Assembly: GCA_007922225.1 (NCBI GenBank)
Contig: ML679956.1
Coordinates: 70,858,111 to 70,922,110, forward strand
Direction of reading: 5' to 3'
From: Emydura subglobosa
Lineage: Eukaryota; Chordata; Testudines; Chelidae
DNA length: 64,000 nucleotides
Under the pieces are notes generated by a model. It was not told the DNA's origin, did no database searches, and saw nothing but the letters and a program-made list of their open reading frames with translations. The translations under genes were made by a program, and so were the position numbers. Positions within the stretch are counted from its first letter, which is position 1. Each line of letters opens with the position of its first letter. Positions 1 to 64,000 of the stretch are shown piece by piece.

Positions 1-480
1 GGCCGCAAACTTCGCCACGGTCCTTGACGAAGGTATCATAGTGGCTAGGGCAGCGCTGCAAACCTCCAGTGATGCTGCGGACTCAGTGAGCAGGACAATA
101 GCCTCCACCATAGGCTGAAGTCCTTGGGGCTGTCGCAGGAGGTGTAGCAGTCCATTCAGGACCTCCCCTTTGACGGGTCGGGCCTGTTTTCAGACAAGAC
201 TGATGAGAAGCTGCATGGCTTTAAAGACTCTAGGGCCATGCTTCGCTCCCTGGGCCTGTATGTGCCCCAGGCTTCTAGGCAGCAGTCATGGCTCCAGGTA
301 CAGCAGCAGCCAAAGCCCCGCCTAGGCCCTTCCAGCCCCACAGGGGCAGGGACAGAAATAGGGGGTTTGGAAGGCAAAATCGGCCCCCTAGCTCGTCCTC
401 AGCCTCCCATCAGGGGCCTCCCAAGGGGGCAGGTAATTGAAAGGGGCAATTTTGATGGTGCACCCGAGGGTGGCACCCCT
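1..480 (+). pseudogene. DIRS gag C-terminal fragment (copy A)
   Basis: The first half-kilobase translates, with frame breaks, into the C-terminal part of DIRS gag. Visible pieces include AALQTSSDAAD and LGLYVPQA, each with a close counterpart in copy C (AALQSSSDATD, LGLYVPQA). The gag N-terminus lies outside the window. A Gln/Pro/Arg-rich tail follows, as in copy C. In DIRS elements this protein is thought to form the particle. Here it is broken and has no start codon in the window. Confidence 0.75.
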
Positions 481-489
481 GCTGTCTCC

Positions 490-2366
490 CTGGATTCGTC
501 CCAACCCTTCCTGGACAGATTAAGATCCTTCTATGCGGAATGGGCAAGCATTACGTCAGACTGTTGGGTCCTTGGGATAGTCCTTCGGGCTATGCCCTAC
601 AATTTGCATCACCCCCCCTCCAACAGCCCCCTCCCCCATCCCTCTTCAGGAACCCCTCTCATGAGCAACTCCTCTTGCATGAGGTGGTCACCCTCCTCAA
701 CCTGGGAGCAGTGGAAATCTTCCCCCAAGACAAGAAAGGGGAGGGGTTCTATTTGAGATACTTCCTCATTCCCAAGGCAAAGGTGGGTCTGAGACCCATA
801 TTAGACTTGCGTCGTCTAAACAAATACATCAAACGACTCAGGTTTCACATGGTCTCCCTATTCTCCATTATCCCTTCTCTGGATCCAGGGGACTGGTATG
901 CCACCCTTGACCTCAAGGACGCATACTTTCATGGGTCTATCCTTCCCAGCCACAGGCGCTTCCTTCGTTTCACGGTGGCTAGTTCCCATTACCAATTTAC
1001 AGCCCTACCCTTTGGCCTCTCGTCGGCCCCCAGGGTATTCACCAAATGCATGGCGGTAGTGGCTACCCACCTGAGGCGCAGGGGTGTGCAGATCTTCCCT
1101 TACCTCGATGACTGGTTAATCAGGGGCACGTCCAGGTCCCACCTGCAGGACAGCGTGACCCTTACCTGCTCGATGTGCAGCAGGCTGGGACTGCTCATAA
1201 ATGAGCAGAAATCAACACTAACCCTGGTGCAGTGCATAGAATTCATTGGGGCCACCCTGGATGCTTCCCAGGCCAGAGCCTTCCTCCCACAACCTCGGTT
1301 CGAGGCTATGGCAGCGATTATCGCCCAGCTGCACCAGTGCCCCACAACAACAGCCAGGCACTGCCTACAGCTGTTAGGCCACATGGTAGCCTGCACATTT
1401 GTAGTGAGGTTAGCTCGCCTGAGGCTCAGGCCACTTCAGGCGTGGTTGGCCTAGGCATACGTGCCAAGCAGACACCCCTTGGACCAGGTGGTCACAGTTT
1501 CCCCGCTCGTCCTAGCCTCCCTAAACTGGTGGCGGACTCCCAGGGCAATGATGAGGGGGTCTCTTTCAGAGACCTGGCCCCATCGGTCACCCTGATCTCC
1601 AATGCCTCAGATGTGGGATGGGGAGCCCACATCAGCGCCAACCTGGACACTCAGAGGCTCTGGACGGGGGAGGAGAGGCACCTGCACATCAATGTAAAAG
1701 AGCTCAGGGCCATTCGACTAGCGTGCAAGGTGTTCCTCCAATTCCTGATGGGCAGGGTGGTGCAGGTGCTGATGGACAACCCCACAGCCATGTTCTATAT
1801 GAACAGGCAGGGGGCAATGTGCTCCTCGGCCCTCTGCCAGGAGACCACCCGCCTGTGGGACTTTGCAGTGAGGCACGACTTCCACTTGTCTGCCTCTCAC
1901 CTACCAGGGGTGAGGAATGACGAGGCGGATTGCCTCAGCAGGTCGTTCCTTCCCCCGCCACGACTGGTCGTTGCACCCGGAGGTCGTGATTTTGATCTTC
2001 CACAAGTGGGGTGTTCCCCAACTGGACTTGTTCACGTCGTCCTGGAACAAGAAGTGCCCAGGGTTGCGAGCCGGGTTCGATATCTGACGCATTCCTCATC
2101 GAATGGACGGGACCTTCATGTACACGTTTCCACCCATTCCGCTCCTGCCCAAAGTTCTCTTGAAAATCAAGAGGGACAGGGCGGACGTGATACTCATCGC
2201 CCTGGTCTGGCCAAGACATCATTGGTTCAGTATGCTGATGGACCTGTCGATAGCCCCGCCCGTGGAGCTCCCGAGACGGTACGACCTTCTCTCCCAGGAC
2301 TGCGGTCGCCTGCTACACCCGGACCTGGACTCCCTGCACCTCACGGTCTGGAGGCTCTGTGGCTGA
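490..2366 (+). pseudogene. DIRS reverse transcriptase and RNase H (copy A), frameshifted
   Basis: Bases 540-1454 are open and encode the RT palm: LDLKDAYFH (motif A), ALPFGLSSAPRVFTK (motif B) and FPYLDDWLI (motif C, YLDD at 1101-1112). After a frame change near 1450 the RNase H-like domain continues with ISNASDVGWG, NVKELRAI and LMDNPTAMFYMN. The first acidic residue of that domain is Asn here but Asp in copy C, so the RNase H would be inactive even without frameshifts. A segment ending in WRLCG and a stop at about 2364 closes the ORF at the same point as in copy C. Confidence 0.85.
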
Positions 2367-3155
2367 CGGAGGGAGAAAGAGCCTGCTCAGCGCAGGTACA
2401 AGAAGTCCTGCTGGGCAGCAGAAAACCTTCAACACAGGTCATGTATCGGGCTAAGTGGAAGCGGTTTACCTGCTGGGCAGAGTCCCGGGGTATTCCTCCA
2501 AGCCTCTCTCCTATACAGGCGATCTTGGAGTATTTGCTCCAGCTAAGGCTTCAGGGTCTGGCACTGGCCTCCCTGAGGGTCCACCTGGCGGCATTTTGGC
2601 CTTCCATCAGCCACTAGAGGGGAGATCCCTGTTCTCCCACCCCATGTCGGTCAGGTTCCTCAAGGGGGTGGAGCCCTTTATCCGCAGGTCCATGACCCAG
2701 TGCCTCCCTGGGATCTCAACCTGGTCCTCTCTAGACTCACGGGGCCCCCCTTTGAGGGCTTCATGCCCCCCTACTTATCCTTTCATTGAAGGTAGCCTTC
2801 CTGGTGGCCATTACCTCAGCTAGGAGGGTCTCCGAGATTAGATCCTTGACCTCGGAGCCCCCCTATACTGTATTCTATAAGGATAAGATGCAGTTGAGGC
2901 CGCATCCAGCCTTCCTGCCCAAGGTGGTTTCCCAGTTTCATTATAACCAAGATATATTTCTCCCCGTGTTTTTTCCCAAACCACATGGTTCGGAGGAGGA
3001 GCAGAGATGGCATTCACTGGATGTAAGATGAGCCCTGGCCTACTAAATGGAGAGGACAAAGCTGTTCCAGAAATTGACGCAGCTCTTAGTCACAGTGGTG
3101 GACCGGATGAAAGGATCACCTGTCTCCTGTCTACTCTTAGGAAATTATCTGGAAA
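2360..3155 (+). pseudogene. DIRS tyrosine recombinase, N-terminal two thirds (copy A)
   Basis: The reading frame differs from that of the RNase H segment, as in copy C. It shows ERACSAQVQEVLLGSRKPST, then, in shifted frames, ITSARRVSEIRSLTSEPP, which holds the first catalytic Arg of the tyrosine recombinase fold. After that comes a partial match to the RALAFYIDHTRPFRK region of copy C. The H-x-x-R box and the Tyr nucleophile are missing because the element ends near 3155. Frame breaks near 2620 and 2780 also disable it. Confidence 0.8.
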
Positions 3156-4337
3156 AGTGTAATCAAGAAGATGTTTAGAATAGAATTCAGTTGCATGGCT
3201 GTGTCAGGACTAGGTTTCAAATGTGCTGGCACCAAAACCTAACAAACTGATCCAAAACAACAGACTTATAGTGAGTCCAGATGATCTTGCGAGATTTCTA
3301 CCATCCTGGTTGGTGGAAATCCTGTGAGAAGCTCTCTTGAGTTAAAATCTTATGAGAATGGCTGTTCACAAGAGATTTCAGCTACATTTGAAATGGAACT
3401 AGAAATATAGGCTCATGGATCTACTCATTTAAATCTGAATGACCTTGACATTTCCACAGGGTTTGGATAGACTTCGCTTTTGAACTCTTTTTATTTACAA
3501 CATAGGCCAGGTGATTTCATTCTACCTATCTAACTCCTCACTGCAGTTTCTAATGGAAATAGTATTCTTCTATGAGAACATCCACAGCTACATTACATGG
3601 TGTAAAATAACTTATAAGGGATATAAATCATCATGCTCCAAGGCACAAAACACCACTAACTGGAATTAGAAAGAAACTTCCCTGTGAGTAGGTTATTCCA
3701 TTATGGGGTTTCTTCTTCTTCCTTTGAAACATCAGGTGCTGTCCACTGTCAGAGATAGGTTATGAGATGAGATGGACTTCAGGAGTGACCCATTATGGCG
3801 ATTCCTATGTTCTTCACTTCCTGTCATAAAAAGTTGTTTTTCCTGTATGCTGTAATACAATTGTTATGATTCACCCTGCATGTCAATAGTGGGTGAAATG
3901 CCATTATCAATGAAAGGCCAAGTTCTCTCATTTACATCAATGTAAGCCCATTGGTTTAATTGGTATTGCATTGGTGTAGCTGGGGGGAGAATTTGGTTGC
4001 TAATTTGCAAAGTACTTTGGGATTAAATGTGATATATTCAGGTAGGGCATTAATATTTTAAATTATGCAGTGCTGGAATGTTTAGCACAAGTTGGCAGTT
4101 TTTCCTCTGTGCTCATAACTTGAATATCCACTAAATGTACATTCAATTTTTTTCTCTCCATGGGAATTGTGCAGGTGTGGAAGTGTTTATGTAACCTTGT
4201 GCTGTGTCACTAACAGGTCATCATTGTTTTCCCTGTACATAGACTGTTACTGGTCAGCCTAGTGGGTTATCATGAGAAAGTACAGATAAATAATATTAAT
4301 AGCTAGTTCAAACAGAGCTGCTTATCAAATGGTTCAG
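3156..4337. other. Upstream region of the elastase gene, no gene recognised
   Basis: AT-rich unique-looking sequence with no ORF of note. A CAGGTG E-box (4172-4177) and a TTTCCC box (4228-4233) occur upstream of the TATA box. Acinar genes often carry paired boxes of this kind (PTF1 sites), but the spacing here is about 50 bp, wider than the usual one to two helical turns, so this is only a weak suggestion. Confidence 0.5.
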
Positions 4338-4344
4338 TATAAAA
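4338..4344 (+). promoter_or_regulatory. TATA box of the elastase gene
   Basis: TATAAAA lies 39 bases before the proposed start codon. A cap site 25-30 bases downstream would leave a 5' UTR of only 10-20 nt. Such very short leaders are usual for pancreatic protease genes, which supports placing exon 1 here. Confidence 0.6.
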
Positions 4345-4382
4345 CATTTCACTGGGTAAGTGTTGTCATTGCATTTTAAAAA

Positions 4383-4416
4383 ATGACTCGTTATTTGATC
4401 CTTCTTAGTTGCCTGG
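4383..4416 (+). CDS. Elastase exon 1 (signal peptide)
   Basis: ATG at 4383 opens a 34-nt coding exon reading [11 protein letters not shown] plus one base, followed by a consensus GTAAGT donor at 4417. The donor phase (one base of the next codon) fits the exon 2 acceptor exactly and gives Gly12. The peptide is a plausible short hydrophobic secretion signal. It is too short to find by ORF length. The call rests on the TATA box, the signal peptide and the phase match. Confidence 0.8.
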
Positions 4417-7400
4417 GTAAGTTATAATTAGAGGATTTGAGTTGGGAGAGGGCAGGTGGTTGGTTTTCCTGAATAACTGCTGGAGCCTAGGGCATCTCTG
4501 TTGTTTCTCCACAATTTACAACTGTACCATCAGTGTTACCTCCTTTTAACTGAGCTGGGCTAGACAAGGATCCCCTGAGAATCTGTCAGATTGATTATCT
4601 ACCAGAAAATCTGATTTTAAGCAAAGGGAGTCTTTCACCACAAGCGATGAGTATGTTGCTACTGTAGCACTACAGTGCAGAGGAGTGGGGGGGGGGGGGG
4701 AGAGAGACTGGGAATCAAACTAGGTCTCTTGCATGGGTGTCTCTGTATTTGTTGGTGTGTTTATATATGATAGAATTGAATTCAAGTGGGATATACCACA
4801 CTAAAGCACTTTCAGTTTGTGAGAAATCTCATCATATTCACATTCATATTCCAGCATGAATCATTGACAATGTGTGAGTTCATGTGGAAGAACATAGAAT
4901 TTGGTTTTAGGCTGTGCCTTTTGTATGTAAGTTATCTCACAAAGAGTTTTTTAAATATCGAGTGAAGCATTAGCACTGTAGTGGTTGTGCTGCTGAACAG
5001 CTCAAGAGCTCAGTTCACAGGTAATCTTGGATATTCAAGATCAGGTTTTATTGAAGGAGGGATTATTCAGGACACTAGAAACATGCCCTGCTCATTCCAG
5101 AAAGTGCAATGAGATCTTCAGCAGCCATTGGTAAAAGAGAGATTGTTTAACATTCCATAAAGAGGTCAGCACTTCTAAGGCTGTTTAAACGAGGATTGTT
5201 TTCCTAAAATTTTCCATCATTCAAAATTCTAATGTAGAATGGGGCTCCAGCATTTTAATAAAAATAATTGCAAATTCATAGAATAGATCTTGAACCTACT
5301 ACTGGGTAGTCCAGACATTTCCTTTAAAAGGATCCAAAATAAAACCATTTACTATTTTTAATTCCTTTATGTGCTTGTGTGTTTTGAGGAGCTGGGATGG
5401 AAAGGTCTGCATGGTGCAGTAAGAAAGTTTCCTTTTTTTAAAGTCACCATTTAAAGATCAATATAAACCTGAAAGAAAAACTTCCTGCTCTCACATTCCA
5501 AAGTGCTTTAACCACAGTTTCTTTTTCGAGTGCTTGCTCATGTCCGGTCCATGCGAGATGTGTGTGCACGCCATATGCACCGGTGCTGGAGATTTTTCCC
5601 TCAGTCAGCTCTAGTGCCCTCTGCAGCAGTATGCACACATACCGGTATATAGGGCACTGCCAGTCCCCCACCCTCTCAGTTCCTTCTTACCACCTATGAT
5701 GGTGCTGGAATGTCCTTGTCTCGGCAAGCACTTAAGTGGGATTTTTTCTGTCTTGCATTTCTGCATATAGTTTTAATAAATCAAATGAGTGTTTTCATAG
5801 TAATAGTTAGTAGTTCTAGGGATTAAGTGTTCTCTGCTCATGGGGTAGCTAAGGGGATGGGGCATGCCCCGGTCCGTGGGCTTCAAGCCATGTGCAACCT
5901 GTAAAAAATCTATGCCCATTAATGATTCTTACCAGGGCTGCCTTTAGAGTCTGGGTAAAGCTCATATCGGGGGCAAGTGCAGGATCTGCAGGAACTTTAG
6001 ACACAGCATGAAGAAGGACCATGACATCAGGTTGAGAGTGCTCCTGATGGAATCGGCCCTTAGGCCAGTATCCAAGCCCAGCCTCTCAGACTCAGCGGCT
6101 AGTACATCAGTGTTGATCTGAAGCACCCCCCCCCGGCACCAAGTTCATCACAGCACTGATTGCCATCCCTGCTGCTGAAGAAACAGCATACGAAGACTTC
6201 GCACACCGAAAGAGGGCACTTCCCGCCTGAGCAAAGCAAATCGGGAGCAGGGAACAAGTCGAGACCCGAGCTGGGCTGCTCATCTCCTCTGGAACTCGGG
6301 GCAGCTGTAGCCTCACTCCATGGAGCTCCCAACCCACTCCAGGACCCGCCTCCTACACCTGGTAGTGGCAGAGGCCCTTAGCACTTGACAGTGCCTTCCA
6401 ACCCTTGAGGCCTTCCAGGCAGCAACGGGCTTACTGGTGCTTCCGTTACCGCCTACCCCTCGGGACAACAGACCCGCGTGCCAGGCCAATCGGCCAAGAG
6501 CAAGTCCAATGGGCAAGTTCATGATGAGGGTCCCACTCGGATCTCCAGTATCGCAGCACCACTCACCATCTCTGTGGCACCCCCTACCAATGCCTCACAA
6601 TTGCCGGAACCTCAGTCACCATCTCACAACAGCCGCAGACCAGACCCCAGGCACCGTTCACCGGACCCCCAGTACTGATCGCCAGAAGTCTAGTACAGAA
6701 CACTGATCCCTGGACTTGAAGTGGTGTTTGCCGGCACGCTGACAGTCCAGGGAATCGCGGCACCGATCACCAGAATCTCAGTGCCACTCCCTGGCACTGG
6801 AGCACCATGCTCGGTGCCCTAAGAAACCAGAGGCAAGATTGGCGTTGCCTTGGTCCTTTGCTTTGGAGTCGGAGGGGGATGAAGGTCCCTTTCACAGGGG
6901 CCATGAGTACCCAGCCATGCCTGCTGGGTTTCCCACGCCCTACCACTGGGCTCTTGGCCACCAACTCAATCGACTGGACCTTGGCATTTCTGGAACCGAT
7001 GGGGATTTCCACTGGTTCCGGGTTCCCAGCATCGATCCGTCTCTGGGACCTCAGAAAGATGCTCTGTGACAGTGTCTAGGCCACCCCCAAATTCTGATGA
7101 AGATCTGAGTCAGGCAGAGGAAACACTGGTCACCCACCCGGAGGAAGAGACCCTGGTGGTGGGGAAACAGTTACCTACTCCTCCCCTATCAGCATCCTCA
7201 TCCTCATCACCTGATGAGGCCGTAGCGGGACCTTCCAACACAGTTCCCCAGGAAGATTTTAGGGCCCACCAACAGCTCATCAAACAAGCTGCAGCCAATC
7301 TGGGCTTGGAGGTGGAGGAGCTAAAAGAGCCGCTGATTCGCTATTCAACATCCTGGCAGCGGCAGCACCAACTAAAGTGGCCCTCCCTATCCATGAAGGG

Positions 7401-10400
7401 GTCATCAAGTTGGTGAAGGCCTTAAGGCAGAACCCCTCCTCACTGCCCCCAACATCCAAATGGGAGGAGAAAAAATACTATGTGCCCGCTAAAGACTTTG
7501 AGTATCTCCACTCCCACTCATCCCCGGGATCACTGGTAGTGTGAGCAGCGAATGAGAGCAATAGACCGGGACAATCAAGCTCAACCCCTAAGAGTAAGGA
7601 GGCAGAGAAACTAGACCTCTTTAGGCACAAAATTTATTCAGCTGCCAGTCTCCAACTTCATATATTGAATCAGCAAGAATTGCCATTTACATAAACATAA
7701 GCAGTTACAGAAGGTTAGTAACCGTCTGTTCTTTCATAACTGAAAAAGTTATCTGAACCCTCAGTATTGCCTAATTGGTTGCCGTGTGCAGCACAAGTTT
7801 GTAGCTGACGTTAAACTAAACTGACTAACCCCAGTTAAGGATCCTTATGACAAACTGCATTCATTTCTTGCTAGGGGCAATTTCTGGAAGCCCTCCGAGC
7901 TATGTGGTTCACAATGATATGTTAACAGAGCGAATAATTGGAGGACAGGAGGCCCAGCGAAACAGCTGGAAATGGCAGGTAAAATTTTTATTTGAAATCT
8001 TCTGCTTAGTAAAAAAAAAAAAAAAAAAAGGCCTGAGAACATGACAGCAAATCAGAAATATGGAATATCAGATATGGATGAATTTTCTCTCATGCTAGTC
8101 AAGGCAAACATACAACTTTATTTAAACCTCTCAATCCAGCACGTTAATAAGAAACAGAAGCTGGGATTCACAAAGTATCCCTTGACTGCACCATCAAGGA
8201 TCTTTGCTTGAGGTAGTTTGATACCAACACTTTAGAAAAACAGTGTCTCCAAAATCCCATATAAGATTAAACTAATAGAGCTTTGACTAGGGTGCATTTT
8301 CCTAGGAGAGGATTTTTTTCTTATAGTTTTTTTTAAAATTATTATTCTGATCAGAAGAGTGAGTATCTTAAAAATGGTACCTCCTTACTGACGTCTGCTT
8401 CTTGTATGTCTCGTAAGTCATTTCTTCTTGCTTCATTGTCAAAAATACATTTTTGCTATTTTTTTTAACTCCTATTAGCACCAGAGAATTAATAAAGCTA
8501 TGGAAGAGTTAGCTGGATATTATTCTGGAATTTTGGGTCATCAGAATTTTTAGATGAGTTCCAGCATCTTTTATTACTCTCGGGCTTTGTCTTTACTAGG
8601 GAAAAGATGTTAGTTAACATGTGTTAAAATCCAAGAATAAACAAGGCAAGTTATAGTTTTAACATGTGTTAGTTGTGGAGGTAAACCGTAGGCTCCACTA
8701 ATTTACTTCAATCAACTAACACATGTTAAAACTATTACTGTGTTGTCTACATTAGGATTCTAATACATGTTAAAAGGGACCTTTGTTTCCTAGTGTGGAC
8801 ATGGCTGCAATTCAAGAAAGATGTTAGTAAACTGGGAGAGAATTCAGAGAGGAGCCACAAGAATGATTAAAGGATTAAAACACGCTTTACAGTGATAGAC
8901 TCTAAGAGCTCAATATATTTATCTTAAGAAAGAGAAGGTTAAGGGGTGATTCAATTACAGTCTAAAAGTATCTACATGGGGAACAAATATTTAATAATGG
9001 ACTCTTCAATCTAGTAGAGAAAGGTATAACATGATCCAATAGCTGGAAGTTAAAGCTAGACAGATTCAGACTGGAAATAAGGTGTAGATTGTTTACAAGG
9101 AGGGTAATTAACCATTGGAACAATTTACAAGTGTTGTGGTGGATTCTTCATCACTGACCATTTTTATTTCAAGAATGGATGTTTTCCTAAAAAATCTGCT
9201 CTAGGAATTATTTTCAGGAAGTATTATTGGCCTGTGTTATACAGGAGGTCAGACTAGATGATCACAATGATCCCTTCTGGCCTTGGAATCTATTAATCAT
9301 TGAAAACCATCATGACTTTAAGATCTCACTTGTGTTCCTAGGCCCAGCATTTAGAAAAAAAAATCTTATTATTTGTAAACTATGTTATTTAATATGGAAA
9401 CCCCTGAGAGGCAATAAGCATGGAATCTTTTGATGCCATTTTTAAAGTTACTTTTTCAGAATGTATATGCATTTTAACAAACTTAATTTCCGTTTAACAA
9501 ACATTTATGTTCAGTAAAAGGCTGTGACTCCCAATCTTTGTCTACATGCAGAGGTTGCATTAGTCTAACTACAATCTGTTTTTAAATCAATTTAGTTAAA
9601 TGAGTACAAACCACTGTGTGTGGACATACTGAAATCTGTTTACAACTACCTTATGTCTATTATCTTAATTCAGTAACTAACATAACTAGCCATTTTAGAA
9701 TATCATCACAGAAATAAGCTGAAATAGAACTTTTGGCATAGTGAAACTAAGTCTTGAAGAAGATAGTCTGAATATACGTTGCTTAAGAATAATAGGCGTG
9801 ATGTACAAATGTGGCTAGCATTTTAAATTATTAGGTTGCTACCACTGATATCTCATATTCAAATGTCCCAGATAATACTTAATCGTACCATAAAACCACA
9901 ACACGAAATTTTTAATGCACTGTATAGGCAAAAAATTCCCATAGCATGATACACTGCCACAGTAACAATAACAAAATTAGGAACAATTAAAAGTGTCAGC
10001 AAGCAATGATTTTCAGTCCCCTTTTAAATAAAAATACAAACCAGGAATTTTAAATGGTTAGAAGTGTTCAACGTAGGCATTTATACTACATTTACAATTA
10101 TTCTACGTTTGAGAAGTATATTTACAGAAAAAGAAACCCTATTGTAGAGTAAAGTCAGGGCAAAATACTAGGAAAATATAAAGCAAGATATAAGCACTTA
10201 TTAAATGCTGTTATTGCTTATGATTTCACCCAAGATACTATTCTAATATAAATATTAAATAAATTGATGAATTTTAAATGGAAACTGTACTCAAGTTACT
10301 GATGATTCCCTTATTTAAGCTACTTTGTACATGTTCTACATAATATCTTATGATATTTTTGCACTCTGGACCTTAGTTACTTGACCTTTAATATAACAAA

Positions 10401-13400
10401 TTTTTTTTTGCAAGTTTAGACACAACAACTTTAGACTAAGGGTGTCTATATCTAGGTAATAGCCTGATTTTACACCTGGGCAAAATAAGACACAAAGTGG
10501 TTAAAGTCATGGACGATTCTCTGCAGAGCCAGGTGAGAGATTCCCATTCCAATCACCACACGGTAGCTGTTGTCCTCCCATATGTCATTTTTCTTTGACC
10601 TTTCATACGAAATAACATTTCTCCAACCCATTCACATCTGATAATTACGCACAAGCATATGAATTCCGCATACATTAATGATAAAGCTGTTCCACATCCA
10701 AACATTTCACCTGCACATGAATCCTGAAGGAGTGACTTTCTGTAGCACATTAGTGTCAAGTGTTCGGATGCTAAAGAGTTAATGGTGGTGTTGTATTGCT
10801 TTCATAATCTGAACCCTAACTCAGGCCTTGCTTTTAGACTAGGTAAGACAGTAGTTTCCAACCTTTTTGCCTCGAAAGCCACAGATATTTTTACAACCCT
10901 GAAGAGCCACCAGTCTCCACCAGTAATCCCCCTCCCCTCCCACTGCAGCTAGACAGAAGGAATTCAGCAGGCCTCCTCGTTGATCTCCCATCCCCCTGGC
11001 TGCAGCAGGGGGACCACACGTGTCCTGTAGCCCTGTACATTCTACCTGGGTCCCTAGGCAGTGGCTCCCTTCTGCAGTCAGGGGGACGAGAGATCAGTGC
11101 TCTCCTCCCTCTGGCTCCAGCAAGGACCCCAGCACCTAGGGATCCAGGCAAAGCGCTTTGCTCTCTGCTGGAGTTGGGGAAGGTGAGCGCTGATCTCCAG
11201 TGATCAATCCCTTGGCTGCAGCAAGGAGCCTGCCCCGGTCTCGTAGCCCGGTGGCAACAAGCTGCACCTGGGTCCTTAAGCAGTGGCTCCCTTCTGCAGC
11301 CAGCGGGAGGGGAGTGGTGGGCCACTTTGAAAGACTCTGCGGGCCACTTTTGGCCCCCAGGCCATGGGTTGGGAACCACTGAGGTAAAGTATTTCTTTCA
11401 GTCAAGTTGGCTCCTAAAGGTGTTAAACTGGGTCTACATTAGTGGTAAGTCAACAATTGAGTTAAGCCATCTTGATCGATCAACTCAGTTCTAAAAAGGA
11501 CCTTTTCTTCCTGCTCCAGACAAAGCCTTGGAGACAGATTTGCTTCCTGCCACTGGATTAGGGCAGCAGACATAGAAAGCAAGCTCCTGTGTGTGCATGC
11601 GTGTGCTCAGTTATTCTGAACTATAGCAAGTCTCCTCCGTGTGCTTGCAAACCACAGCCATTGCACTGCTAAGCGGAGCGTGTAACTGACCAAAATAGCA
11701 CTTGTAAACTGCTACAGAGTCCGGAATAGAACGCTGATGTTCAATATTTTGTTATTTGATACAGGTGTCTCTTCAAATGGCTGATGCATATTATCCTGAA
11801 TATTTTTATCATATCTGCGGTGGCACCCTTATTAGTCCCAACTGGGTCATGACTGCTGCCCACTGTCTCCAAATGTAAGTAGAATGTAAGAGACTTCTAA
11901 TTCTTGCCACAAATCCCAATTCTGTTTCTCACTCTAGACTGGTGCTGGGCCATTTAAACACTCGCAGCTCTCAGTGTGTTCACTCTTTGTGAGACAAGCA
12001 AGTGTGACTAACCCACAGTTAGTTTATTGACCTACGGTAAATATTATAATACTCATCCGTATTTACCCATTTTTACCAACGTCCTGGAAGCAACAGCCAG
12101 TTGATCGCAGATTTACGTAAATGCATATAAATGTGCATACATGTAACTATTTAAAATAAATTTAAATATGCATAAACCTGCATAGAGACAGAGTGAGGAT
12201 GGAAACCCTGCCTATCCCCCCTCTGCATGTCATGTCTTTTTATATGATCCCCAAAGCTCCTCACGCATTTTTGACACCAAATAAATAATACACTATAATA
12301 GTAAGAAGAAACGCATCTTTAGTTGCAGATGGCCTTAGCAAATGTATCCTTAAATGAAGTATCCATAACTTAACATTCCATATATATGCTCCATAATTAT
12401 ATATCTATATATACAGAATATATATATATATGGAATGTTATGGATACTTACATATATTGTATTGTGTATATATATATGTGTGTGTGTGTGTGAATATATA
12501 TACATATATATAAAACTTTAATTATAGATGGAACATGTTGAACAATTCCAGATTCTGGTTTGAAAAGCTTATGAGCAGCTGAACAAGGAAGCCAGATACA
12601 GCAGCTGCTGTTTCCCAAATAGTAAAATGTGGATAGTACTTCCCTAGCTCACAGATGTGTCTGTTAAAGCACTTTGAAGATCCTCAGGTGGAAAGTACCG
12701 TAGAAATTACTATAACAGAGGAAGATCTTACTGCTGCAAAAGCTATCATACAAAGCCGCCAGTGTGGTGCCAGGGAGATGATTTATGGTAATTATTTTTC
12801 AATTCATTTTTAGGCCAATAGGAGTAAATTATCGAGTGGCTCTGGGTGAGCACAATCTCTTTGAGTTGGATGGCACTGAATATTTTGTTGGTGTGGACAG
12901 AATATTTATTCATGAAGACTGGGACCCCACCGACCTTGGGAATGGGTAATTTGTTTTGAATACGATCTTGGCACAGGAATGAATACTGATTCCTTACTTA
13001 TGGGCCAATCCTGCAAATTTAATGTCCATATTCTAGCCATCACCTACTGAGATTAAGGATGGCCTTCTGGAAAGCAGAGGACTGGGACTCAGAATATCTG
13101 GGTTCAGTTTCTGATCTGTAGACTCCCTGTATGACTTGAGCAAGTTACTTAATCCCTCTGCTCCTTCAGTTCCCCATCTGTAAAATGGGGTTAGTAACAC
13201 TTCCCTACCTCACAGGGGCATTTTAAAGATACATTTATTACTGTTTATGAGGTCTCAGATGCTATGGCAATGGAGGTCATATAAGTACCTAGATACATAA
13301 ATAAAAAGGGAGCAAGGGTGTGCAGGATTTGAACATGACTAACTCAAGAATTTTGTCTTGTGGCAGCCGAAGGGCTCATATCTGTGTCCTATTTCAGAAA

Positions 13401-15506
13401 TGACATTGCCTTGCTGCACCTCTCTCAGCCTGCCTATGATAATGGCTTTGTTGAGATAGGAAATCTTCCGCCTGAAGGAGACATTTTGCCTAATAATTAT
13501 CCATGTTATGTTACTGGATGGGGACTGACTAGTGGTAAGTGGAAAAAAAGTTGCTCCTCATTCCAAAAAGATTGCCACAGATCAGAGACCCAGCACAGCT
13601 CTTTTTGTAAATAAAACCTGTTGCTATATGATATCTTTAAGCCCTACTTCGACAGCTTATGTAGAACGTAAGTGGTTCATGGGTCTTCTAAAAGCTCTCT
13701 GCAGGGGCGAATGCCACGATAAGCTCTTGTTATCACACGATGCATTTTCCCAGCACAAACATTTCTTACTAGCATGAGGTTAAACACTGTTTAGCGCACT
13801 GTGTGGACAAGCCCTGCTGTGTTTAACATGTCAGTGATAGTGGTTCATCCTGAGATCCGCCCTAGGATTGACCATGGCCAGCTATCATGATTTAAGTGGT
13901 AAAAACTTATTTTAATCACTAAACTCAGCAGATCTGACTGACTAGACACAGGGAGGAGAGCCCAGGAGTGAGCAGCGGGGGATATTACCCTCATTCTGGG
14001 CCCAATCCTGCTATGGTTACACTGAGTCGTACTTTACTCAGTGAGTAGTCCGGCTGATCTTAATGGAACTAGTCATGCATAGTAAGGTACTACTGAACAT
14101 GAATAAGGGTGGCAGAGGTGGGCCTTTATTTTTTAATGATAGTGGCTCTTTGAGCAGAATATTGTCCTTTCTCCTTTAGTTGGTGGCAGCATTCCTGCTA
14201 GACTTCAAGAAGCAATGCTCCCAGTAGTTGACCATGCCATCTGCTCTGAGAATGACTGGTGGGGCTCTCAAGCAAAGGAGAATATGGTGTGTGCTGGTGG
14301 AGATGGCGTGAGGTCAGGGTGCAGTGTAAGTGCCATATTTTCTGGGATTTCTCAATCCTTTATCTTTTTCCCCTTAACTCTTTCTTTCCTATACAACCCT
14401 ACTACTATCGGAATTGTGAATGACTTACAACACACTCCTTCCAATGCTTGTGGCGTCTCAGCAGTTCAAACCTTCCTGACAAGCTAACTACGTCTTCGTG
14501 AGCATCATCCTCTTAATTATTATTGTTCCTAATTGCCCCCTCCCACGAGAGAACCCATGGGAAGGGGATAAAGGAAAGGAAAGCTCCAAGGTTCTCACTG
14601 CACACTTTTCTCCCCAACTGTTCTCAGGGTGGGCAAGGTTTGCCCTCTCACCAGCACATTCCTTTGATCAGATCCTGGGAATCAGTGGTAGGCCAGGGCC
14701 CCGTGCCTCCATTGCAGCTATGCAGTAAAGGCTTTGGCAGCCCCCAATAACCCTCATAAAGGGACTTCCTCACTGCAGAGGAGCAGAGCTGCAGAGAAGT
14801 ATTACAGCTTCTGGAGGTGTTACCTTTCCATCCTAACTCTATGTGGCCACATGCCCCTGGCCTTGCTCCTATGCTTCCTACTCCTCCCCTGCCCTGCTCA
14901 CTCCTCCCATATGGGTACTGAGAGCCCCTGGCTGGCCCCAGTTATGGGGGAACAAAAAGGTGGTGTAAAACCCTGGGTCAGCTGGACCGAACAATCAAGG
15001 CAAATAATTCTCTCTGCAAATGCTGTGAAATAGAAATCATCTCCAAATCTATTAGCTTCCCTGTGGAAATGGTGCACAACCCTATAAACAAGGGACTATA
15101 CGTTTTGTTTTGACTATATATTCAATATGCATTAAAAAGGAACCTGAATAAACCCAGGGCTTTAAGATCCAGCAGGAGCCTATAGTCTGTTTTTCTTTCA
15201 CTTCTATTATTTTAATTATAGCCCCTCTTGTGCTGCTATCTCTTTAAATACACTGGCTGTCACTTTCAGTGACCTGGAATTTGTCCCAGCATGGGAAGAA
15301 TTAGAACATTCCTGGTTGAATACGGGAGCTGCTAGAAGCTGAAGCTTTCTGCAGGGGTCAAATACCTGAGGAGTGTTCTGATTCATTTAGAGCCTAGTCT
15401 TTGGATTGAACTCAGTAGGTATCTTTTCATGGACTTCAATAGGCATTGGATAAGTGCCTTAAACATCAATTCTGTTGAATGGGAGGGGTCAGAAAGAGTT
15501 ATCTTG

Positions 15507-15551
<45 letters not shown>

Positions 15552-17820
15552 CAGAGAACAAATAGTTATGGGCCTGATTCTGCAATGTGTCATGTACCTT
15601 CTGGGAGGTGCTGAGCACTCTTTGCTCCCATTGATTTCAGAAGGTATTGGGAGTACTCAGTATCTCTCAAAAGGTCCTCAGCACATCAGAGTGTTGGGCC
15701 CATTAATTCATCCATCAGTTAATCAGCTGTTACCACTTTTTCAGCCCATTTTCTAAACTGCTTGGGTGCACCTAACTGTGTGTCACTGCTTCCCACTCTG
15801 ATTACAGGGCGATTCAGGGGGCCCTTTACAGTGCTACAGGGATGGTCTCTGGCAAATCCATGGGATTGTTAGTTTTGGGATTGTCCCCTACTGCAACACC
15901 TATCAGAAGCCTACAGTCTTCACACGGGTATCTGCTTACATCAGCTGGCTCTACAACGTAAGTGCTTCCAAAGTAATGGTTTACATTTATCCTGAAAGTA
16001 CTTCCATGATATTAATGGAGTTATATCAGAGGAAAGTTTGACCCAGTCCATTAACTTATTACATTAAGGGCAGAATTAAGAAACTTTGAAAGTTTAAAAT
16101 CCAAAATGCTTTGGCCTTATTTTTGGTACATTCAAATAATTCTAATGAAGGAAAATGAGTGCAGTCACTGTCTGGAAATACTAGGCTTGAACTACAACAC
16201 AACACTTAAATACAACACTGGCAAGAACCAAATCTTGCTTGGCTATAGGCATGAAATCTGATCAGTTAGGCTGTACCCACACAAGGCAAAAAGACACTGC
16301 AACAAACCACTGGTGCAATTCTATGGCCTGTCATTCAGGAGGTCAGATTAGCTGATCATACTTCTTCTTTTCTGTCTTAAAACCTGTGAATTTCCCAGTC
16401 CATTTTTGAGACTGACACCTGTGCAATGCTTTGAGCACACATACAGCAGCCATCCCAGGCGATTGTAACAAGCACGGTTGTAACGGTTGGTTATAATATG
16501 TGGGATGAGGTCTTTAGCTCATGTTCAGCAGGAATCCATGCAGTCTACTTTTGTATCTTCTAATCCAGTCTGGGGCGATATCGTTGTAGACTGGATGTAG
16601 ATGGATGTTCTAAATCAGTGGTGTGTACTCCTGGAGGTATGCAGCGGTCTTCCAGAGAGTACATCAATTCTTATAGATATTTGCCTAGTTTTACAACAGG
16701 CTACATAAAAAGAACTAGCAAAGTCAGTACAAACTAAAAATTTCATACAGATATTGACTTCTTTATACTGCTGTATATACTATACACTGAAATGTAAGTA
16801 AATATTTATATTCCAATTGATTTATTTTAGAATTATATGATAAAAATGAGAAAGTAATAGTGTACTGTGACACTTGTATTTTTATGTCTGATTTTTATAA
16901 GCAAGTAGTTTTTAAGTGAGGTGAAACTTGGAGGTACGCAAGGCAAATCACACTGCTGAAAGCGGTACAGTAGTCTAGAAAGTTTGAGAACCACTGTTCT
17001 AAACCCTTAGGAATTAAAACAGGGCAACCATTTATTCCATGAGTTGGCTGTCTCTGCAATGCATCTCTCACCTAGTCAAAATAGGTCCTGGGGAGCCAGC
17101 TTTCAAAGGGTTAAAATAAGTTTTACCTGCACTACACTAAACAGAGTCAACTGGAGATAGAATAAAACCCAATGGGTTAATTTGAAGTAACTCACTCTGT
17201 AGTTGGAAAGTGCACATGACTAACCTGAACTCTGTATATTTGGAAGGTTGTCTTCTAGATTGTAGTAGAAAGTGCAAGTTGCAGTCATGGGGTACTGTCT
17301 TCTCTGTCTACCTTATTGTGAATTATCAGATCCTTTGCCCTGCTTCAGCTGCAGCTGGAAGCCTGGTGAATCCAGCCAGCTGGGAATACCCCCAGTGTGG
17401 GAGAATCCCTTGCTGGTATAAAGATAGCATAGCTAGCCATCTCCTTCTGGCCTCCCTCAACCCTCTGCCACAGGGGACATATCAAGGACATGACTGTGGT
17501 GAAGGGGGAATGGCTGAAGTGTTGATGTGAGGGGCAGTTCCCAGAAGATGGAACAACCCTCAAGCTGCTCTCATTGGCATCAGGGGTTGAACCAGCCCCA
17601 CCAGCTCCAGCACGCGGAAAGTCCAGAGGTAGATTGTAATCATATTTGCCCCCATTCTCCTGAGCTCTGCTGAATGGAGGGTTTGTCACTGCTAAGGACT
17701 GGCCTAGTATTTGTATCTTCCCTCATTTAAAAATAGTGTAAGAAGAAAACTGAATATGTTCTGTACTGAATCCACTTCTCTGCTGTTTTTCAGACTATGA
17801 AGAATAATGGTGGATATTAA
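4383..17820 (+). CDS. Chymotrypsin-like elastase preproenzyme (CELA1/2/3 family), 8 exons
   Basis: Secreted pancreatic digestive serine protease. Joining 4383-4416, 7875-7978, 11765-11874, 12814-12945, 13398-13534, 14180-14325, 15808-15957 and 17794-17820 gives 840 nt, that is 279 residues and a stop, with every junction GT-AG and in phase. Residues 1-16 form a short signal peptide and 17-31 a propeptide without cysteine. Activation is after Arg31 (TER|IIGG). The triad is His79 (TAAHC), Asp129 (NDIALL) and Ser224 (GDSGGP). Eight cysteines match the four conserved disulfides. Ser218 (chymotrypsin 189), Gly245 (216) and Thr257 (226) line the S1 pocket. [22 protein letters not shown] and the [14 protein letters not shown] region look most like CELA1, but Gly at 216 is CELA2-like, so I leave the paralogue open. 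Intron 1 carries DIRS copy B; other introns hold MITEs and SINEs. Confidence 0.93.
4417..5519 (+). other. Elastase intron 1, upstream part
   Basis: AT-rich intronic sequence without recognisable genes. It contains a run of 14 G at 4687-4700. The remainder of intron 1 is DIRS copy B and a short 3' stretch up to 7874. Confidence 0.6.
5523..5720 (+). repeat. DIRS 5' terminal repeat (copy B)
   Basis: Diverged match to the copy C terminal repeat: starts with TCGAGTGCTTGCTCATG, has GGTATATAGGGCACTGCC, and ends with GTTCCTTCTT, all in the same order as in the inverted repeats of copy C. Confidence 0.6.
5855..7690 (+). pseudogene. DIRS gag (copy B), degenerate
   Basis: The start translates to [15 protein letters not shown], then a KCRICRNF segment, matching the CxxC-rich N-terminus of copy C gag. 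The 3' part reads [12 protein letters not shown] and [12 protein letters not shown], matching KYYVPSQGFEYL and LDLFERKIYSTA of copy C. Between them, 6080-7070 is Pro/Ser/Arg-rich with traces of RHRSPD, less regular than the SR-type region of copy C. At the place where copy C has a C9 run, copy B reads through without such a run, then meets a stop at about 7542. Many stops and frameshifts; not functional. Confidence 0.75.
7875..7978 (+). CDS. Elastase exon 2 (propeptide and activation site)
   Basis: Acceptor TTGCTAG before 7875 and donor GTAAAA after 7978. It encodes residues 12-46: propeptide, the tryptic activation bond R31|I32 and the new N-terminus [15 protein letters not shown]. Ile32 would form the salt bridge with the Asp before the active Ser. 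The propeptide has no Cys, unlike CELA2 or chymotrypsin, whose propeptide stays disulfide-bound. Confidence 0.93.
7979..8584 (+). other. Elastase intron 2, 5' part
   Basis: AT-rich; an A19 run sits at about 8011-8029. No feature recognised apart from that. Confidence 0.6.
8585..8804. mobile_element. MITE-like element with imperfect terminal inverted repeats
   Basis: The left end (TTTGTCTTTACTAGGGAAA) and right end (TTTCCTAGTGTGGACA) are imperfect inverted repeats. Inside, ACATGTGTTA motifs recur in both orientations (8615-8775). This is the pattern of a non-autonomous DNA transposon with no coding capacity. Superfamily not determined. Confidence 0.55.
8815..9303 (+). mobile_element. CR1/L3-type LINE 3' end
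   Basis: Decayed 3' terminal region of a CR1-group LINE: a stretch equivalent to the end of the RT ORF (8825-9220), then the characteristic tail GGAGGTCAGACTAGATGATC with CACAATGATCCCTTCTGGCC. Truncated at its 5' side and not coding. Confidence 0.75.
9310..10840 (+). other. Elastase intron 2, 3' part
   Basis: Mostly AT-rich sequence. Around 9538-9640 a TGTCTACATGCAGAGG / CACTGTGTGTGGACATAC pair may be another small MITE, but I cannot fix its ends. Nothing else recognised. Confidence 0.5.
10849..11381. mobile_element. hAT-like non-autonomous DNA transposon
   Basis: Ends form imperfect inverted repeats: CAGTAGTTTCCAACC at the left and GGTTGGGAACCACTG at the right. The flanking octamers AGGTAAGA (10841-10848) and AGGTAAAG (11382-11389) look like a decayed 8-bp target duplication, as expected for hAT. 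The GC-rich interior has no transposase. The element is in elastase intron 2. Confidence 0.75.
11765..11874 (+). CDS. Elastase exon 3 (catalytic His)
   Basis: Acceptor TACAG and donor GTAAGT. Residues 47-82 plus two bases of Met83, including [19 protein letters not shown] with catalytic His79 and the Cys42-Cys58-type disulfide pair (chymotrypsin numbering). Confidence 0.95.
12358..12450. repeat. AT-rich inverted repeat in intron 3
   Basis: AGTATCCATAACTTAACATT at the left and the complementary AATGTTATGGATACTT at the right, joined through a run of TA dinucleotides. The arms differ mainly by a 4-base insertion. Could be a small palindromic MITE expanded by microsatellite growth. Confidence 0.6.
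12455..12520. repeat. TA/TG microsatellite
   Basis: Alternating TA and TG dinucleotide tracts directly after the hairpin in elastase intron 3. Confidence 0.8.
12814..12945 (+). CDS. Elastase exon 4
   Basis: Acceptor TTTTTAG, donor GTAATT. It encodes residues 83-126 and two bases of Gly127, the strand-rich region with [16 protein letters not shown]. This exon has a decayed paralogous copy at 34748-34847. Confidence 0.93.
13050..13290 (-). mobile_element. MIR-like SINE in intron 4
   Basis: Read on + it shows TTGAGCAAGTTACTTAATCC, CCCATCTGTAAAATGGGG and CTACCTCACAGG, which are the antisense of the MIR core and tail. Diverged copy in elastase intron 4. Confidence 0.7.
13398..13534 (+). CDS. Elastase exon 5 (catalytic Asp)
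   Basis: The acceptor is the ATTTCAG ending at 13397. Using the upstream GGCAG at 13367 instead would insert a peptide not seen in the family and put the reading out of phase with exon 4. Encodes residues 128-172 with NDIALLHL (Asp129) and [14 protein letters not shown]. Donor GTAAGT at 13535. Confidence 0.94.
14180..14325 (+). CDS. Elastase exon 6
   Basis: Acceptor CTTTAG, donor GTAAGT. Residues 174-221, including [18 protein letters not shown] and VRSGC. Ser218 equals chymotrypsin residue 189 at the floor of the S1 pocket, so Arg/Lys specificity (Asp189) is excluded. A decayed paralogous exon occurs at 36735-36870. Confidence 0.95.
14326..15807 (+). other. Elastase intron 6
   Basis: No further exon seen. 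Contains a GT microsatellite. Short open frames here have no recognisable motif. Confidence 0.6.
15509..15550. repeat. GT dinucleotide microsatellite
   Basis: About 21 uninterrupted GT units in elastase intron 6. Confidence 0.95.
15808..15957 (+). CDS. Elastase exon 7 (catalytic Ser)
   Basis: Acceptor ATTACAG, donor GTAAGT. Residues 222-271: GDSGGPLQC with the nucleophile Ser224, then [12 protein letters not shown] and [17 protein letters not shown]. Gly245 and Thr257 correspond to chymotrypsin positions 216 and 226. Confidence 0.96.
16328..16395 (+). mobile_element. CR1/L3-type LINE tail fragment
   Basis: Short 3' tail: CAGGAGGTCAGATTAGCTGA followed by a diverged T-rich end. In elastase intron 7. 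Confidence 0.5.
16616..16996. mobile_element. hAT-like MITE in elastase intron 7
   Basis: The left end CAGTGGTGTG and right end GAGAACCACTG form the CAGTGGT / ACCACTG terminal inverted repeats. It is flanked by TTCTAAAT (16608-16615) and TTCTAAAC (16997-17004), an 8-bp target duplication with one mismatch. AT-rich interior without coding capacity. Confidence 0.85.
17794..17820 (+). CDS. Elastase exon 8 (C-terminus and stop)
   Basis: Acceptor TTTTTCAG. It encodes TMKNNGGY and TAA. The mature C-terminus is a few residues longer than WIxxxIAxN-type ends of mammalian elastases. Confidence 0.88.
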   Translation, partial: TMKNNGGY

Positions 17821-17931
17821 GGAAGGATCAGTTTGTACGTGAATGTGAACCGTTGATTGAATGGAAAGACATGTCTGTTAATTACATCTCTCTCTCTTGG
17901 GGTCACATTAATAGAATAGATTGGCTGCAAG

Positions 17932-17937
17932 AATAAA
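17932..17937 (+). promoter_or_regulatory. Polyadenylation signal of the elastase gene
   Basis: AATAAA 112 bases after the stop codon, with a second variant ATTAAA at 17951-17956. Cleavage would be near 17955-17975, giving a short 3' UTR. Confidence 0.75.
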
Positions 17938-18077
17938 AAGGCAGCAATGCATTAAACACTTGTAAGATCGTGCAATCCAACATAGCGAAACCCAAAATAG
18001 TGCATATGGGATAGGGTGACTGTTGTACTTGTGATGTCACACAACTACAGCATTCATATCAATGCTTAATTAGGAAT

Positions 18078-18425
18078 GCTCATAGCTAAGGCTACAAGTT
18101 GGTCACAGAGGTCACAGATTCCGTGATTTTTCATGATCTCTGCAACTTCAGCCCTGGATGGTGGGGCTCGGTCGGTGGAGCTCAGGCAGTCAGCCTCTCC
18201 CCTGCCCCGGCAGCAGGGCTCCGGGGTGTAAGCATCCACTCTCCCCTCCCCACACACACGGCATGGCTCAGGTTTCAGTCCCCCCATGGCAGGGCTTGGA
18301 CTTCAGCCCCCCACACTTCCCTGACAGACAGGCTGCAGGCTTCCTTGAATTTTTGTTTATTGCCTGCAACCTGCCCATGACTTTTACTAAAAATATCCAT
18401 GACAAAATCTTAGCTTTACTCATAG
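18078..18425. mobile_element. Probable non-autonomous DNA element with GTCA-rich ends
   Basis: The left side has GGCTACAAGTTGGTCACAG and the right side the roughly complementary ATGACAAAATCTTAGCTTTA. Both ends are built of GTGA/TCAC words (TCCGTGA, CCATGAC). Non-coding. Classification uncertain. Confidence 0.5.
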
Positions 18426-18429
18426 GTTA

Positions 18430-19080
18430 GAAACACTAGATGCTTTGCTGTGTGAACAATGGGTCTCTGGCTCCTGGGGGCCAAGCCTACATTAGCACTG
18501 CCCCGCCTCATGTTCTGCCCCCTCCCACCCCCCGGCGCACAAGGCAGGAGGGGTACCGGCGCCATTTCCCAGCTTCCCTGGGGAGGGAGGGAGTCTGCAC
18601 TTGTGGGAGGAGCATGGGGTCTTGGGGGGGGGCACAAATGCAGGCTTGGCTCTGCTGCCTCCCCCCATGTTTACCCACCACGCGGCACCCACCTCTGCTA
18701 CTCCAGCCTGGTGCCAGCTTAGACAGGGGCGGCCTCATCCCCCCAGCCTGGGGGAGGGTGCGGGAGCAAGAGCAGCCACCCCTCAGCCTCCTGCACCCCC
18801 TATCCATCGTGAAGGGCCGGCCTGGCACCCCGCACTTATCTGCTGCTCCAGCCCTGCAGCCCAGCGCCAGCTTGGATGGGACAGCCTCAGCCCCCAGCTG
18901 GGGGGGGGTGCCAGGCTGGCCCTTCACGATATTCAGGGGATGGCGGGCACTGGAGGGGGTGTCGGGCCCTGCCCCCCCATGGTACGATACTGTTGTGAAC
19001 CCCCACTCCTGGGCAGCTCACACACAGCCACCAGCAAGCAAGTTGCCCCCACCCCCCCCCCGACTCAGTGAGTGATTGCC
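18430..19080. other. GC-rich region with internal direct and inverted repeats
   Basis: C/G-rich block with open frames in several phases, none with family motifs. A stretch near 18685-18755 recurs at about 18840-18905 (GCCAGCTTGGATGGGACAGC and its relative), and ATCGTGAAGGGCC at about 18809 is the inverse of GGCCCTTCACGAT at about 18918. The open frames are best explained by base composition. Confidence 0.5.
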
Positions 19081-19635
19081 TCTAGCCAGCTACTCATGGG
19101 ATTATGCAATGATAGGACCCCAGCCACTATCCCCAGTCCCAGATGCAACCCTAGGACCTGCCGTTTTGCAGTATTCAGTGCCGCCCACTGGACTCTGCAA
19201 GCTCACATGTTCATCAGTTTATCAAAGAAATTGATATGCACCAGCTACGTCACTTCAAATGGAGTCTCTGACACACCTTAAACCAAATGCACAGCTTTAG
19301 ATAAAACAAACACATAAGTTTATAAAGTACAGAAAGATTTTAAATGATTATAAATCAGAGGAAAATAAGTCAGATCGGATCAGGAGGAAATAAAAGCAAA
19401 TCACATTCTAAACTAAGCTTAACCCTTTCAGTAACCTTACAAAGTCAGCTAACGCTCACCACAGGCTGGCTGATCTCCTTCAGCCAGGCCCTCCCCTTAT
19501 GGACAGTGCTTCAGTTGCTTGGTGTTGTTTAGTACATAGAAGTGGAAGAGAGAGCTCCAGATTGCAAAACATCTCTGCTTTTAACGTGTTCCTTCGCCCC
19601 CTCTGGGGTCAGGTGACAGACAATGTCCGGCATGG

Positions 19636-20505
19636 CTTCATAGAATCATAGAATCATAGAACCATAGAATATTAGAGTTGGAAGGGACCTCAGGAGGTCA
19701 TCTAGTCCAACCCCCTGCTCAAAGCAGGACTAACCTCAGCTATATCATCCCAACCAGGGCTTTGTCAAGCCTCAGCTTAAAAACCTCTAAGGATGGAGAT
19801 TCCACCACCTCCCTAGGTAACCCATTCCAGTGCTTCACCACCCTCCTAGTAAAAAATTTTTCCTAATGTCCAACCTAGACCTCCCCCCCTGCAACTTGAG
19901 ACCGTTGCTCCTTGTTCTGTCATCTGCCACCACCGAGAACAGCCTAGCCCCATCCTCCCTGAAACCCCCTTTCAGGTAGTTAAAAGCTGCTATCAAATCC
20001 CCCCTCACTCTTCTCTTTTGCAGACTAAACAAGCCCAGTTCCCTCAGCCTCTCCTCATAAGTCCTGTGCTCCAGCCCCCTAATCATTTTGGTTGCCCTCC
20101 GCTGCACTCTCTCCAAATTGTCCACATCCTTTTTGTAGTGGGGGGCCCAAAACTGGACACAGTATTCTAAATGCGGCCTCACCAATGCCGAATAGAGGGG
20201 AATAATCACTTCCCGTGACCTGCTGGCAATGCCCCTCCTAATGCAGCCCAATATGCCATTAGCCTTCTTGACAACTAGGGCACACTGCTGACTCATATCC
20301 AGCTTTTTATCCACCGTTACCCCCAGGTCCTTTTCTGCAGAGCTGCTGCCCAGCTCGTCGGTCCCCAGTCTATAGCTGTGCATGGGATTCTTCCTTCCTA
20401 AGTGGAGGACTCTGCACTTGTCCTTGTTGAACCTCATTAGATTTCTTTTGGCCCAATCCTCCAGTTTGTTTAGGTCACTCTGTATCCTATCTGTATCCTA
20501 TCCTA
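19636..20505 (-). mobile_element. CR1 LINE, 5'-truncated 3' end
   Basis: Ends at 19636 in the CR1-specific ATTCTATGATTC-type repeats, seen on + as AGAATCATAGAATCATAG. Body shows GGAAGGGACCTCAGGAGGTC and the end of the RT ORF. 5'-truncated near 20505, as usual for CR1. Confidence 0.93.
19835..20437 (-). pseudogene. CR1 reverse transcriptase C-terminal fragment
   Basis: About 200 residues are open: [66 protein letters not shown]. These are the thumb/connection segments after the RT catalytic core of CR1 ORF2. The N-terminal endonuclease and catalytic RT motifs are absent. The frame is lost shortly before the 3' end. Relatively young by its long open frame. Confidence 0.88.
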
Positions 20506-21305
20506 TCAAGTGGCTTCCTCCACTTGAATCAATGAACGTCCCCTTAGCTTAGGCTAGTCCATTGTTCCTGGAAGAGCTGGGTTGTTTTATGCATGCCTTA
20601 GTGAGGCGTGAACTACCTCCCTGCTTTTAGTGTTTGCCTAGATCTGCCTCGAGCCAAGAGGCACATATTTGGGACTATTACATAGCAGAGCTTCATACCT
20701 ATACATATGACACTGCAACAAACCTACAACCGTAACAATAACATCCAGCATGTCCTGAGCATTCCAAAAACCCCTTACATGACACACCATGCATTGAACA
20801 ATACACAATTACACTATAAGAGTGAACATGAATGATACACAATCACACCATACGGGTGTACATAGGGGTGCAGTGTGTCAGAGGTACCGATAGCAGTGAA
20901 GCTATGGCAGTGTGGACTTTGGTCCAGGCTAGCCACCCAAATATCCAGGATCCTGGGCAGGTTTATACAGGCCATGCTGAAGCCCTGCAGTGCTGTGGCT
21001 TTGCTGTTATTAGAAGCTGAGCTAGCTAGATTAAAGCTAGCTTGGGTAAGTGTTCCTGTGCTGCAATCACACACACACCCCCTGATTGCAGTGCTGACAT
21101 ACCTTAAGAGTGACTCTCATGTTGCCAGGACAGTGTTGGGAAGCTTAAGATGCTGCTAATGAACTGTGAATAGAGGACTTCAGCCAGGGCTGTCAACTTG
21201 GCTTGACGTTTTACAACACAAGTCACCTTACAGAAAACTGAAATGACAGAATGTGCAGAATTGGGGGCTGTCTGTACATCATATGAATTCCAGATGATAT
21301 TATAA
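20506..21305. other. Region between CR1 and Penelope-like elements
   Basis: 20865-21125 resembles the small MITE-type repeats seen elsewhere in the window (GCAGTGTGGACTTTGGTCC and GTGCTGCAATCACACACAC parts) but its ends are not clear. Nothing else recognised. Confidence 0.4.
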
Positions 21306-21549
21306 AAAACGAGAATCCTGGAGCACCTTAAAGGCTAACAGATTTCTGCAGGCATAAGCTTTCGTGGGCTGCAACCCACTTCGTCAGATGCATGAAATGG
21401 AAATCACTGATAAGAGGTATATATATACATCCAAGGGTAAGAAACATAACAATGGGGAGGGCAAGTGCTAACAAAGTCAGTGCAGTTAGGTTAGATGAGG
21501 CCTATTCACAACCATTGATTAGAAGGTGAGAATGTGTGAACAGTGACAA

Positions 21550-21846
21550 TTACTTCTTGTAATGAGATAACCATTCCAAGTCCCTATTTAGACCCAATCT
21601 GATTGTGTCAAGTTTGCATACGAGTTCCATCTCTGCAATTTCTCGCTGAAGTCTGTTTTTGAAGTTTTTTTGTTGAAGAATGCCAACTTTCAAGTCAGCT
21701 ATACAGTGTCCTGGGAGATTGAAGTGCTCTCCTACTGGCTTATGGATGTTACCATTTTTTATGTCTGATTTGTGTCCATTTATTCTTTTGCGTAGTGACA
21801 ATCCAGTTTGGTCAATGTACATGGCAGAGGGGCATTGCTGGCACAT
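21550..21846 (-). pseudogene. Penelope-like GIY-YIG endonuclease fragment
   Basis: 98 open residues with CQQCPSAMYIDQTGLSLRKR, then INGHKSDIKN, EHFNLPGH and KNRLQREIAEMELV. This is the Penelope-type GIY-YIG module with its Arg and Glu segments. The usual YIG is YID here. It ends in HYKK and a stop, the natural end of the ORF. Confidence 0.85.
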
Positions 21847-21857
21847 GATGGCATATA

Positions 21858-22439
21858 TTACATTATTAGATGTGCAGGTGAATGAGCTCCTGATGGTGTG
21901 GCTGATGTGGTTAGGACCTGTGATGATGTCACTAGAGTCAATGTGCGGGCAGAGTTGGCAATGGGGTTTGTTGCAGGGATAGTTCCTGGGTTAGTGTTCT
22001 TTTTGTATGGTGTACGGTTGCTGGTGAGTATTTGCTTCAGGTTGGGGGGTTGTCTGTAAGCAAGGATAGGCCTGCCTCCTACGTCTTGAGCGAGTGAGGG
22101 ATCATCTTCTAGGATAGGTTGTAGATCCTTAATGATGTGTTGGAGAGATTTTATCTGGGGATTGTAGGTGATGGCCAGTGGTGTTCTGTTGTTTTCTTTG
22201 TTGGGTCTGTCCTGTAGTAGGTGACTACTGGGTACCCGTCTGGTTCTGTCAATTTGTTTCTTCACCTCCCCAAGTGGGTACTGTAGTTTTAAGAATGTTT
22301 TATGGAGATCCTGTAGGTGTTTGTCTCTGTCTGAGGGATCAGAGCAAATCCGGTTGTATCTTAGGGCTTGGCTTAGACAATAGATTGTGTAATGTGTCCA
22401 GGGTGGAAGCTGGAGGCATGAAGGTATGTATTGCAGTAA
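21858..22439 (-). pseudogene. Penelope-like element linker between RT and endonuclease
   Basis: A 135-residue open segment (RRVPSSHLLQDRPNKENNRT, DLQPILEDDPSLAQDVGGRP) represents the RT thumb and linker that precedes the endonuclease. It ends at a frameshift near 21858. Confidence 0.75.
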
Positions 22440-23311
22440 GTTGGTTTTCAGTATAGAGTGGTATTAATGTGACCATCCCTTATTTGTATTGTAGTGTCCA
22501 GGAAGTGGATTTCTTGTGTGGACTGGTCCAGGCTGAGGTAGATGGTGGGGTGGATGTTGGTGTAGAGAGCTTCTACATCCATAGTGGCTAGGATGGTGTT
22601 TTCTGGAAGATCACCGATGGACTGTAGTTTTCTCAGGAAGTCAGTGGTATCACGAAGATAGCTAGGAGTGCTGGTGGCATAAGGCCTGAGGAGAGAGTCC
22701 ACATAGCCTGACAGTCCTGCTGTGAGAGTGCCAATGCCTGAGATGATGGGGCGTCCAGGATTCCCGGATCTGTGGATCTTGGGTAGTAGATAGAATAACC
22801 CTGGTCGGAGCTCAGGGGGTGTCTGTGTAGATTTGTTCCTGTGTTTCTTTAGGGAGTTTCTTAAGTAGATGTTGTAGTTTCTTTTGGTATTCCTCAGTGG
22901 GATTGGGCAGTAGTGGCTTGGAGAATGTGGTGTTGGAGAGTTGTCCGGCAGCCTCCTGTTCGTAATCCAACCTATTCATGAGGAGTACAGCACCTCCTTT
23001 GTCAGCCTCTTTGATTATAATGTCAGGGTTGTTATTAAGGCTGTGGATGGCGTTGCGTTTTGCATGGCTGAGGTTCTGGGGCAAGCGATGTTGCTTGTCT
23101 ACAATCTCAGTTTGTGCACGTCGTGGAAACACTCTATGTAAAAGTCTAGCCTGTTGTTTCGACCATCAGAAGGAGTCCATGCAGAATTCTTCTTGTAGCG
23201 TTGGTAGGAAGGTACCTGTGGGTTATTGTGTTGTTCAGTGGTGTGGTGGAAATATTCCTTGAGTCGGAGATGGCGAAAGTAGGATTCCAGGTCACCGCAG
23301 AACTGTATCAT
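22440..23311 (-). pseudogene. Penelope-like RT with catalytic core deleted
   Basis: Open segments read IIKEADKGGAVLLMNRLDYE, then LPKIH-type sequence in a shifted frame, then SIGDLPENTILATMDVEALY, which is RT motif A with its Asp. Straight after ALYTNIHP, at about 22550, the sequence jumps to STQEIHFLDTTIQIRDGHIN. In intact family members, motif B and the catalytic DD motif lie between these two points. The missing part removes the active site. Confidence 0.85.
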
Positions 23312-23596
23312 GTGTGTGGGGGTGGTAGGGCAGAAAGATTTTATGAAATTGTATCATGAAATTACTGTCATGGAAGGTCTATCTGTATGTGGATTCATCA
23401 GTGCTGAGAGGACATGCAGCAGGTGCATTCCAGACTCAGGACAATGGGGAGGTACTTAACTTTTAACCACAATACTTTGCCCATGCTAAGTGGATTTGCT
23501 CAGTAGTAAGAAGACACTTATTCCTCTGGCTGAAGGGAGGGAGAAAGGCAGGAATAAGGAGACACGGAGCACCACACAGGAAGAGGAAGCACTGGG

Positions 23597-23720
23597 TAGG
23601 GTGACCAGATGTCCTGATTTTATAAAGACAGTCCCAATATTTGGGACTTTTTCTTATATAGGCGCCTATTACCCCCCAACCCCTATCCCGATGTTTCACA
23701 CTTGCTAGCTGGTCACCCTA
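23597..23720. mobile_element. Small MITE with terminal inverted repeats, TA-flanked
   Basis: TAGGGTGACCAGATGTCC at the left and GCTGGTCACCCTA at the right are inverted repeats. The 124-bp interior is short and palindrome-like. TA at both outer ends fits a Tc1/mariner-type TA target duplication. Confidence 0.85.
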
Positions 23721-24695
23721 CAACTGGAGAGGAGAAACGAAGTCACAGAAGCTGGGAAAAAGTCTCCCTGATGAAGAAGCAATCCACCAGGTAGAAGCCT
23801 CCTGAGGCACAGGATCCTGCCTGCTTTCCTGAACACAGATGGTCCCTCCAAGGATTCCCAAAGAGAAGGGTGAGCTAGTGAGGGGCATTGCAGTTAGGAT
23901 GTTTGTTGTTTTCTAATAGTGTCTTGTGCTTTATATGATTAAGTAAAGGAGTAAATGTGTTAGACTTTGGTGCAAAGAATCTATTCGAGTCTATGCAGAC
24001 TTTTCTTACCAAGCTCATCACTGTCATATCTAGGTGTCTTCCAGCACACCATTAAGCAGTGTGGCATTGGGTGTGTGCAGGAATTTACATTTGAATACCT
24101 TTTGGAGGGGCACATTAAAAACGCATAAATGAAAGGTTCTTGCGACACCCCCTCCACCCTGCAGATTTCTCAGGACACCTCGGGTGGGGACACCCAGGAG
24201 CGAGAAGATAGCAGCTCCCCCTGGCAACGGCACTCTCTGTGTTCCTGCAGCCCAGGGAGGGAGGAAACAGCAGGGCAGCCAGCTGCCAGCTGAGCTCCTT
24301 GTCCGCCCACCTCTACCGCTGCAGCCTGCTGGTTCCCCTGCCCTGCTGCTGGAGTCCCAGCACTGCTGCCTGCTGTGAAGACCATGCACTGAGGTGAGTC
24401 GGGGTGGAGGCAGAGGCAACATGTGGGCCTCTAGCAGCAGGGAAGGAGAAGCAGCAGGCTGCAGCTGTAGAGATGAGGGGAGAGGAGCTCAGCCGGCAGC
24501 TAGCTGCCCTGCTACTTCCTCCCTCCCCACGCTGCAGGGACACCTGCTTACCCTCCTTTGTGCATGCCCCTGAATGTGGCTACACATCTGTCACATGTTG
24601 TTTGTTCTTTCTACCTCTCTCAAGAGGGAGAAGCATGTGGAGTGTCCCACTTTGGTAGAGGTTTTCTTTTGGGGGGTGGGGGGTGGTTTGTGTTA
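23721..24695. other. No gene recognised; GC-rich 24150-24540
   Basis: Short frames on both strands around 24170-24540 follow from GC-rich CTGCTG/CAGCAG composition. TTTGGAGGGGCAC at about 24103 recurs at about 47800, hinting at a shared dispersed repeat. Confidence 0.5.
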
Positions 24696-24699
24696 AATG

Positions 24700-25090
24700 T
24701 CCCAGTTAGAGAAGGCAAGGTCAAAGAAATTTGATTTGACATTCTGTGGGAAGCCAGAGCATGCAGGACAGGTTTGACATGTTCACAGTAGCTTGTGTTG
24801 CTGAGGAGATGCACTGCAGCATTCTGAACTACGTAGTTTCCTAAGTGTTGAAGGCTTCATGCCCAGGTATATCACATTGTTGTAGTCCAGCCAGGAGGTG
24901 ATAGATGTTAATAACTGAGGCCAAGTCATCACCCGCCAGGATGGGATGGAGTCCTCTAGCCAAGCAGAGATGATAGAAGGCATTACTCCTGGCCATCACA
25001 AAGAGAGAGCTCAGTGTCAGACTACACTCTGAATTGACCAGTTGTGGATGTGAACCATCAGTCAAAGGAGACTGCACTCTAGTTGCACCG
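24700..25090 (-). mobile_element. L2-type LINE fragment (ORF2 C-terminus)
   Basis: Minus-strand translation gives ARSNAFYHLCLARGLHPILA, GDDLASVIN, LDYNNVIYLGMKPSTLRKL and HVKPVLHALASHR. These correspond to the L2 LINE C-terminal segment that also appears at 41150-41400 on the + strand. Frameshifted and truncated. Confidence 0.75.
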
Positions 25091-25630
25091 CGGCTATGCG
25101 TGTGTTATATACCTCACATCTACTAAGTGCCTCCTGAGAGAGCTAAACTGTAACATAGGCTCACACCTTTCAGTGGGATTCTGAGAGAGTGTGTGTTTAA
25201 GCAACTGTGTATCCTGGGGGTCAGCATTGGTCCTGGGGGCCTAAGGCAGGTGGGCTGTGGGGCTCCATTTCTGTGAAGGGATAGACTGAGGATTGGTGCC
25301 AAGAAATGTACCAGAGACCAAGGGAGAGAACAGTGCAGCAGCTTGCTGAGACTGAGAGAGGCTTAGACCATCCAGGGATCCAGAGGCTTGGATTTCCCTC
25401 ACAGCAGGTTAGTGAATGACCACAAGGAGGCACTCAACTAGGATTTGTGACAGAACCAAATTACCATTTTGGAGTATTAGTGATCACTGAGATTCAATAA
25501 AATATCCTCACTACTGCATGCACATGTAAGTAGGAATAAACTACAGGTGATGCTTTACTCTCGGTCTCTGCAGAAAACTCCACTGATGTTAATGGACATT
25601 CTGTTCACAGAAGTGGGGTAGAATGTGGTT

Positions 25631-25728
25631 CATAGAATCATAGAATATTAGGGTTGGAAGGGACCTCAGGAGGTCATCTAGTCCAACCCCCTGCTCAAAG
25701 CAGGACCAACCCCAACTAAATCATCCCT
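25631..25728 (-). mobile_element. CR1 LINE 3' end fragment
   Basis: On +: CATAGAATCATAGAATATTA, then GGAAGGGACCTCAGGAGGTC. Only about 100 bases of the CR1 3' terminus. Confidence 0.88.
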
Positions 25729-25904
25729 TTATTTAATCCCAGACAAAAATTTTTATTAAGGTGAAGTTAAAATTGAGGGTATATATGAAGATAAAAATCC
25801 TTACAAGACCACTGTAGCTAATAAGACAAAGGCCATTAAGAAGGCAGGAAAATCAGAGTTAAAGCTATCTGTCCTGGGTACCTCTATAACCCCCCAATAC
25901 AGTA

Positions 25905-26105
25905 GTATCTGTGCACCCGAAAATCTCTAGTGCATTTATCCTCACAAGACCCCGGCGAGGTAGGGCAATGCTATTATCTCGATTTTATAGATGGGACTCA
26001 AAATAATGAAGTGATTTTCCCAAGGTCACACAGGATGTCTGTGATGAAACAGGGCATTTAACCTGGGTTTCCCAGGTCCCAGGCTAGGGCCCTGACTATT
26101 TACAA
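25905..26105 (+). mobile_element. MIR-like SINE
   Basis: GCGAGGTAGGGCAATGCTAT, TTTTATAGATGGGA and CCAAGGTCACACAGG appear in the order of the MIR core, followed by a CCTGGGTTTCCCAGG-type tail. Confidence 0.75.
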
Positions 26106-26524
26106 CTAGCATACACTGAGCTAAATTTACAAGAATCCCGAATATGAGAGAAGACTTGTCCATGGAGGAAAATCTGAAATCCAGACCATTGTACCCACCT
26201 CCTCGACTGTTGCAGCACCTTTCAGTGTCATTGTTGAGGTTCCATCCATCAAAAAGACACCTTGAGAACAGCATGGTGTCAGTCCCGCTGCCATCCTAAT
26301 GGAACCAGTAGCAGCGGATGCAGGCAAGCTACCAGAAAGCACACCTGTGTGCTGCCTATGCGCAGCTGTTCACATGCTGCAGCTGCTGCTGATGCATTGG
26401 CACAACACAATACATGCCAGTCCAGTATATTAACTTCAATCAAGACTTTATGTCTTTCTACAAAATATACTATAGCTCAAATGGTAGTCATGGGTTTGAT
26501 GCAGAAATCACTGGGTGAAGTCCG

Positions 26525-26600
26525 ATGACTGTGTTATGCAGGAGGTCAGACTAGAGGATCACAATGGTCTGGTTTGGCCTTAAACTCTCTGAACGTTAAT
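26525..26600 (+). mobile_element. CR1/L3-type LINE tail fragment
   Basis: TATGCAGGAGGTCAGACTAG plus a diverged CACAATGGTCTGGTTTGGCC end. Confidence 0.65.
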
Positions 26601-26999
26601 TGGGAGGGGAACCATTAGAGAGGAGAAAAGTGATCCCCTTATCTCCTGTTTCTTTGTGGATGAGAAGTGATTACCTTTGTATTCATACTACTGAAACAAT
26701 ACAAAATGCAGATGAGAAAAACTTGGTGTAACTTCGGCCAGTCCTTTTTGGCTGATTTCATGCCATTTAGAGATGAGATGTTTTCATTACCAATTTCTAT
26801 CTCATTGCCAGTGCAGAATTGCTTCCTGCTGCAGTCCATGGGATTGAGTTACTACAACTGAGAACAGAATGTGGCCCTTTTTTCATTCCCCATCAACTGT
26901 TATATGAAGAAGCATGTCATGCTCACTTACAGATTCAAACATGGTTTAATTTTCTCAGTGGTTCTACATATTAGGGAGGGAATCTTCTTCTAAAGGCTA
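26601..26999. other. No feature recognised
   Basis: AT-rich unique-looking sequence with short overlapping frames on opposite strands at 26639-26861 and no motif. Confidence 0.5.
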
Positions 27000-27210
27000 G
27001 TCCAAGGGTTAGAGTAGTAGCCTGGGGCTCTGGAGACATTTCCTTTGTGACCTTGGTCAAGTTACTACTTCTTTCTGTGCCACAGTTCCCCATCTGTAAA
27101 ATGGGGATAATAGTACTGCCATACCACAAAGGAGGGTGGAGAGCATAAATACCTAAAACATTGTGTGGTGCTTACATGCTACAGTAATGGGACCCATATA
27201 AGTACATTAG
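27000..27210 (-). mobile_element. MIR-like SINE
   Basis: On +: TGTGACCTTGGTCAAGTTAC, GTTCCCCATCTGTAAAATGG and GGATAATAGTACTGCCATAC, antisense of the MIR core. Confidence 0.75.
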
Positions 27211-27394
27211 ATGGATGAATCTTGACAAAGACACATTATAGATTAATCCAGCTAATTAATAAGTAGAAGAACCACAGGGGGTTTTTTTTAAAAGGAGAGA
27301 GTTAGCATCATGTAATTCACTATCGAGAACTGAGAATGCAACTTCAGTTACAAAATCTAATGCAGAATAAATCAGTTTGTTCTTTGTACAGTTT

Positions 27395-27515
27395 TTCAGT
27401 CGAATTAAGATTTATTTAATTATTTATTACGTTCTGACAGTGCAGTTGGGGTCGTACAAGACACATAATGAAGATGGTCTCTGCCCAAAGAACTTACAAT
27501 CCAAGTCCCTAGTCC
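27395..27515 (+). mobile_element. Dispersed SINE-like repeat fragment
   Basis: TACAAGACACATAATGAAGA and TCTGCCCAAAGAACTTACAA belong to a family also seen at about 30815-30935, 51160-51300 and 58700-58890. The last joins directly to a MIR-like core. Confidence 0.6.
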
Positions 27516-28055
27516 TTCATAGAGTTAAAGACATGCTTAACTTTAGCCACTGGGAACAATTACACCAAACTCACTGGAAACTTCTCTCAGCATGGAAAGT
27601 TACGCATATTTGTCTTTTCAAGATTGGGGCTTAAATCCCCAATTCCACGAACACTTTGGCTTATGAACAATCCTACATCTATGAATCATCCCTCTGAATC
27701 CAACCTGCTTATGTGCCTTGGGAGTGAATAAAGTGGTTGCAGGACAGGGCCTTAAAAGACAGACACAGAAAAATAACGTTGCATTGGGAAATCCAGAGAA
27801 AAGAGTTAGTTTGGATTTTAAAAAATAATTATTAAATCACTTCTTGTGGAAAGCGCAAAAGAAGTCAGATTTTAGGCAGCATTTGAGTGAGACGGTGGTG
27901 GCTTGAGGCCTGAGCCCTGCACCATTGAATTCAATGAGAATTTTGTCACTGATTTGAGCAGGACCAGGCCTGGATGAAGTGGAATGGAAAGAGTGTTCCA
28001 GGCATGAGGGGAGAGGTGGAAAAAGGCTCAGAGATGAGAACGATAGAGGGACATT
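27516..28055. other. No feature recognised
   Basis: Non-coding sequence up to the GC-rich unit; no repeat ends seen. Confidence 0.4.
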
Positions 28056-29025
28056 GTAGTGAGGAGGTGTGGCCTCCCTCCAAGACTGATGGGGAGCAAC
28101 AGGCCGGGCCTGTGGGGGCGGAGCCAGAGACTGCCTGTCTGCCAGCCTGGAAGTGAGGGGGCGGGACAGGAAGTACAAAAGAGAGGCCCAGGAGCTCAGT
28201 CAGCGGCCAGCTCCCGGAGGGAAAGGATGTCCCTCCTGGCCCTCGAGCTCTGCCTGCGGCCTGGTACCCAGGTGAGCCGACCAGATTGGGTACTCGGGGA
28301 AGCGGACCAGGGCTGGCATCCGGGTGCTGGCGAAGGAGCAGCGTGAGACCTGGGGCCCAGCAGTACCCCCGGATCCACCCACCCTGTCGGACTCGGTGAT
28401 CCTGAAGGGCGAGGACCTGAAGGAGCTGCCTGACACAGATGCAGAGGACGTGGCCCTACCGGGGCCAGACCTAGAGGAGCTGCCCTTGGAATTGCAAGAG
28501 GACGATGGTGAGGCATGGGCCCTGACAGGGCCGGATCTGGAGGAACTGCCCCCCGTGAACAGCCCTGAAGAGCTGCCTGACCTGCCACTCCCGATGAGAT
28601 CGAGGGGTTCTACAACCTGCCCCTGGGCACCTACCCCAACGAGGCCGACTTGACAGCAGGACACCAGGTACCTGAGGAACAGGGGGAAGGAAGTAGCCCA
28701 TGGGAGGGGCCACACTCTCCGGGGACCGGGAAGCCGGATGGTAACTCAGCGTGTTGCGGTTGGGGCCCCGCTGACCCCGTGGCATACCCCGCGGACCCTG
28801 TGGCCTACCCCTCGGTCACAGCTAGGGACCTGGGCTGGGATGCAGTGGAGTCAGGTGGGCCTGCGTCCCCCTCCCCCTTCCCTGACCACCCTGGTGGCCT
28901 TTGAACTGTTTGCTGCCCCGCCTGGGGCCTTTGAACTATTTATAGCTCGGAGACTGATCCCCCAGCCCTGAAGCAGGGTAGTGAGGAGGTGTGGCCTCCC
29001 TCCAAGACTGATGGGGAGGGACCGC
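28056..29025 (+). repeat. GC-rich ~0.92-kb unit with flanking direct repeats, locus 1
   Basis: GTAGTGAGGAGGTGTGGCCT followed by CCCTCCAAGACTGATGGGGA starts at 28056 and recurs at 28978, period 922. The interior is GC-rich and reads on + as an acidic peptide with repeated GPDLEELP (28324-28653, 109 open residues). The TGTTGCGGTTGGGGCCCCGC and GGCCTGCGTCCC segments match locus 2 (60682-62700) in the same order. It could be the internal part plus short terminal repeats of a small retroelement, or one monomer of a long-period tandem array. I do not recognise the peptide. Confidence 0.75.
28324..28653 (+). CDS. Hypothetical acidic repeat peptide within GC-rich unit
   Basis: 109 open residues rich in Glu, Asp, Leu and Pro. 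The phrase GPDLEELP occurs twice (ALPGPDLEELPLELQ, ALTGPDLEELPP) with weaker relatives (GEDLKELPD, SPEELPDLPLP). Locus 2 reads a related peptide in the same position, with AWEPEEGPPRSP-type repeats and GPEDLEELP. That the register is kept in two diverged copies suggests past coding, but there is no start context, no domain and no expression evidence in the sequence. Confidence 0.3.
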   Translation: MLAKEQRETWGPAVPPDPPTLSDSVILKGEDLKELPDTDAEDVALPGPDLEELPLELQEDDGEAWALTGPDLEELPPVNSPEELPDLPLPMRSRGSTTCPWAPTPTRPT

Positions 29026-30483
29026 CAACCATACTACAGACATGAATGGCTTCTAGGTTGGAATCACTAGTGGAGTGGCAAGGGCAGGCCTGTGGAAAAG
29101 GTTGCAGGAGAAGGTCCTGTTTCATTCCTGTGACGATGGATATTACACACTGAGGTGTTGGGATGTCAGGATTCACCATCCCAGCTAATCGGAGATTAGC
29201 AGCAATATGTATTCTTACCAGATACGATACTTCTGTGGACTGCTTTAAGCAGCTTAAAGGATGATTCAGAACCATTCAGGGGTGATATTGAGTTTATGAA
29301 ACTAGCAGGAAAAAAACCCTCAAACACTGTTCCTTGAGTTGAAGGTAACAGATTCATTTTCTGGTTGATTACTATATGAGCAGTGGAGCTTGTAGAAGTA
29401 TGGGGGGAAGCTACACACCCACCAGTAGCCAAATCCACTTCTGCTGTATAGGAAAATAACATTTTAAAACTGCAGAATTGCTGTTTAATTTACCGATACT
29501 TCCATTCCAACTCATTAACTTCTTTGTGCACTGTCCCATTTTATCTTCAATCTCATAGCTGCTTGCATAGCCCAAGGACATGATATGGACCTTTGTGCAT
29601 TCCACGTAGTATCTGCATGAATCATCTGGAGCCATGTAACAGAATTTATACTTGTAATTAACCAAACTAGCCACTGAAGGGCACCATTACATCAAAGAAA
29701 TATTTATGTTAACTTAACTGTACAAAGGCCAAATCTTGAAGAAGATAGATACATTGGATCTAAATGATTAAATAGTGCATATATATCCTTGCACACTATC
29801 ATTTATATTCACTTGCAGATATATAAAGGAGCTAGCTGCCTTTTAGATACAGTTATTATCAATTAGATGATCTCATTTCTGATCTGCAAATAGATATATC
29901 TTGTATATGGCAAGTACAAGTGAAGATGAAGCAGTGAACAATTTTTGCAAGAGTTGTAATAGCAATGGAGAGCATCTATACTGATGGATTTTAATTTTAA
30001 AATCACTAAGTTACTTGATTGCACTTGACAATATTTTCTAGGTACTCCCATATAATAACACAAAGCCCTTTCCTGAGAGTGGAAAAAATATTCTGTTTCA
30101 TTTTCATGACCTTTCATATTACATAATGGTTCTTGTGCCTTTAGATATAAAGTGTATGATCTTTTCTGTGGTATCAAATACAAAACATTTAGCATATGCC
30201 CAACGGAACTAGATATGTTTTAAAGTCATCCAAGTGGGGGAATGAGATCTTTAAAAAGTTAAGTTGATCAACATTTGATCAGGATGAAGGTATAGCTAAC
30301 TGGCTCCCTGTTTATATTTTATTCTGGTTTAAATAAGAACTGAAAAGACACCTATCCCAGGGCCTCAGGGTCAGATTTTTTAAAGAGAGTTCGGTGTTTG
30401 GGCACCATTGTAAATTCCACTAGGTAATTATCTGCATCTGTTATCTGTTATCTAAATACCTTCAAAAATCTGGCCAGAGGAAT
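29026..30483. other. No feature recognised
   Basis: AT-rich sequence with a few minus-strand open frames of 80-110 codons (29196-30195) that lack motifs and carry strongly AT-driven composition. About 30375-30480 resembles dispersed non-coding repeats (TAAATACCTTCAAAAATCTGG). Confidence 0.45.
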
Positions 30484-30622
30484 AGCTCTGTGTAAGCACA
30501 AAAGCTTGTCACTCTCACCAACAGAAGCTGGTCCAGTAAAAGATATTACTTCACCCACCTTGTCTCTCTAATATCCTGGGACCAACACAGCTACAACAAC
30601 ACTGCATCTCTCTAGGCAGTAA
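30484..30622 (+). mobile_element. Solo Penelope-like 3' tail
   Basis: ACAAAAGCTTGTCACTCTCA, AAGATATTACTTCACCCACC and the GGACCAACACAGCTACAACA end are a variant of the Penelope-like 3' terminal region (compare 21306-21420 in the opposite orientation). Confidence 0.7.
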
Positions 30623-30814
30623 TGCCATGGTTTAAAACATAATATGCTTCAGATTCTCACTGATTTCAATGGAGTTACACTGATTTATGCCAAATGAGGA
30701 TTTCGCCCAGGGTGTGTATGTACAGGCAAATTACAGTAGTGTGAGTTGGTGGGCTGACTCAGCAGAAATAGAAGAGGGATGCAGTTGGCAAGGGCTTTCC
30801 ACAAGGAATGTATC

Positions 30815-30935
30815 ATTTTATTATTAATTGTATGTATAGTAGCACCCACTAGGTGCTAGGCACCTTCCAAACACTGGAAGTAAGATGATCCCTGCTCCAA
30901 GGAACTTGTACTCTTATCAGAATCGGTTCATAATC
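30815..30935 (+). mobile_element. Dispersed SINE-like repeat fragment
   Basis: CTAGGTGCTAGGCACCTTCC followed by TGATCCCTGCTCCAAGGAAC, the same family as at 27395. Confidence 0.6.
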
Positions 30936-31059
30936 AGAAATCCAAACAAGTTAACATAAGCAAAATGAGAGCGACAAAAAACACCCCCAGGCTGGGGTAC
31001 AACACAGTCCTACGGCCATTTGACTGAGCAGTCTCCCTTCTCTGTATCCTGAGCAGGTA

Positions 31060-31570
31060 ATGTCAGGGGAAGAAGTTTGCTTTTTTCCAGGAGCAAAGTC
31101 TAAGGACCTCACCACTAGATTAAACAATATTCTGAATTGGCAGGAGACTCCCTTGGCAGTGATCCACATGGGAGGCAATGTTAGTGCATCAGGCACCATT
31201 CCACAGGTCCTGGAAGATTTCAGAGATCTTGGAAGGGAATTTACTGAAGGAGAGGAACATCCAGACTATTGTCACAGAAATCCTTTCTGTTCCTTCAAGT
31301 GAGAGAAGAAAGAAGGCAGAAGACACTGGAGGTGAACAATTGGTTAAGTGGGTAGTATGCAAGGAAGATTTTGGTTTTATGGAACATCGGGGCACCTACG
31401 TGGAGAAAGGGGGTTGTATGGGTCTCATGGCCTCCATCTCAATAGTAGGGGGACCAATCTTCTGGGTGATAGATTAGCTTGGGTAGTCGGGGGGAAGGGG
31501 AGCTTTAAACTAACCATGAAAGGGGAGGATGTAACTGGGCAGTCATGGTACAAACACTCAAATATATAAA
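31060..31570 (+). pseudogene. CR1-type ORF1 esterase remnant
   Basis: Segments MSGEEVCFFPGAKSKDLTTR, PLAVIHMGGN and, in another frame, GLHLNSRGTNLLGDRLAWVV resemble the SGNH-esterase-type ORF1 domain of CR1 elements, including the late Asp-x-x-His site region (SHGLHLN here, with the Asp lost to Ser). At least two frame changes. Confidence 0.65.
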
Positions 31571-31599
31571 CCAGCCTCACCTCACAGCGACAAATCCAA

Positions 31600-32740
31600 G
31601 CCCTTTGGGGCATGCAAGGAACAGATTTTTAAATTATATACTAATGCTAGGAGTCTAGCATTAAATGAGGAATTGGAGATGCTTATGTATGCGGAAAAAA
31701 AAGATAGGCTTGGTATTACTGAAACTTGATGGGAGAGGGTCTTAGGATTGGAATATTAAAATTGACCATTACAACTTGTTCCAAAAGGATAGAGTGGGAA
31801 AAAGGGGCTTTCCTTTGAAGATAACGTTACCTGTTACAGAGTTAGAGATAACTCAGAATCACAGGATTTTGAATGCTTATAGATTATAGTTCTAACTGAT
31901 GAAACGAAAGAAGGGGGATACTGGTGCACAGCTGTTACAGACCACCCAATCTTCTTAGAGAACAGGACAAACTGCCCTTAAACATCTGTCCTAATGTGTA
32001 GGAAGAAAAACTGTGTTTTGATGGGTGACTTTAACCTGGGGATATTTGCTGGACATGCCGTGTGGCCAGTGACAAAACTTCCATAGCGTTTCCAAAAATA
32101 ACAAATGATAGTTTCTCAACACAGAGTCTTGCACCCAACCCGAGGCAGCTCAGTACTGGACCTCATCCTGACAGACAAAGAAAAGTTACTTGCTGACTTT
32201 AAAATTAGCAGTTCCCTAGGTATCAGTGAGCATGATCTGGTTACGTTGCCCATGTGCAAACAGAATATGGCACCAACTATTATTAAGTGTATTTGTAACT
32301 TTAAAAGTGCAATTTTTTTCAGAGATTAATGTAGTTGTTGGCATAACTGTTTGGGAACATAAATTTAAGGTGGGAAGTGCTAATGACAACTGGGATCTGT
32401 TCAAGGACATCCTACTGGGTGCCCCAAAAGCCATAAAACCATCCTGGTTAAAAGGAGATGTGGAAGTAGCAATAAAACATTACACACACACACATGTGTT
32501 TGAAAAAAGGGAAAGTAGATGGCAATGAATATCAACTACAAGTTAAAAATGTAGGCAACTGATAAAGGAATAAAAAGGAATTCTTGAAATATCAATTGCC
32601 AATCGGGTTAAAGATTATAAAGAGGCATTTTAAAAATAAATCAGGAATGAGAAAAATCCTAGATCAGATATAGGTCTATTGCTAGATGCAGATGGCAAAA
32701 TCGTAAATAGTGAAGTAGAAAAGTTCAATATATAAATAGA
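31600..32740 (+). pseudogene. CR1-type ORF2 endonuclease remnant
   Basis: NARSLALNEELEMLMYA and LGITET at the start, VLMGDFNLGIFAGHA in the middle (the Gly-Asp-Phe-Asn motif of apurinic-type LINE endonucleases), then GSSVLDLILTDKEKLLADFK and ISEHDLVTLP (the Ser-Glu-His-Asp site, normally SDH). A LLLDADGKIV-like stretch at about 32670 precedes the missing RT. Confidence 0.75.
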
Positions 32741-32994
32741 TTCTCACTCTTTTATTGTTGTTCAGAAAAGCAATTAAGTACACGCAGGCCCTCTAAGGTG
32801 TCTATTCTTTTCTTCCATTAGTAATAAAGTTTACAATGAAAACTACCTCAGAGGACTGACTCTGAGCTTTTTCTCATCATCTAGAGTAGCAGAGTCTTTG
32901 GCTAAAGCTTCTGCTTGGCTATTTCACGTGTAAACTCCAGCTACTATTTGAGTGCCAGGGGGAGTGGGTAGGCGCAAGCCCGCCCACTGCTAAA

Positions 32995-33480
32995 GGCCCC
33001 TCCCCTAGCCTAAGGGGAGGAGCCACCGGACCCAGGGCTCAACTGATTTTGTGAGACAACAAATGAAAAACCAGGAAGGGGCGTGACGGTCAGAGGGTCA
33101 AACGGAGGGAACACGGAGCAGAGAACCCCGGACAGCACCCACTGCTCCCGGAAGGCGTCAAGGGAGCCAGTGGACGCCGCCCAGAGGAACTCTGCCTGGA
33201 TGTGTGAACAGATGGAGGAACAGAGATAGGCCGCACAGTCACAGGGCGCCCCCCCCCTCCCCCTCTCCACAGCCAGCCTTCTCTCCCTGGTGTTATAGAT
33301 GGCCACTTTGGCCAGGGCCAGGAGGAGATTGACAAGGAGGTCCCGTTACTTTGTAGGGTCACGGACGGGGTGTGCATATAAAAACAAGTGTGGGGAAAAG
33401 TGCAGCCAGAACCTCAGCAGGAGGTTCAGGAGAAACTGGAACAAGGGCTGCAGCCTGGCGTAAACTCCAGGTTATAGGAG
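32995..33480 (-). pseudogene. LINE ORF2 C-terminal relic, possibly Tx1-like
   Basis: On the minus strand two frames carry LVNLLLALAKVAIYNTRE-type sequence, then ERGRGGAPCDCAAYLC and QAEFLWAASTGSLDAFREQW. The pattern (Cys-containing tail, then AFREQW and VLCSV) suggests the end of a LINE protein of the Tx1/L1 group. The assignment is from memory of that family's general look and is not secure. It is frameshifted near the C8 run at 33249. Confidence 0.4.
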
Positions 33481-34069
33481 GTCGGGCAGTTGCAGGAATG
33501 TGAGCGAAGCAGGGTGTGTCTATAGACTCAGGCTCGCGGGCTCACATTACAGCCCTGCAAATAGCCCTACAGATGTTCTGGGTCGGCTGGAGCTTGGACT
33601 CTGAAGCCTGGCGGAAGGGGGTGGGTTCCAGAGGCCGAGTGCCATCCTGAGCCCAAAGGTCTACCCAGCTATTTTTAGCACCGCAGCACAAGCCTGAGTC
33701 TAAAGACCCAGGCTCAAAGATTCACTGCAGCTGGGGTTTTTCCTTATGTAGACATACACACAGTGGTACATTTTCTGTGGTCAATTACGTTTTTCTAATA
33801 TAAAGATTAGAGGCGAGAGTCTCCTATACTCCACATCTAGGCAAAATGTCGTACTCATTAGTGTATTCAGCTGCATGGTTTGCTGCTTTGAAACTCACGG
33901 CATTTCCCCATATGTTTGGCTTTACAAAAATACACTTTTACAATTTTCTGATCCTTAAAAGGATTTGAAGGGAATTGCAGGACTCTCTTCACCCATCATC
34001 TACAGCCACCTCTGGTGAGAAACACAGCAATGCTTTAACGATGCACACCGACACTGCACATCCATTTTT
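33481..34069. other. No gene recognised
   Basis: Around 33510-33760 the words GTGTCTATAGACTCAGGCTC and TTATGTAGACATACAC at the far side suggest another diverged MITE. No coding sequence. Confidence 0.4.
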
Positions 34070-34545
34070 ATACAGCCACGCCAGCCCCGCCTCCACTCCA
34101 TGAGCTCCTACCTATCAGCACCAACTCACCATCATCACACAAGCCTACCTGCATCTGCACCAGCCTTCCCTCCCGCCACAAGCAACACCAGTTGCCCACC
34201 CCACAAATACCCCACCAGGCAGCACTAGTCTCCTCCACCAAAACCCACAAGCACCACCATCTGACAACAGCAGTCTCCCCCACCCCACTGATGCTCCACC
34301 TGGCAACACCAGCATCCCATCCTGAAGAACCAATCCTTCACCCCAAATGCCCACCCACAGCAACACCAACCCTCCACCATATAAGCACCCTCACCCAACA
34401 GCATAAGCTCCCACACCACATATTCTTCAGCCAGCAGCATCACCACCCTCACTCATCAAATGGCTCCCCAAATCCTCCTGTTATCCAAATCCCACAATCC
34501 TTTGCAGCTCTTGAGTCACCAGGTGACATTTTTTATCTCACTCCC
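34070..34545. repeat. CACC-rich degenerate minisatellite
   Basis: Strong strand asymmetry: nearly 500 bases of C/A-rich sequence built from imperfect CCACC, CAGCA and CACCA units with recurring words such as CTCCACC, CAACACCAGC and CACAAGC at roughly 30-45 base intervals. Open frames on both strands arise from the composition. A short CA microsatellite follows at 34552-34563. Confidence 0.65.
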
Positions 34546-34747
34546 ATCACACACACACACACACCAATAAAAAGATTGAGAACCACTGTGTTAAAGCATT
34601 TTTTTCAGTGACAAGACGTGTCCTAGCTTATGCTTGGGCAGAACCACAAAGTGAGATATGCTACGATGCTGTTCCACTGGGCAAAGGGGAGACCTCATGT
34701 TAATTGAGTTCGTATTCAGTTGTAGTCCAGAAGGATTCATTCCCTAG

Positions 34748-34847
34748 GTAGCAAGCAGGATCCCTGAGCTGGATGGCAGGGAACATTTTGTCACTGGAAA
34801 CACGGTGTTTACTCACGACGGCCAGACCAAAATGACCTTGGCAATGG
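34748..34847 (+). pseudogene. Elastase pseudogene, exon 4-like
   Basis: GAGCTGGATGGCAGGGAACA up to TGACCTTGGCAATGG, followed by a GTAATTT donor, matches the 3' two thirds of functional exon 4 (GAGTTGGATGGCACTGAATA, GACCTTGGGAATGG, GTAATTT). The first part of the exon is shortened by about 30 bases, and a one-base deletion shifts the frame near the 3' end. The splice acceptor CCCTAG and the donor are still recognisable. Confidence 0.8.
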
Positions 34848-35084
34848 GTAATTTAAAACAACAATCATGCTTGTACTTAATCATTCATATCATTGCATTT
34901 TAAATTATTCCTTTTGGGTTCGGTCCCAGAGTTTAGCTCCTATTTTAGGCTATTTGTTTAGTTAAAATGTAGCGAGAGAAAAGTATGGTTACGGCACCTG
35001 TATATAAGGCATCGACCATGCTGTGCCCCCTGGAATTTTCAGGGACTCTGATGATGGCAAACATGCTGACTCTGAGGCTTAAGA

Positions 35085-35360
35085 TTTGTCAGCATAGCCA
35101 TGTCGCTTAGGCGTGCAAAAACCCACACCCACTAAAGGGCATAGCCCTGGCAGCAAAACCCCCATGGTAGGTGCAGTTATGCTGACAGAAGAGTGCTTCT
35201 GTCAGTTTAGCTGAAGTAGTTTAGGGAGGTGGAATTCCTTTGATAGCATAGCTACACCTTTTGTCAGTTTATGCTGCGTCTCCACTGGAGGGTCTCTGCC
35301 GTCATAGCTGTACTAGTGTCGCTGTGCTGTGAAAGTGAAGCGTGGACAATCCCTAAGATT
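35085..35360. mobile_element. Probable diverged MITE
   Basis: Repeated GTCAGCATAGC, GCTGACAGAAGAGTGCTTCT, TTGATAGCATAGC and GCGTGGACAATCCC words resemble the element at 39731-40011. Ends are not sharp. Confidence 0.45.
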
Positions 35361-36734
35361 CTCAGAGTGCAAGACTGACCGGAAGGATCTTCGAGGCACC
35401 ATATTCTCAGCTCTTGACTAACTCGTACACATCTCACAAAAGGTACCTGTATTTACAATCCTGTTATGCTGGAAAGTTTTAATAGCTGCCAGCAAGCATG
35501 TCTTTCATCTAAGCAGTCAGAGATCTGATTAAAGCTGATGAGCATGCTAGCCATTCTCCCATTCAGCTACATGGGAGAAGCAATTAAGCTTCTTTATGGG
35601 GTAAGATAGCTGAAACAATAGAAGCCACCTCCCAAGGCACTACACTATGTAGAAAAGCCTGAGTCAGAACTAACTCAGGGAAGTAAGAGGGGGTTACCGG
35701 GGGCCTGGAAACACAGGGGCTGAGGAATAGATTGCTTGCAGTTATGTTTGTCTGGGAAAGTGTCAAAGGTAGATAGAAACAGGAAAGTGATTAGAAAGCC
35801 AGCAGAAAGTCAGAGAAGCCGTTGTGCGCATGGCCCTGAGTGAGAGCACAGACAGAGCACCTCAGGGCACAGGAATGACAGGCTTGGAAACTGTGAGCAA
35901 GACAACTTCCTGATGTGTTCTGGGAGGCAGGGCTTTGTCTACGTTCGTTGTAAACAAGCAGGACTGCACCAAAGAAATATCTGACGCCATCATCAATTTC
36001 TCCTCCTGATGGAAACAACCTGGCAAGACCCTAAATATTGGTCAGCTGCTCAGGTCAAGGGGCAACAATATGCATTGTCTTACGGTGATCCCTTGATAGT
36101 GCCAGCCCCTTATAATGTCAAGGCAAATGATAGTTATAGTGACAAGAGAGGTGAGGACGGAAGATGTTCATGGTGAGCACAGTAAGTTTGCAGAAGACCA
36201 TTTCCATGTGTTCAAACACAGGCCCACTTTTCATGGGGACATACATGTGCAAATCTTTGATTTGTGTGCGCACATTAGCTAGACAGTTGTTCGGCTACTC
36301 ATACATGTACACAGAGCAGGGATCTGCATGCACATGTCTGCTCGTGCATGCGCAAAGTTGGTCTGTATGTACATGCATGCAAATGTGGATCTACAGTAAA
36401 TGCAAGTCATGCCCTCCAGAGGAAGACAGGGCATGTGATAACAGGGGCTGAAAAGACAAGCACTTGCAATGTCTTTGTCGAGTTGCCTGGTAAGACACTA
36501 ATTCTGCAGTGCCATGTATGAGTCCATGTGCTTATGTGTGATGTGCTGACATGACAGTGCTGGGGCCCTCTATCTCCCCAAGTATCTGAAGTCTGGGAAA
36601 GTCAGCCATCACGCTACATTTCTGTTGTGGAGGTCATCCAAGGTGATGTCCTGCCACCTGACATGATGCAATCTCATACACTGGGATGCCATGAAATGCA
36701 GAGCTGGTTTTCTCCTTCTATTCTTTCCCTTCAG

Positions 36735-36870
36735 ATAGTGGCAGCCTGCCTGCCAAATTGCAAAAAAACCCTATTTTTCCCGGTAGTTGACCCAGCCACC
36801 TATTCTCAGCCTGACTGATGGAGTTATTATGCCCAGGACAACATGGCACATATGGGCAAAGGTGGTCTGA
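36735..36870 (+). pseudogene. Elastase pseudogene, exon 6-like
   Basis: After a TTCAG acceptor the sequence reads SGSLPAKLQ and FPVVDPATYSQPD, then an in-frame TGA, then WSYYAQDNMAHMG. It lines up with [20 protein letters not shown] and [16 protein letters not shown] of functional exon 6. Both structural cysteines of this exon are lost. Lies 1.9 kb after the exon 4-like copy in the same orientation, so one decayed gene copy is likely. I could not find exon 5 or 7 of it. Confidence 0.8.
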
Positions 36871-39390
36871 AGCCTGGATCCTCTATAAGAACTGCATTTA
36901 CTTGTCTTGCTTAAATCTTGGCTATAGTTATTGTCCCATATCCCCTCCACTTTGTGAATCACTAATACAGATGAGCTGAAAAGGATACCTAGACTTCTCT
37001 AAAGCAAACTTTTCCTGTGCCCACGAGGGACCAGGTTACACAGGCAGCAGATTTAAGCGCATCCCCTATGCACTGCTGAAGCAGTGATGGAGGAGTGACT
37101 CCATGTCACAGGTCAGCCAGGACAGCTTCAGCAGGTCTGTCCCTTTAAGGGCACCTCTTCCCTCCCACTGCTGGTAGTAGTCACCGAGATCAGGCCAGGA
37201 GACAACACACTAGCATGACTCCTGCCCAGCCCAGCTACCCCATTCCCACCAGCCAAGCAAGCTCTAGGAGGGAGAGCGTCCCTGTAAGGGCATCCGTACT
37301 GCACCGGGTAGCAGCAGACTAGGGCACCAAAGTAGCAAGCACAGAGACCTCACTGGAAACCAAGCTGACCATCAAGCAGTCAAGAAAGGTACGTGCAAGT
37401 CAATAAAATTCTCTCCCTCTGTCCCTGTTTAGTGCGAGAGACAGAGCTCTGGCTGTCCATTAAACATCACATTAGCATTCAGTGCCGCGACAGGGTCGTA
37501 GACCTCGTGTCATCACAGACTATCTGCATCAGTGCTCGGTTACCACACTTTTCCTCTGACCCCCCGGGAAGGGATAGCCGACATAGGTGGCAGCTAATAT
37601 GGTGAATACATTCACCACATCCCTAATTATTGTTGTAGATCATAGGTTCCTTTCACAAAGACAGACAGAGCTGCTGGAAGACAAGCTGCTGGACCTAGCA
37701 GCTGCCCATGGTAAGAGGATACATTTCCATGTGCCGTATTATGCAACGCAGTCCTGGGGGGCACCATTTTTCTGTTGTATGTGCTAACGTAAAAGAAAGA
37801 TGATCTGTGTGGATAAAAATCAGATCGACTGATGATACACTGGTGAAAGCTGATATACACAAGCCGGAAATCCAACCCATCCCCTTGAAACTGGCCTTCA
37901 GTAGTTGATACAGGACAACATCCATTAAAAAGGGTGGCAAAGCTAATTGTTCAAATCTCTGCAAAATCCCATTGACCGCAGGGAGACCTTTGTTATGTCA
38001 CATCCATAATGTATCAACCTCAGCTCTGATCATAACATGATGCTACAGGCCGGCTGGGGCTTTGCACAACTCATGCTACGCTTAGGATTACAGGGTTTGT
38101 CTGGCAAAACGCATGGCCCAGTATTAACATGACACCTCTTGACTGCTAAAGCTATATTTAAAAAATGTGCTTCACATCCTAAATAATTAAATCTGGTGGT
38201 AAATTAGGTACAGAGCCTGATTTTGTAGCCTAGTGACTTAGATTGAATGTGCCAGGCTGCTGAGCCTCTCTTTGTGGCATGCTCAAAGTCTATCCTGTAT
38301 AAAAAGAAAAGCAGATACCGTTGGTGAGGAAGTTATCCCAGTTGCCTCCAGCAAGGGGATTACAGCTCCTGGGGGAGCCATTCCTTTCTTAAAGAATGGT
38401 ACAGGATGGAACTTTACCACCGAGGCTCTTTTGCCGTACATAAACCCTGGAAGCAGTGCATTTGTTCACATCAGAGACATGCCTGCACATGATTCTGTGG
38501 CTGTGCGAGCTGCTTATTTATTTAGAAGCTCAGGTGCGTAGATGTGATGAGTTATCTCTGAGCTAGCCTAAGCTTTAGTTACTGCTGAGTCCCGAGCCTA
38601 TTTAAGCCTGATGAGTCATTCCTGAGCCAGAGAGTGTGATGAGTCATTAGAGGCAATTACCTGCAAGTCTTGTGATTGGCCATTCAACCAGGGGTCTACA
38701 GGCGAAGATCCACCCAGGTGACCCCAAAGCACGTGTATAGACTCATAAGGGATGGCTTCTCTCCAGTCTGCTCAACATTGCTATCTGGCTGGGAACACGT
38801 TCCTTGCCAGTAGTTTTGAGACTGCTCTTGCTCTAGTCTATGGCCATTTCTACATTAACCAGTCCCTGTTCCAGCCTGCATCTGCTCCTGCCTCAGCTGT
38901 TCAACTGGCAATTCTGACAATAGAAAACAAAGATGGTTCTTGCCACAAGGAAATTTAGTCTTAAAAATATGACTTGTTCCGGACCATGTGTTGAGTGAGA
39001 GTCACTAGGATCCTGGTCTCCAGGGGTATGTGTGCCTACATAGCCTGCAGCAGCGAGCCTCCCAGGCCTGGGGGATGGACTTGGGGTAGTGGGGCTCATC
39101 CTAGTGCTCAGATCAGAGCTTTGAGGTGCAGCTCCGGTGGGGGGAATTGTGTTCTGAAGCCCACCCAGGCTTCAGAGCCTGAGCTCCAGCCCAAGCCGTG
39201 ACTTCAGAGCCGTGACACACAGCTCTTTCAAAGGGCAAGCATGAGCCCTGCTGCCCCGAGTCGGTCCGGGAGGCTCGCTCCAGCACTCTCGATAGATGTA
39301 CCCCAAGTGAGCCAGTGACCTGCCCTGCAAAAGTTTGGCAAAACTGAATTTGGAATCCCTAAAGGAGTTAGTTCACTCCTCTCTCCTTCC
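36871..39390. other. No gene recognised
   Basis: Unique-looking sequence with scattered short frames. One 89-codon frame at 38272-38541 has a balanced composition but no known motif and no splice context I can defend. Confidence 0.45.
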
Positions 39391-39730
39391 CTGTGCTCGC
39401 TTAGGCCTGGATTCTCAAAGGTGTTTACCTAGCTTCCATTCATCTCAATGGAAATTAGAGGCCTAAATACCTTTGAGGATCTGGACCTTGGCAGATGGAT
39501 ACACTGGGGGAAGACGAAGGCTGATGGAGACAGGGTGAAACATAATGAATTCCTCCAAGTCTATGCTGAGGCAATATCACAGGCCCAGAGAACCTTTCTA
39601 TCGGCCTCCACTGAAGCTGCCAAAACCCACGTGAAGGAGTTTTCCAGACTGGTAAACGTTTCATCAATGCTGAGTGCCTGCAGCCTGCAACAGAACCCCA
39701 CACAGTGCTGCAAAAAACCATCATCACTGA

Positions 39731-40011
39731 GGGCTGGTCTACACTGAAAAGTTACATTGGCATACACTTGCCAGGGGTGTGAAAAATCCACATCCCTGAT
39801 AGATGTAGCTGTGCTGACCTAACCACCAGTGTAGACAGTGTGGCTGGCAGAAGAATTCTTCTGTCAATCATCTACTACCTCTTGGGTGGTGAATTCACTA
39901 CAGCAATGGGAAGACCCTCTCCTGTCACTGTAGTGAGTGTCTACACCGAAACGCTACCGTGACATAGCTGCAGTTGTGCTACCATAGCATTTTAAGTGTA
40001 GATGTAGTCTA
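39731..40011. mobile_element. MITE-like element
   Basis: Left end GGGCTGGTCTACACTGAAAA and right end TTTTAAGTGTAGATGTAGTC are imperfect inverted repeats, with a second ACCAGTGTAGACAGTGTGGC inside. Non-coding DNA-transposon derivative common in turtle-type genomes by my recollection. Confidence 0.65.
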
Positions 40012-40084
40012 GAAAATTCACAACTATTCAGCAAAGCTTCAACCTGGATCTGCCATGTCTGCTCCCATGATCCAACAATCAGCC

Positions 40085-41662
40085 TGCTTTCCCAGAATTC
40101 AGTACATTCACTTCTCAAGAAGTGCTGACCACCCTAAATGAATCTCAGTCCAAGATTTATGAACCCAACCTGGGCCCTTCCTGGCTTGTAAAAGAGGGTC
40201 ATAAGCAACTGGTGCAAGCTCCTGAACAAAATAACCAATGCATCATTCAGGGAAAGAATCTTCCATTCTTCAAACACACAATTGGCCAATCGACACTGAG
40301 GAAAATTAGCCTAAATGCATCGGTTCTAGCCAACCGCCGCCCAGCATCAAACCTCCCGTTCCTGGACACGCTCATAGAGAAGCTAGCAAAAAGGCAACTA
40401 CAAGTTAATCTAATTGAAGCCAACACTCTAGACTGGACACAAACTGCATTCAAGCCATGATATGGAACTGCAACCACTTTACAGGCACTGATGGATGATC
40501 TCCTCCTGTCAGTGGATAGAGGGCAGACATCCCTTCTCATCCTCTTGACCATGTTGCAGAATTCAACAGTGCTCTTTTGCTTAAAAGAGGTGGCAGGGGT
40601 GCAGGCTAATGTGGTAAAATGGTGAGAGTCCTTCCTGGAAGGATGCACCCAATGACTGGTTACGGGAAACAGCATTTCTGTCACTTAGACCCCTCACTTG
40701 GGTCCTACAAAGATCAATGCTCTCTCCCATTCTTTTCAACAGCTATATGCAACTACTAGGTGAACTGGTCAGATGACATGGACTCAAGTGCCAGCAATAT
40801 GCAAGGGATCATAGAAGATTAGGGTTGGAAGGGACCTCGGGAGGTCATCTAGTCCAACCCCCGAATAGTGATACACGGCTTTAACTATCTTTCACCACAT
40901 ACGACCCCACCACCACCACCAAGGTTGCCCAGTGCTTGGACGAGATCAGCTCATGGATGAAATTGAACCTGAGCAAGACCGAGGTGATGGTGGTGGGCAG
41001 AGGAAAGCGCTTTGAAGAGTTTGCAGCCCCAGTGCGATCTCCTTTGGTTGAAGATTCACACCCACAAGTGACCAATTCAGTCCGTAGTTAGGAGTGCTTC
41101 TCGATGCTTCACTGATACAAAACTCACATAACAGCAGCTATGAGCAATACTTTCTACCATCTCTGGCTGGCCAGGAGACCTTGTCCCATCCTGGCAGGTG
41201 ATGACCTGGCCTCACTTACTGACACCTAAATCACCTCTTGGACTACGATAATGAGATATAGCTGGTCATGAAGCCTTCAGCACTTAGGAGATCCCACTAG
41301 TTCAGAACACTGCAGTACATGTCCTCAGCAACACAGGTGATTGCAAGCACATCAGACCTGTCCTCCACGCTCTGGCTTCCCATAGACTATTGCATCAAGT
41401 TCAAAGTCTCCAGCCTTATTTTCGCAGTGCTCAATGACCTAGGCTCAGGATATCTAAAGGATCACTTAAAGCGACAACTACACTCCTCTGGCAGAATGGA
41501 ACTCTCTACAGTCAGAAGCTCCTCTGTGCCAAGACAGAACTTTCTTGGGGGGGCCAGTCTGAGACTGTGGAATGAACATCTCCAGAAGCTAAGGCCCATC
41601 CCAAACCTCACTACTTTCGCTCGAAGTGCAAGGTGCATTTCTTTGATCTGCCGTCTCTAAAG
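40085..41662 (+). mobile_element. L2-type LINE ORF2 relic, interrupted by CR1
   Basis: Translated segments in order: ANRRPASNLPFLDTLIEKLA (RT fingers), LQALMDDLLLSVDRGQTSLL (up to motif A), CQQYA at 40793, then the CR1 insertion, then VAQCLDEISSWMKLNLSKTE and VMVVGRGKRF, and a C-terminal part with LHALASHRLLHQVQ-type and FAVLNDLGSGYL segments. Several frameshifts. The fragment at 24700-25090 on the other strand is the same family. Confidence 0.8.
40806..40862 (-). mobile_element. CR1 3' end nested in L2 LINE
   Basis: On +: GGATCATAGAAGATTAGGGT and GGACCTCGGGAGGTCATCTA. It separates CAATATGCA from GATACACGGC, that is, it sits in the middle of the L2 catalytic YADD-type site. Confidence 0.82.
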
Positions 41663-41682
41663 TAAACATATAGCAAGACGTG

Positions 41683-41683
41683 C

Positions 41684-41717
<34 letters not shown>

Positions 41718-41721
41718 TATA
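41683..41721. repeat. GT/TA microsatellite
   Basis: GTGTGTGT followed by TATATATA dinucleotides after the L2 relic. Confidence 0.9.
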
Positions 41722-41724
41722 AAA

Positions 41725-42658
41725 AAACAAACAAACAAGACACTCCCCTGCACACATTTCTCCCCTGGGGAGCGGATGGAAGCACAAACACGGGATAGAT
41801 GTTAGTCATGACACTTGACGTACTACTGGATGGCTCTCAGGTACTACGGTGATAAGCCGAGTAGAAGAGCCTGTGTAGAATAGAACAGAGACATCCTGTG
41901 TTCACAGAATCAGCCTAAGCCTTCTGAATGCTGGTCAAACACTTTGTGTCCACCCCTAACCGTCTGTACATCTATATGCTCTTCTTACTAGTTAGAGCGG
42001 AGCAGAGGGCCTTATGACCCTTAACACTTAACCAGGTAGCTTTAAACTGTTCAAGTGCCAATGTGGATGTTTCCAATGGGATTATGGGAATCTGACTTCT
42101 CCCTGCTAAATTCCCCCAGGTGCTCTGGCAGTATCTCACAAGCCCTGCAAAATCGCCCAGTAGCGATTGCTGCTGAGAGCTGCTCCCATAGCTTTGGGCA
42201 ATGCAACTGAATCAGGCTAGCTCAGTGCAGGTGAGGCTGTGAAGCGGAAGTGCAAGCCTTCTTAGGCTGAAAGAACCCGGCCAGGCTGGATTAAGGTATA
42301 AGAACTTTAGGTCCATGCCTAGGGCCCTGGCTCCTAGGCCACGCGATTACATCTGAATCTCAGCGTTCATTAAAACAGACTGAAGTTTGTAGCTCTCCTG
42401 GTTGTGAACAAATGTGACTCAAGGGTAACCAGTGCAGTGACGTCTGCCTGGGTGCAGAGAGCCTGAAACAATAGCTCTGAGAGGTATGGGTGGGAGAAGG
42501 GGGCTGAGAACGCCACCTCAGCAGAGAACTCCATGTGGCAGAAAGAGAAGATGTGCAGTAACCTCAATGTATCCACCCAAACGATGACTCCTGAGGTAAA
42601 TATTGGTGCCCACCCCTGCTGCTAGCTCTGCTGCTCCTGGGAGATGAGAGGTCCCTCC
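41725..42658. other. No feature recognised
   Basis: No coding motif or repeat end seen. Confidence 0.4.
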
Positions 42659-42666
42659 CCCTATTG

Positions 42667-42993
42667 CAATGTTTCTCAATTAAATTTGGCCACGGAACCC
42701 TTTTGAACTCGATAAATAATTGCGGAACCCCCCAAAGTCTTAACAGTATTTTTACATATGGGGCCAAAAAAAATGTCGAAATAAGCAAATTATATACAAA
42801 CAACTAGGTCAGCGTTTCTCAATTAAATATCAAATAAATTACACTTACACTTGATATCCTCTGCCGAAAAATCCGGGACATCTTCCCTTTTTTGGTGGCG
42901 CGGAGAACAGCTGCTCTCGGCGGCGGAGAACAGCTGATCGTGGAACCCCAACAGTGTTCCCCGGTTCCGCGGAACACCAATTGAGAAACACTG
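42667..42993. mobile_element. hAT-like MITE with duplicated end and perfect 8-bp target duplication
   Basis: Left end CAATGTTTCTCAATTAAA, right end CAATTGAGAAACACTG. The octamer CCCTATTG is present on both sides (42659-42666 and 42994-43001). A second copy of the terminal repeat, CAGCGTTTCTCAATTAAA, starts inside at 42810, so the 3' part alone (42810-42993) looks like a complete smaller element. Interior non-coding. Confidence 0.88.
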
Positions 42994-43001
42994 CCCTATT
43001 G

Positions 43002-46000
43002 CCACTGGAGGTCTGGGGTGGGGCTCAGTCATGGAGATGGGATGGTGTGGGTGGAGCTATGGGGCATCCTGTGTTTTGGCATGCCTGATGCCTCAGCTTT
43101 CCTAATGCAGCCCTCCCACTGGGAAATGTGAATGGATCCGTGCCGTTAGATTGCAAACAGTTCAGGTAGTTTGGTGAAGATGCTGCTTGTTTCTCACATT
43201 TTTTTCCAGTACCCCTGTGTTGAGGTGCCAGTGCTTCTGTCTAGTCTCATCAGGTTGGTCTGTCTGCCTGGCACTGTGGTATCTAGGCACTGGCCAAAAC
43301 TATGGTGCACAAAAGCCCAGAACAAAAAGATCTTTCTCCATCCCTCTGGGGCAGAGGAGCACAGATCTGTGAGTGTGGACTATTTAGCTTCTCACTGAGT
43401 CTGGCTTTAAGGTGTTTTAAGCCTTTCATGGATTTTAAAGCCAGGAGGGACCATTGTAACATCCTACATCACACAGATCATAGAATTTCACCCAGTAAAA
43501 GAATCTAGCCCTCACCTGAACTGTGTCAGGTTGGGGCTTAGGCTGGTGTCTTCTGATGATGGATCCGATTGGCAGGTCCCAGGGCCAAGAACACTGTGTT
43601 CCCATGGCCTGACAGACATGGCCTAGCCTGACCTTAATACATTAATCAGAGAAAGACTTGAACCAAAACCTTGGATTGGAACCCAATGAACTCTGCACAT
43701 TTCAAATTTGGGGAGCTCAATGTTGCACTAAAAGCCTGTCTCTAATATTAACTTCTCTTGACTTCTAACAAGCTCTGACATCAGCTAGAAATAAGGATGC
43801 CAGGGCCAGCTCTACCCTAGACATAGTGATTGTGATCAGTTTGCTTAGGGCAACAGCCCTGACTGTGCCATTTTAAACCAGTTCTCACAAGTTGCTTTGG
43901 AAGGGGAGCAAGATGCTGCTTCTTGAACCCAGACGATCAGATTCTAATCTGAGTCATGCCGGTGTCAGTGATTGAAGTCAGTGGAGTTATTCCAGGCAGA
44001 CTGAGAGTGGAATCAGACCCTAGGACAGCCAGGAGCAAAGGCGCGAGGATCACAATGCAAGTTTCGTGGCAGAAGAATCAAATGTTATGAGAAAGTAAAC
44101 CCTAATTCAGGGTCATTATCTTGTCATCATTACAAAGGGGAGCATTGCTTCTCAGGATCCTGTGACAGGAACATATTGTGCTACTCCGCAGCACCTTTGT
44201 AAGATGCACATTATTCTTCATATTATACTCTTGAGATGTCTCTCAATACTCAAGAGTTTTGTTGGAGCTACAAACCCCTCACCTTTTCTAGAAGCCCAAA
44301 CCACAAACCTGTAATCATGTTACTCACATAAGCACAGGTAAGAAAGGCTGTAGAAGAAGCTCATCTAAAGTTACCCTTCTAATCACACTGTGGGATGATA
44401 CTATGACCCAGTGGGGATATACTGCACCTTTTCTAAAGGTGGCAGGCAGTGGGTTGAGTTAAAACAGGGGATCCCATTAGATTTTGGAAAGTCTGCACTC
44501 CAGGGCTCCCATCTTGGAGTGGTGCGGCAAGAAAATGGCTGGCTTTAAAGAGATTGATCTCCAAGTGTTTGATCTGGCCAGATATTTGAAATATCTGCAA
44601 GGAGTTGAACACCCTCAACTCCTATTGATGTTATTGGGAGCTGAAGACATTCAGCAAGTCAAAGGAGTGCCCAATATTGCTCAGCATAACCCCCTAATTA
44701 CACAGAACTGTGACAAGAACAATGTCTGGCTGCACTGTCTGAAATGCAGCCCCCTAAAGTGTATGAGGAATATCCTGTACCGCCTTGGCTCTCGTCCCAT
44801 CTGTCCCTGCAGTGTTGTGACTGATTAACTAGCCTTCTGGGTAGGTAGTGGTCTCCAAAGGCTCTAATAAAGTTTGCCTCTTCCTGTTCACCCAACGTCC
44901 ACTGACCAGCAGGCAAAAATGATGGGCATCAGGAGGAATGACAATAGCAGATTCTGTTGTCCCATGACAGCAATTCAGCCTTCATTACTGGAAAGCATTT
45001 TGGGATACTTTGAGTATGAAAAGCACATACGCTTCATTAGGTTCTATTTGCTATTAGTCCAAGGAGGTATAATAGTAAATAGTTTGCAGTGCATTGCAGT
45101 CTATTGCACCAGACCTAGCTATAATCTAGGCCAGTCTACATCATCCATCATCATTGTTATGTTCAGGGCATACGCACAGGGAAGTTAGCTAAAGACGTAA
45201 GTACCTTGCTGGAATCTTTGAATGCAACACTATTTTCTTTCTTGGAATTCAGAACTATACATACACAAGAAACGAAAACCAGAGCGAGACAAAGCAGGCT
45301 GCTCCCTAAAAACGTTGAGGCACAACTCACCCAACCCTACTCTAGGCTGGCTGACTGTAGACTGACTCTTACTAGGCCCAGATTGTACGGCGTCCCCCAC
45401 CCAGCAAGCAGCACCAGAACCCCCCCTGAAATTTAAAGTGATAGCTTACAATGTTAACAGTTTTCAATACACCTCAATCACTGTTTTACTTATAATGATT
45501 TAGGTCCTGATCCCATTGAAGCCATTGGCATATGCCTATTCACTCGTGGTGCAGGATCAGGTGCTTAGGCAAGGTTTATACTAAATGATTCATTGAGCCC
45601 TCTTTAGCCAGGCTGAATTTATTTCAGGTTCTTCCTGTGCCCAGACTAGCTGCAATACCCTGGGAGTACCTATTTCACAATTATTGGCTCAACTCCTGGT
45701 TTAGGAGATCTCACTGGCCCACTGGTAAACTGTTGGATGGTCACAGGAGGATGAGTTGAACCATTTCAGCTAGTCTGCGGCCAATGAACTGGTTGAACCT
45801 TTAACCGTTATTAAATATGCTGAAAGACAGGCTGCTCTAACTGGTCACTAGACCATACGGGGGCCTTACATGTGTAGATAAAGTGTTCTTACGAACACTG
45901 TACAGGCTGGAATCTCTGTAGCACAGAGCAGGCGCCATGGCTTGTGACAGGTGCCGGATCAACTCCTAGAACAGCCATAGGAGCAGTCATGTGCTTTCCA

Positions 46001-48640
46001 CCCCATTCCCCCAGCAGGCATCTAGGGACTGATCTCGGGACACCCTCTGCCTCCAAAGAAGGCAGGTCAGTCTCTTGCCCCTTGTTTGAGGCTGCCAGCA
46101 CGGATGCCAGTTACTGTGGTTCCAGGGTGGGTTCTGTGATATGACTGCCCACCGAGAACTGGAATGAGACCACTGACCTCATTTCATACAGCCCCCCAAA
46201 CAGCCATCACCTGCTGGCAGCTTCTGACTACCAGCAGCCACAGCTGGATTTGAACTACGACCTCAAAGGTAAGGCTTTTGTACCCCGTTACCAATGCCCT
46301 GAGCCTCCAATACATCCAGCACCATCGCGTGCCCTACCACAAGTGGGTAGAAGCGCCCACCTACAGACAGCCAGGTCAGGGAGCAAATAGAAGACACGCT
46401 CTTAGAATAGGGCAGGAGCAGCACAAAAGAGCATTGGCTGGGCTGTTTGCTAGGTGGTGAGGTTGCTATTCATTTAGCTGCAGTCTTCATATCTGTACTG
46501 CAATATAAAATCGATCCATCCAAAAACGCATTAAGATATATAGCGGCATCCATTTAAAAAAGGTCCTCTGAAGAGTCACTAGCGATGAAGGAAACAAGTT
46601 AACCCTCCCTATTAAGCAGTTCAATTGTGATTTCTTCCTTTAGCCTCAACTCTGGGAGGTGTGTGATTTTTTATCATCTGTTGCAGGGCCAAAATGCTTC
46701 ATCCTGGGAGCCTATTTCATCCAAATATATACGTAGGGTCCTAAATTTTCTGAGGTGCTGAGCACCCACAGCTTCAGTTGACACGCGTGGGTGCTGTAGG
46801 TGCTCCGCACAGCTGAAAATGAGGCTGTTTCCATTTAAGTGCCTAAGTTTAGACACCCAAGTTAAAAAACAAAGGAGATGGGTTTGATGCTGTCTCCCAT
46901 TGAAATTAATGGCAAAAATCTCCTGGATTTTGGTGCGGGGGAGGCTCAGACCCGCAAATCTGACCGTACGTCTCCAGAATTAAGAAAAGGAAGAACTGGT
47001 TTGTTTTAAAATTAGTGCTGGGTCTAAGTCCCCTTTGTGCCGCTGGCTCTTAGTGTTTAATCTTGCAACTACCCTGAAGTAAAACTGTGCTCTTTCTTGG
47101 CGCGCTTTCCTTCCGCTATTTCTTGTTTTGTTTCTTTTCTACTAGAAGATAAAGTCCATTGCCCCTAGCAGTGGATGGCAGCTCCCAGCCAGAAGAGTTT
47201 GGAAATATTTGTGCTGGTTAGTTCGCTGTGGAGGTCCACGGTCGTGGAATGCACGCGAGGCACATTGCACTTAATTGGTAAAATATACCTTGAAATGGAT
47301 ACAGACTAAATTAGCAGCATCATGTTCGGGCTGACGGGCCTTCAGGTTCAGGCAAAGACGGACCTGGAGATTCATATGTGTGAAGACAATTTAGGCCCCG
47401 ATCCTGCAGGGAGCTGTGCATGTGCAGATCCCTGGATTCCTGCAAGCTCAAGGCCTTAGCGATAATAAGCGCTTAGGGACAGGGACAGTGCCTTTCTACA
47501 TTTATATACAGTGTCCACCGCAATGGGACCCTGATCTCGATTGCGGCCCGTGGGCCCTGTTATAATACTAGTAACAATGCAGAACGAGCGGAGCTGAAAG
47601 AGCACAATTTTCATCCCTGCTTTAAGTGCGAACATTAACTAATTCCTGCAGTAGCTTCTGCTTCCACACAGAGGAAATCGCTGCTCACCTGGAAGTTATG
47701 CTGAACTATGGCCTGGTCAGAGGAAAATGTACTGGAGGAGAACATTTAACTACTGCCGTCAAAGCAGAGGTATACAGAGGAATAAAAATTTGGCTGCTTT
47801 TGGAGGGGCACGTTCTGTGCCCCCCGCCCTGCAGCTCTGGTGGGACTGGCTCGCCCCCTGGGACTGGAGGAGCTCGCTGGCTCCCCAACCCCCATCCCAA
47901 GGCCCCCGAGAGCTGGCTGGTTCTCCTCCCCACAGCCCTGTCAGCCAGAGGAGTTTGCACTTCCTGCCCCATTGCCAGAGGAGTTTGTACTCCCACCCGA
48001 TTATTGGGGGGGGGACTTGCCCCTCCCCCCTTGTACATGCCCCTGCTTGAAAGAGAACAACTGTCTTTTTGTATTAAACGTTTCAGGGACTCACGAAAGG
48101 TGCTGGCATGTTGGACTCTGTGATGAGAGGGGGTCGCTGCAGAGAACAATAATGGCTGCTTAAATCACAGAAAAATCACGCAGTTTTCAGGGCCCAGACC
48201 CAAAATGGGGTCGCAAGCCTATTCGGGAGTCACGGTATTGCCACCTTTACTTCTGTGCTGCTGCAGGCGACGGCGCTGCCTTCAGAGCTGGGTGGCCCGA
48301 GACCAGATTTCACGGGCCGTGATGCAATTTTCATGGCCGTGAGTTTGGCAGACGCCCTAATAATGGCTGCCTCTCTGTGGAGGGGCTGCAGAGGAGAAAG
48401 AAAACAAAGGTGTTGGGGCTGGGGGGGTGGCGTCAGCTGCGTAATGAGCAGCTGGCAGTAGCAGCTAATGTCTGACGTTTAAGAGGAATATGTCAGAAGC
48501 CACTTGCCCAGTTACACAGTGCTGTCCATGCCGGGGATGGCAGTGACATTTCTCCCTGAGCTGATCAGTTAGCACTTTGAGTCATGTGCGCTGATCAGCA
48601 CTTGATGTGCTGGTTTACCCACTCATATGGGACCACATTG
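43002..48640. other. Repeat-poor to weakly repetitive non-coding stretch
   Basis: No gene found. 44600-44650 and 46735-46870 contain diverged fragments of dispersed repeats (words such as CCTATTGATGTTATTGGGAG and TGCTGAGCACCCACAGC). 47800-48060 is GC-rich with CCAGAGGAGTTTG twice, and 48160-48360 has ATTTCACGGGCCGTGATGC-type GTGA/TCAC words related to the element at 18078. Frames here are composition-driven. Confidence 0.45.
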
Positions 48641-48890
48641 GGAACGTCTACACAGCAAAGAAAAGCCCACGGCTGGCCTGTGCCAGCTGACGTGGGCTCG
48701 CGGGGCTGTTTCATTGCTGTGTAGCCTTCTGGGCTCAACCCAAACTCGGGGATGCTCCCACCCTGTAGGATCCTATAGCCGGGACACTGGGCAGAGCCCA
48801 GATATCTACACTGCAATGAAACAGCCCCATAGCTTGAGCCCCATGAGCCTGAGTCGGATGACGCGACTCTTTGCTGTGTAGACACACCCA
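48641..48890. mobile_element. MITE-like element with inverted ends
   Basis: Left end ACGTCTACACAGCAAAGAAA and right end GACTCTTTGCTGTGTAGACA are inverted repeats of about 18 bases. The interior also has the AATGAAACAGCCCC word in both orientations (48700 as GGGGCTGTTTCATT). Confidence 0.8.
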
Positions 48891-51800
48891 TTCTTGTCTG
48901 GTGCAGATCGGCACCGCCTCATTGCAGTCAGTGGAGCTTGCCCGGTTCTCGCTCTCCTCCATTCCTCCCCACGGTGGGGGGTGGTGGGTGCGGCAGGGAG
49001 CGGAAGTGGCAGGGCTAGCAGCGGGGGGTGACGGGCTCTGCCCTAGAATCCTGGCATTGGGTTGGTTGCCTGGCCCCTACGTGGCCAGGGTCCCCGCAGC
49101 TCCCTTGTTGCACCCAGCACAGGCCGGAGGGGCCGGGAGGACGCTTGCTCTCCCGCAGCGGGAGTCTTCAGCCACCAGCAGGCCTGAGGTGGTGTCGGCG
49201 CAGCTGCTGGGGATGGCAAAGCCCAGCGTCGCCTGCAGCAGCGGGGGGGCAGCTGCTCCTCCAAGGGCCTGGCCAGCACCCTGCAGGCCGACACCCGGGG
49301 GCATGGCCCCGCCCACCTCTCTTGTCAGTATACCATTGATGGCCTCTTTTGAAATCCTGCTCTGTGACCTAGAGGAGAAAAGCTCCAGAGCCTGGTTGCT
49401 AAATGCGTTGTTCAACTCTTGGTTTATATGCAAACACAAACTGAACAGGAAACAAGAAAGGAGGTGAGCAATCCCATACCTCAGAGCAGTAAAAGAAAAG
49501 CTTCCATGATGGCCGTGCACAGAAAAAGGAAAGCAATAAAAGTCCTGAGCAAGAAGTGGCTAGACAAGGAGCTTGCACAATAGAATGGAGAAGCTCAAGA
49601 AAGGAGCAAATGGCAGGGATCAAAGCACAGCTCCTTCTCCCCACAAGTGACAGCTAAAGCAGAAATGCATTCATTTAGCACCCCATCACAAGTTCCAGGC
49701 AACATGAAGATGAACCGCCTGTTGTCAAATGAGGCATAAATAGTTTATGTTGCGGGCTTAGGTGATGTGTGTGTGAGCTGGTGTGTATAAACTGTCAGGG
49801 GGTCCGATTCTGCTCTCCTCTACACCAGATTCAATCAGAAAGCACATCAGTGATTGCCATGATGCTTCTTTCCATTTACATCAGAGTAAATGACCTCAGA
49901 ATCTGGACCAATGTGCATGAAGAACATGTAACTGGTAGTCTAGCATTAATGATATGGCAGTGTTCTCAGTGGCTCTAATTAATTGACACTGAGAGACAAG
50001 CACGCAGGATAGGATAAAAGACAGAAGGCTGATTCTTTTATTTCAAGGCAGGAGAAATAAAAAAAATTAAAATAAAACAGGCATATTTGTGGCCTTTTCA
50101 AATTCAGGCTTATAAAAATTAAGGGTCTGTCACTTTAAAGCTGAAGCCTTTCAGAGACATGATACTGAAGAAAATTCCTCCAGGGCCTTCTCTTGCATGC
50201 TATTCAAATCAAACATAAACTTCTCTTGGCACAACGAGGCTATTATGAAGTCTGCTGTTATCCTGTATGCTGCCAACTTCTGCTGCCACAGCCTTGGAAG
50301 AGTCTGAGAAAGAAGGGGAGAGACAATGTCCTGAGAGCATATTTATCATATCGCAGGCCCAAGCCATCCAGTGGCTGAGCTGAGGTGGAGCCTAAAGGTT
50401 TACACCCACCGGACAAAATGGCAATACTCCCATTAACTGCAAAGGGAGCAGGATTCGGTCCAGCGAATTCTTCCACGCTGTAAAAGAAACTGTAACTTTG
50501 GTCACTTGAAAAGGCAGGCAGTGCTGTCAGAATGCAAAAGTGCTGGAATTAGAAGACTGCCTGCGCGCTGTACTTCTGTACAATGCCTTTTCCCTGGGAG
50601 CCAGCTGCAAAGCCCACGAGAGCCTTCACACAGACTTCAATGGGCTTTGGGGCCAGCCTTTGGGGCTCAGATACCATGGCGATGGGCATGGCATAAGACC
50701 ATGACAAGAATGACAGAATTCTCTCTCAGCTTCAATGTATACACTGCACAACCCCATCATTACAGTTCTCCAATCCCTTCGGGACCGAAACCCATTACTC
50801 ACAGTTCATGTGGCTGATGGACCAGTACAATGGGGTTTATTCTTCTCTCAGTGGGAGCACGATTAACCTAACGGGAAATTATGTGCATAGACTCCATGAA
50901 TTAAAATTATAACTGAACAGATCCTTATGTGTCGAGGAAATGCATGCCATCCTCTCAGCGAACAATGTATTACGTAATAGCTATTAGCAGGTTTTTAGTA
51001 GTATTATTTATACAGCTAAGCAAATTCTTCATAATAAATAGTTTATTCAGTGAATTTAGCCTCTCCCTCTGTTCTGGAAACTGATCACGTAGCTACTCTT
51101 TGAAATTATGCAAAAGAATTTTCTGTGACTTTCATTTACGCTCTGGCTTGCTATTGGATGGTCGATTTTTATTGTTGTTTATTTGTATTGCTAAAGTCCT
51201 TAAGGGCACCAAATGAGGATCAAGGCCTATTGTGTTAGGCACTGTACAGCCACATTGTAAAGATAGGGAGATATCTTTACTCCTGCTCCAGACCTTTTAT
51301 GCTAGGTAAAAGGACTGGATCAGTTGAAAGGGGCCCTAAAATGTAGATTTTTTTTTTCATGTTTAAAGCCAAATCAACCTTTATTTAACTTAAAAGGTTA
51401 AGTGGTGAAGGGGAGGTGGGGAAAGGAATAGATTTTGTAATGGCTCTGATTTCTTGCTGGAATCGGCTGATGTGCATTGTCAGTTACAACTTCACTATAT
51501 GATCCATCCTGCTGTTTTGTTCAGGGATTAGGACACAATAGAAGCAGAGGCATTGTACTACCTGCTATAATGGCTGGGAGTGCCATGCATGAAGGGGATC
51601 TGCTCTATGTGGTGTAGGGGGGGCAAAATTGGGACTATTCATTTCAGTGGAATCACTCATGATTTACATTAGCTAGATACCTTCTACTGGGAACTACACA
51701 CCGATTAATATAGGAAGGGGTTACTGAATTAAGGTTTCTGCTTGAAAGAACAAATGGAAACTTTTATTAAAGAAAATAATGTATTGGTTCAGAGTTCAAA

Positions 51801-52056
51801 TCTGTGCTTTGCAACTGGTGTCCAGCTACATGCTGGTTGTTGGCTTGGTGAGTGTAAATGCTTGATTTCCTTGCCTTGATCAGGTTAGAACCTAATGTTA
51901 CTTCAGTGTAGTCAGACTGAGACATTTCTATGTCCAACCCCTGCCTGCAAAATGAGGACATATTTATTCAGCCTGAGTGAAACTGACCCCAGGGCGGAGA
52001 GCTGGCACAAGACCTACGTGCCACAAAAGTTCCACTCAGGCCGGCTGATGGGGGAA
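48891..52056. other. No gene recognised before DIRS copy C
   Basis: 48950-49320 is GC-rich with several overlapping open frames and no motif. 51160-51300 holds the same SINE-like family as 27395 (TGTGTTAGGCACTGTACAGC). The rest is AT-rich. Confidence 0.45.
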
Positions 52057-52280
52057 AAAACAAGGTTACTTACCAGTAACTGTTGTTCTTCGAGATGTGT
52101 TGCTCATATCCATTCCAATATAGGTGAGTGCGCGCCCCGTGCACGAGCCTCCGGAAGCTTTTCTGCCCCTAGTAACCCCCTGCGGGTCGGCTCCTGCGCC
52201 CCCTGGAGTACCACGCTCATGTCGCGGTATATAGGGACCCTGCCGACCCCGTGGCCCCCAGTCCCTTCTTTCTGCCGACT
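52057..52280. repeat. DIRS copy C inverted terminal repeat (element 3' end)
   Basis: Inverse of 58244-58425 with small differences, for example a gain of about 10 bases near 52135. Contains the TATATAGGGACCC and CAATATAGGTGAGTGCGCG words. The outermost 30 bases (AAAACAAGGTTACTTACCAG and beyond) occur at this end only. Confidence 0.92.
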
Positions 52281-52307
52281 CCGATAGCGGGGACGGAGGG
52301 CGGGTTT

Positions 52308-52409
52308 GGAATGGATATGAGCAACACATCTCGAAGAACAACAGTTACTGGTAAGTAACCTTGTTTTCTCTCTTCGAGTGTTTGCTCATATGCATTCCAA
52401 TATAGGTGA
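52308..52409. repeat. DIRS internal complementary region
   Basis: 52308-52363 is a perfect 56-base inverse of the left tip 52061-52116, and 52365-52409 is a perfect 45-base inverse of the right tip 58381-58425. The two halves meet at TTTT. In DIRS-1 models this region templates joining of the two ends into a circle. Perfect matching implies recent activity or a recently fixed copy. Confidence 0.93.
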
Positions 52410-52441
52410 TTATGTAGCCATACCATGGAGGCGGGTAGGAG

Positions 52442-53296
52442 TCACTGTTGAGTAGCCCTTCTTAGGACGTCTCTGCCTACAGCTACGTCGTCTCTTGCCT
52501 GTTGGACGATGGCGTAATGGGAAGAGAAGGTATGGACAGATGACCAGGTTGCTGCCCTGCAAATATCCGTCAGGGGCACCCGCTCCAGGAAGGCCGCTGA
52601 CGAGGCCTGGGCTCTGGTCGAGTGTGCCGTCACTGTACTGGGAAGCAGCACCTTTGCCTGATCGTAACAGGTGCGGATACATGCGGTAATCCACGCAGAG
52701 ATGCGCTGAGAAGAGACAAGTAAGCCCCTCATTCTTTCAGCAACCACGACGAACAGTTGGATTGTCTTCCTGAATGGCCTTGTATGGTCGATGTAAAAGG
52801 CCAGAGCCCTCCTGACATCCAGGGACTGCCATCTCTGCTCCGCCTCCGATCCGTGCGGTTTGGGAAAGAACACGGGGAGGAAGATGTCTTGGTTACAGTG
52901 AAACTGAGACACCACCTTGGGTAAAAAGGCTTGGTGGGGTCTCAGCCGCACTTTGTCCTTATAGAAGACAGTGTAAGGGGGCTCCGAGGTCAAGGCCTTC
53001 AACTCGGAGACCCGTCTGGCCGAAGTAATGGCTACCAGGAAGGCCACCTTCCAGGACAGGACTAGCAAAGGGCATGTAGCCATGGGTTCAAATGGGTGTC
53101 CTGTTAACATGGCGAGAACCAAGTTCAGGTCCCAGAGAGGTACCGGGTCACGAACCTGCGGGTATAATCTCTCTATCCCTTTCAGGAACCTACAGGACAT
53201 AGGATGAGAGAAAATAGACCTCCCTTCCATCGGCCGGTGGAAGGCCGAGATGGCCGCCAGGTGTACCCTCAGGGAGGCCAGTGCGAGGCCCTGCAT
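52442..53296 (-). CDS. DIRS tyrosine recombinase (copy C), C-terminal open part
   Basis: 284 open residues cover the catalytic domain. Arg94/Arg95 (ITSARRVSELKAL) supply the first Arg, His225-x-x-Arg228 (TAHSTRAQASSAAF) the central box, Trp251 the HxW-like position and Tyr261 (HTFSSHYAI) the nucleophile. All catalytic residues are present. The natural ORF starts further upstream in the same frame (from about 53821, with ERACSAQVQQVLLGSRKPST) and is cut by TGA at 53387. The start used here is only the next in-frame Met. The protein would integrate the circular DNA copy. Confidence 0.85.
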   Translation of the reverse strand: MQGLALASLRVHLAAISAFHRPMEGRSIFSHPMSCRFLKGIERLYPQVRDPVPLWDLNLVLAMLTGHPFEPMATCPLLVLSWKVAFLVAITSARRVSELKALTSEPPYTVFYKDKVRLRPHQAFLPKVVSQFHCNQDIFLPVFFPKPHGSEAEQRWQSLDVRRALAFYIDHTRPFRKTIQLFVVVAERMRGLLVSSQRISAWITACIRTCYDQAKVLLPSTVTAHSTRAQASSAAFLERVPLTDICRAATWSSVHTFSSHYAIVQQARDDVAVGRDVLRRATQQ

Positions 53297-53386
53297 CTTT
53301 AAGTGTAGGAGGTACTCTAGGATCGCCTGTATGGGCGATGAGGTAGGTAAGATCCCCCTGGACTCAGCCCAAAAGGTAAAGCGCTT

Positions 53387-53821
53387 TCACTTAGCCTTAT
53401 ACAGCACCTGAGTGGAAGGTTTCCTGCTCCCTAGGAGAACCTGCTGTACTTGTGCTGAGCAGGCTCTCTCCCACTCAGTTAACCACAGAGCCTCCATGCC
53501 GTCAAGTGGAGGGAGTCCAGGTCCGGGTGTAGAAGACGGCCCCGGTCCTGGGAGAGGAGGTCGTATCGCGTCGGGAGCGGTATCGGCTTGGCAATGGACA
53601 TGTCCAGTAGCATAGTGAACCAGTGTTGCCGGGGCCAGGCTGGTGCAATGAGAATAACGTTCGCCTTGTCCCTCTTGATTTTCAGGAGCACTCTGGGGAG
53701 TAAGGGGACGGGGGGAAACGCGTACATCAGGGGCCCCGTCCAGTCTATTAGAAAGGCGTCTGAGAGGGAGCCCTGCTCTCGTCCCCGGAGTGAGCAGAAC
53801 CTCTGGCACTTCTTGTTCCAC
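53387..53821 (-). pseudogene. DIRS recombinase ORF, N-terminal part, cut by a stop
   Basis: 144 open residues in the recombinase frame, overlapping the RNase H ORF in a different frame. It ends at TGA where copy A reads Trp (YRAKWKRF versus YKAK-stop). The 5' part before about 53530 may be only the overlap region of the two frames. Confidence 0.65.
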
Positions 53822-53994
53822 GCAGAGGTGAACAGGTCAAGTTGGGGAGTGCCCCACTTGTGAAAGAGAAAAGACACCACCTCCTTGTGGAGTGACCAGT
53901 CGTGGCGGGGTAAGAACGACCTGCTGAGGCGGTCCGCCTCGTCGTTCCTGACCCCGGGGAGGTGAGAGGCAGAAAGGTGAAAATCGTGCCTCAC
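53479..53994 (-). CDS. DIRS pol C-terminal part (RNase H end and downstream domain), copy C
   Basis: Continuation of pol after the C12 frame break: MRHDFHLSASHLPGVRNDEA (RNase H end with its last Asp region), then TSAWNKKCQRFCSLRG and LIAPAWPRQHWFTMLLDMSI, ending in HLTAWRLCG and a stop. Copy A ends at the same place with LTVWRLCG. The function of the segment after RNase H is not known to me; it is present in many DIRS pol proteins. Confidence 0.8.
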   Translation of the reverse strand: MRHDFHLSASHLPGVRNDEADRLSRSFLPRHDWSLHKEVVSFLFHKWGTPQLDLFTSAWNKKCQRFCSLRGREQGSLSDAFLIDWTGPLMYAFPPVPLLPRVLLKIKRDKANVILIAPAWPRQHWFTMLLDMSIAKPIPLPTRYDLLSQDRGRLLHPDLDSLHLTAWRLCG

Positions 53995-55315
53995 CGCAAG
54001 GTCCCATAGCTGTATGGCTTCCTGGCACAGAGTGGAGGAGCGTGCCCCCCCCCCCCGGCCTGTTTATATAAAACATGGCTGCTGTATTGTCCGTGAGAAC
54101 ATGTACTGCTCTGCCCGTTAGGAACCTGAGGAAGACCTTGCAGGTGAGACGAACTGCACGTAGCTCCCTGACATTGATATGAAGGTGCAGCTCGTGTGGC
54201 GACCATAGACCTTGTGTGCTGAGGACGCGGCTCATGTGGGCTCTCCAGCCCACATCGGAAGCGTCCGTTATCAGCGTCACTGATGGGGTTAAGTCTGCAA
54301 AGGGAACCCCCCGAAGAACCTCGCTCGGGTCTGTCCACCAGTTGAGGGATGTTAGGACCTGGGCTGGGATGGTGACCACCCTGGAAAGCGAATGTCTGGA
54401 TGGGGTGTACACTGAGGTTAGCCAACCTTGAAGGGGCCTGAGTTTGAGGCGAGCTAGTCTCACCACATATGTACATGCCACCATGTGACCCGACAGCTGA
54501 AGGCAGCGCCTGGCTGTCGTCGTGGGAAATCTGAATAACTCCTGAATGATGGCGGTCATGGTCTGGAATCTGGCCAGGGGGAGGAAAGCCCTGGCTTGGA
54601 CTGCATCTAGGGTGGCTCCGATGAAGTCTATCCGCTGTACTGGGGTAAGTGTGGACTTCTGCTCGTTGATGAGCAGGCTCAGCCTGGTGCAGGTTGTGCA
54701 GGTCAGGGCTAGACTGTTCTGTACGTGAAGCCTGGATCTTCCCCGTATTAACCAATCATCGAGATAGGGGAAGATCTGGACGCCTCTGCGGCGGAGGTGG
54801 GCGGCTACCACCGCCATACACTTCGTGAAAACCCTGGGTGCTGAGGAGAGGCCAAACGGTAGGGCCGAAAATTGGTAGTGGACGCCCGCTACCATAAAAC
54901 GAAGAAAACGTCGGTGCCCAGGGAGGATGGAAACGTGGAAGTAAGCGTCTTGTAAATCGAGGGCAGCATACCAATCCCCTGGATCCAGAGCGGGAATGAT
55001 GGAGGCTAGGGAGAGCATACGGAACTTGAGGCGTCTGATAAATCTGTTCAGACGACGCAGGTCTAGAATAGGCCTGAGGCCTCCCTTTGCCTTGGGGATA
55101 AGGAAATAACGGGAATAGTTCCCGAGGGAGGAACTTCCTCTACCGCCCCGAGGCGGAGAAGAGAGTGAACCTCTTGGACGAGGAGTAGCTCGTGAGATGG
55201 GTCCCTGAAGAGGGACGGGGTAGGTGGAGAGTCCGGTGGGAATGCCGAGAGTTGGAGAGCATAGCCTCGACTCACTACGCTGAGCACCCAGTGGTCCGAG
55301 GTTATTCCCTGCCAC
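53837..55315 (-). CDS. DIRS reverse transcriptase and RNase H (copy C), frame-broken at both ends
   Basis: About 490 residues. The N-terminal 65 are out of register (see the frame at 55063-55611). RT proper starts at SRYFLIPKAKGGLRPILDL. Motif A LDLQDAYFH (119-127), motif B ALPFGLSSAPRVFTK (151-165), motif C YLDD (184-187). RNase H: LITDASDVGW with its Asp, NVRELRAV with its Glu, LTDNTAAMFYIN with its Asp. At the C12 run (54045-54056, G on the coding strand) the frame is lost and the remaining residues are nonsense. Confidence 0.88.
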   Translation of the reverse strand: MAGNNLGPLGAQRSESRLCSPTLGIPTGLSTYPVPLQGPISRATPRPRGSLSSPPRGGRGSSSLGNYSRYFLIPKAKGGLRPILDLRRLNRFIRRLKFRMLSLASIIPALDPGDWYAALDLQDAYFHVSILPGHRRFLRFMVAGVHYQFSALPFGLSSAPRVFTKCMAVVAAHLRRRGVQIFPYLDDWLIRGRSRLHVQNSLALTCTTCTRLSLLINEQKSTLTPVQRIDFIGATLDAVQARAFLPLARFQTMTAIIQELFRFPTTTARRCLQLSGHMVACTYVVRLARLKLRPLQGWLTSVYTPSRHSLSRVVTIPAQVLTSLNWWTDPSEVLRGVPFADLTPSVTLITDASDVGWRAHMSRVLSTQGLWSPHELHLHINVRELRAVRLTCKVFLRFLTGRAVHVLTDNTAAMFYINRPGGGGTLLHSVPGSHTAMGPCGEARFSPFCLSPPRGQERRGGPPQQVVLTPPRLVTPQGGGVFSLSQVGHSPT

Positions 55316-55611
55316 TCTCGGAGGAAGGGATGCAGGCTGTTCATAAAGGGGAGAGTGGAAACCGGTGGGATGGTGATTGTAAAGGAGCTGCCCTCGAGCG
55401 TCCCGTCAAAAGGACCGCTTGTTGTTTTTCTGCTGCTAGCCCTGCTGGGAGCCCTCTGCAGGGCCTTGGCGGTCTCGGTGGTTCGACTGCCTAAAGCGTT
55501 CACGGCCTCGCCTAGATGGAGTGGGTCGAGGAGGCAGTCGAGAGGCAGGCTGCTGTTGCTGCTGCCGTTGGGGTCGCTGTCTGCCCTGGCGCCTTGTGGC
55601 CTGTGGCACAT
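55063..55611 (-). CDS. DIRS pol N-terminal region (copy C)
   Basis: The open frame overlaps the end of gag by about 175 nt. Residues EWQGITSDHWVLSVVSRGYA and LFRDPSHELLLVQEVHSLLR match the region before the RT in copy A (EWASITSDCWVL, LFRNPSHEQLLLHEV). A one-base frame difference near 55120 separates it from the RT frame. I cannot tell from one copy whether this is a mutation; copy A is continuous here, which favours mutation. Confidence 0.75.
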   Translation of the reverse strand: MCHRPQGARADSDPNGSSNSSLPLDCLLDPLHLGEAVNALGSRTTETAKALQRAPSRASSRKTTSGPFDGTLEGSSFTITIPPVSTLPFMNSLHPFLREWQGITSDHWVLSVVSRGYALQLSAFPPDSPPTPSLFRDPSHELLLVQEVHSLLRLGAVEEVPPSGTIPVISLSPRQREASGLF

Positions 55612-56107
55612 AGAGGCCTAAAGACTTAAGGGTGGCTCGAGAATCCTTGAGGGCGTGTAATTTACTGTCTGTTCTGTCCGAGAACAGGCCCACGCCCTCA
55701 AAAGGCAGATCCTGGATGGCCTGTTGCACCTCCAACGACAGGCCAGAAGACTGCAGCCACGCCGACCGGCGCATCACGATGCCCGATGCCATGGCCCTTC
55801 CCGCCGCGTCGGTGGCATCGCTTGAGGACTGAAGGGCCGCTCCTGCGACTGTCGCTCCCTCCTGCAGGATGGTGTTAAAGTCCTCCGCCATGTCAGATGG
55901 TAGAGTGCGGAGGAACCGTTGGAGGGAAGCCCACAGGTTTAGATTATACCTGCCCAGGAGCGCTTGGTGGTTTGCAATGCGTAGCTGTAAAGCCGCAGTC
56001 GAATAAATTTTTCTCTCGAATAAGTCCAGTTTTTTGTTCTCTTTACTCTTTGGCGTACTGGACTGGGCCCCCTGTCTGTCCCGTTGATTGACCGCATCTA
56101 CAACCAA
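55436..56107 (-). CDS. DIRS gag C-terminal domain (copy C)
   Basis: 223 open residues: KKLDLFERKIYSTAALQLRI, LRTLPSDMAEDFNTI, SSSDATDAAGRAMASGIVMR, LEVQQAIQDLPFEG, ending in a Gln- and Arg-rich tail. This domain is the one related to the LAP2-alpha C-terminal region of mammalian TMPO, which is known to be a co-opted DIRS-like gag. Separated from the 649-residue ORF by one base at the C9 run. Copy B has no C run and reads through, so the break is probably an indel. Confidence 0.82.
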   Translation of the reverse strand: MVVDAVNQRDRQGAQSSTPKSKENKKLDLFERKIYSTAALQLRIANHQALLGRYNLNLWASLQRFLRTLPSDMAEDFNTILQEGATVAGAALQSSSDATDAAGRAMASGIVMRRSAWLQSSGLSLEVQQAIQDLPFEGVGLFSDRTDSKLHALKDSRATLKSLGLYVPQATRRQGRQRPQRQQQQQPASRLPPRPTPSRRGRERFRQSNHRDRQGPAEGSQQG

Positions 56108-58047
56108 CGACCCGGGGGGGGGTGGTTGTAGAGGTATTCGAACCCCTGGGAGGGAACGTAGTACTTGCGCTCCGCAGTCTTAGAGGTGGCAGACACTGAA
56201 GCTGGAGTCTCCCACAGGGGCTTGACCACCTTCAACACCCTGTCATGGACAGGGAGCGCGACGCGGGAGGGGCCTGCTGAGCTCGAGGTCCTGAAGAGAG
56301 GATCCTCCTCCTCCGAAAGTTCTTTGAGGTCTAGCTGTAGGTTGTCAGCTAACCGTCTGAGCAGTTCCTGATGAGTCTTGTAATCAGGAAGGGGTGTTCT
56401 CTGGTCCCTAGAGGTGGTGTCCGGAGGAGAGGAGGAGGAGGACTGGTGAAGAGGACCCGTAGAAGGACCCTCCATAGGGTCGGACCCATCGTCCGAGGAG
56501 TCCGGTCTGTCCTGACTAGGAGGTGGGGGCGGGGGCTGGACGGCCACTGATGGAACCGACGCCGTGCCCTGGGTTGGTTGTTGAGGCCATGGCCCCCAAT
56601 AGGGCCATTGGCAGGGCCCCTGCATCCACGCCGGCACCGGTCCCGGTGCCGCGGACGTTGCCGGCCCGCATGGTGCCGGGCTGCGCGATTTCGGGCGCTT
56701 CCCCTTGTCCTTGCCACGATCCGGCAGTGATCTGCTCCTGGAGGAGCGGGAGCGGCTGTGGCAGTATCTGCGATGCCGGCGAGGAGGGGAACGGCTGGAG
56801 CTAGACGAGTGTCCCCGGGACCTCCTGTCTCTGCGGCGGTCAGGCGCTGGTGACCTAGAGCGGTCTCTCCCTCGGCTGTGTCTTCTCCGGTGCCCCGGAG
56901 AGTCCCTGGGTGCCAAGGCATGCGGTGCCGGGGACCGCCTCGGGCTAATTCTGGGGGCCCTTGCCGACGGTGAGCGGTGGTAGGGCTCCGGAGCAGGGGG
57001 ACCCCGATGGCTGCCAGCGGATCGGGAGCGGTGGCTGTCCCGGGAACGCGCGCGGGCCCGGACCGGAGATCTTGATCGGTGCCGAGAGCCCGACCGGTGC
57101 CGAGAGCTGGATCGGTGCCGGTCATCTCTAGGTGAGGGCGTTCGGTGCCGGGAGCTGCGCACCGGGGAGCGAGAGCGCCTCTGCTCCGCAGGCGAGCCGG
57201 ATCGGTGCCGAGAGCCAGGTGACCGGTGCCGAGAGGTGCGCACCGAAGTGCGAGGATGGTCAGTCTCTCTCGGTGCTGGCTGGCTGTCCTGATGGTGGTG
57301 GGACACCGAGGATCTGGAGGCCGATGGAGAGTGGCTGTTCTCGGAACCTCTAGACCGCTCCCGTTGCTGCGGTACCGAGGTGCTCAATGACCTAAGGTTG
57401 GAGCGAGGAGGGGGAGACTCCACTTCCCCCGTCCTCGACCGTCTGGGGGGAGACGATGGTTCCTGTCTCCGCTGCCCACCGGGGTAATCCAGCGCGGATC
57501 TACCCCGAGACGCCAACCCTGACTCCCTTGGCCGAGGGGGGGATGGAGGCGTCGGCATGGCCATGAGAGCCCGTGCCGCTACAAACGCCTCCAGCGTCGA
57601 CGGCCCTTGCAGGAGAGGTCCCCCACCCCCCGGGGTCGGGGGAGGCTCCCTGCGTGGCGACGCCTGTGTCGGCTCTGGTTGTACCCCCTGCTGTACCGGT
57701 AGCAGGGGGGAGTCCATAGACACAGGCTCCAGCCGCTTCTTTTTCTTCGGCACCTTGTGCGCCGGTGCCGCTGCCAGTGCCGGGGGCGCGCTGTGCGCTG
57801 ATGAGATGCTCGGTGCCGATGGAGACCCCGAGGGCTCGGAGACCGGACGAAGCGCCAACTCCATCAGGATCGTCCGAAGGTGGGCATCTCGCTCCTTCTG
57901 CGTCCTGGGCTTGAAGGACTTGCAGATACGGCACTTGTCCTTCCTGTGAAGTTCGCCCAGGCAGCGAAGACAGCGATCGTGCGGGTCGCTGATCGGGAAA
58001 GCCTTAGAGCATTCCGCGCAGGCTTTGAACCCCGAAGTGCCCGGCAT
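56098..58047 (-). CDS. DIRS gag-like protein (copy C), N-terminal and SR-rich part
   Basis: 649 residues from an ATG at 58047. Three CxxC pairs at 10-13, 26-29 and 39-42 (CAEC, CLRC, CRIC) form a probable zinc-binding head. A Pro/Ser-rich stretch follows, then about residues 190-460 rich in Arg-Ser and His-Arg-Ser units (SRHRSGSRHRSRSPVRARA) like SR splicing proteins, then an acidic Ser/Asp segment (SSDDGSDP). The reading ends 3 residues after the C9 run with GRWL, where the frame leaves the gag C-terminal domain. The leader from the element end to the ATG is 378 nt. Confidence 0.88.
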   Translation of the reverse strand: MPGTSGFKACAECSKAFPISDPHDRCLRCLGELHRKDKCRICKSFKPRTQKERDAHLRTILMELALRPVSEPSGSPSAPSISSAHSAPPALAAAPAHKVPKKKKRLEPVSMDSPLLPVQQGVQPEPTQASPRREPPPTPGGGGPLLQGPSTLEAFVAARALMAMPTPPSPPRPRESGLASRGRSALDYPGGQRRQEPSSPPRRSRTGEVESPPPRSNLRSLSTSVPQQRERSRGSENSHSPSASRSSVSHHHQDSQPAPRETDHPRTSVRTSRHRSPGSRHRSGSPAEQRRSRSPVRSSRHRTPSPRDDRHRSSSRHRSGSRHRSRSPVRARARSRDSHRSRSAGSHRGPPAPEPYHRSPSARAPRISPRRSPAPHALAPRDSPGHRRRHSRGRDRSRSPAPDRRRDRRSRGHSSSSSRSPPRRHRRYCHSRSRSSRSRSLPDRGKDKGKRPKSRSPAPCGPATSAAPGPVPAWMQGPCQWPYWGPWPQQPTQGTASVPSVAVQPPPPPPSQDRPDSSDDGSDPMEGPSTGPLHQSSSSSPPDTTSRDQRTPLPDYKTHQELLRRLADNLQLDLKELSEEEDPLFRTSSSAGPSRVALPVHDRVLKVVKPLWETPASVSATSKTAERKYYVPSQGFEYLYNHPPPGRWL

Positions 58048-58243
58048 GGCGCCGGGAGCCCGTAAGGGCTAACTAACTACTTAAACTACTAAAACAATTT
58101 CAAATTTTTTTTTTTTTTTTTAAACTATTAAGGTTAAAACTATGAACTTTAACAACAACTAACTAACAACTATAAAACTAGAAGGGTTTAGGAGATTGCT
58201 ACTTGCGGTAAAGCAAGGGGCAGAGTTCCAAAAGACCGTCACG

Positions 58244-58425
58244 GGCGGAAAGAAGGAACTGGGGGCCACGGGGTCGGCAGGGTCCCTATATACCGCGACA
58301 TGAGCGCGGCACTCCAGGGGGCGCAGGAGCCGACCCGCAGGGGGTTGCTAGGGGCAGAAAAGCTTCCGGAGGCCGCGCACTCACCTATATTGGAATGCAT
58401 ATGAGCAAACACTCGAAGAGAGAAA
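58244..58425. repeat. DIRS copy C inverted terminal repeat (element 5' end)
   Basis: Counterpart of 52088-52280. Contains GGGTCCCTATATACCGCG and ends ACACTCGAAGAGAGAAA. A TATATA motif within the repeat could serve transcription start, as terminal repeats carry the promoter in this group; that role is inferred. Confidence 0.92.
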
Positions 58426-58689
58426 GGACAAACACAGAATCAATGCCTTTGATGTTCTCTGAGCTAATCCTTTCAGTAGGCTTACTACCAGTCCCTTAGT
58501 CTCTAAGAATGATACTTTTTACTTGGTGGTATCAAGTCAGTCAATGACTGGCCCGCCAGAGCAGAAATGTGTGTAACACTGGCTCTTCACCAAGCTACCT
58601 AATAATTCAGCACAGCCACCCATCTCCCTGCTCAAGAGACATCCAGGTTTGGTTATTGGAGGTCAGGTTCTGGCACATCCATCAATCAT

Positions 58690-58980
58690 GTTATTAATTC
58701 ATTAGTTTTATTAGTAGTAGTATTTTATGATGATGATGTGTATTATACAGTAGTCGCCCCCGAAGGCTATATCAAGATCAGACTCCCTTGAGCTAGGTGT
58801 TGTACACACCAGTAGTGAGAGACAATGCCCCTCCCCCAAAGAAGTCATACTTTAAAAAGACAAGACAGACAAATGAGAGGAGGAGACACTGAGGTGAAGT
58901 AACTTGCCGGAGGCCAACAGTAGCTCATCAGTAGCACAGCTGAGAACACAAATCAGGGGTGAAACACTGGCCCCCCCTGA
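58690..58980 (+). mobile_element. MIR-like SINE with attached dispersed-repeat 5' part
   Basis: AGCTAGGTGTTGTACACACC, CAATGCCCCTCCCCCAAAGA, then CACTGAGGTGAAGTAACTTG and CAGTAGCTCATCAGTAGCAC, the MIR-type core order. It links the fragments at 27395, 30815 and 51160 to a CORE-SINE-like family. Confidence 0.7.
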
Positions 58981-60681
58981 AGTCAATGGCACAACTCCCT
59001 TTGGGTTAAGTGAGGCTAGAATTTTATCCTATGTCTCCTGAGTCCCAGTCTCATGCCTTACATAGTGGGCCACAGTGCCTCTCATGGAGAAGTTTCCCCA
59101 AAGCTGTCCACACGTGTCCCAGTTCTAACCCATGCCATCTGTCCCACACCTCCAGCGTGCATCTTGTCTCCTCCCAGACAAATAATAAATGCCTATCCCA
59201 AAGGCTGGCTCTCTTAGACTACCATAGTAGGTGCCACATTCAGAGAAACAGCCTTTAATTTCCCTTCATGAGTTGGTGACTCTAATCCAGACAAATAGCA
59301 CAAATATAGCCACCAAATATTGCTATAGTCTGGCACTCGCTGCATTTCTGTTCTTCACGGGCAGAAGTTACTGAATCCTTGCACCTGTCATTGAATTCTC
59401 CTCCCTCAGCAGCGTGTTTTAGAGCTACAGTGTGTTTGTAGCATGTGCCTTTAACCCACTGCTGGGTCAGACAAGTCTCAACGTGCTGCTCTGTTCCTAA
59501 CAATGCTTTTGGCGAGGAAGCCACACAGTAAGAGGCACATCTGTTAGTGGTTAGTGGATTTCTTCACAGGACAGCATTAAAAAAAATAAATCTTTAACGA
59601 TCCTTACAACAGAAGGTTGGGCGTGTCTAAAGCTCAGCTGGGATTCATCCAGCGCTTTACCAGGGTAACTATATCAGCAAATATAGCTTGTTTCTATGGT
59701 TACTAAACCAAAGAAATGTTTACATAATAGAGACAGGAAAGGGTTAAGGCTTGTGTTTGCCAACATGTACACCTACCTGAGCTGTGTGTATTGTTCTTTA
59801 TCACACCTCAGCTAGGTAGAATGAAAAACATATTTGCAAAGAACAGGCATTTGCCTTACCTCCACCCCAGCGTCTGTGATCGGGACTCTTTCCCCAAGTC
59901 TTTAATCTGTTAAATTACTTTTTTTAATCCAGTGGAAGAATGAGCATGATGTGTACGTAACGATTACTGTCTCCAGTTGTTCACTGACACCACTGCTCAC
60001 CCCAGACAAATAACCCACGGATCAGACTGTATTGTGTCCCACTCTGCACCCTTTCCGCAGGGCTGGTGACTCTGTTAGGTTCCTAGCTACAGTGGTGATT
60101 CTTTAGCTTGGACTTTCAGTTCTGGGGCTCCTTTGTTCAGTCCCCCAGTCATGGCCAAGATGGTGATCATCATACAATCCCCTTCCTCCACTCTTTCCTG
60201 GCCCTTGTTCTATTACATCTCGTTTAGACTGTAAACACCTCAGGGAAGGAATCTATCATTTTTATTGGTCCATAAAGCCGTGACCACCCATTGTGCTTGA
60301 GAAGTAAGTAAAAGCTGGAGCTCAGATACAAGGTCATGATACGTCTTGTCTACATGGGGAAATTGAACTGAATAGCTGGTCTGGAACAGCTCCCCTCTAT
60401 AGTGGGGTTTTGCAGAAGTAAAAAGCATTAAAAACTTATTTTTGTCCGTAATTCAACAGCTATGATGCTGAACACAGACACAGAACCGATTGGTTGAGTA
60501 AGAGAGTGCCATTTGTATAGTTGCTTTTCTGGCCAAGCCAAGCCTCGCTTTAATGGTACCATGGTCTGGAGAAAGATGCAACAGTTCGCTACAGTGTTTT
60601 CTGTCTTTTCCCCCTATCAGCACTTGGTTCAGTGGGAATTCTCAACACCAGGCCAAAGATGACATTTCCATAAAATGCTGT
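58981..60681. other. No gene recognised
   Basis: Non-coding sequence; the longest frames (59010-59258 +, 59282-59524 -) have no motif. Confidence 0.45.
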
Positions 60682-60834
60682 GTAGCCGGGAGGGGTGGTC
60701 CCCGTTTGAGGAGGACCCAGAGGAGGAGCCAGACCCACCCTGGCTGATAGAACCCCAAAGGGGAAACCTGGACCGGAAGCAGGTGGGCGGGTCCAGGCCT
60801 TTAAAAGCCCCAGGGTGCCCACTGACCAGAAGCA

Positions 60835-61284
60835 GTGGGAAGAGCCAGGCCTTTAAAAGCCAGGCCTGTGAGCCCAGTCAAGAGAGGATGGCTGAGAGAG
60901 AAGGATGCCTCTCTGCCTGAGCTCCCAGCTAAGGCCGGGCCACAGACCCATGCTGAAAGGGAGCAGCTGGCCTTAACCCTAGCTTGGGAACCGGAGGAGG
61001 GCCCACCGAGGTCCCCCACTGCCTGGGAGCCAGAGGAAGGCCCACCGGGGTCCCCCGTGGCCTGGGAGCCTGAGGCGGGCCTGCCTGAGCAGTACAGATC
61101 CTGGGACCCGGAGAACTTACTGGCCCTGCCCACAGCCTGGGGGCCGGAGGACCTGGAAGAGCTGCCCTCCGAGGATGAACCCATGGTGCTGCCAGAGCTG
61201 CCACCCATGGATGAAGAGGGCCTCGTAGGATTACCACACCCCAGCGACCCAAAGGAGGCAGGTACCGGGGATTTAGGGGAGGAA
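60835..61284 (+). CDS. Hypothetical acidic repeat peptide within GC-rich unit, truncated by LTR
   Basis: About 150 open residues with three direct repeats of the form AWEPExGxPxSP, followed by GPEDLEELPSEDEPMVLPEL. It corresponds to the frame at 28324 in locus 1 (GPDLEELP). The solo LTR interrupts it after GTGDLGEE. No known domain. Confidence 0.3.
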
Positions 61285-61345
61285 GAAGTGTTGTGCAAAA
61301 TTAAGCACTCGGGACTTTTTCAAGGGGAAAAGGCAGTATGCCGCA

Positions 61346-61351
61346 TTTATT
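61346..61351 (-). promoter_or_regulatory. LTR polyadenylation signal
   Basis: AATAAA on the minus strand about 290 bases after the TATA box, before the U5 end. Confidence 0.65.
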
Positions 61352-61640
61352 GACAGAAACTAAAGTAATAACTAACTTAAACCTACACATACACACACAC
61401 ATATTCACGCGCCCAAACATACCAGAAAGCGTTCTATAGTTATATATAGCTACCAGTCCTGATTGTGGCTTGAGATCATAGCTAGGGTTCGTTGCTGGAA
61501 TTCGTGGCTCGTGGCAGCTACCTGGCCAGGGAAGCTGGGCACGAGGAGAGCAGGGTCCTTGTCGGGCGCGCACCGACGCTCTTCTTTAGATGATGTGTAG
61601 AACACTGTTTTTCCCCCAAAGCCTTGAAATCTCACCCAGT

Positions 61641-61648
61641 CTTTTATA
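61641..61648 (-). promoter_or_regulatory. LTR TATA box
   Basis: TATAAAAG on the minus strand, about 600 bases from the U3 start, in a normal position for a retroviral promoter. Confidence 0.7.
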
Positions 61649-61959
61649 GGTTTTTCAGTTCTGCTGTGTCACGTCGCTTCTCTGTGACCCTTGATTGCTG
61701 GTACAATAGCAGACGTGACTTTCAGCTTGTTCTTTGATGTCTTTGATTAAGTTTGATTAAGTTTTTCTGGGGTGGATCCTTCTTTGCTTTTTGGGGCTAT
61801 GTTCACACTCTTCAGCCTAGGATGGACTTCACACTTCATCAGGACAACTTCATCAGGACAGGCTGGCAGTTTGGGTCTGACTCACACACACATACACCCT
61901 CCATTCATACCTTGTTCAGATAACTATCGTATTCATCTAAAGGTTTAGAAAGGGTTTGA

Positions 61960-62060
61960 CACAAGATGGAGTACATAGGGTCAAAATGGGGTTTTTACAC
62001 AAGATGGAGTACATAGGTCAAAATGGGGTTTTACATTCACAATATGGAGTATGACTGAGA
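61960..62060 (-). repeat. Tandem duplication inside LTR U3
   Basis: ACACAAGATGGAGTACATAG followed by GTCAAAATGGGGTTTT occurs twice in direct succession, with a weaker third ATATGGAGTA. Confidence 0.8.
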
Positions 62061-62148
62061 GAAGTTCAAATGTTACATGATTTCAATAATAACCATATAG
62101 AGGTTGACACAAATAAGGGTATGGATTAAAAGCTATGAATTAATCTAC

Positions 62149-62250
62149 AGGGTTACAATTACAATTAAAAGCGCTGACTTAAGTTCCAGGGTTACAATTA
62201 CAATTAAAAGCTCTGACTTAAGTGCCAGGGTTACAATTACAATTTTATTC
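62149..62250 (-). repeat. 39-bp tandem repeat at the start of the LTR U3
   Basis: The unit AGGGTTACAATTACAATT (on +) begins at about 62149, 62188 and 62227, with GCTCTGACTTAAGT-type filler between copies. The third is incomplete and runs into the LTR end. Confidence 0.85.
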
Positions 62251-62660
62251 CTACAGAAGCCCAGGGGTAGCCACAAGTTCGTGGCTGAGTCGGGGGCAAC
62301 CCGGGCAGCGTGTTGCGGCGGGAGCCCCGCCGACCCCGTAGCAAACGCCTTTTGCCACTGAAAGGGCCCTGGGCTGGGACGCGGTGGAGACGGGTGGGCC
62401 TGCGTCCCTCTCCCCCCTTCCCTAGGAGCCCCGAGAGAGACAGCCTCACCCTCCATACCGCTCCACAGAGCGGCCTGCTTACCTGGCCAGCCCTGCCTGA
62501 AGGGCCTGTCCCTAGACTGCTTATCTGCCAGCCCTACCCGAGGGCCGGGTGAAAGAGAGCTAGCCTGGAAAGGGGGCTCAAGACTGCTCCCAGCAGGAGG
62601 TAGCCGGGAGGGGTGGTCCACCTCTGAGGAGGACCCAGAGGGAGAAGCCCGGATGCTGCT

Positions 62661-63405
62661 CCCCTCTTCCAGGGACACGTCCACATGCTGCATTCCTGAA
62701 AAGACCTTTGGCTCAATGTAAACTCTTGTTGTTTGTCTGCACACCTTTTTTCCTTTGGCCAGTCACACGCTACAGTGCACAACTCTCCAAATCAAATGCC
62801 CACATTCACCTGTTGCCTTCTGAACTGGCTCTGTATACTGGATCACGCCAAACTCAGGCAATTTGGCAACCCGTAGGTCTAATTCTGCTCTCTCTGACAC
62901 TGGTGCAAATCTGTAACGCCACTGGGCCTGATTGTCCTTTTGCTTACACTGATGTAAATCAGAAGCACCTCTATTGAAGTCAGTGGCATCAGAACAGTGT
63001 GGATATGGTGTGAAAAAAGCGACTCAGGCCCATTGGCGTCAGTTTACATTGGTATAACGTAGAACAGGATTTTTGGATCTTACATGCGTCTGCATGAAGA
63101 AGTTGTATTGATTAACTTAAAATGCAATCTTAAACATTTGTTTCATTAAACCAGTGGAAAAGGCCAAGTGGCCAGTATAGCTTAAGTCAATCAGAAATCA
63201 GTTTAAGCTAAATCAAAATAAATCACACTTAAACCGAAAGAAGTGGCTACCCAGACTGCTTTGCACCAATTTAACTATGTTTAAAAATCACACCTGAACC
63301 TCCCTTTTTGCTCACCCCTTTACTATAAATGGCGCGTCATTATAGCCGCGTTCCTGTGTGCTCTGCGCACACATACAAGTGGGCAACAATTTAATTACAG
63401 TCTGA

Positions 63406-63439
<34 letters not shown>

Positions 63440-64000
63440 GCCTGGTTGGGAGACTGTTAAACATTAGCCTTTGACATGCACAAGCAGCATGCCTGTGCTG
63501 TATTTTAGGGGACCGGTGAACTTTCCTTAGCACGGTATTCAACTGACCACCCGACGGCGGCTGTGTGTCATTCATCTGTAGCAACCTGAATGGCACAGTC
63601 TGTGAATTGTCAGAAGGCGCCAGGAAGTTCATACATAAAAAGCTTTGTTAACAGTAATGCTTGTTCTCTGGTTCTGGCCACCCAGAAATAATTATAGCAA
63701 CTGGCTGGCTTTCAAGACGCTGCCTTCGTGTCTGAATGAAATATGGAGGAAACAGGAGGAGCTTAAACAGGTCCCAAATTCTTCCTCGCTAGGCGAAACC
63801 AAAACCTCAAGGGGGTCGTCTGAAGCCTCAGCTTTGCTTTTTCTCTGCATAGATCCCACTGAAGATGAAATTGAAAAACAAACATTTCATGGTGCTGGCC
63901 TCCACACCAATGAAATTATTTTTCTTGGGCCGTCACATAGCAGCCTGTGTGCCCCCCACCCTGGCTTTCCCTGCACAGGGAGCAGCCCCTGAATCTTTAG
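62661..64000. other. No gene recognised at the window end
   Basis: Contains a CA microsatellite (63409-63436) and some dispersed-repeat words (GGTCTAATTCTGCTCTC, ACTGATGTAAATCAG). The frame at 63645-63992 has no motif. Confidence 0.45.
63409..63436. repeat. CA dinucleotide microsatellite
   Basis: About 14 uninterrupted CA units. Confidence 0.95.

What the first reader, a model, noticed from the sequence alone, without database searches (positions are those of the whole stretch)
52057..58425. Near-intact DIRS retrotransposon with complete terminal architecture
Both inverted terminal repeats, a perfect internal complementary region and every catalytic motif of RT (YLDD), RNase H and tyrosine recombinase (R, H-x-x-R, Y) are present in one 6.37-kb copy. 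Only four small lesions are seen, and two lie at C homopolymers. Complete DIRS copies are uncommon in amniotes, so this suggests recent activity in the lineage.
Basis: partly seen in the sequence, partly recalled or inferred. Interest (0 to 1): 0.75.

Follow-up and report, generated by a model that had tools for sequence, protein, structure and literature searches.

The report
Young DIRS retrotransposon in a side-necked turtle
This is a complete but broken copy of a DIRS-type jumping gene in a turtle closely related to the side-necked turtle Emydura, part of a large family that multiplied fairly recently; elements of this kind are already known from turtles and lizards, so it is a good example of a known kind.

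Summary
Window 52057-58424 (minus strand, 6368 bp) is a full-length DIRS1-like retrotransposon: inverted terminal repeats, two internal complementary regions meeting at a circle junction, gag with a LAP2alpha domain, RT, RNase H, methyltransferase, and a tyrosine recombinase whose predicted fold matches Cre. Four lesions break gag, pol (twice) and the recombinase frame. In the host genome (a turtle close to Emydura by RAG1) the junction occurs at 953 places, 20 of 20 fetched close copies reach both ends, and the window copy sits in a supported young clade (nearest relative 1.4% at non-CpG sites), not on a long private branch. Between-subgroup dN/dS of 0.07-0.46 shows that source elements were functional. 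But 0 of 21 copies examined has all three genes whole, the youngest subgroup is not the window's, and DIRS elements are not rare in sauropsids (775 copies detected in Anolis by a tool for well-conserved elements). The most unusual detail: in copies with pol in one frame, the overlapping recombinase frame stays open far beyond chance while its amino acids drift. Long ORF overlaps are on record, so this is a new member of a known kind.

The parts
52057..58424 (-). whole DIRS1-like element, 6368 bp
   Evidence: 20 of 20 fetched copies reach both ends; ends read base by base in 19 of 20
58381..58424 (-). left terminus (outer part of left ITR), complementary to left ICR
   Evidence: 45 nt 100%; 0 mismatches of 43
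58244..58378 (-). left conserved ITR
   Evidence: 6 mismatches of 135 to right ITR, 2 of which are in all 21 copies
56098..58068 (-). gag, 5' part (656 codons stop to stop; SR/RH-rich repeats), runs out of frame near 56112
55436..56179 (-). gag, 3' part with LAP2alpha domain (about 55676-56077)
   Evidence: Pfam PF11560 1.4e-7, above cut-off
55063..55617 (-). pol, N-terminal part of RT in its own frame
53837..55405 (-). pol, RT (RVT_1 about 54608-55099, YLDD) and start of RNase H, up to the C-run at 54047-54058
   Evidence: Pfam; homologues in turtles
53479..54063 (-). pol, end of RNase H and Dam-like methyltransferase (about 53602-53904)
   Evidence: Pfam PF05869 1.7e-4, below cut-off
53387..53836 (-). 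recombinase frame upstream of the in-frame stop, overlapping pol
52442..53386 (-). tyrosine recombinase (R124/R125, K157, H255-x-x-R258, W281, Y291)
52367..52409 (-). left ICR
52306..52368 (-). right ICR; meets left ICR at the AA(A) circle junction, about 52365-52368
   Evidence: junction at 953 genomic places
52140..52276 (-). right conserved ITR
52057..52118 (-). right terminus with right extension (about 30 nt)

Best explanation
A full-length, now broken copy of a DIRS1-like retrotransposon family in a turtle close to Emydura. Inferred cycle, after the published DIRS model: the element is transcribed and reverse transcribed by its RT/RNase H; the two cDNA ends anneal side by side to the internal complementary regions and are joined into a circle with an AA(A) junction; the Cre-like tyrosine recombinase inserts the circle at a genomic TT, preferably GTT on the element's coding strand, without target-site duplication. 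Shown here: anatomy, ends, absence of junction repeats of 4 bp or more, target preference, number and age structure of copies, past selection on the proteins. Inferred: transcription, circle formation, recombination. The family multiplied in several subgroups; the window copy inserted during one of the younger ones and then collected four frame-breaking lesions.
For: Anatomy and domains; recombinase fold and conserved residues; 953 junction places at up to 3 mismatches of 49, control 0; 20 of 20 fetched copies reach both ends, one with an internal deletion of about 950 bp; 0 of 18 distinct loci with a junction repeat of 4 bp or more, one with 3 bp; C outside the right end in 12 of 18 (expected 0.17-0.20, p 3e-6 to 3e-5); tree and distances; between-subgroup dN/dS 0.07-0.46 against 0.26-0.72 within (16 of 21 rows used).
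Against: RNase H and methyltransferase matches are below Pfam cut-offs and the YR has no relevant Pfam match. No fully open copy among 21. No transcript or circle evidence. Copies were chosen by similarity to the window's YR end, so truncated and distant copies are under-sampled. No empty site could be compared: the left flank is single-copy in the assembly. The window itself lacks the preferred base outside its right end (A, not C).
Confidence: 0.95

Rival explanations
1. A long-dead fossil kept near-intact by chance, with no recent amplification in the lineage.
For: Four lesions in the window copy; 0 of 21 copies with all three genes whole; turtles evolve slowly (PMC4054807, passages), so low divergence can still mean millions of years.
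Against: Nearest copy 1.43% away at non-CpG sites, another subgroup 0.6-1.4% among its members; 14 other places at 96-97% over the YR piece; supported nested subgroups.
Confidence: 0.1
2. The frame breaks, two at C/G homopolymers, are assembly errors and the copy is really open.
For: Two of four breaks lie in homopolymers whose length varies among copies; the single indel between the presumed haplotigs L009 and L011 is at a homopolymer, and their G-runs at the gag break site differ by one.
Against: That pair differs by 9 substitutions and one indel in 8.4 kb, so indel noise is low overall. The recombinase break is an in-frame stop codon, and the break near 55.1 kb is, by eye, not in a long homopolymer.
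Confidence: 0.05
3. A PAT-like, Ngaro-like or other tyrosine-recombinase element rather than DIRS1-like.
For: All share RT plus YR (recalled, and PMC3266345).
Against: Inverted, not split direct, termini; ICRs present; methyltransferase-like domain present.
Confidence: 0.01
4. The family entered this turtle lineage by horizontal transfer.
For: None positive; the best-scoring protein relatives are only 61% (RT) and 68% (YR) identical, up to 64% and 73% over part of the query.
Against: The named relatives among the first eight RT hits and the first twelve YR hits are all turtles; lizards, Latimeria and amphibians follow, roughly as expected of vertical descent. Only 120 of 861 and 120 of 255 hits were listed.
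Confidence: 0.03

Closest known systems
DIRS1-like retrotransposons of Anolis (AcDIRS1, AcDIRS2; PMC3266345 Table 3)
   Same: Size about 6 kb, right extension only, conserved ITR about 136-140 nt, ICR arms 39-60 nt; AcDIRS2 has an AAA junction and a long ORF overlap
   Different: Here 6368 bp with a long SR-rich gag; junction best read as AA(A) with G preferred before TT. Sequences of AcDIRS1/2 were not compared
DIRS1-like elements of cryptodire turtles (Chelydra, Gopherus, Pelodiscus, Chrysemys; PMC4495291; Gopherus agassizii in PMC3266345 Table 1)
   Same: Recombinase 52-73% identical; LAP2alpha gag, RT, RNase H and integrase domains reported in painted turtle
   Different: A separate family; best-scoring relatives 61% (RT) and 68% (YR) in the protein collection searched
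DIRS-like families of Xenopus (PMC9210276, passages)
   Same: LAP2alpha in ORF1, RT/RH/MT, ITR/ICR layout, ORF2/ORF3 overlap, young amplification waves
   Different: Host; Xenopus recombinases in the listing are 41-43% identical
Mammalian LAP2alpha (TMPO) and ZNF451 domains
   Same: Reported to descend from a DIRS1-like gag (PMC4495291, passages); the window gag matches the Pfam model
   Different: Domesticated host exons, not mobile

Membership tests
DIRS1-like retrotransposon | Inverted terminal repeats | tested here: met
DIRS1-like retrotransposon | Two ICRs complementary to the two ends, meeting at a short circle junction | tested here: met
DIRS1-like retrotransposon | RT and RNase H | tested here: met
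   RVT_1 2e-18; RT_RNaseH 8e-4 is below the curated cut-off (20 of 24.8 bits)
DIRS1-like retrotransposon | Methyltransferase domain after RNase H | tested here: met
   Dam 1.7e-4, below the curated cut-off (21.7 of 28.1 bits), in the expected place
DIRS1-like retrotransposon | Tyrosine recombinase with R, H-x-x-R, Y | tested here: met
DIRS1-like retrotransposon | No target-site duplication; NTT start | tested here: met
   0 of 18 distinct loci with a junction repeat of 4 bp or more; left terminus begins (N)TT, N = G in 12 of 18
DIRS1-like retrotransposon | RT tree placement among DIRS1-like elements | not tested
DIRS1-like retrotransposon | Circular DNA intermediate | not testable with these tools
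   needs DNA from germline tissue
PAT-like / Ngaro-like | Split direct repeats | tested here: not met
   termini are inverted
Ngaro-like / VIPER | No methyltransferase domain | tested here: not met
   Dam-like match, below cut-off

The most novel reading that the evidence does not exclude
The recombinase is made from an ORF of up to 990 codons whose first two thirds overlap about 90% of pol in another frame, and selection keeps that frame open without preserving its amino-acid sequence: a long dual-coding stretch that may give the recombinase an unstructured N-terminal arm. In 6 of 6 copies with pol in one frame (related, so not independent) the overlapping frame has 1-4 stops against 17-21 expected when synonymous codons are shuffled, 0 of 2000 shuffles as low in each; the other frame shows no depletion. 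The window's own RT piece gave 3 of 5000. Yet 29 of 34 fixed differences in RT between the window's subgroup and subgroup C are silent in pol and change the overlapping frame. Long ORF overlaps are already reported for half of 28 DIRS1-like elements (PMC3266345); what may be new is evidence that selection keeps the frame open. No literature search was made for such a test.
Probability: 0.5. Interest if true: 0.4.

Novelty: new member of a known kind. Interest (0 to 1): 0.25.

Why it matters
It documents a young, high-copy DIRS1-like family in a turtle close to Emydura, with ends and a target-site preference read from 18 distinct insertions. It offers a natural set of copies for testing how recombinase-carrying retrotransposons insert and why their recombinase and polymerase frames overlap, and its gag is a relative of the domain that mammals are reported to have co-opted in LAP2alpha.

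Tried and rejected
Self-dating by ITR and ICR mismatches: no correlation with tree end branches over 21 copies (rho -0.20, p 0.39). Two ITR mismatches (52263, 52273) are in all 21 copies and so inherited, which removes 2 of the window's 6. The other 4 of 135 (about 1.5% per arm) agree with the end branch; counting the ICR pairs too, 4 of 240 (about 0.8% per arm) is lower.

RNA editing or structure as a cause of ITR mismatches: considered because nearly all are transitions; rejected because G-T and A-C pairs are about equal: 53 and 48 of 104 cells, or 32 and 27 of 62 without the two fixed positions.

Copy number by DNA search gives only a lower bound (40 of 5232 candidates scored), so the junction pattern was used; it counts junctions, not complete copies. 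Host by mitochondrial COX1: only a broken nuclear copy was found; RAG1 was used. PDB sequence search and NCBIfam gave only weak or irrelevant matches for the recombinase. Empty-site test: left flank single-copy in this assembly. The dual-frame table for RT used the wrong second frame; one search replaces it. In the RNase H/MT piece 8 of 12 fixed differences between the window's subgroup and subgroup C were silent in pol and changed the recombinase frame. A paper on VIPER/TATE held none of the terms sought. That this family is not described in print rests on searches of an open-access library; two papers listed that hold the word Emydura together with DIRS (on a lizard and an oyster genome) were not opened, and Repbase was not available.

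Full report
What is there. The element lies on the minus strand, 52057-58424, 6368 bp. Reading in its own direction: left ITR (58424-58244), gag (58.05-55.44 kb), pol with RT, RNase H and a Dam-like methyltransferase, tyrosine recombinase, left and right ICR (52409-52306), right ITR and right extension (52276-52057). Inverted repeats were found and measured; domains. BLAST carries 20 of 20 fetched copies to both ends. Read base by base, the left end begins AAAACAAGG in 18 of 20 copies and in the window (two copies differ by one base), the right end reads GAAGAGAGAA in 19 of 19 located, and the flanks beyond differ between loci. The lengths of 18 of the 20 run from 6257 to 6464 bp; one has an internal deletion (5338 bp) and the right end of one was not located by that search, though BLAST reaches it.

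Lesions. Gag leaves its frame at a G-run near 56112-56123; RT changes frame near 55.1 kb; pol changes frame at the C-run 54047-54058; a stop codon sits at 53387-53389 in the recombinase frame. Among 21 rows (window plus 20 copies; 19 distinct loci, because L009/L011 and L012/L015 share flanks), the two gag markers lie in one ORF in 3, RT start and catalytic site in 15, RT and RNase H in 10, all of pol in 6, both recombinase markers in 13, and all three genes whole in 0. So the copy is like its kin: young, full length, broken.

Host. The assembly has 1.93 Gb in 1268 contigs. Its RAG1 is identical to that of Emydura macquarii at 1043 of 1047 residues; the next entry, Terrapene, is 95% identical (the collection is clustered at 90%, so other close species may be hidden). 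The host is therefore a turtle close to, and probably not the same as, E. macquarii. That Emydura is an Australasian chelid is recalled.

Copies and age. The 49-base circle junction occurs at 953 places with up to 3 mismatches, control 0; 65, the window included, are exact. A 991-base YR piece had 5232 candidates; the 40 scored were all 93% or more identical, 14 besides the window at 96-97%, two of these being second partners in presumed haplotig pairs. At non-CpG sites over four coding pieces the window copy is 1.4-1.6% from the other four rows of its clade, 1.9-2.6% from ten further copies, and 4.7-6.2% from the other six, three of which are only 0.8-1.1% apart. The tree puts it in a clade of five rows (100/99) with an end branch of 0.014, against a median of 0.0099; its place inside that clade is unsupported (85/18). 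With a neutral rate of 0.5-1.5e-9 per site and year (assumed; turtles are slow, PMC4054807, passages) half of 1.43% would be very roughly 5-15 million years; this is not calibrated. Subgroup A, with pairs at 0.6-1.4%, looks younger. One locus of that group is present on both of two presumed homologous contigs whose flanks differ at 15 of 1951 bases and elements at 78 of 6424 columns; if they are haplotypes, that insertion predates their split.

Selection. Between subgroups (five group pairs, 16 of 21 rows used, uncorrected proportions), dN/dS is 0.07-0.46 in gag, RT, RNase H/MT and YR; within two subgroups it is 0.26-0.72. The lineages that gave rise to the subgroups thus encoded working proteins, while copies drift after insertion. 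In each of the five pairs the lowest silent change is in one of the two pol pieces, where the recombinase frame overlaps.

Overlapping frames. In three copies the recombinase ORF is 990 codons; in two of these the pol ORF that holds the RT site ends 1933 bases after the recombinase ORF begins. In six of six copies with pol in one frame, that second frame has 1-4 stops where 17-21 are expected after shuffling synonymous codons, 0 of 2000 shuffles reaching the observed value, while the third frame is not depleted. Its amino acids are not kept: 29 of 34 fixed RT differences between the window's subgroup and subgroup C are silent in pol and change the overlapping frame. Some annotated recombinases of other turtles and of the gecko Eublepharis extend upstream in the same frame (annotation may favour open frames). 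Long overlaps are a known trait: half of 28 annotated DIRS1-like elements (PMC3266345, section 10 read in full).

Insertion. 0 of 18 distinct loci with both ends located has a junction repeat of 4 bp or more; one has 3 bp (only bases outside the shared ends were compared). The base outside the right end is C in 12 of 18, against 17-20% expected, that is, GTT on the coding strand. The window copy is one of the exceptions, with A. This fits the model in PMC3266345 (section 3 read in full): recombination between a short circle junction and an identical genomic sequence, without duplication.

Known or new. DIRS1-like elements are documented in Anolis with 775 sequences found by a tool made for well-conserved elements (passages), in Gopherus agassizii, in painted and softshell turtles (passages), and DIRS sequence makes up 3.22% of the Pelochelys cantorii assembly (passages). 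LAP2alpha gag is known from Xenopus DIRS (passages) and as the reported source of mammalian LAP2alpha. The window adds a family in a turtle close to Emydura.

Noticed in passing
window 113-3041: An older DIRS fragment on the opposite strand: 73.6% identical to the main element over 2.46 kb (627-3041) and a weaker piece at 113-280, with RVT_1 (7.6e-20) and RNase H matches.
   Followed up: partly
window 6907-7413: ORF that by eye resembles another DIRS-type gag; no Pfam match.
   Followed up: partly
window 21550-22975: ORFs that by eye look like a Penelope-like element; no Pfam match, so unconfirmed.
   Followed up: partly
window 14143-14484: Probable exon of a trypsin-like serine protease gene (Pfam Trypsin, 20.9 bits against cut-off 20.6).
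   Followed up: no
window 56098-58068: Gag 5' part holds short direct repeats (57047-57254) in an SR/RH-rich stretch, and the BLAST alignment of 6 of 20 copies breaks at about 57076-57202.
   Followed up: partly
L009/L011 and L012/L015: Contigs C10 and C11 (both 13.8 Mb) look like two haplotypes: about 0.1% different near 11.65 Mb but 0.8% (flanks) to 1.2% (element) near 0.47 Mb, each pair sharing a DIRS insertion; an old haplotype or sex-linked region is possible.
   Followed up: partly
L029: Broken nuclear copy of mitochondrial COX1 on contig C5; the family search scored 6 candidates and found no intact COX1 in the assembly.
   Followed up: no
window 52140-52276 / 58244-58378: Two ITR mismatches are identical in all 21 copies, so left and right ITR are not made identical at each round of copying.
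   Followed up: yes
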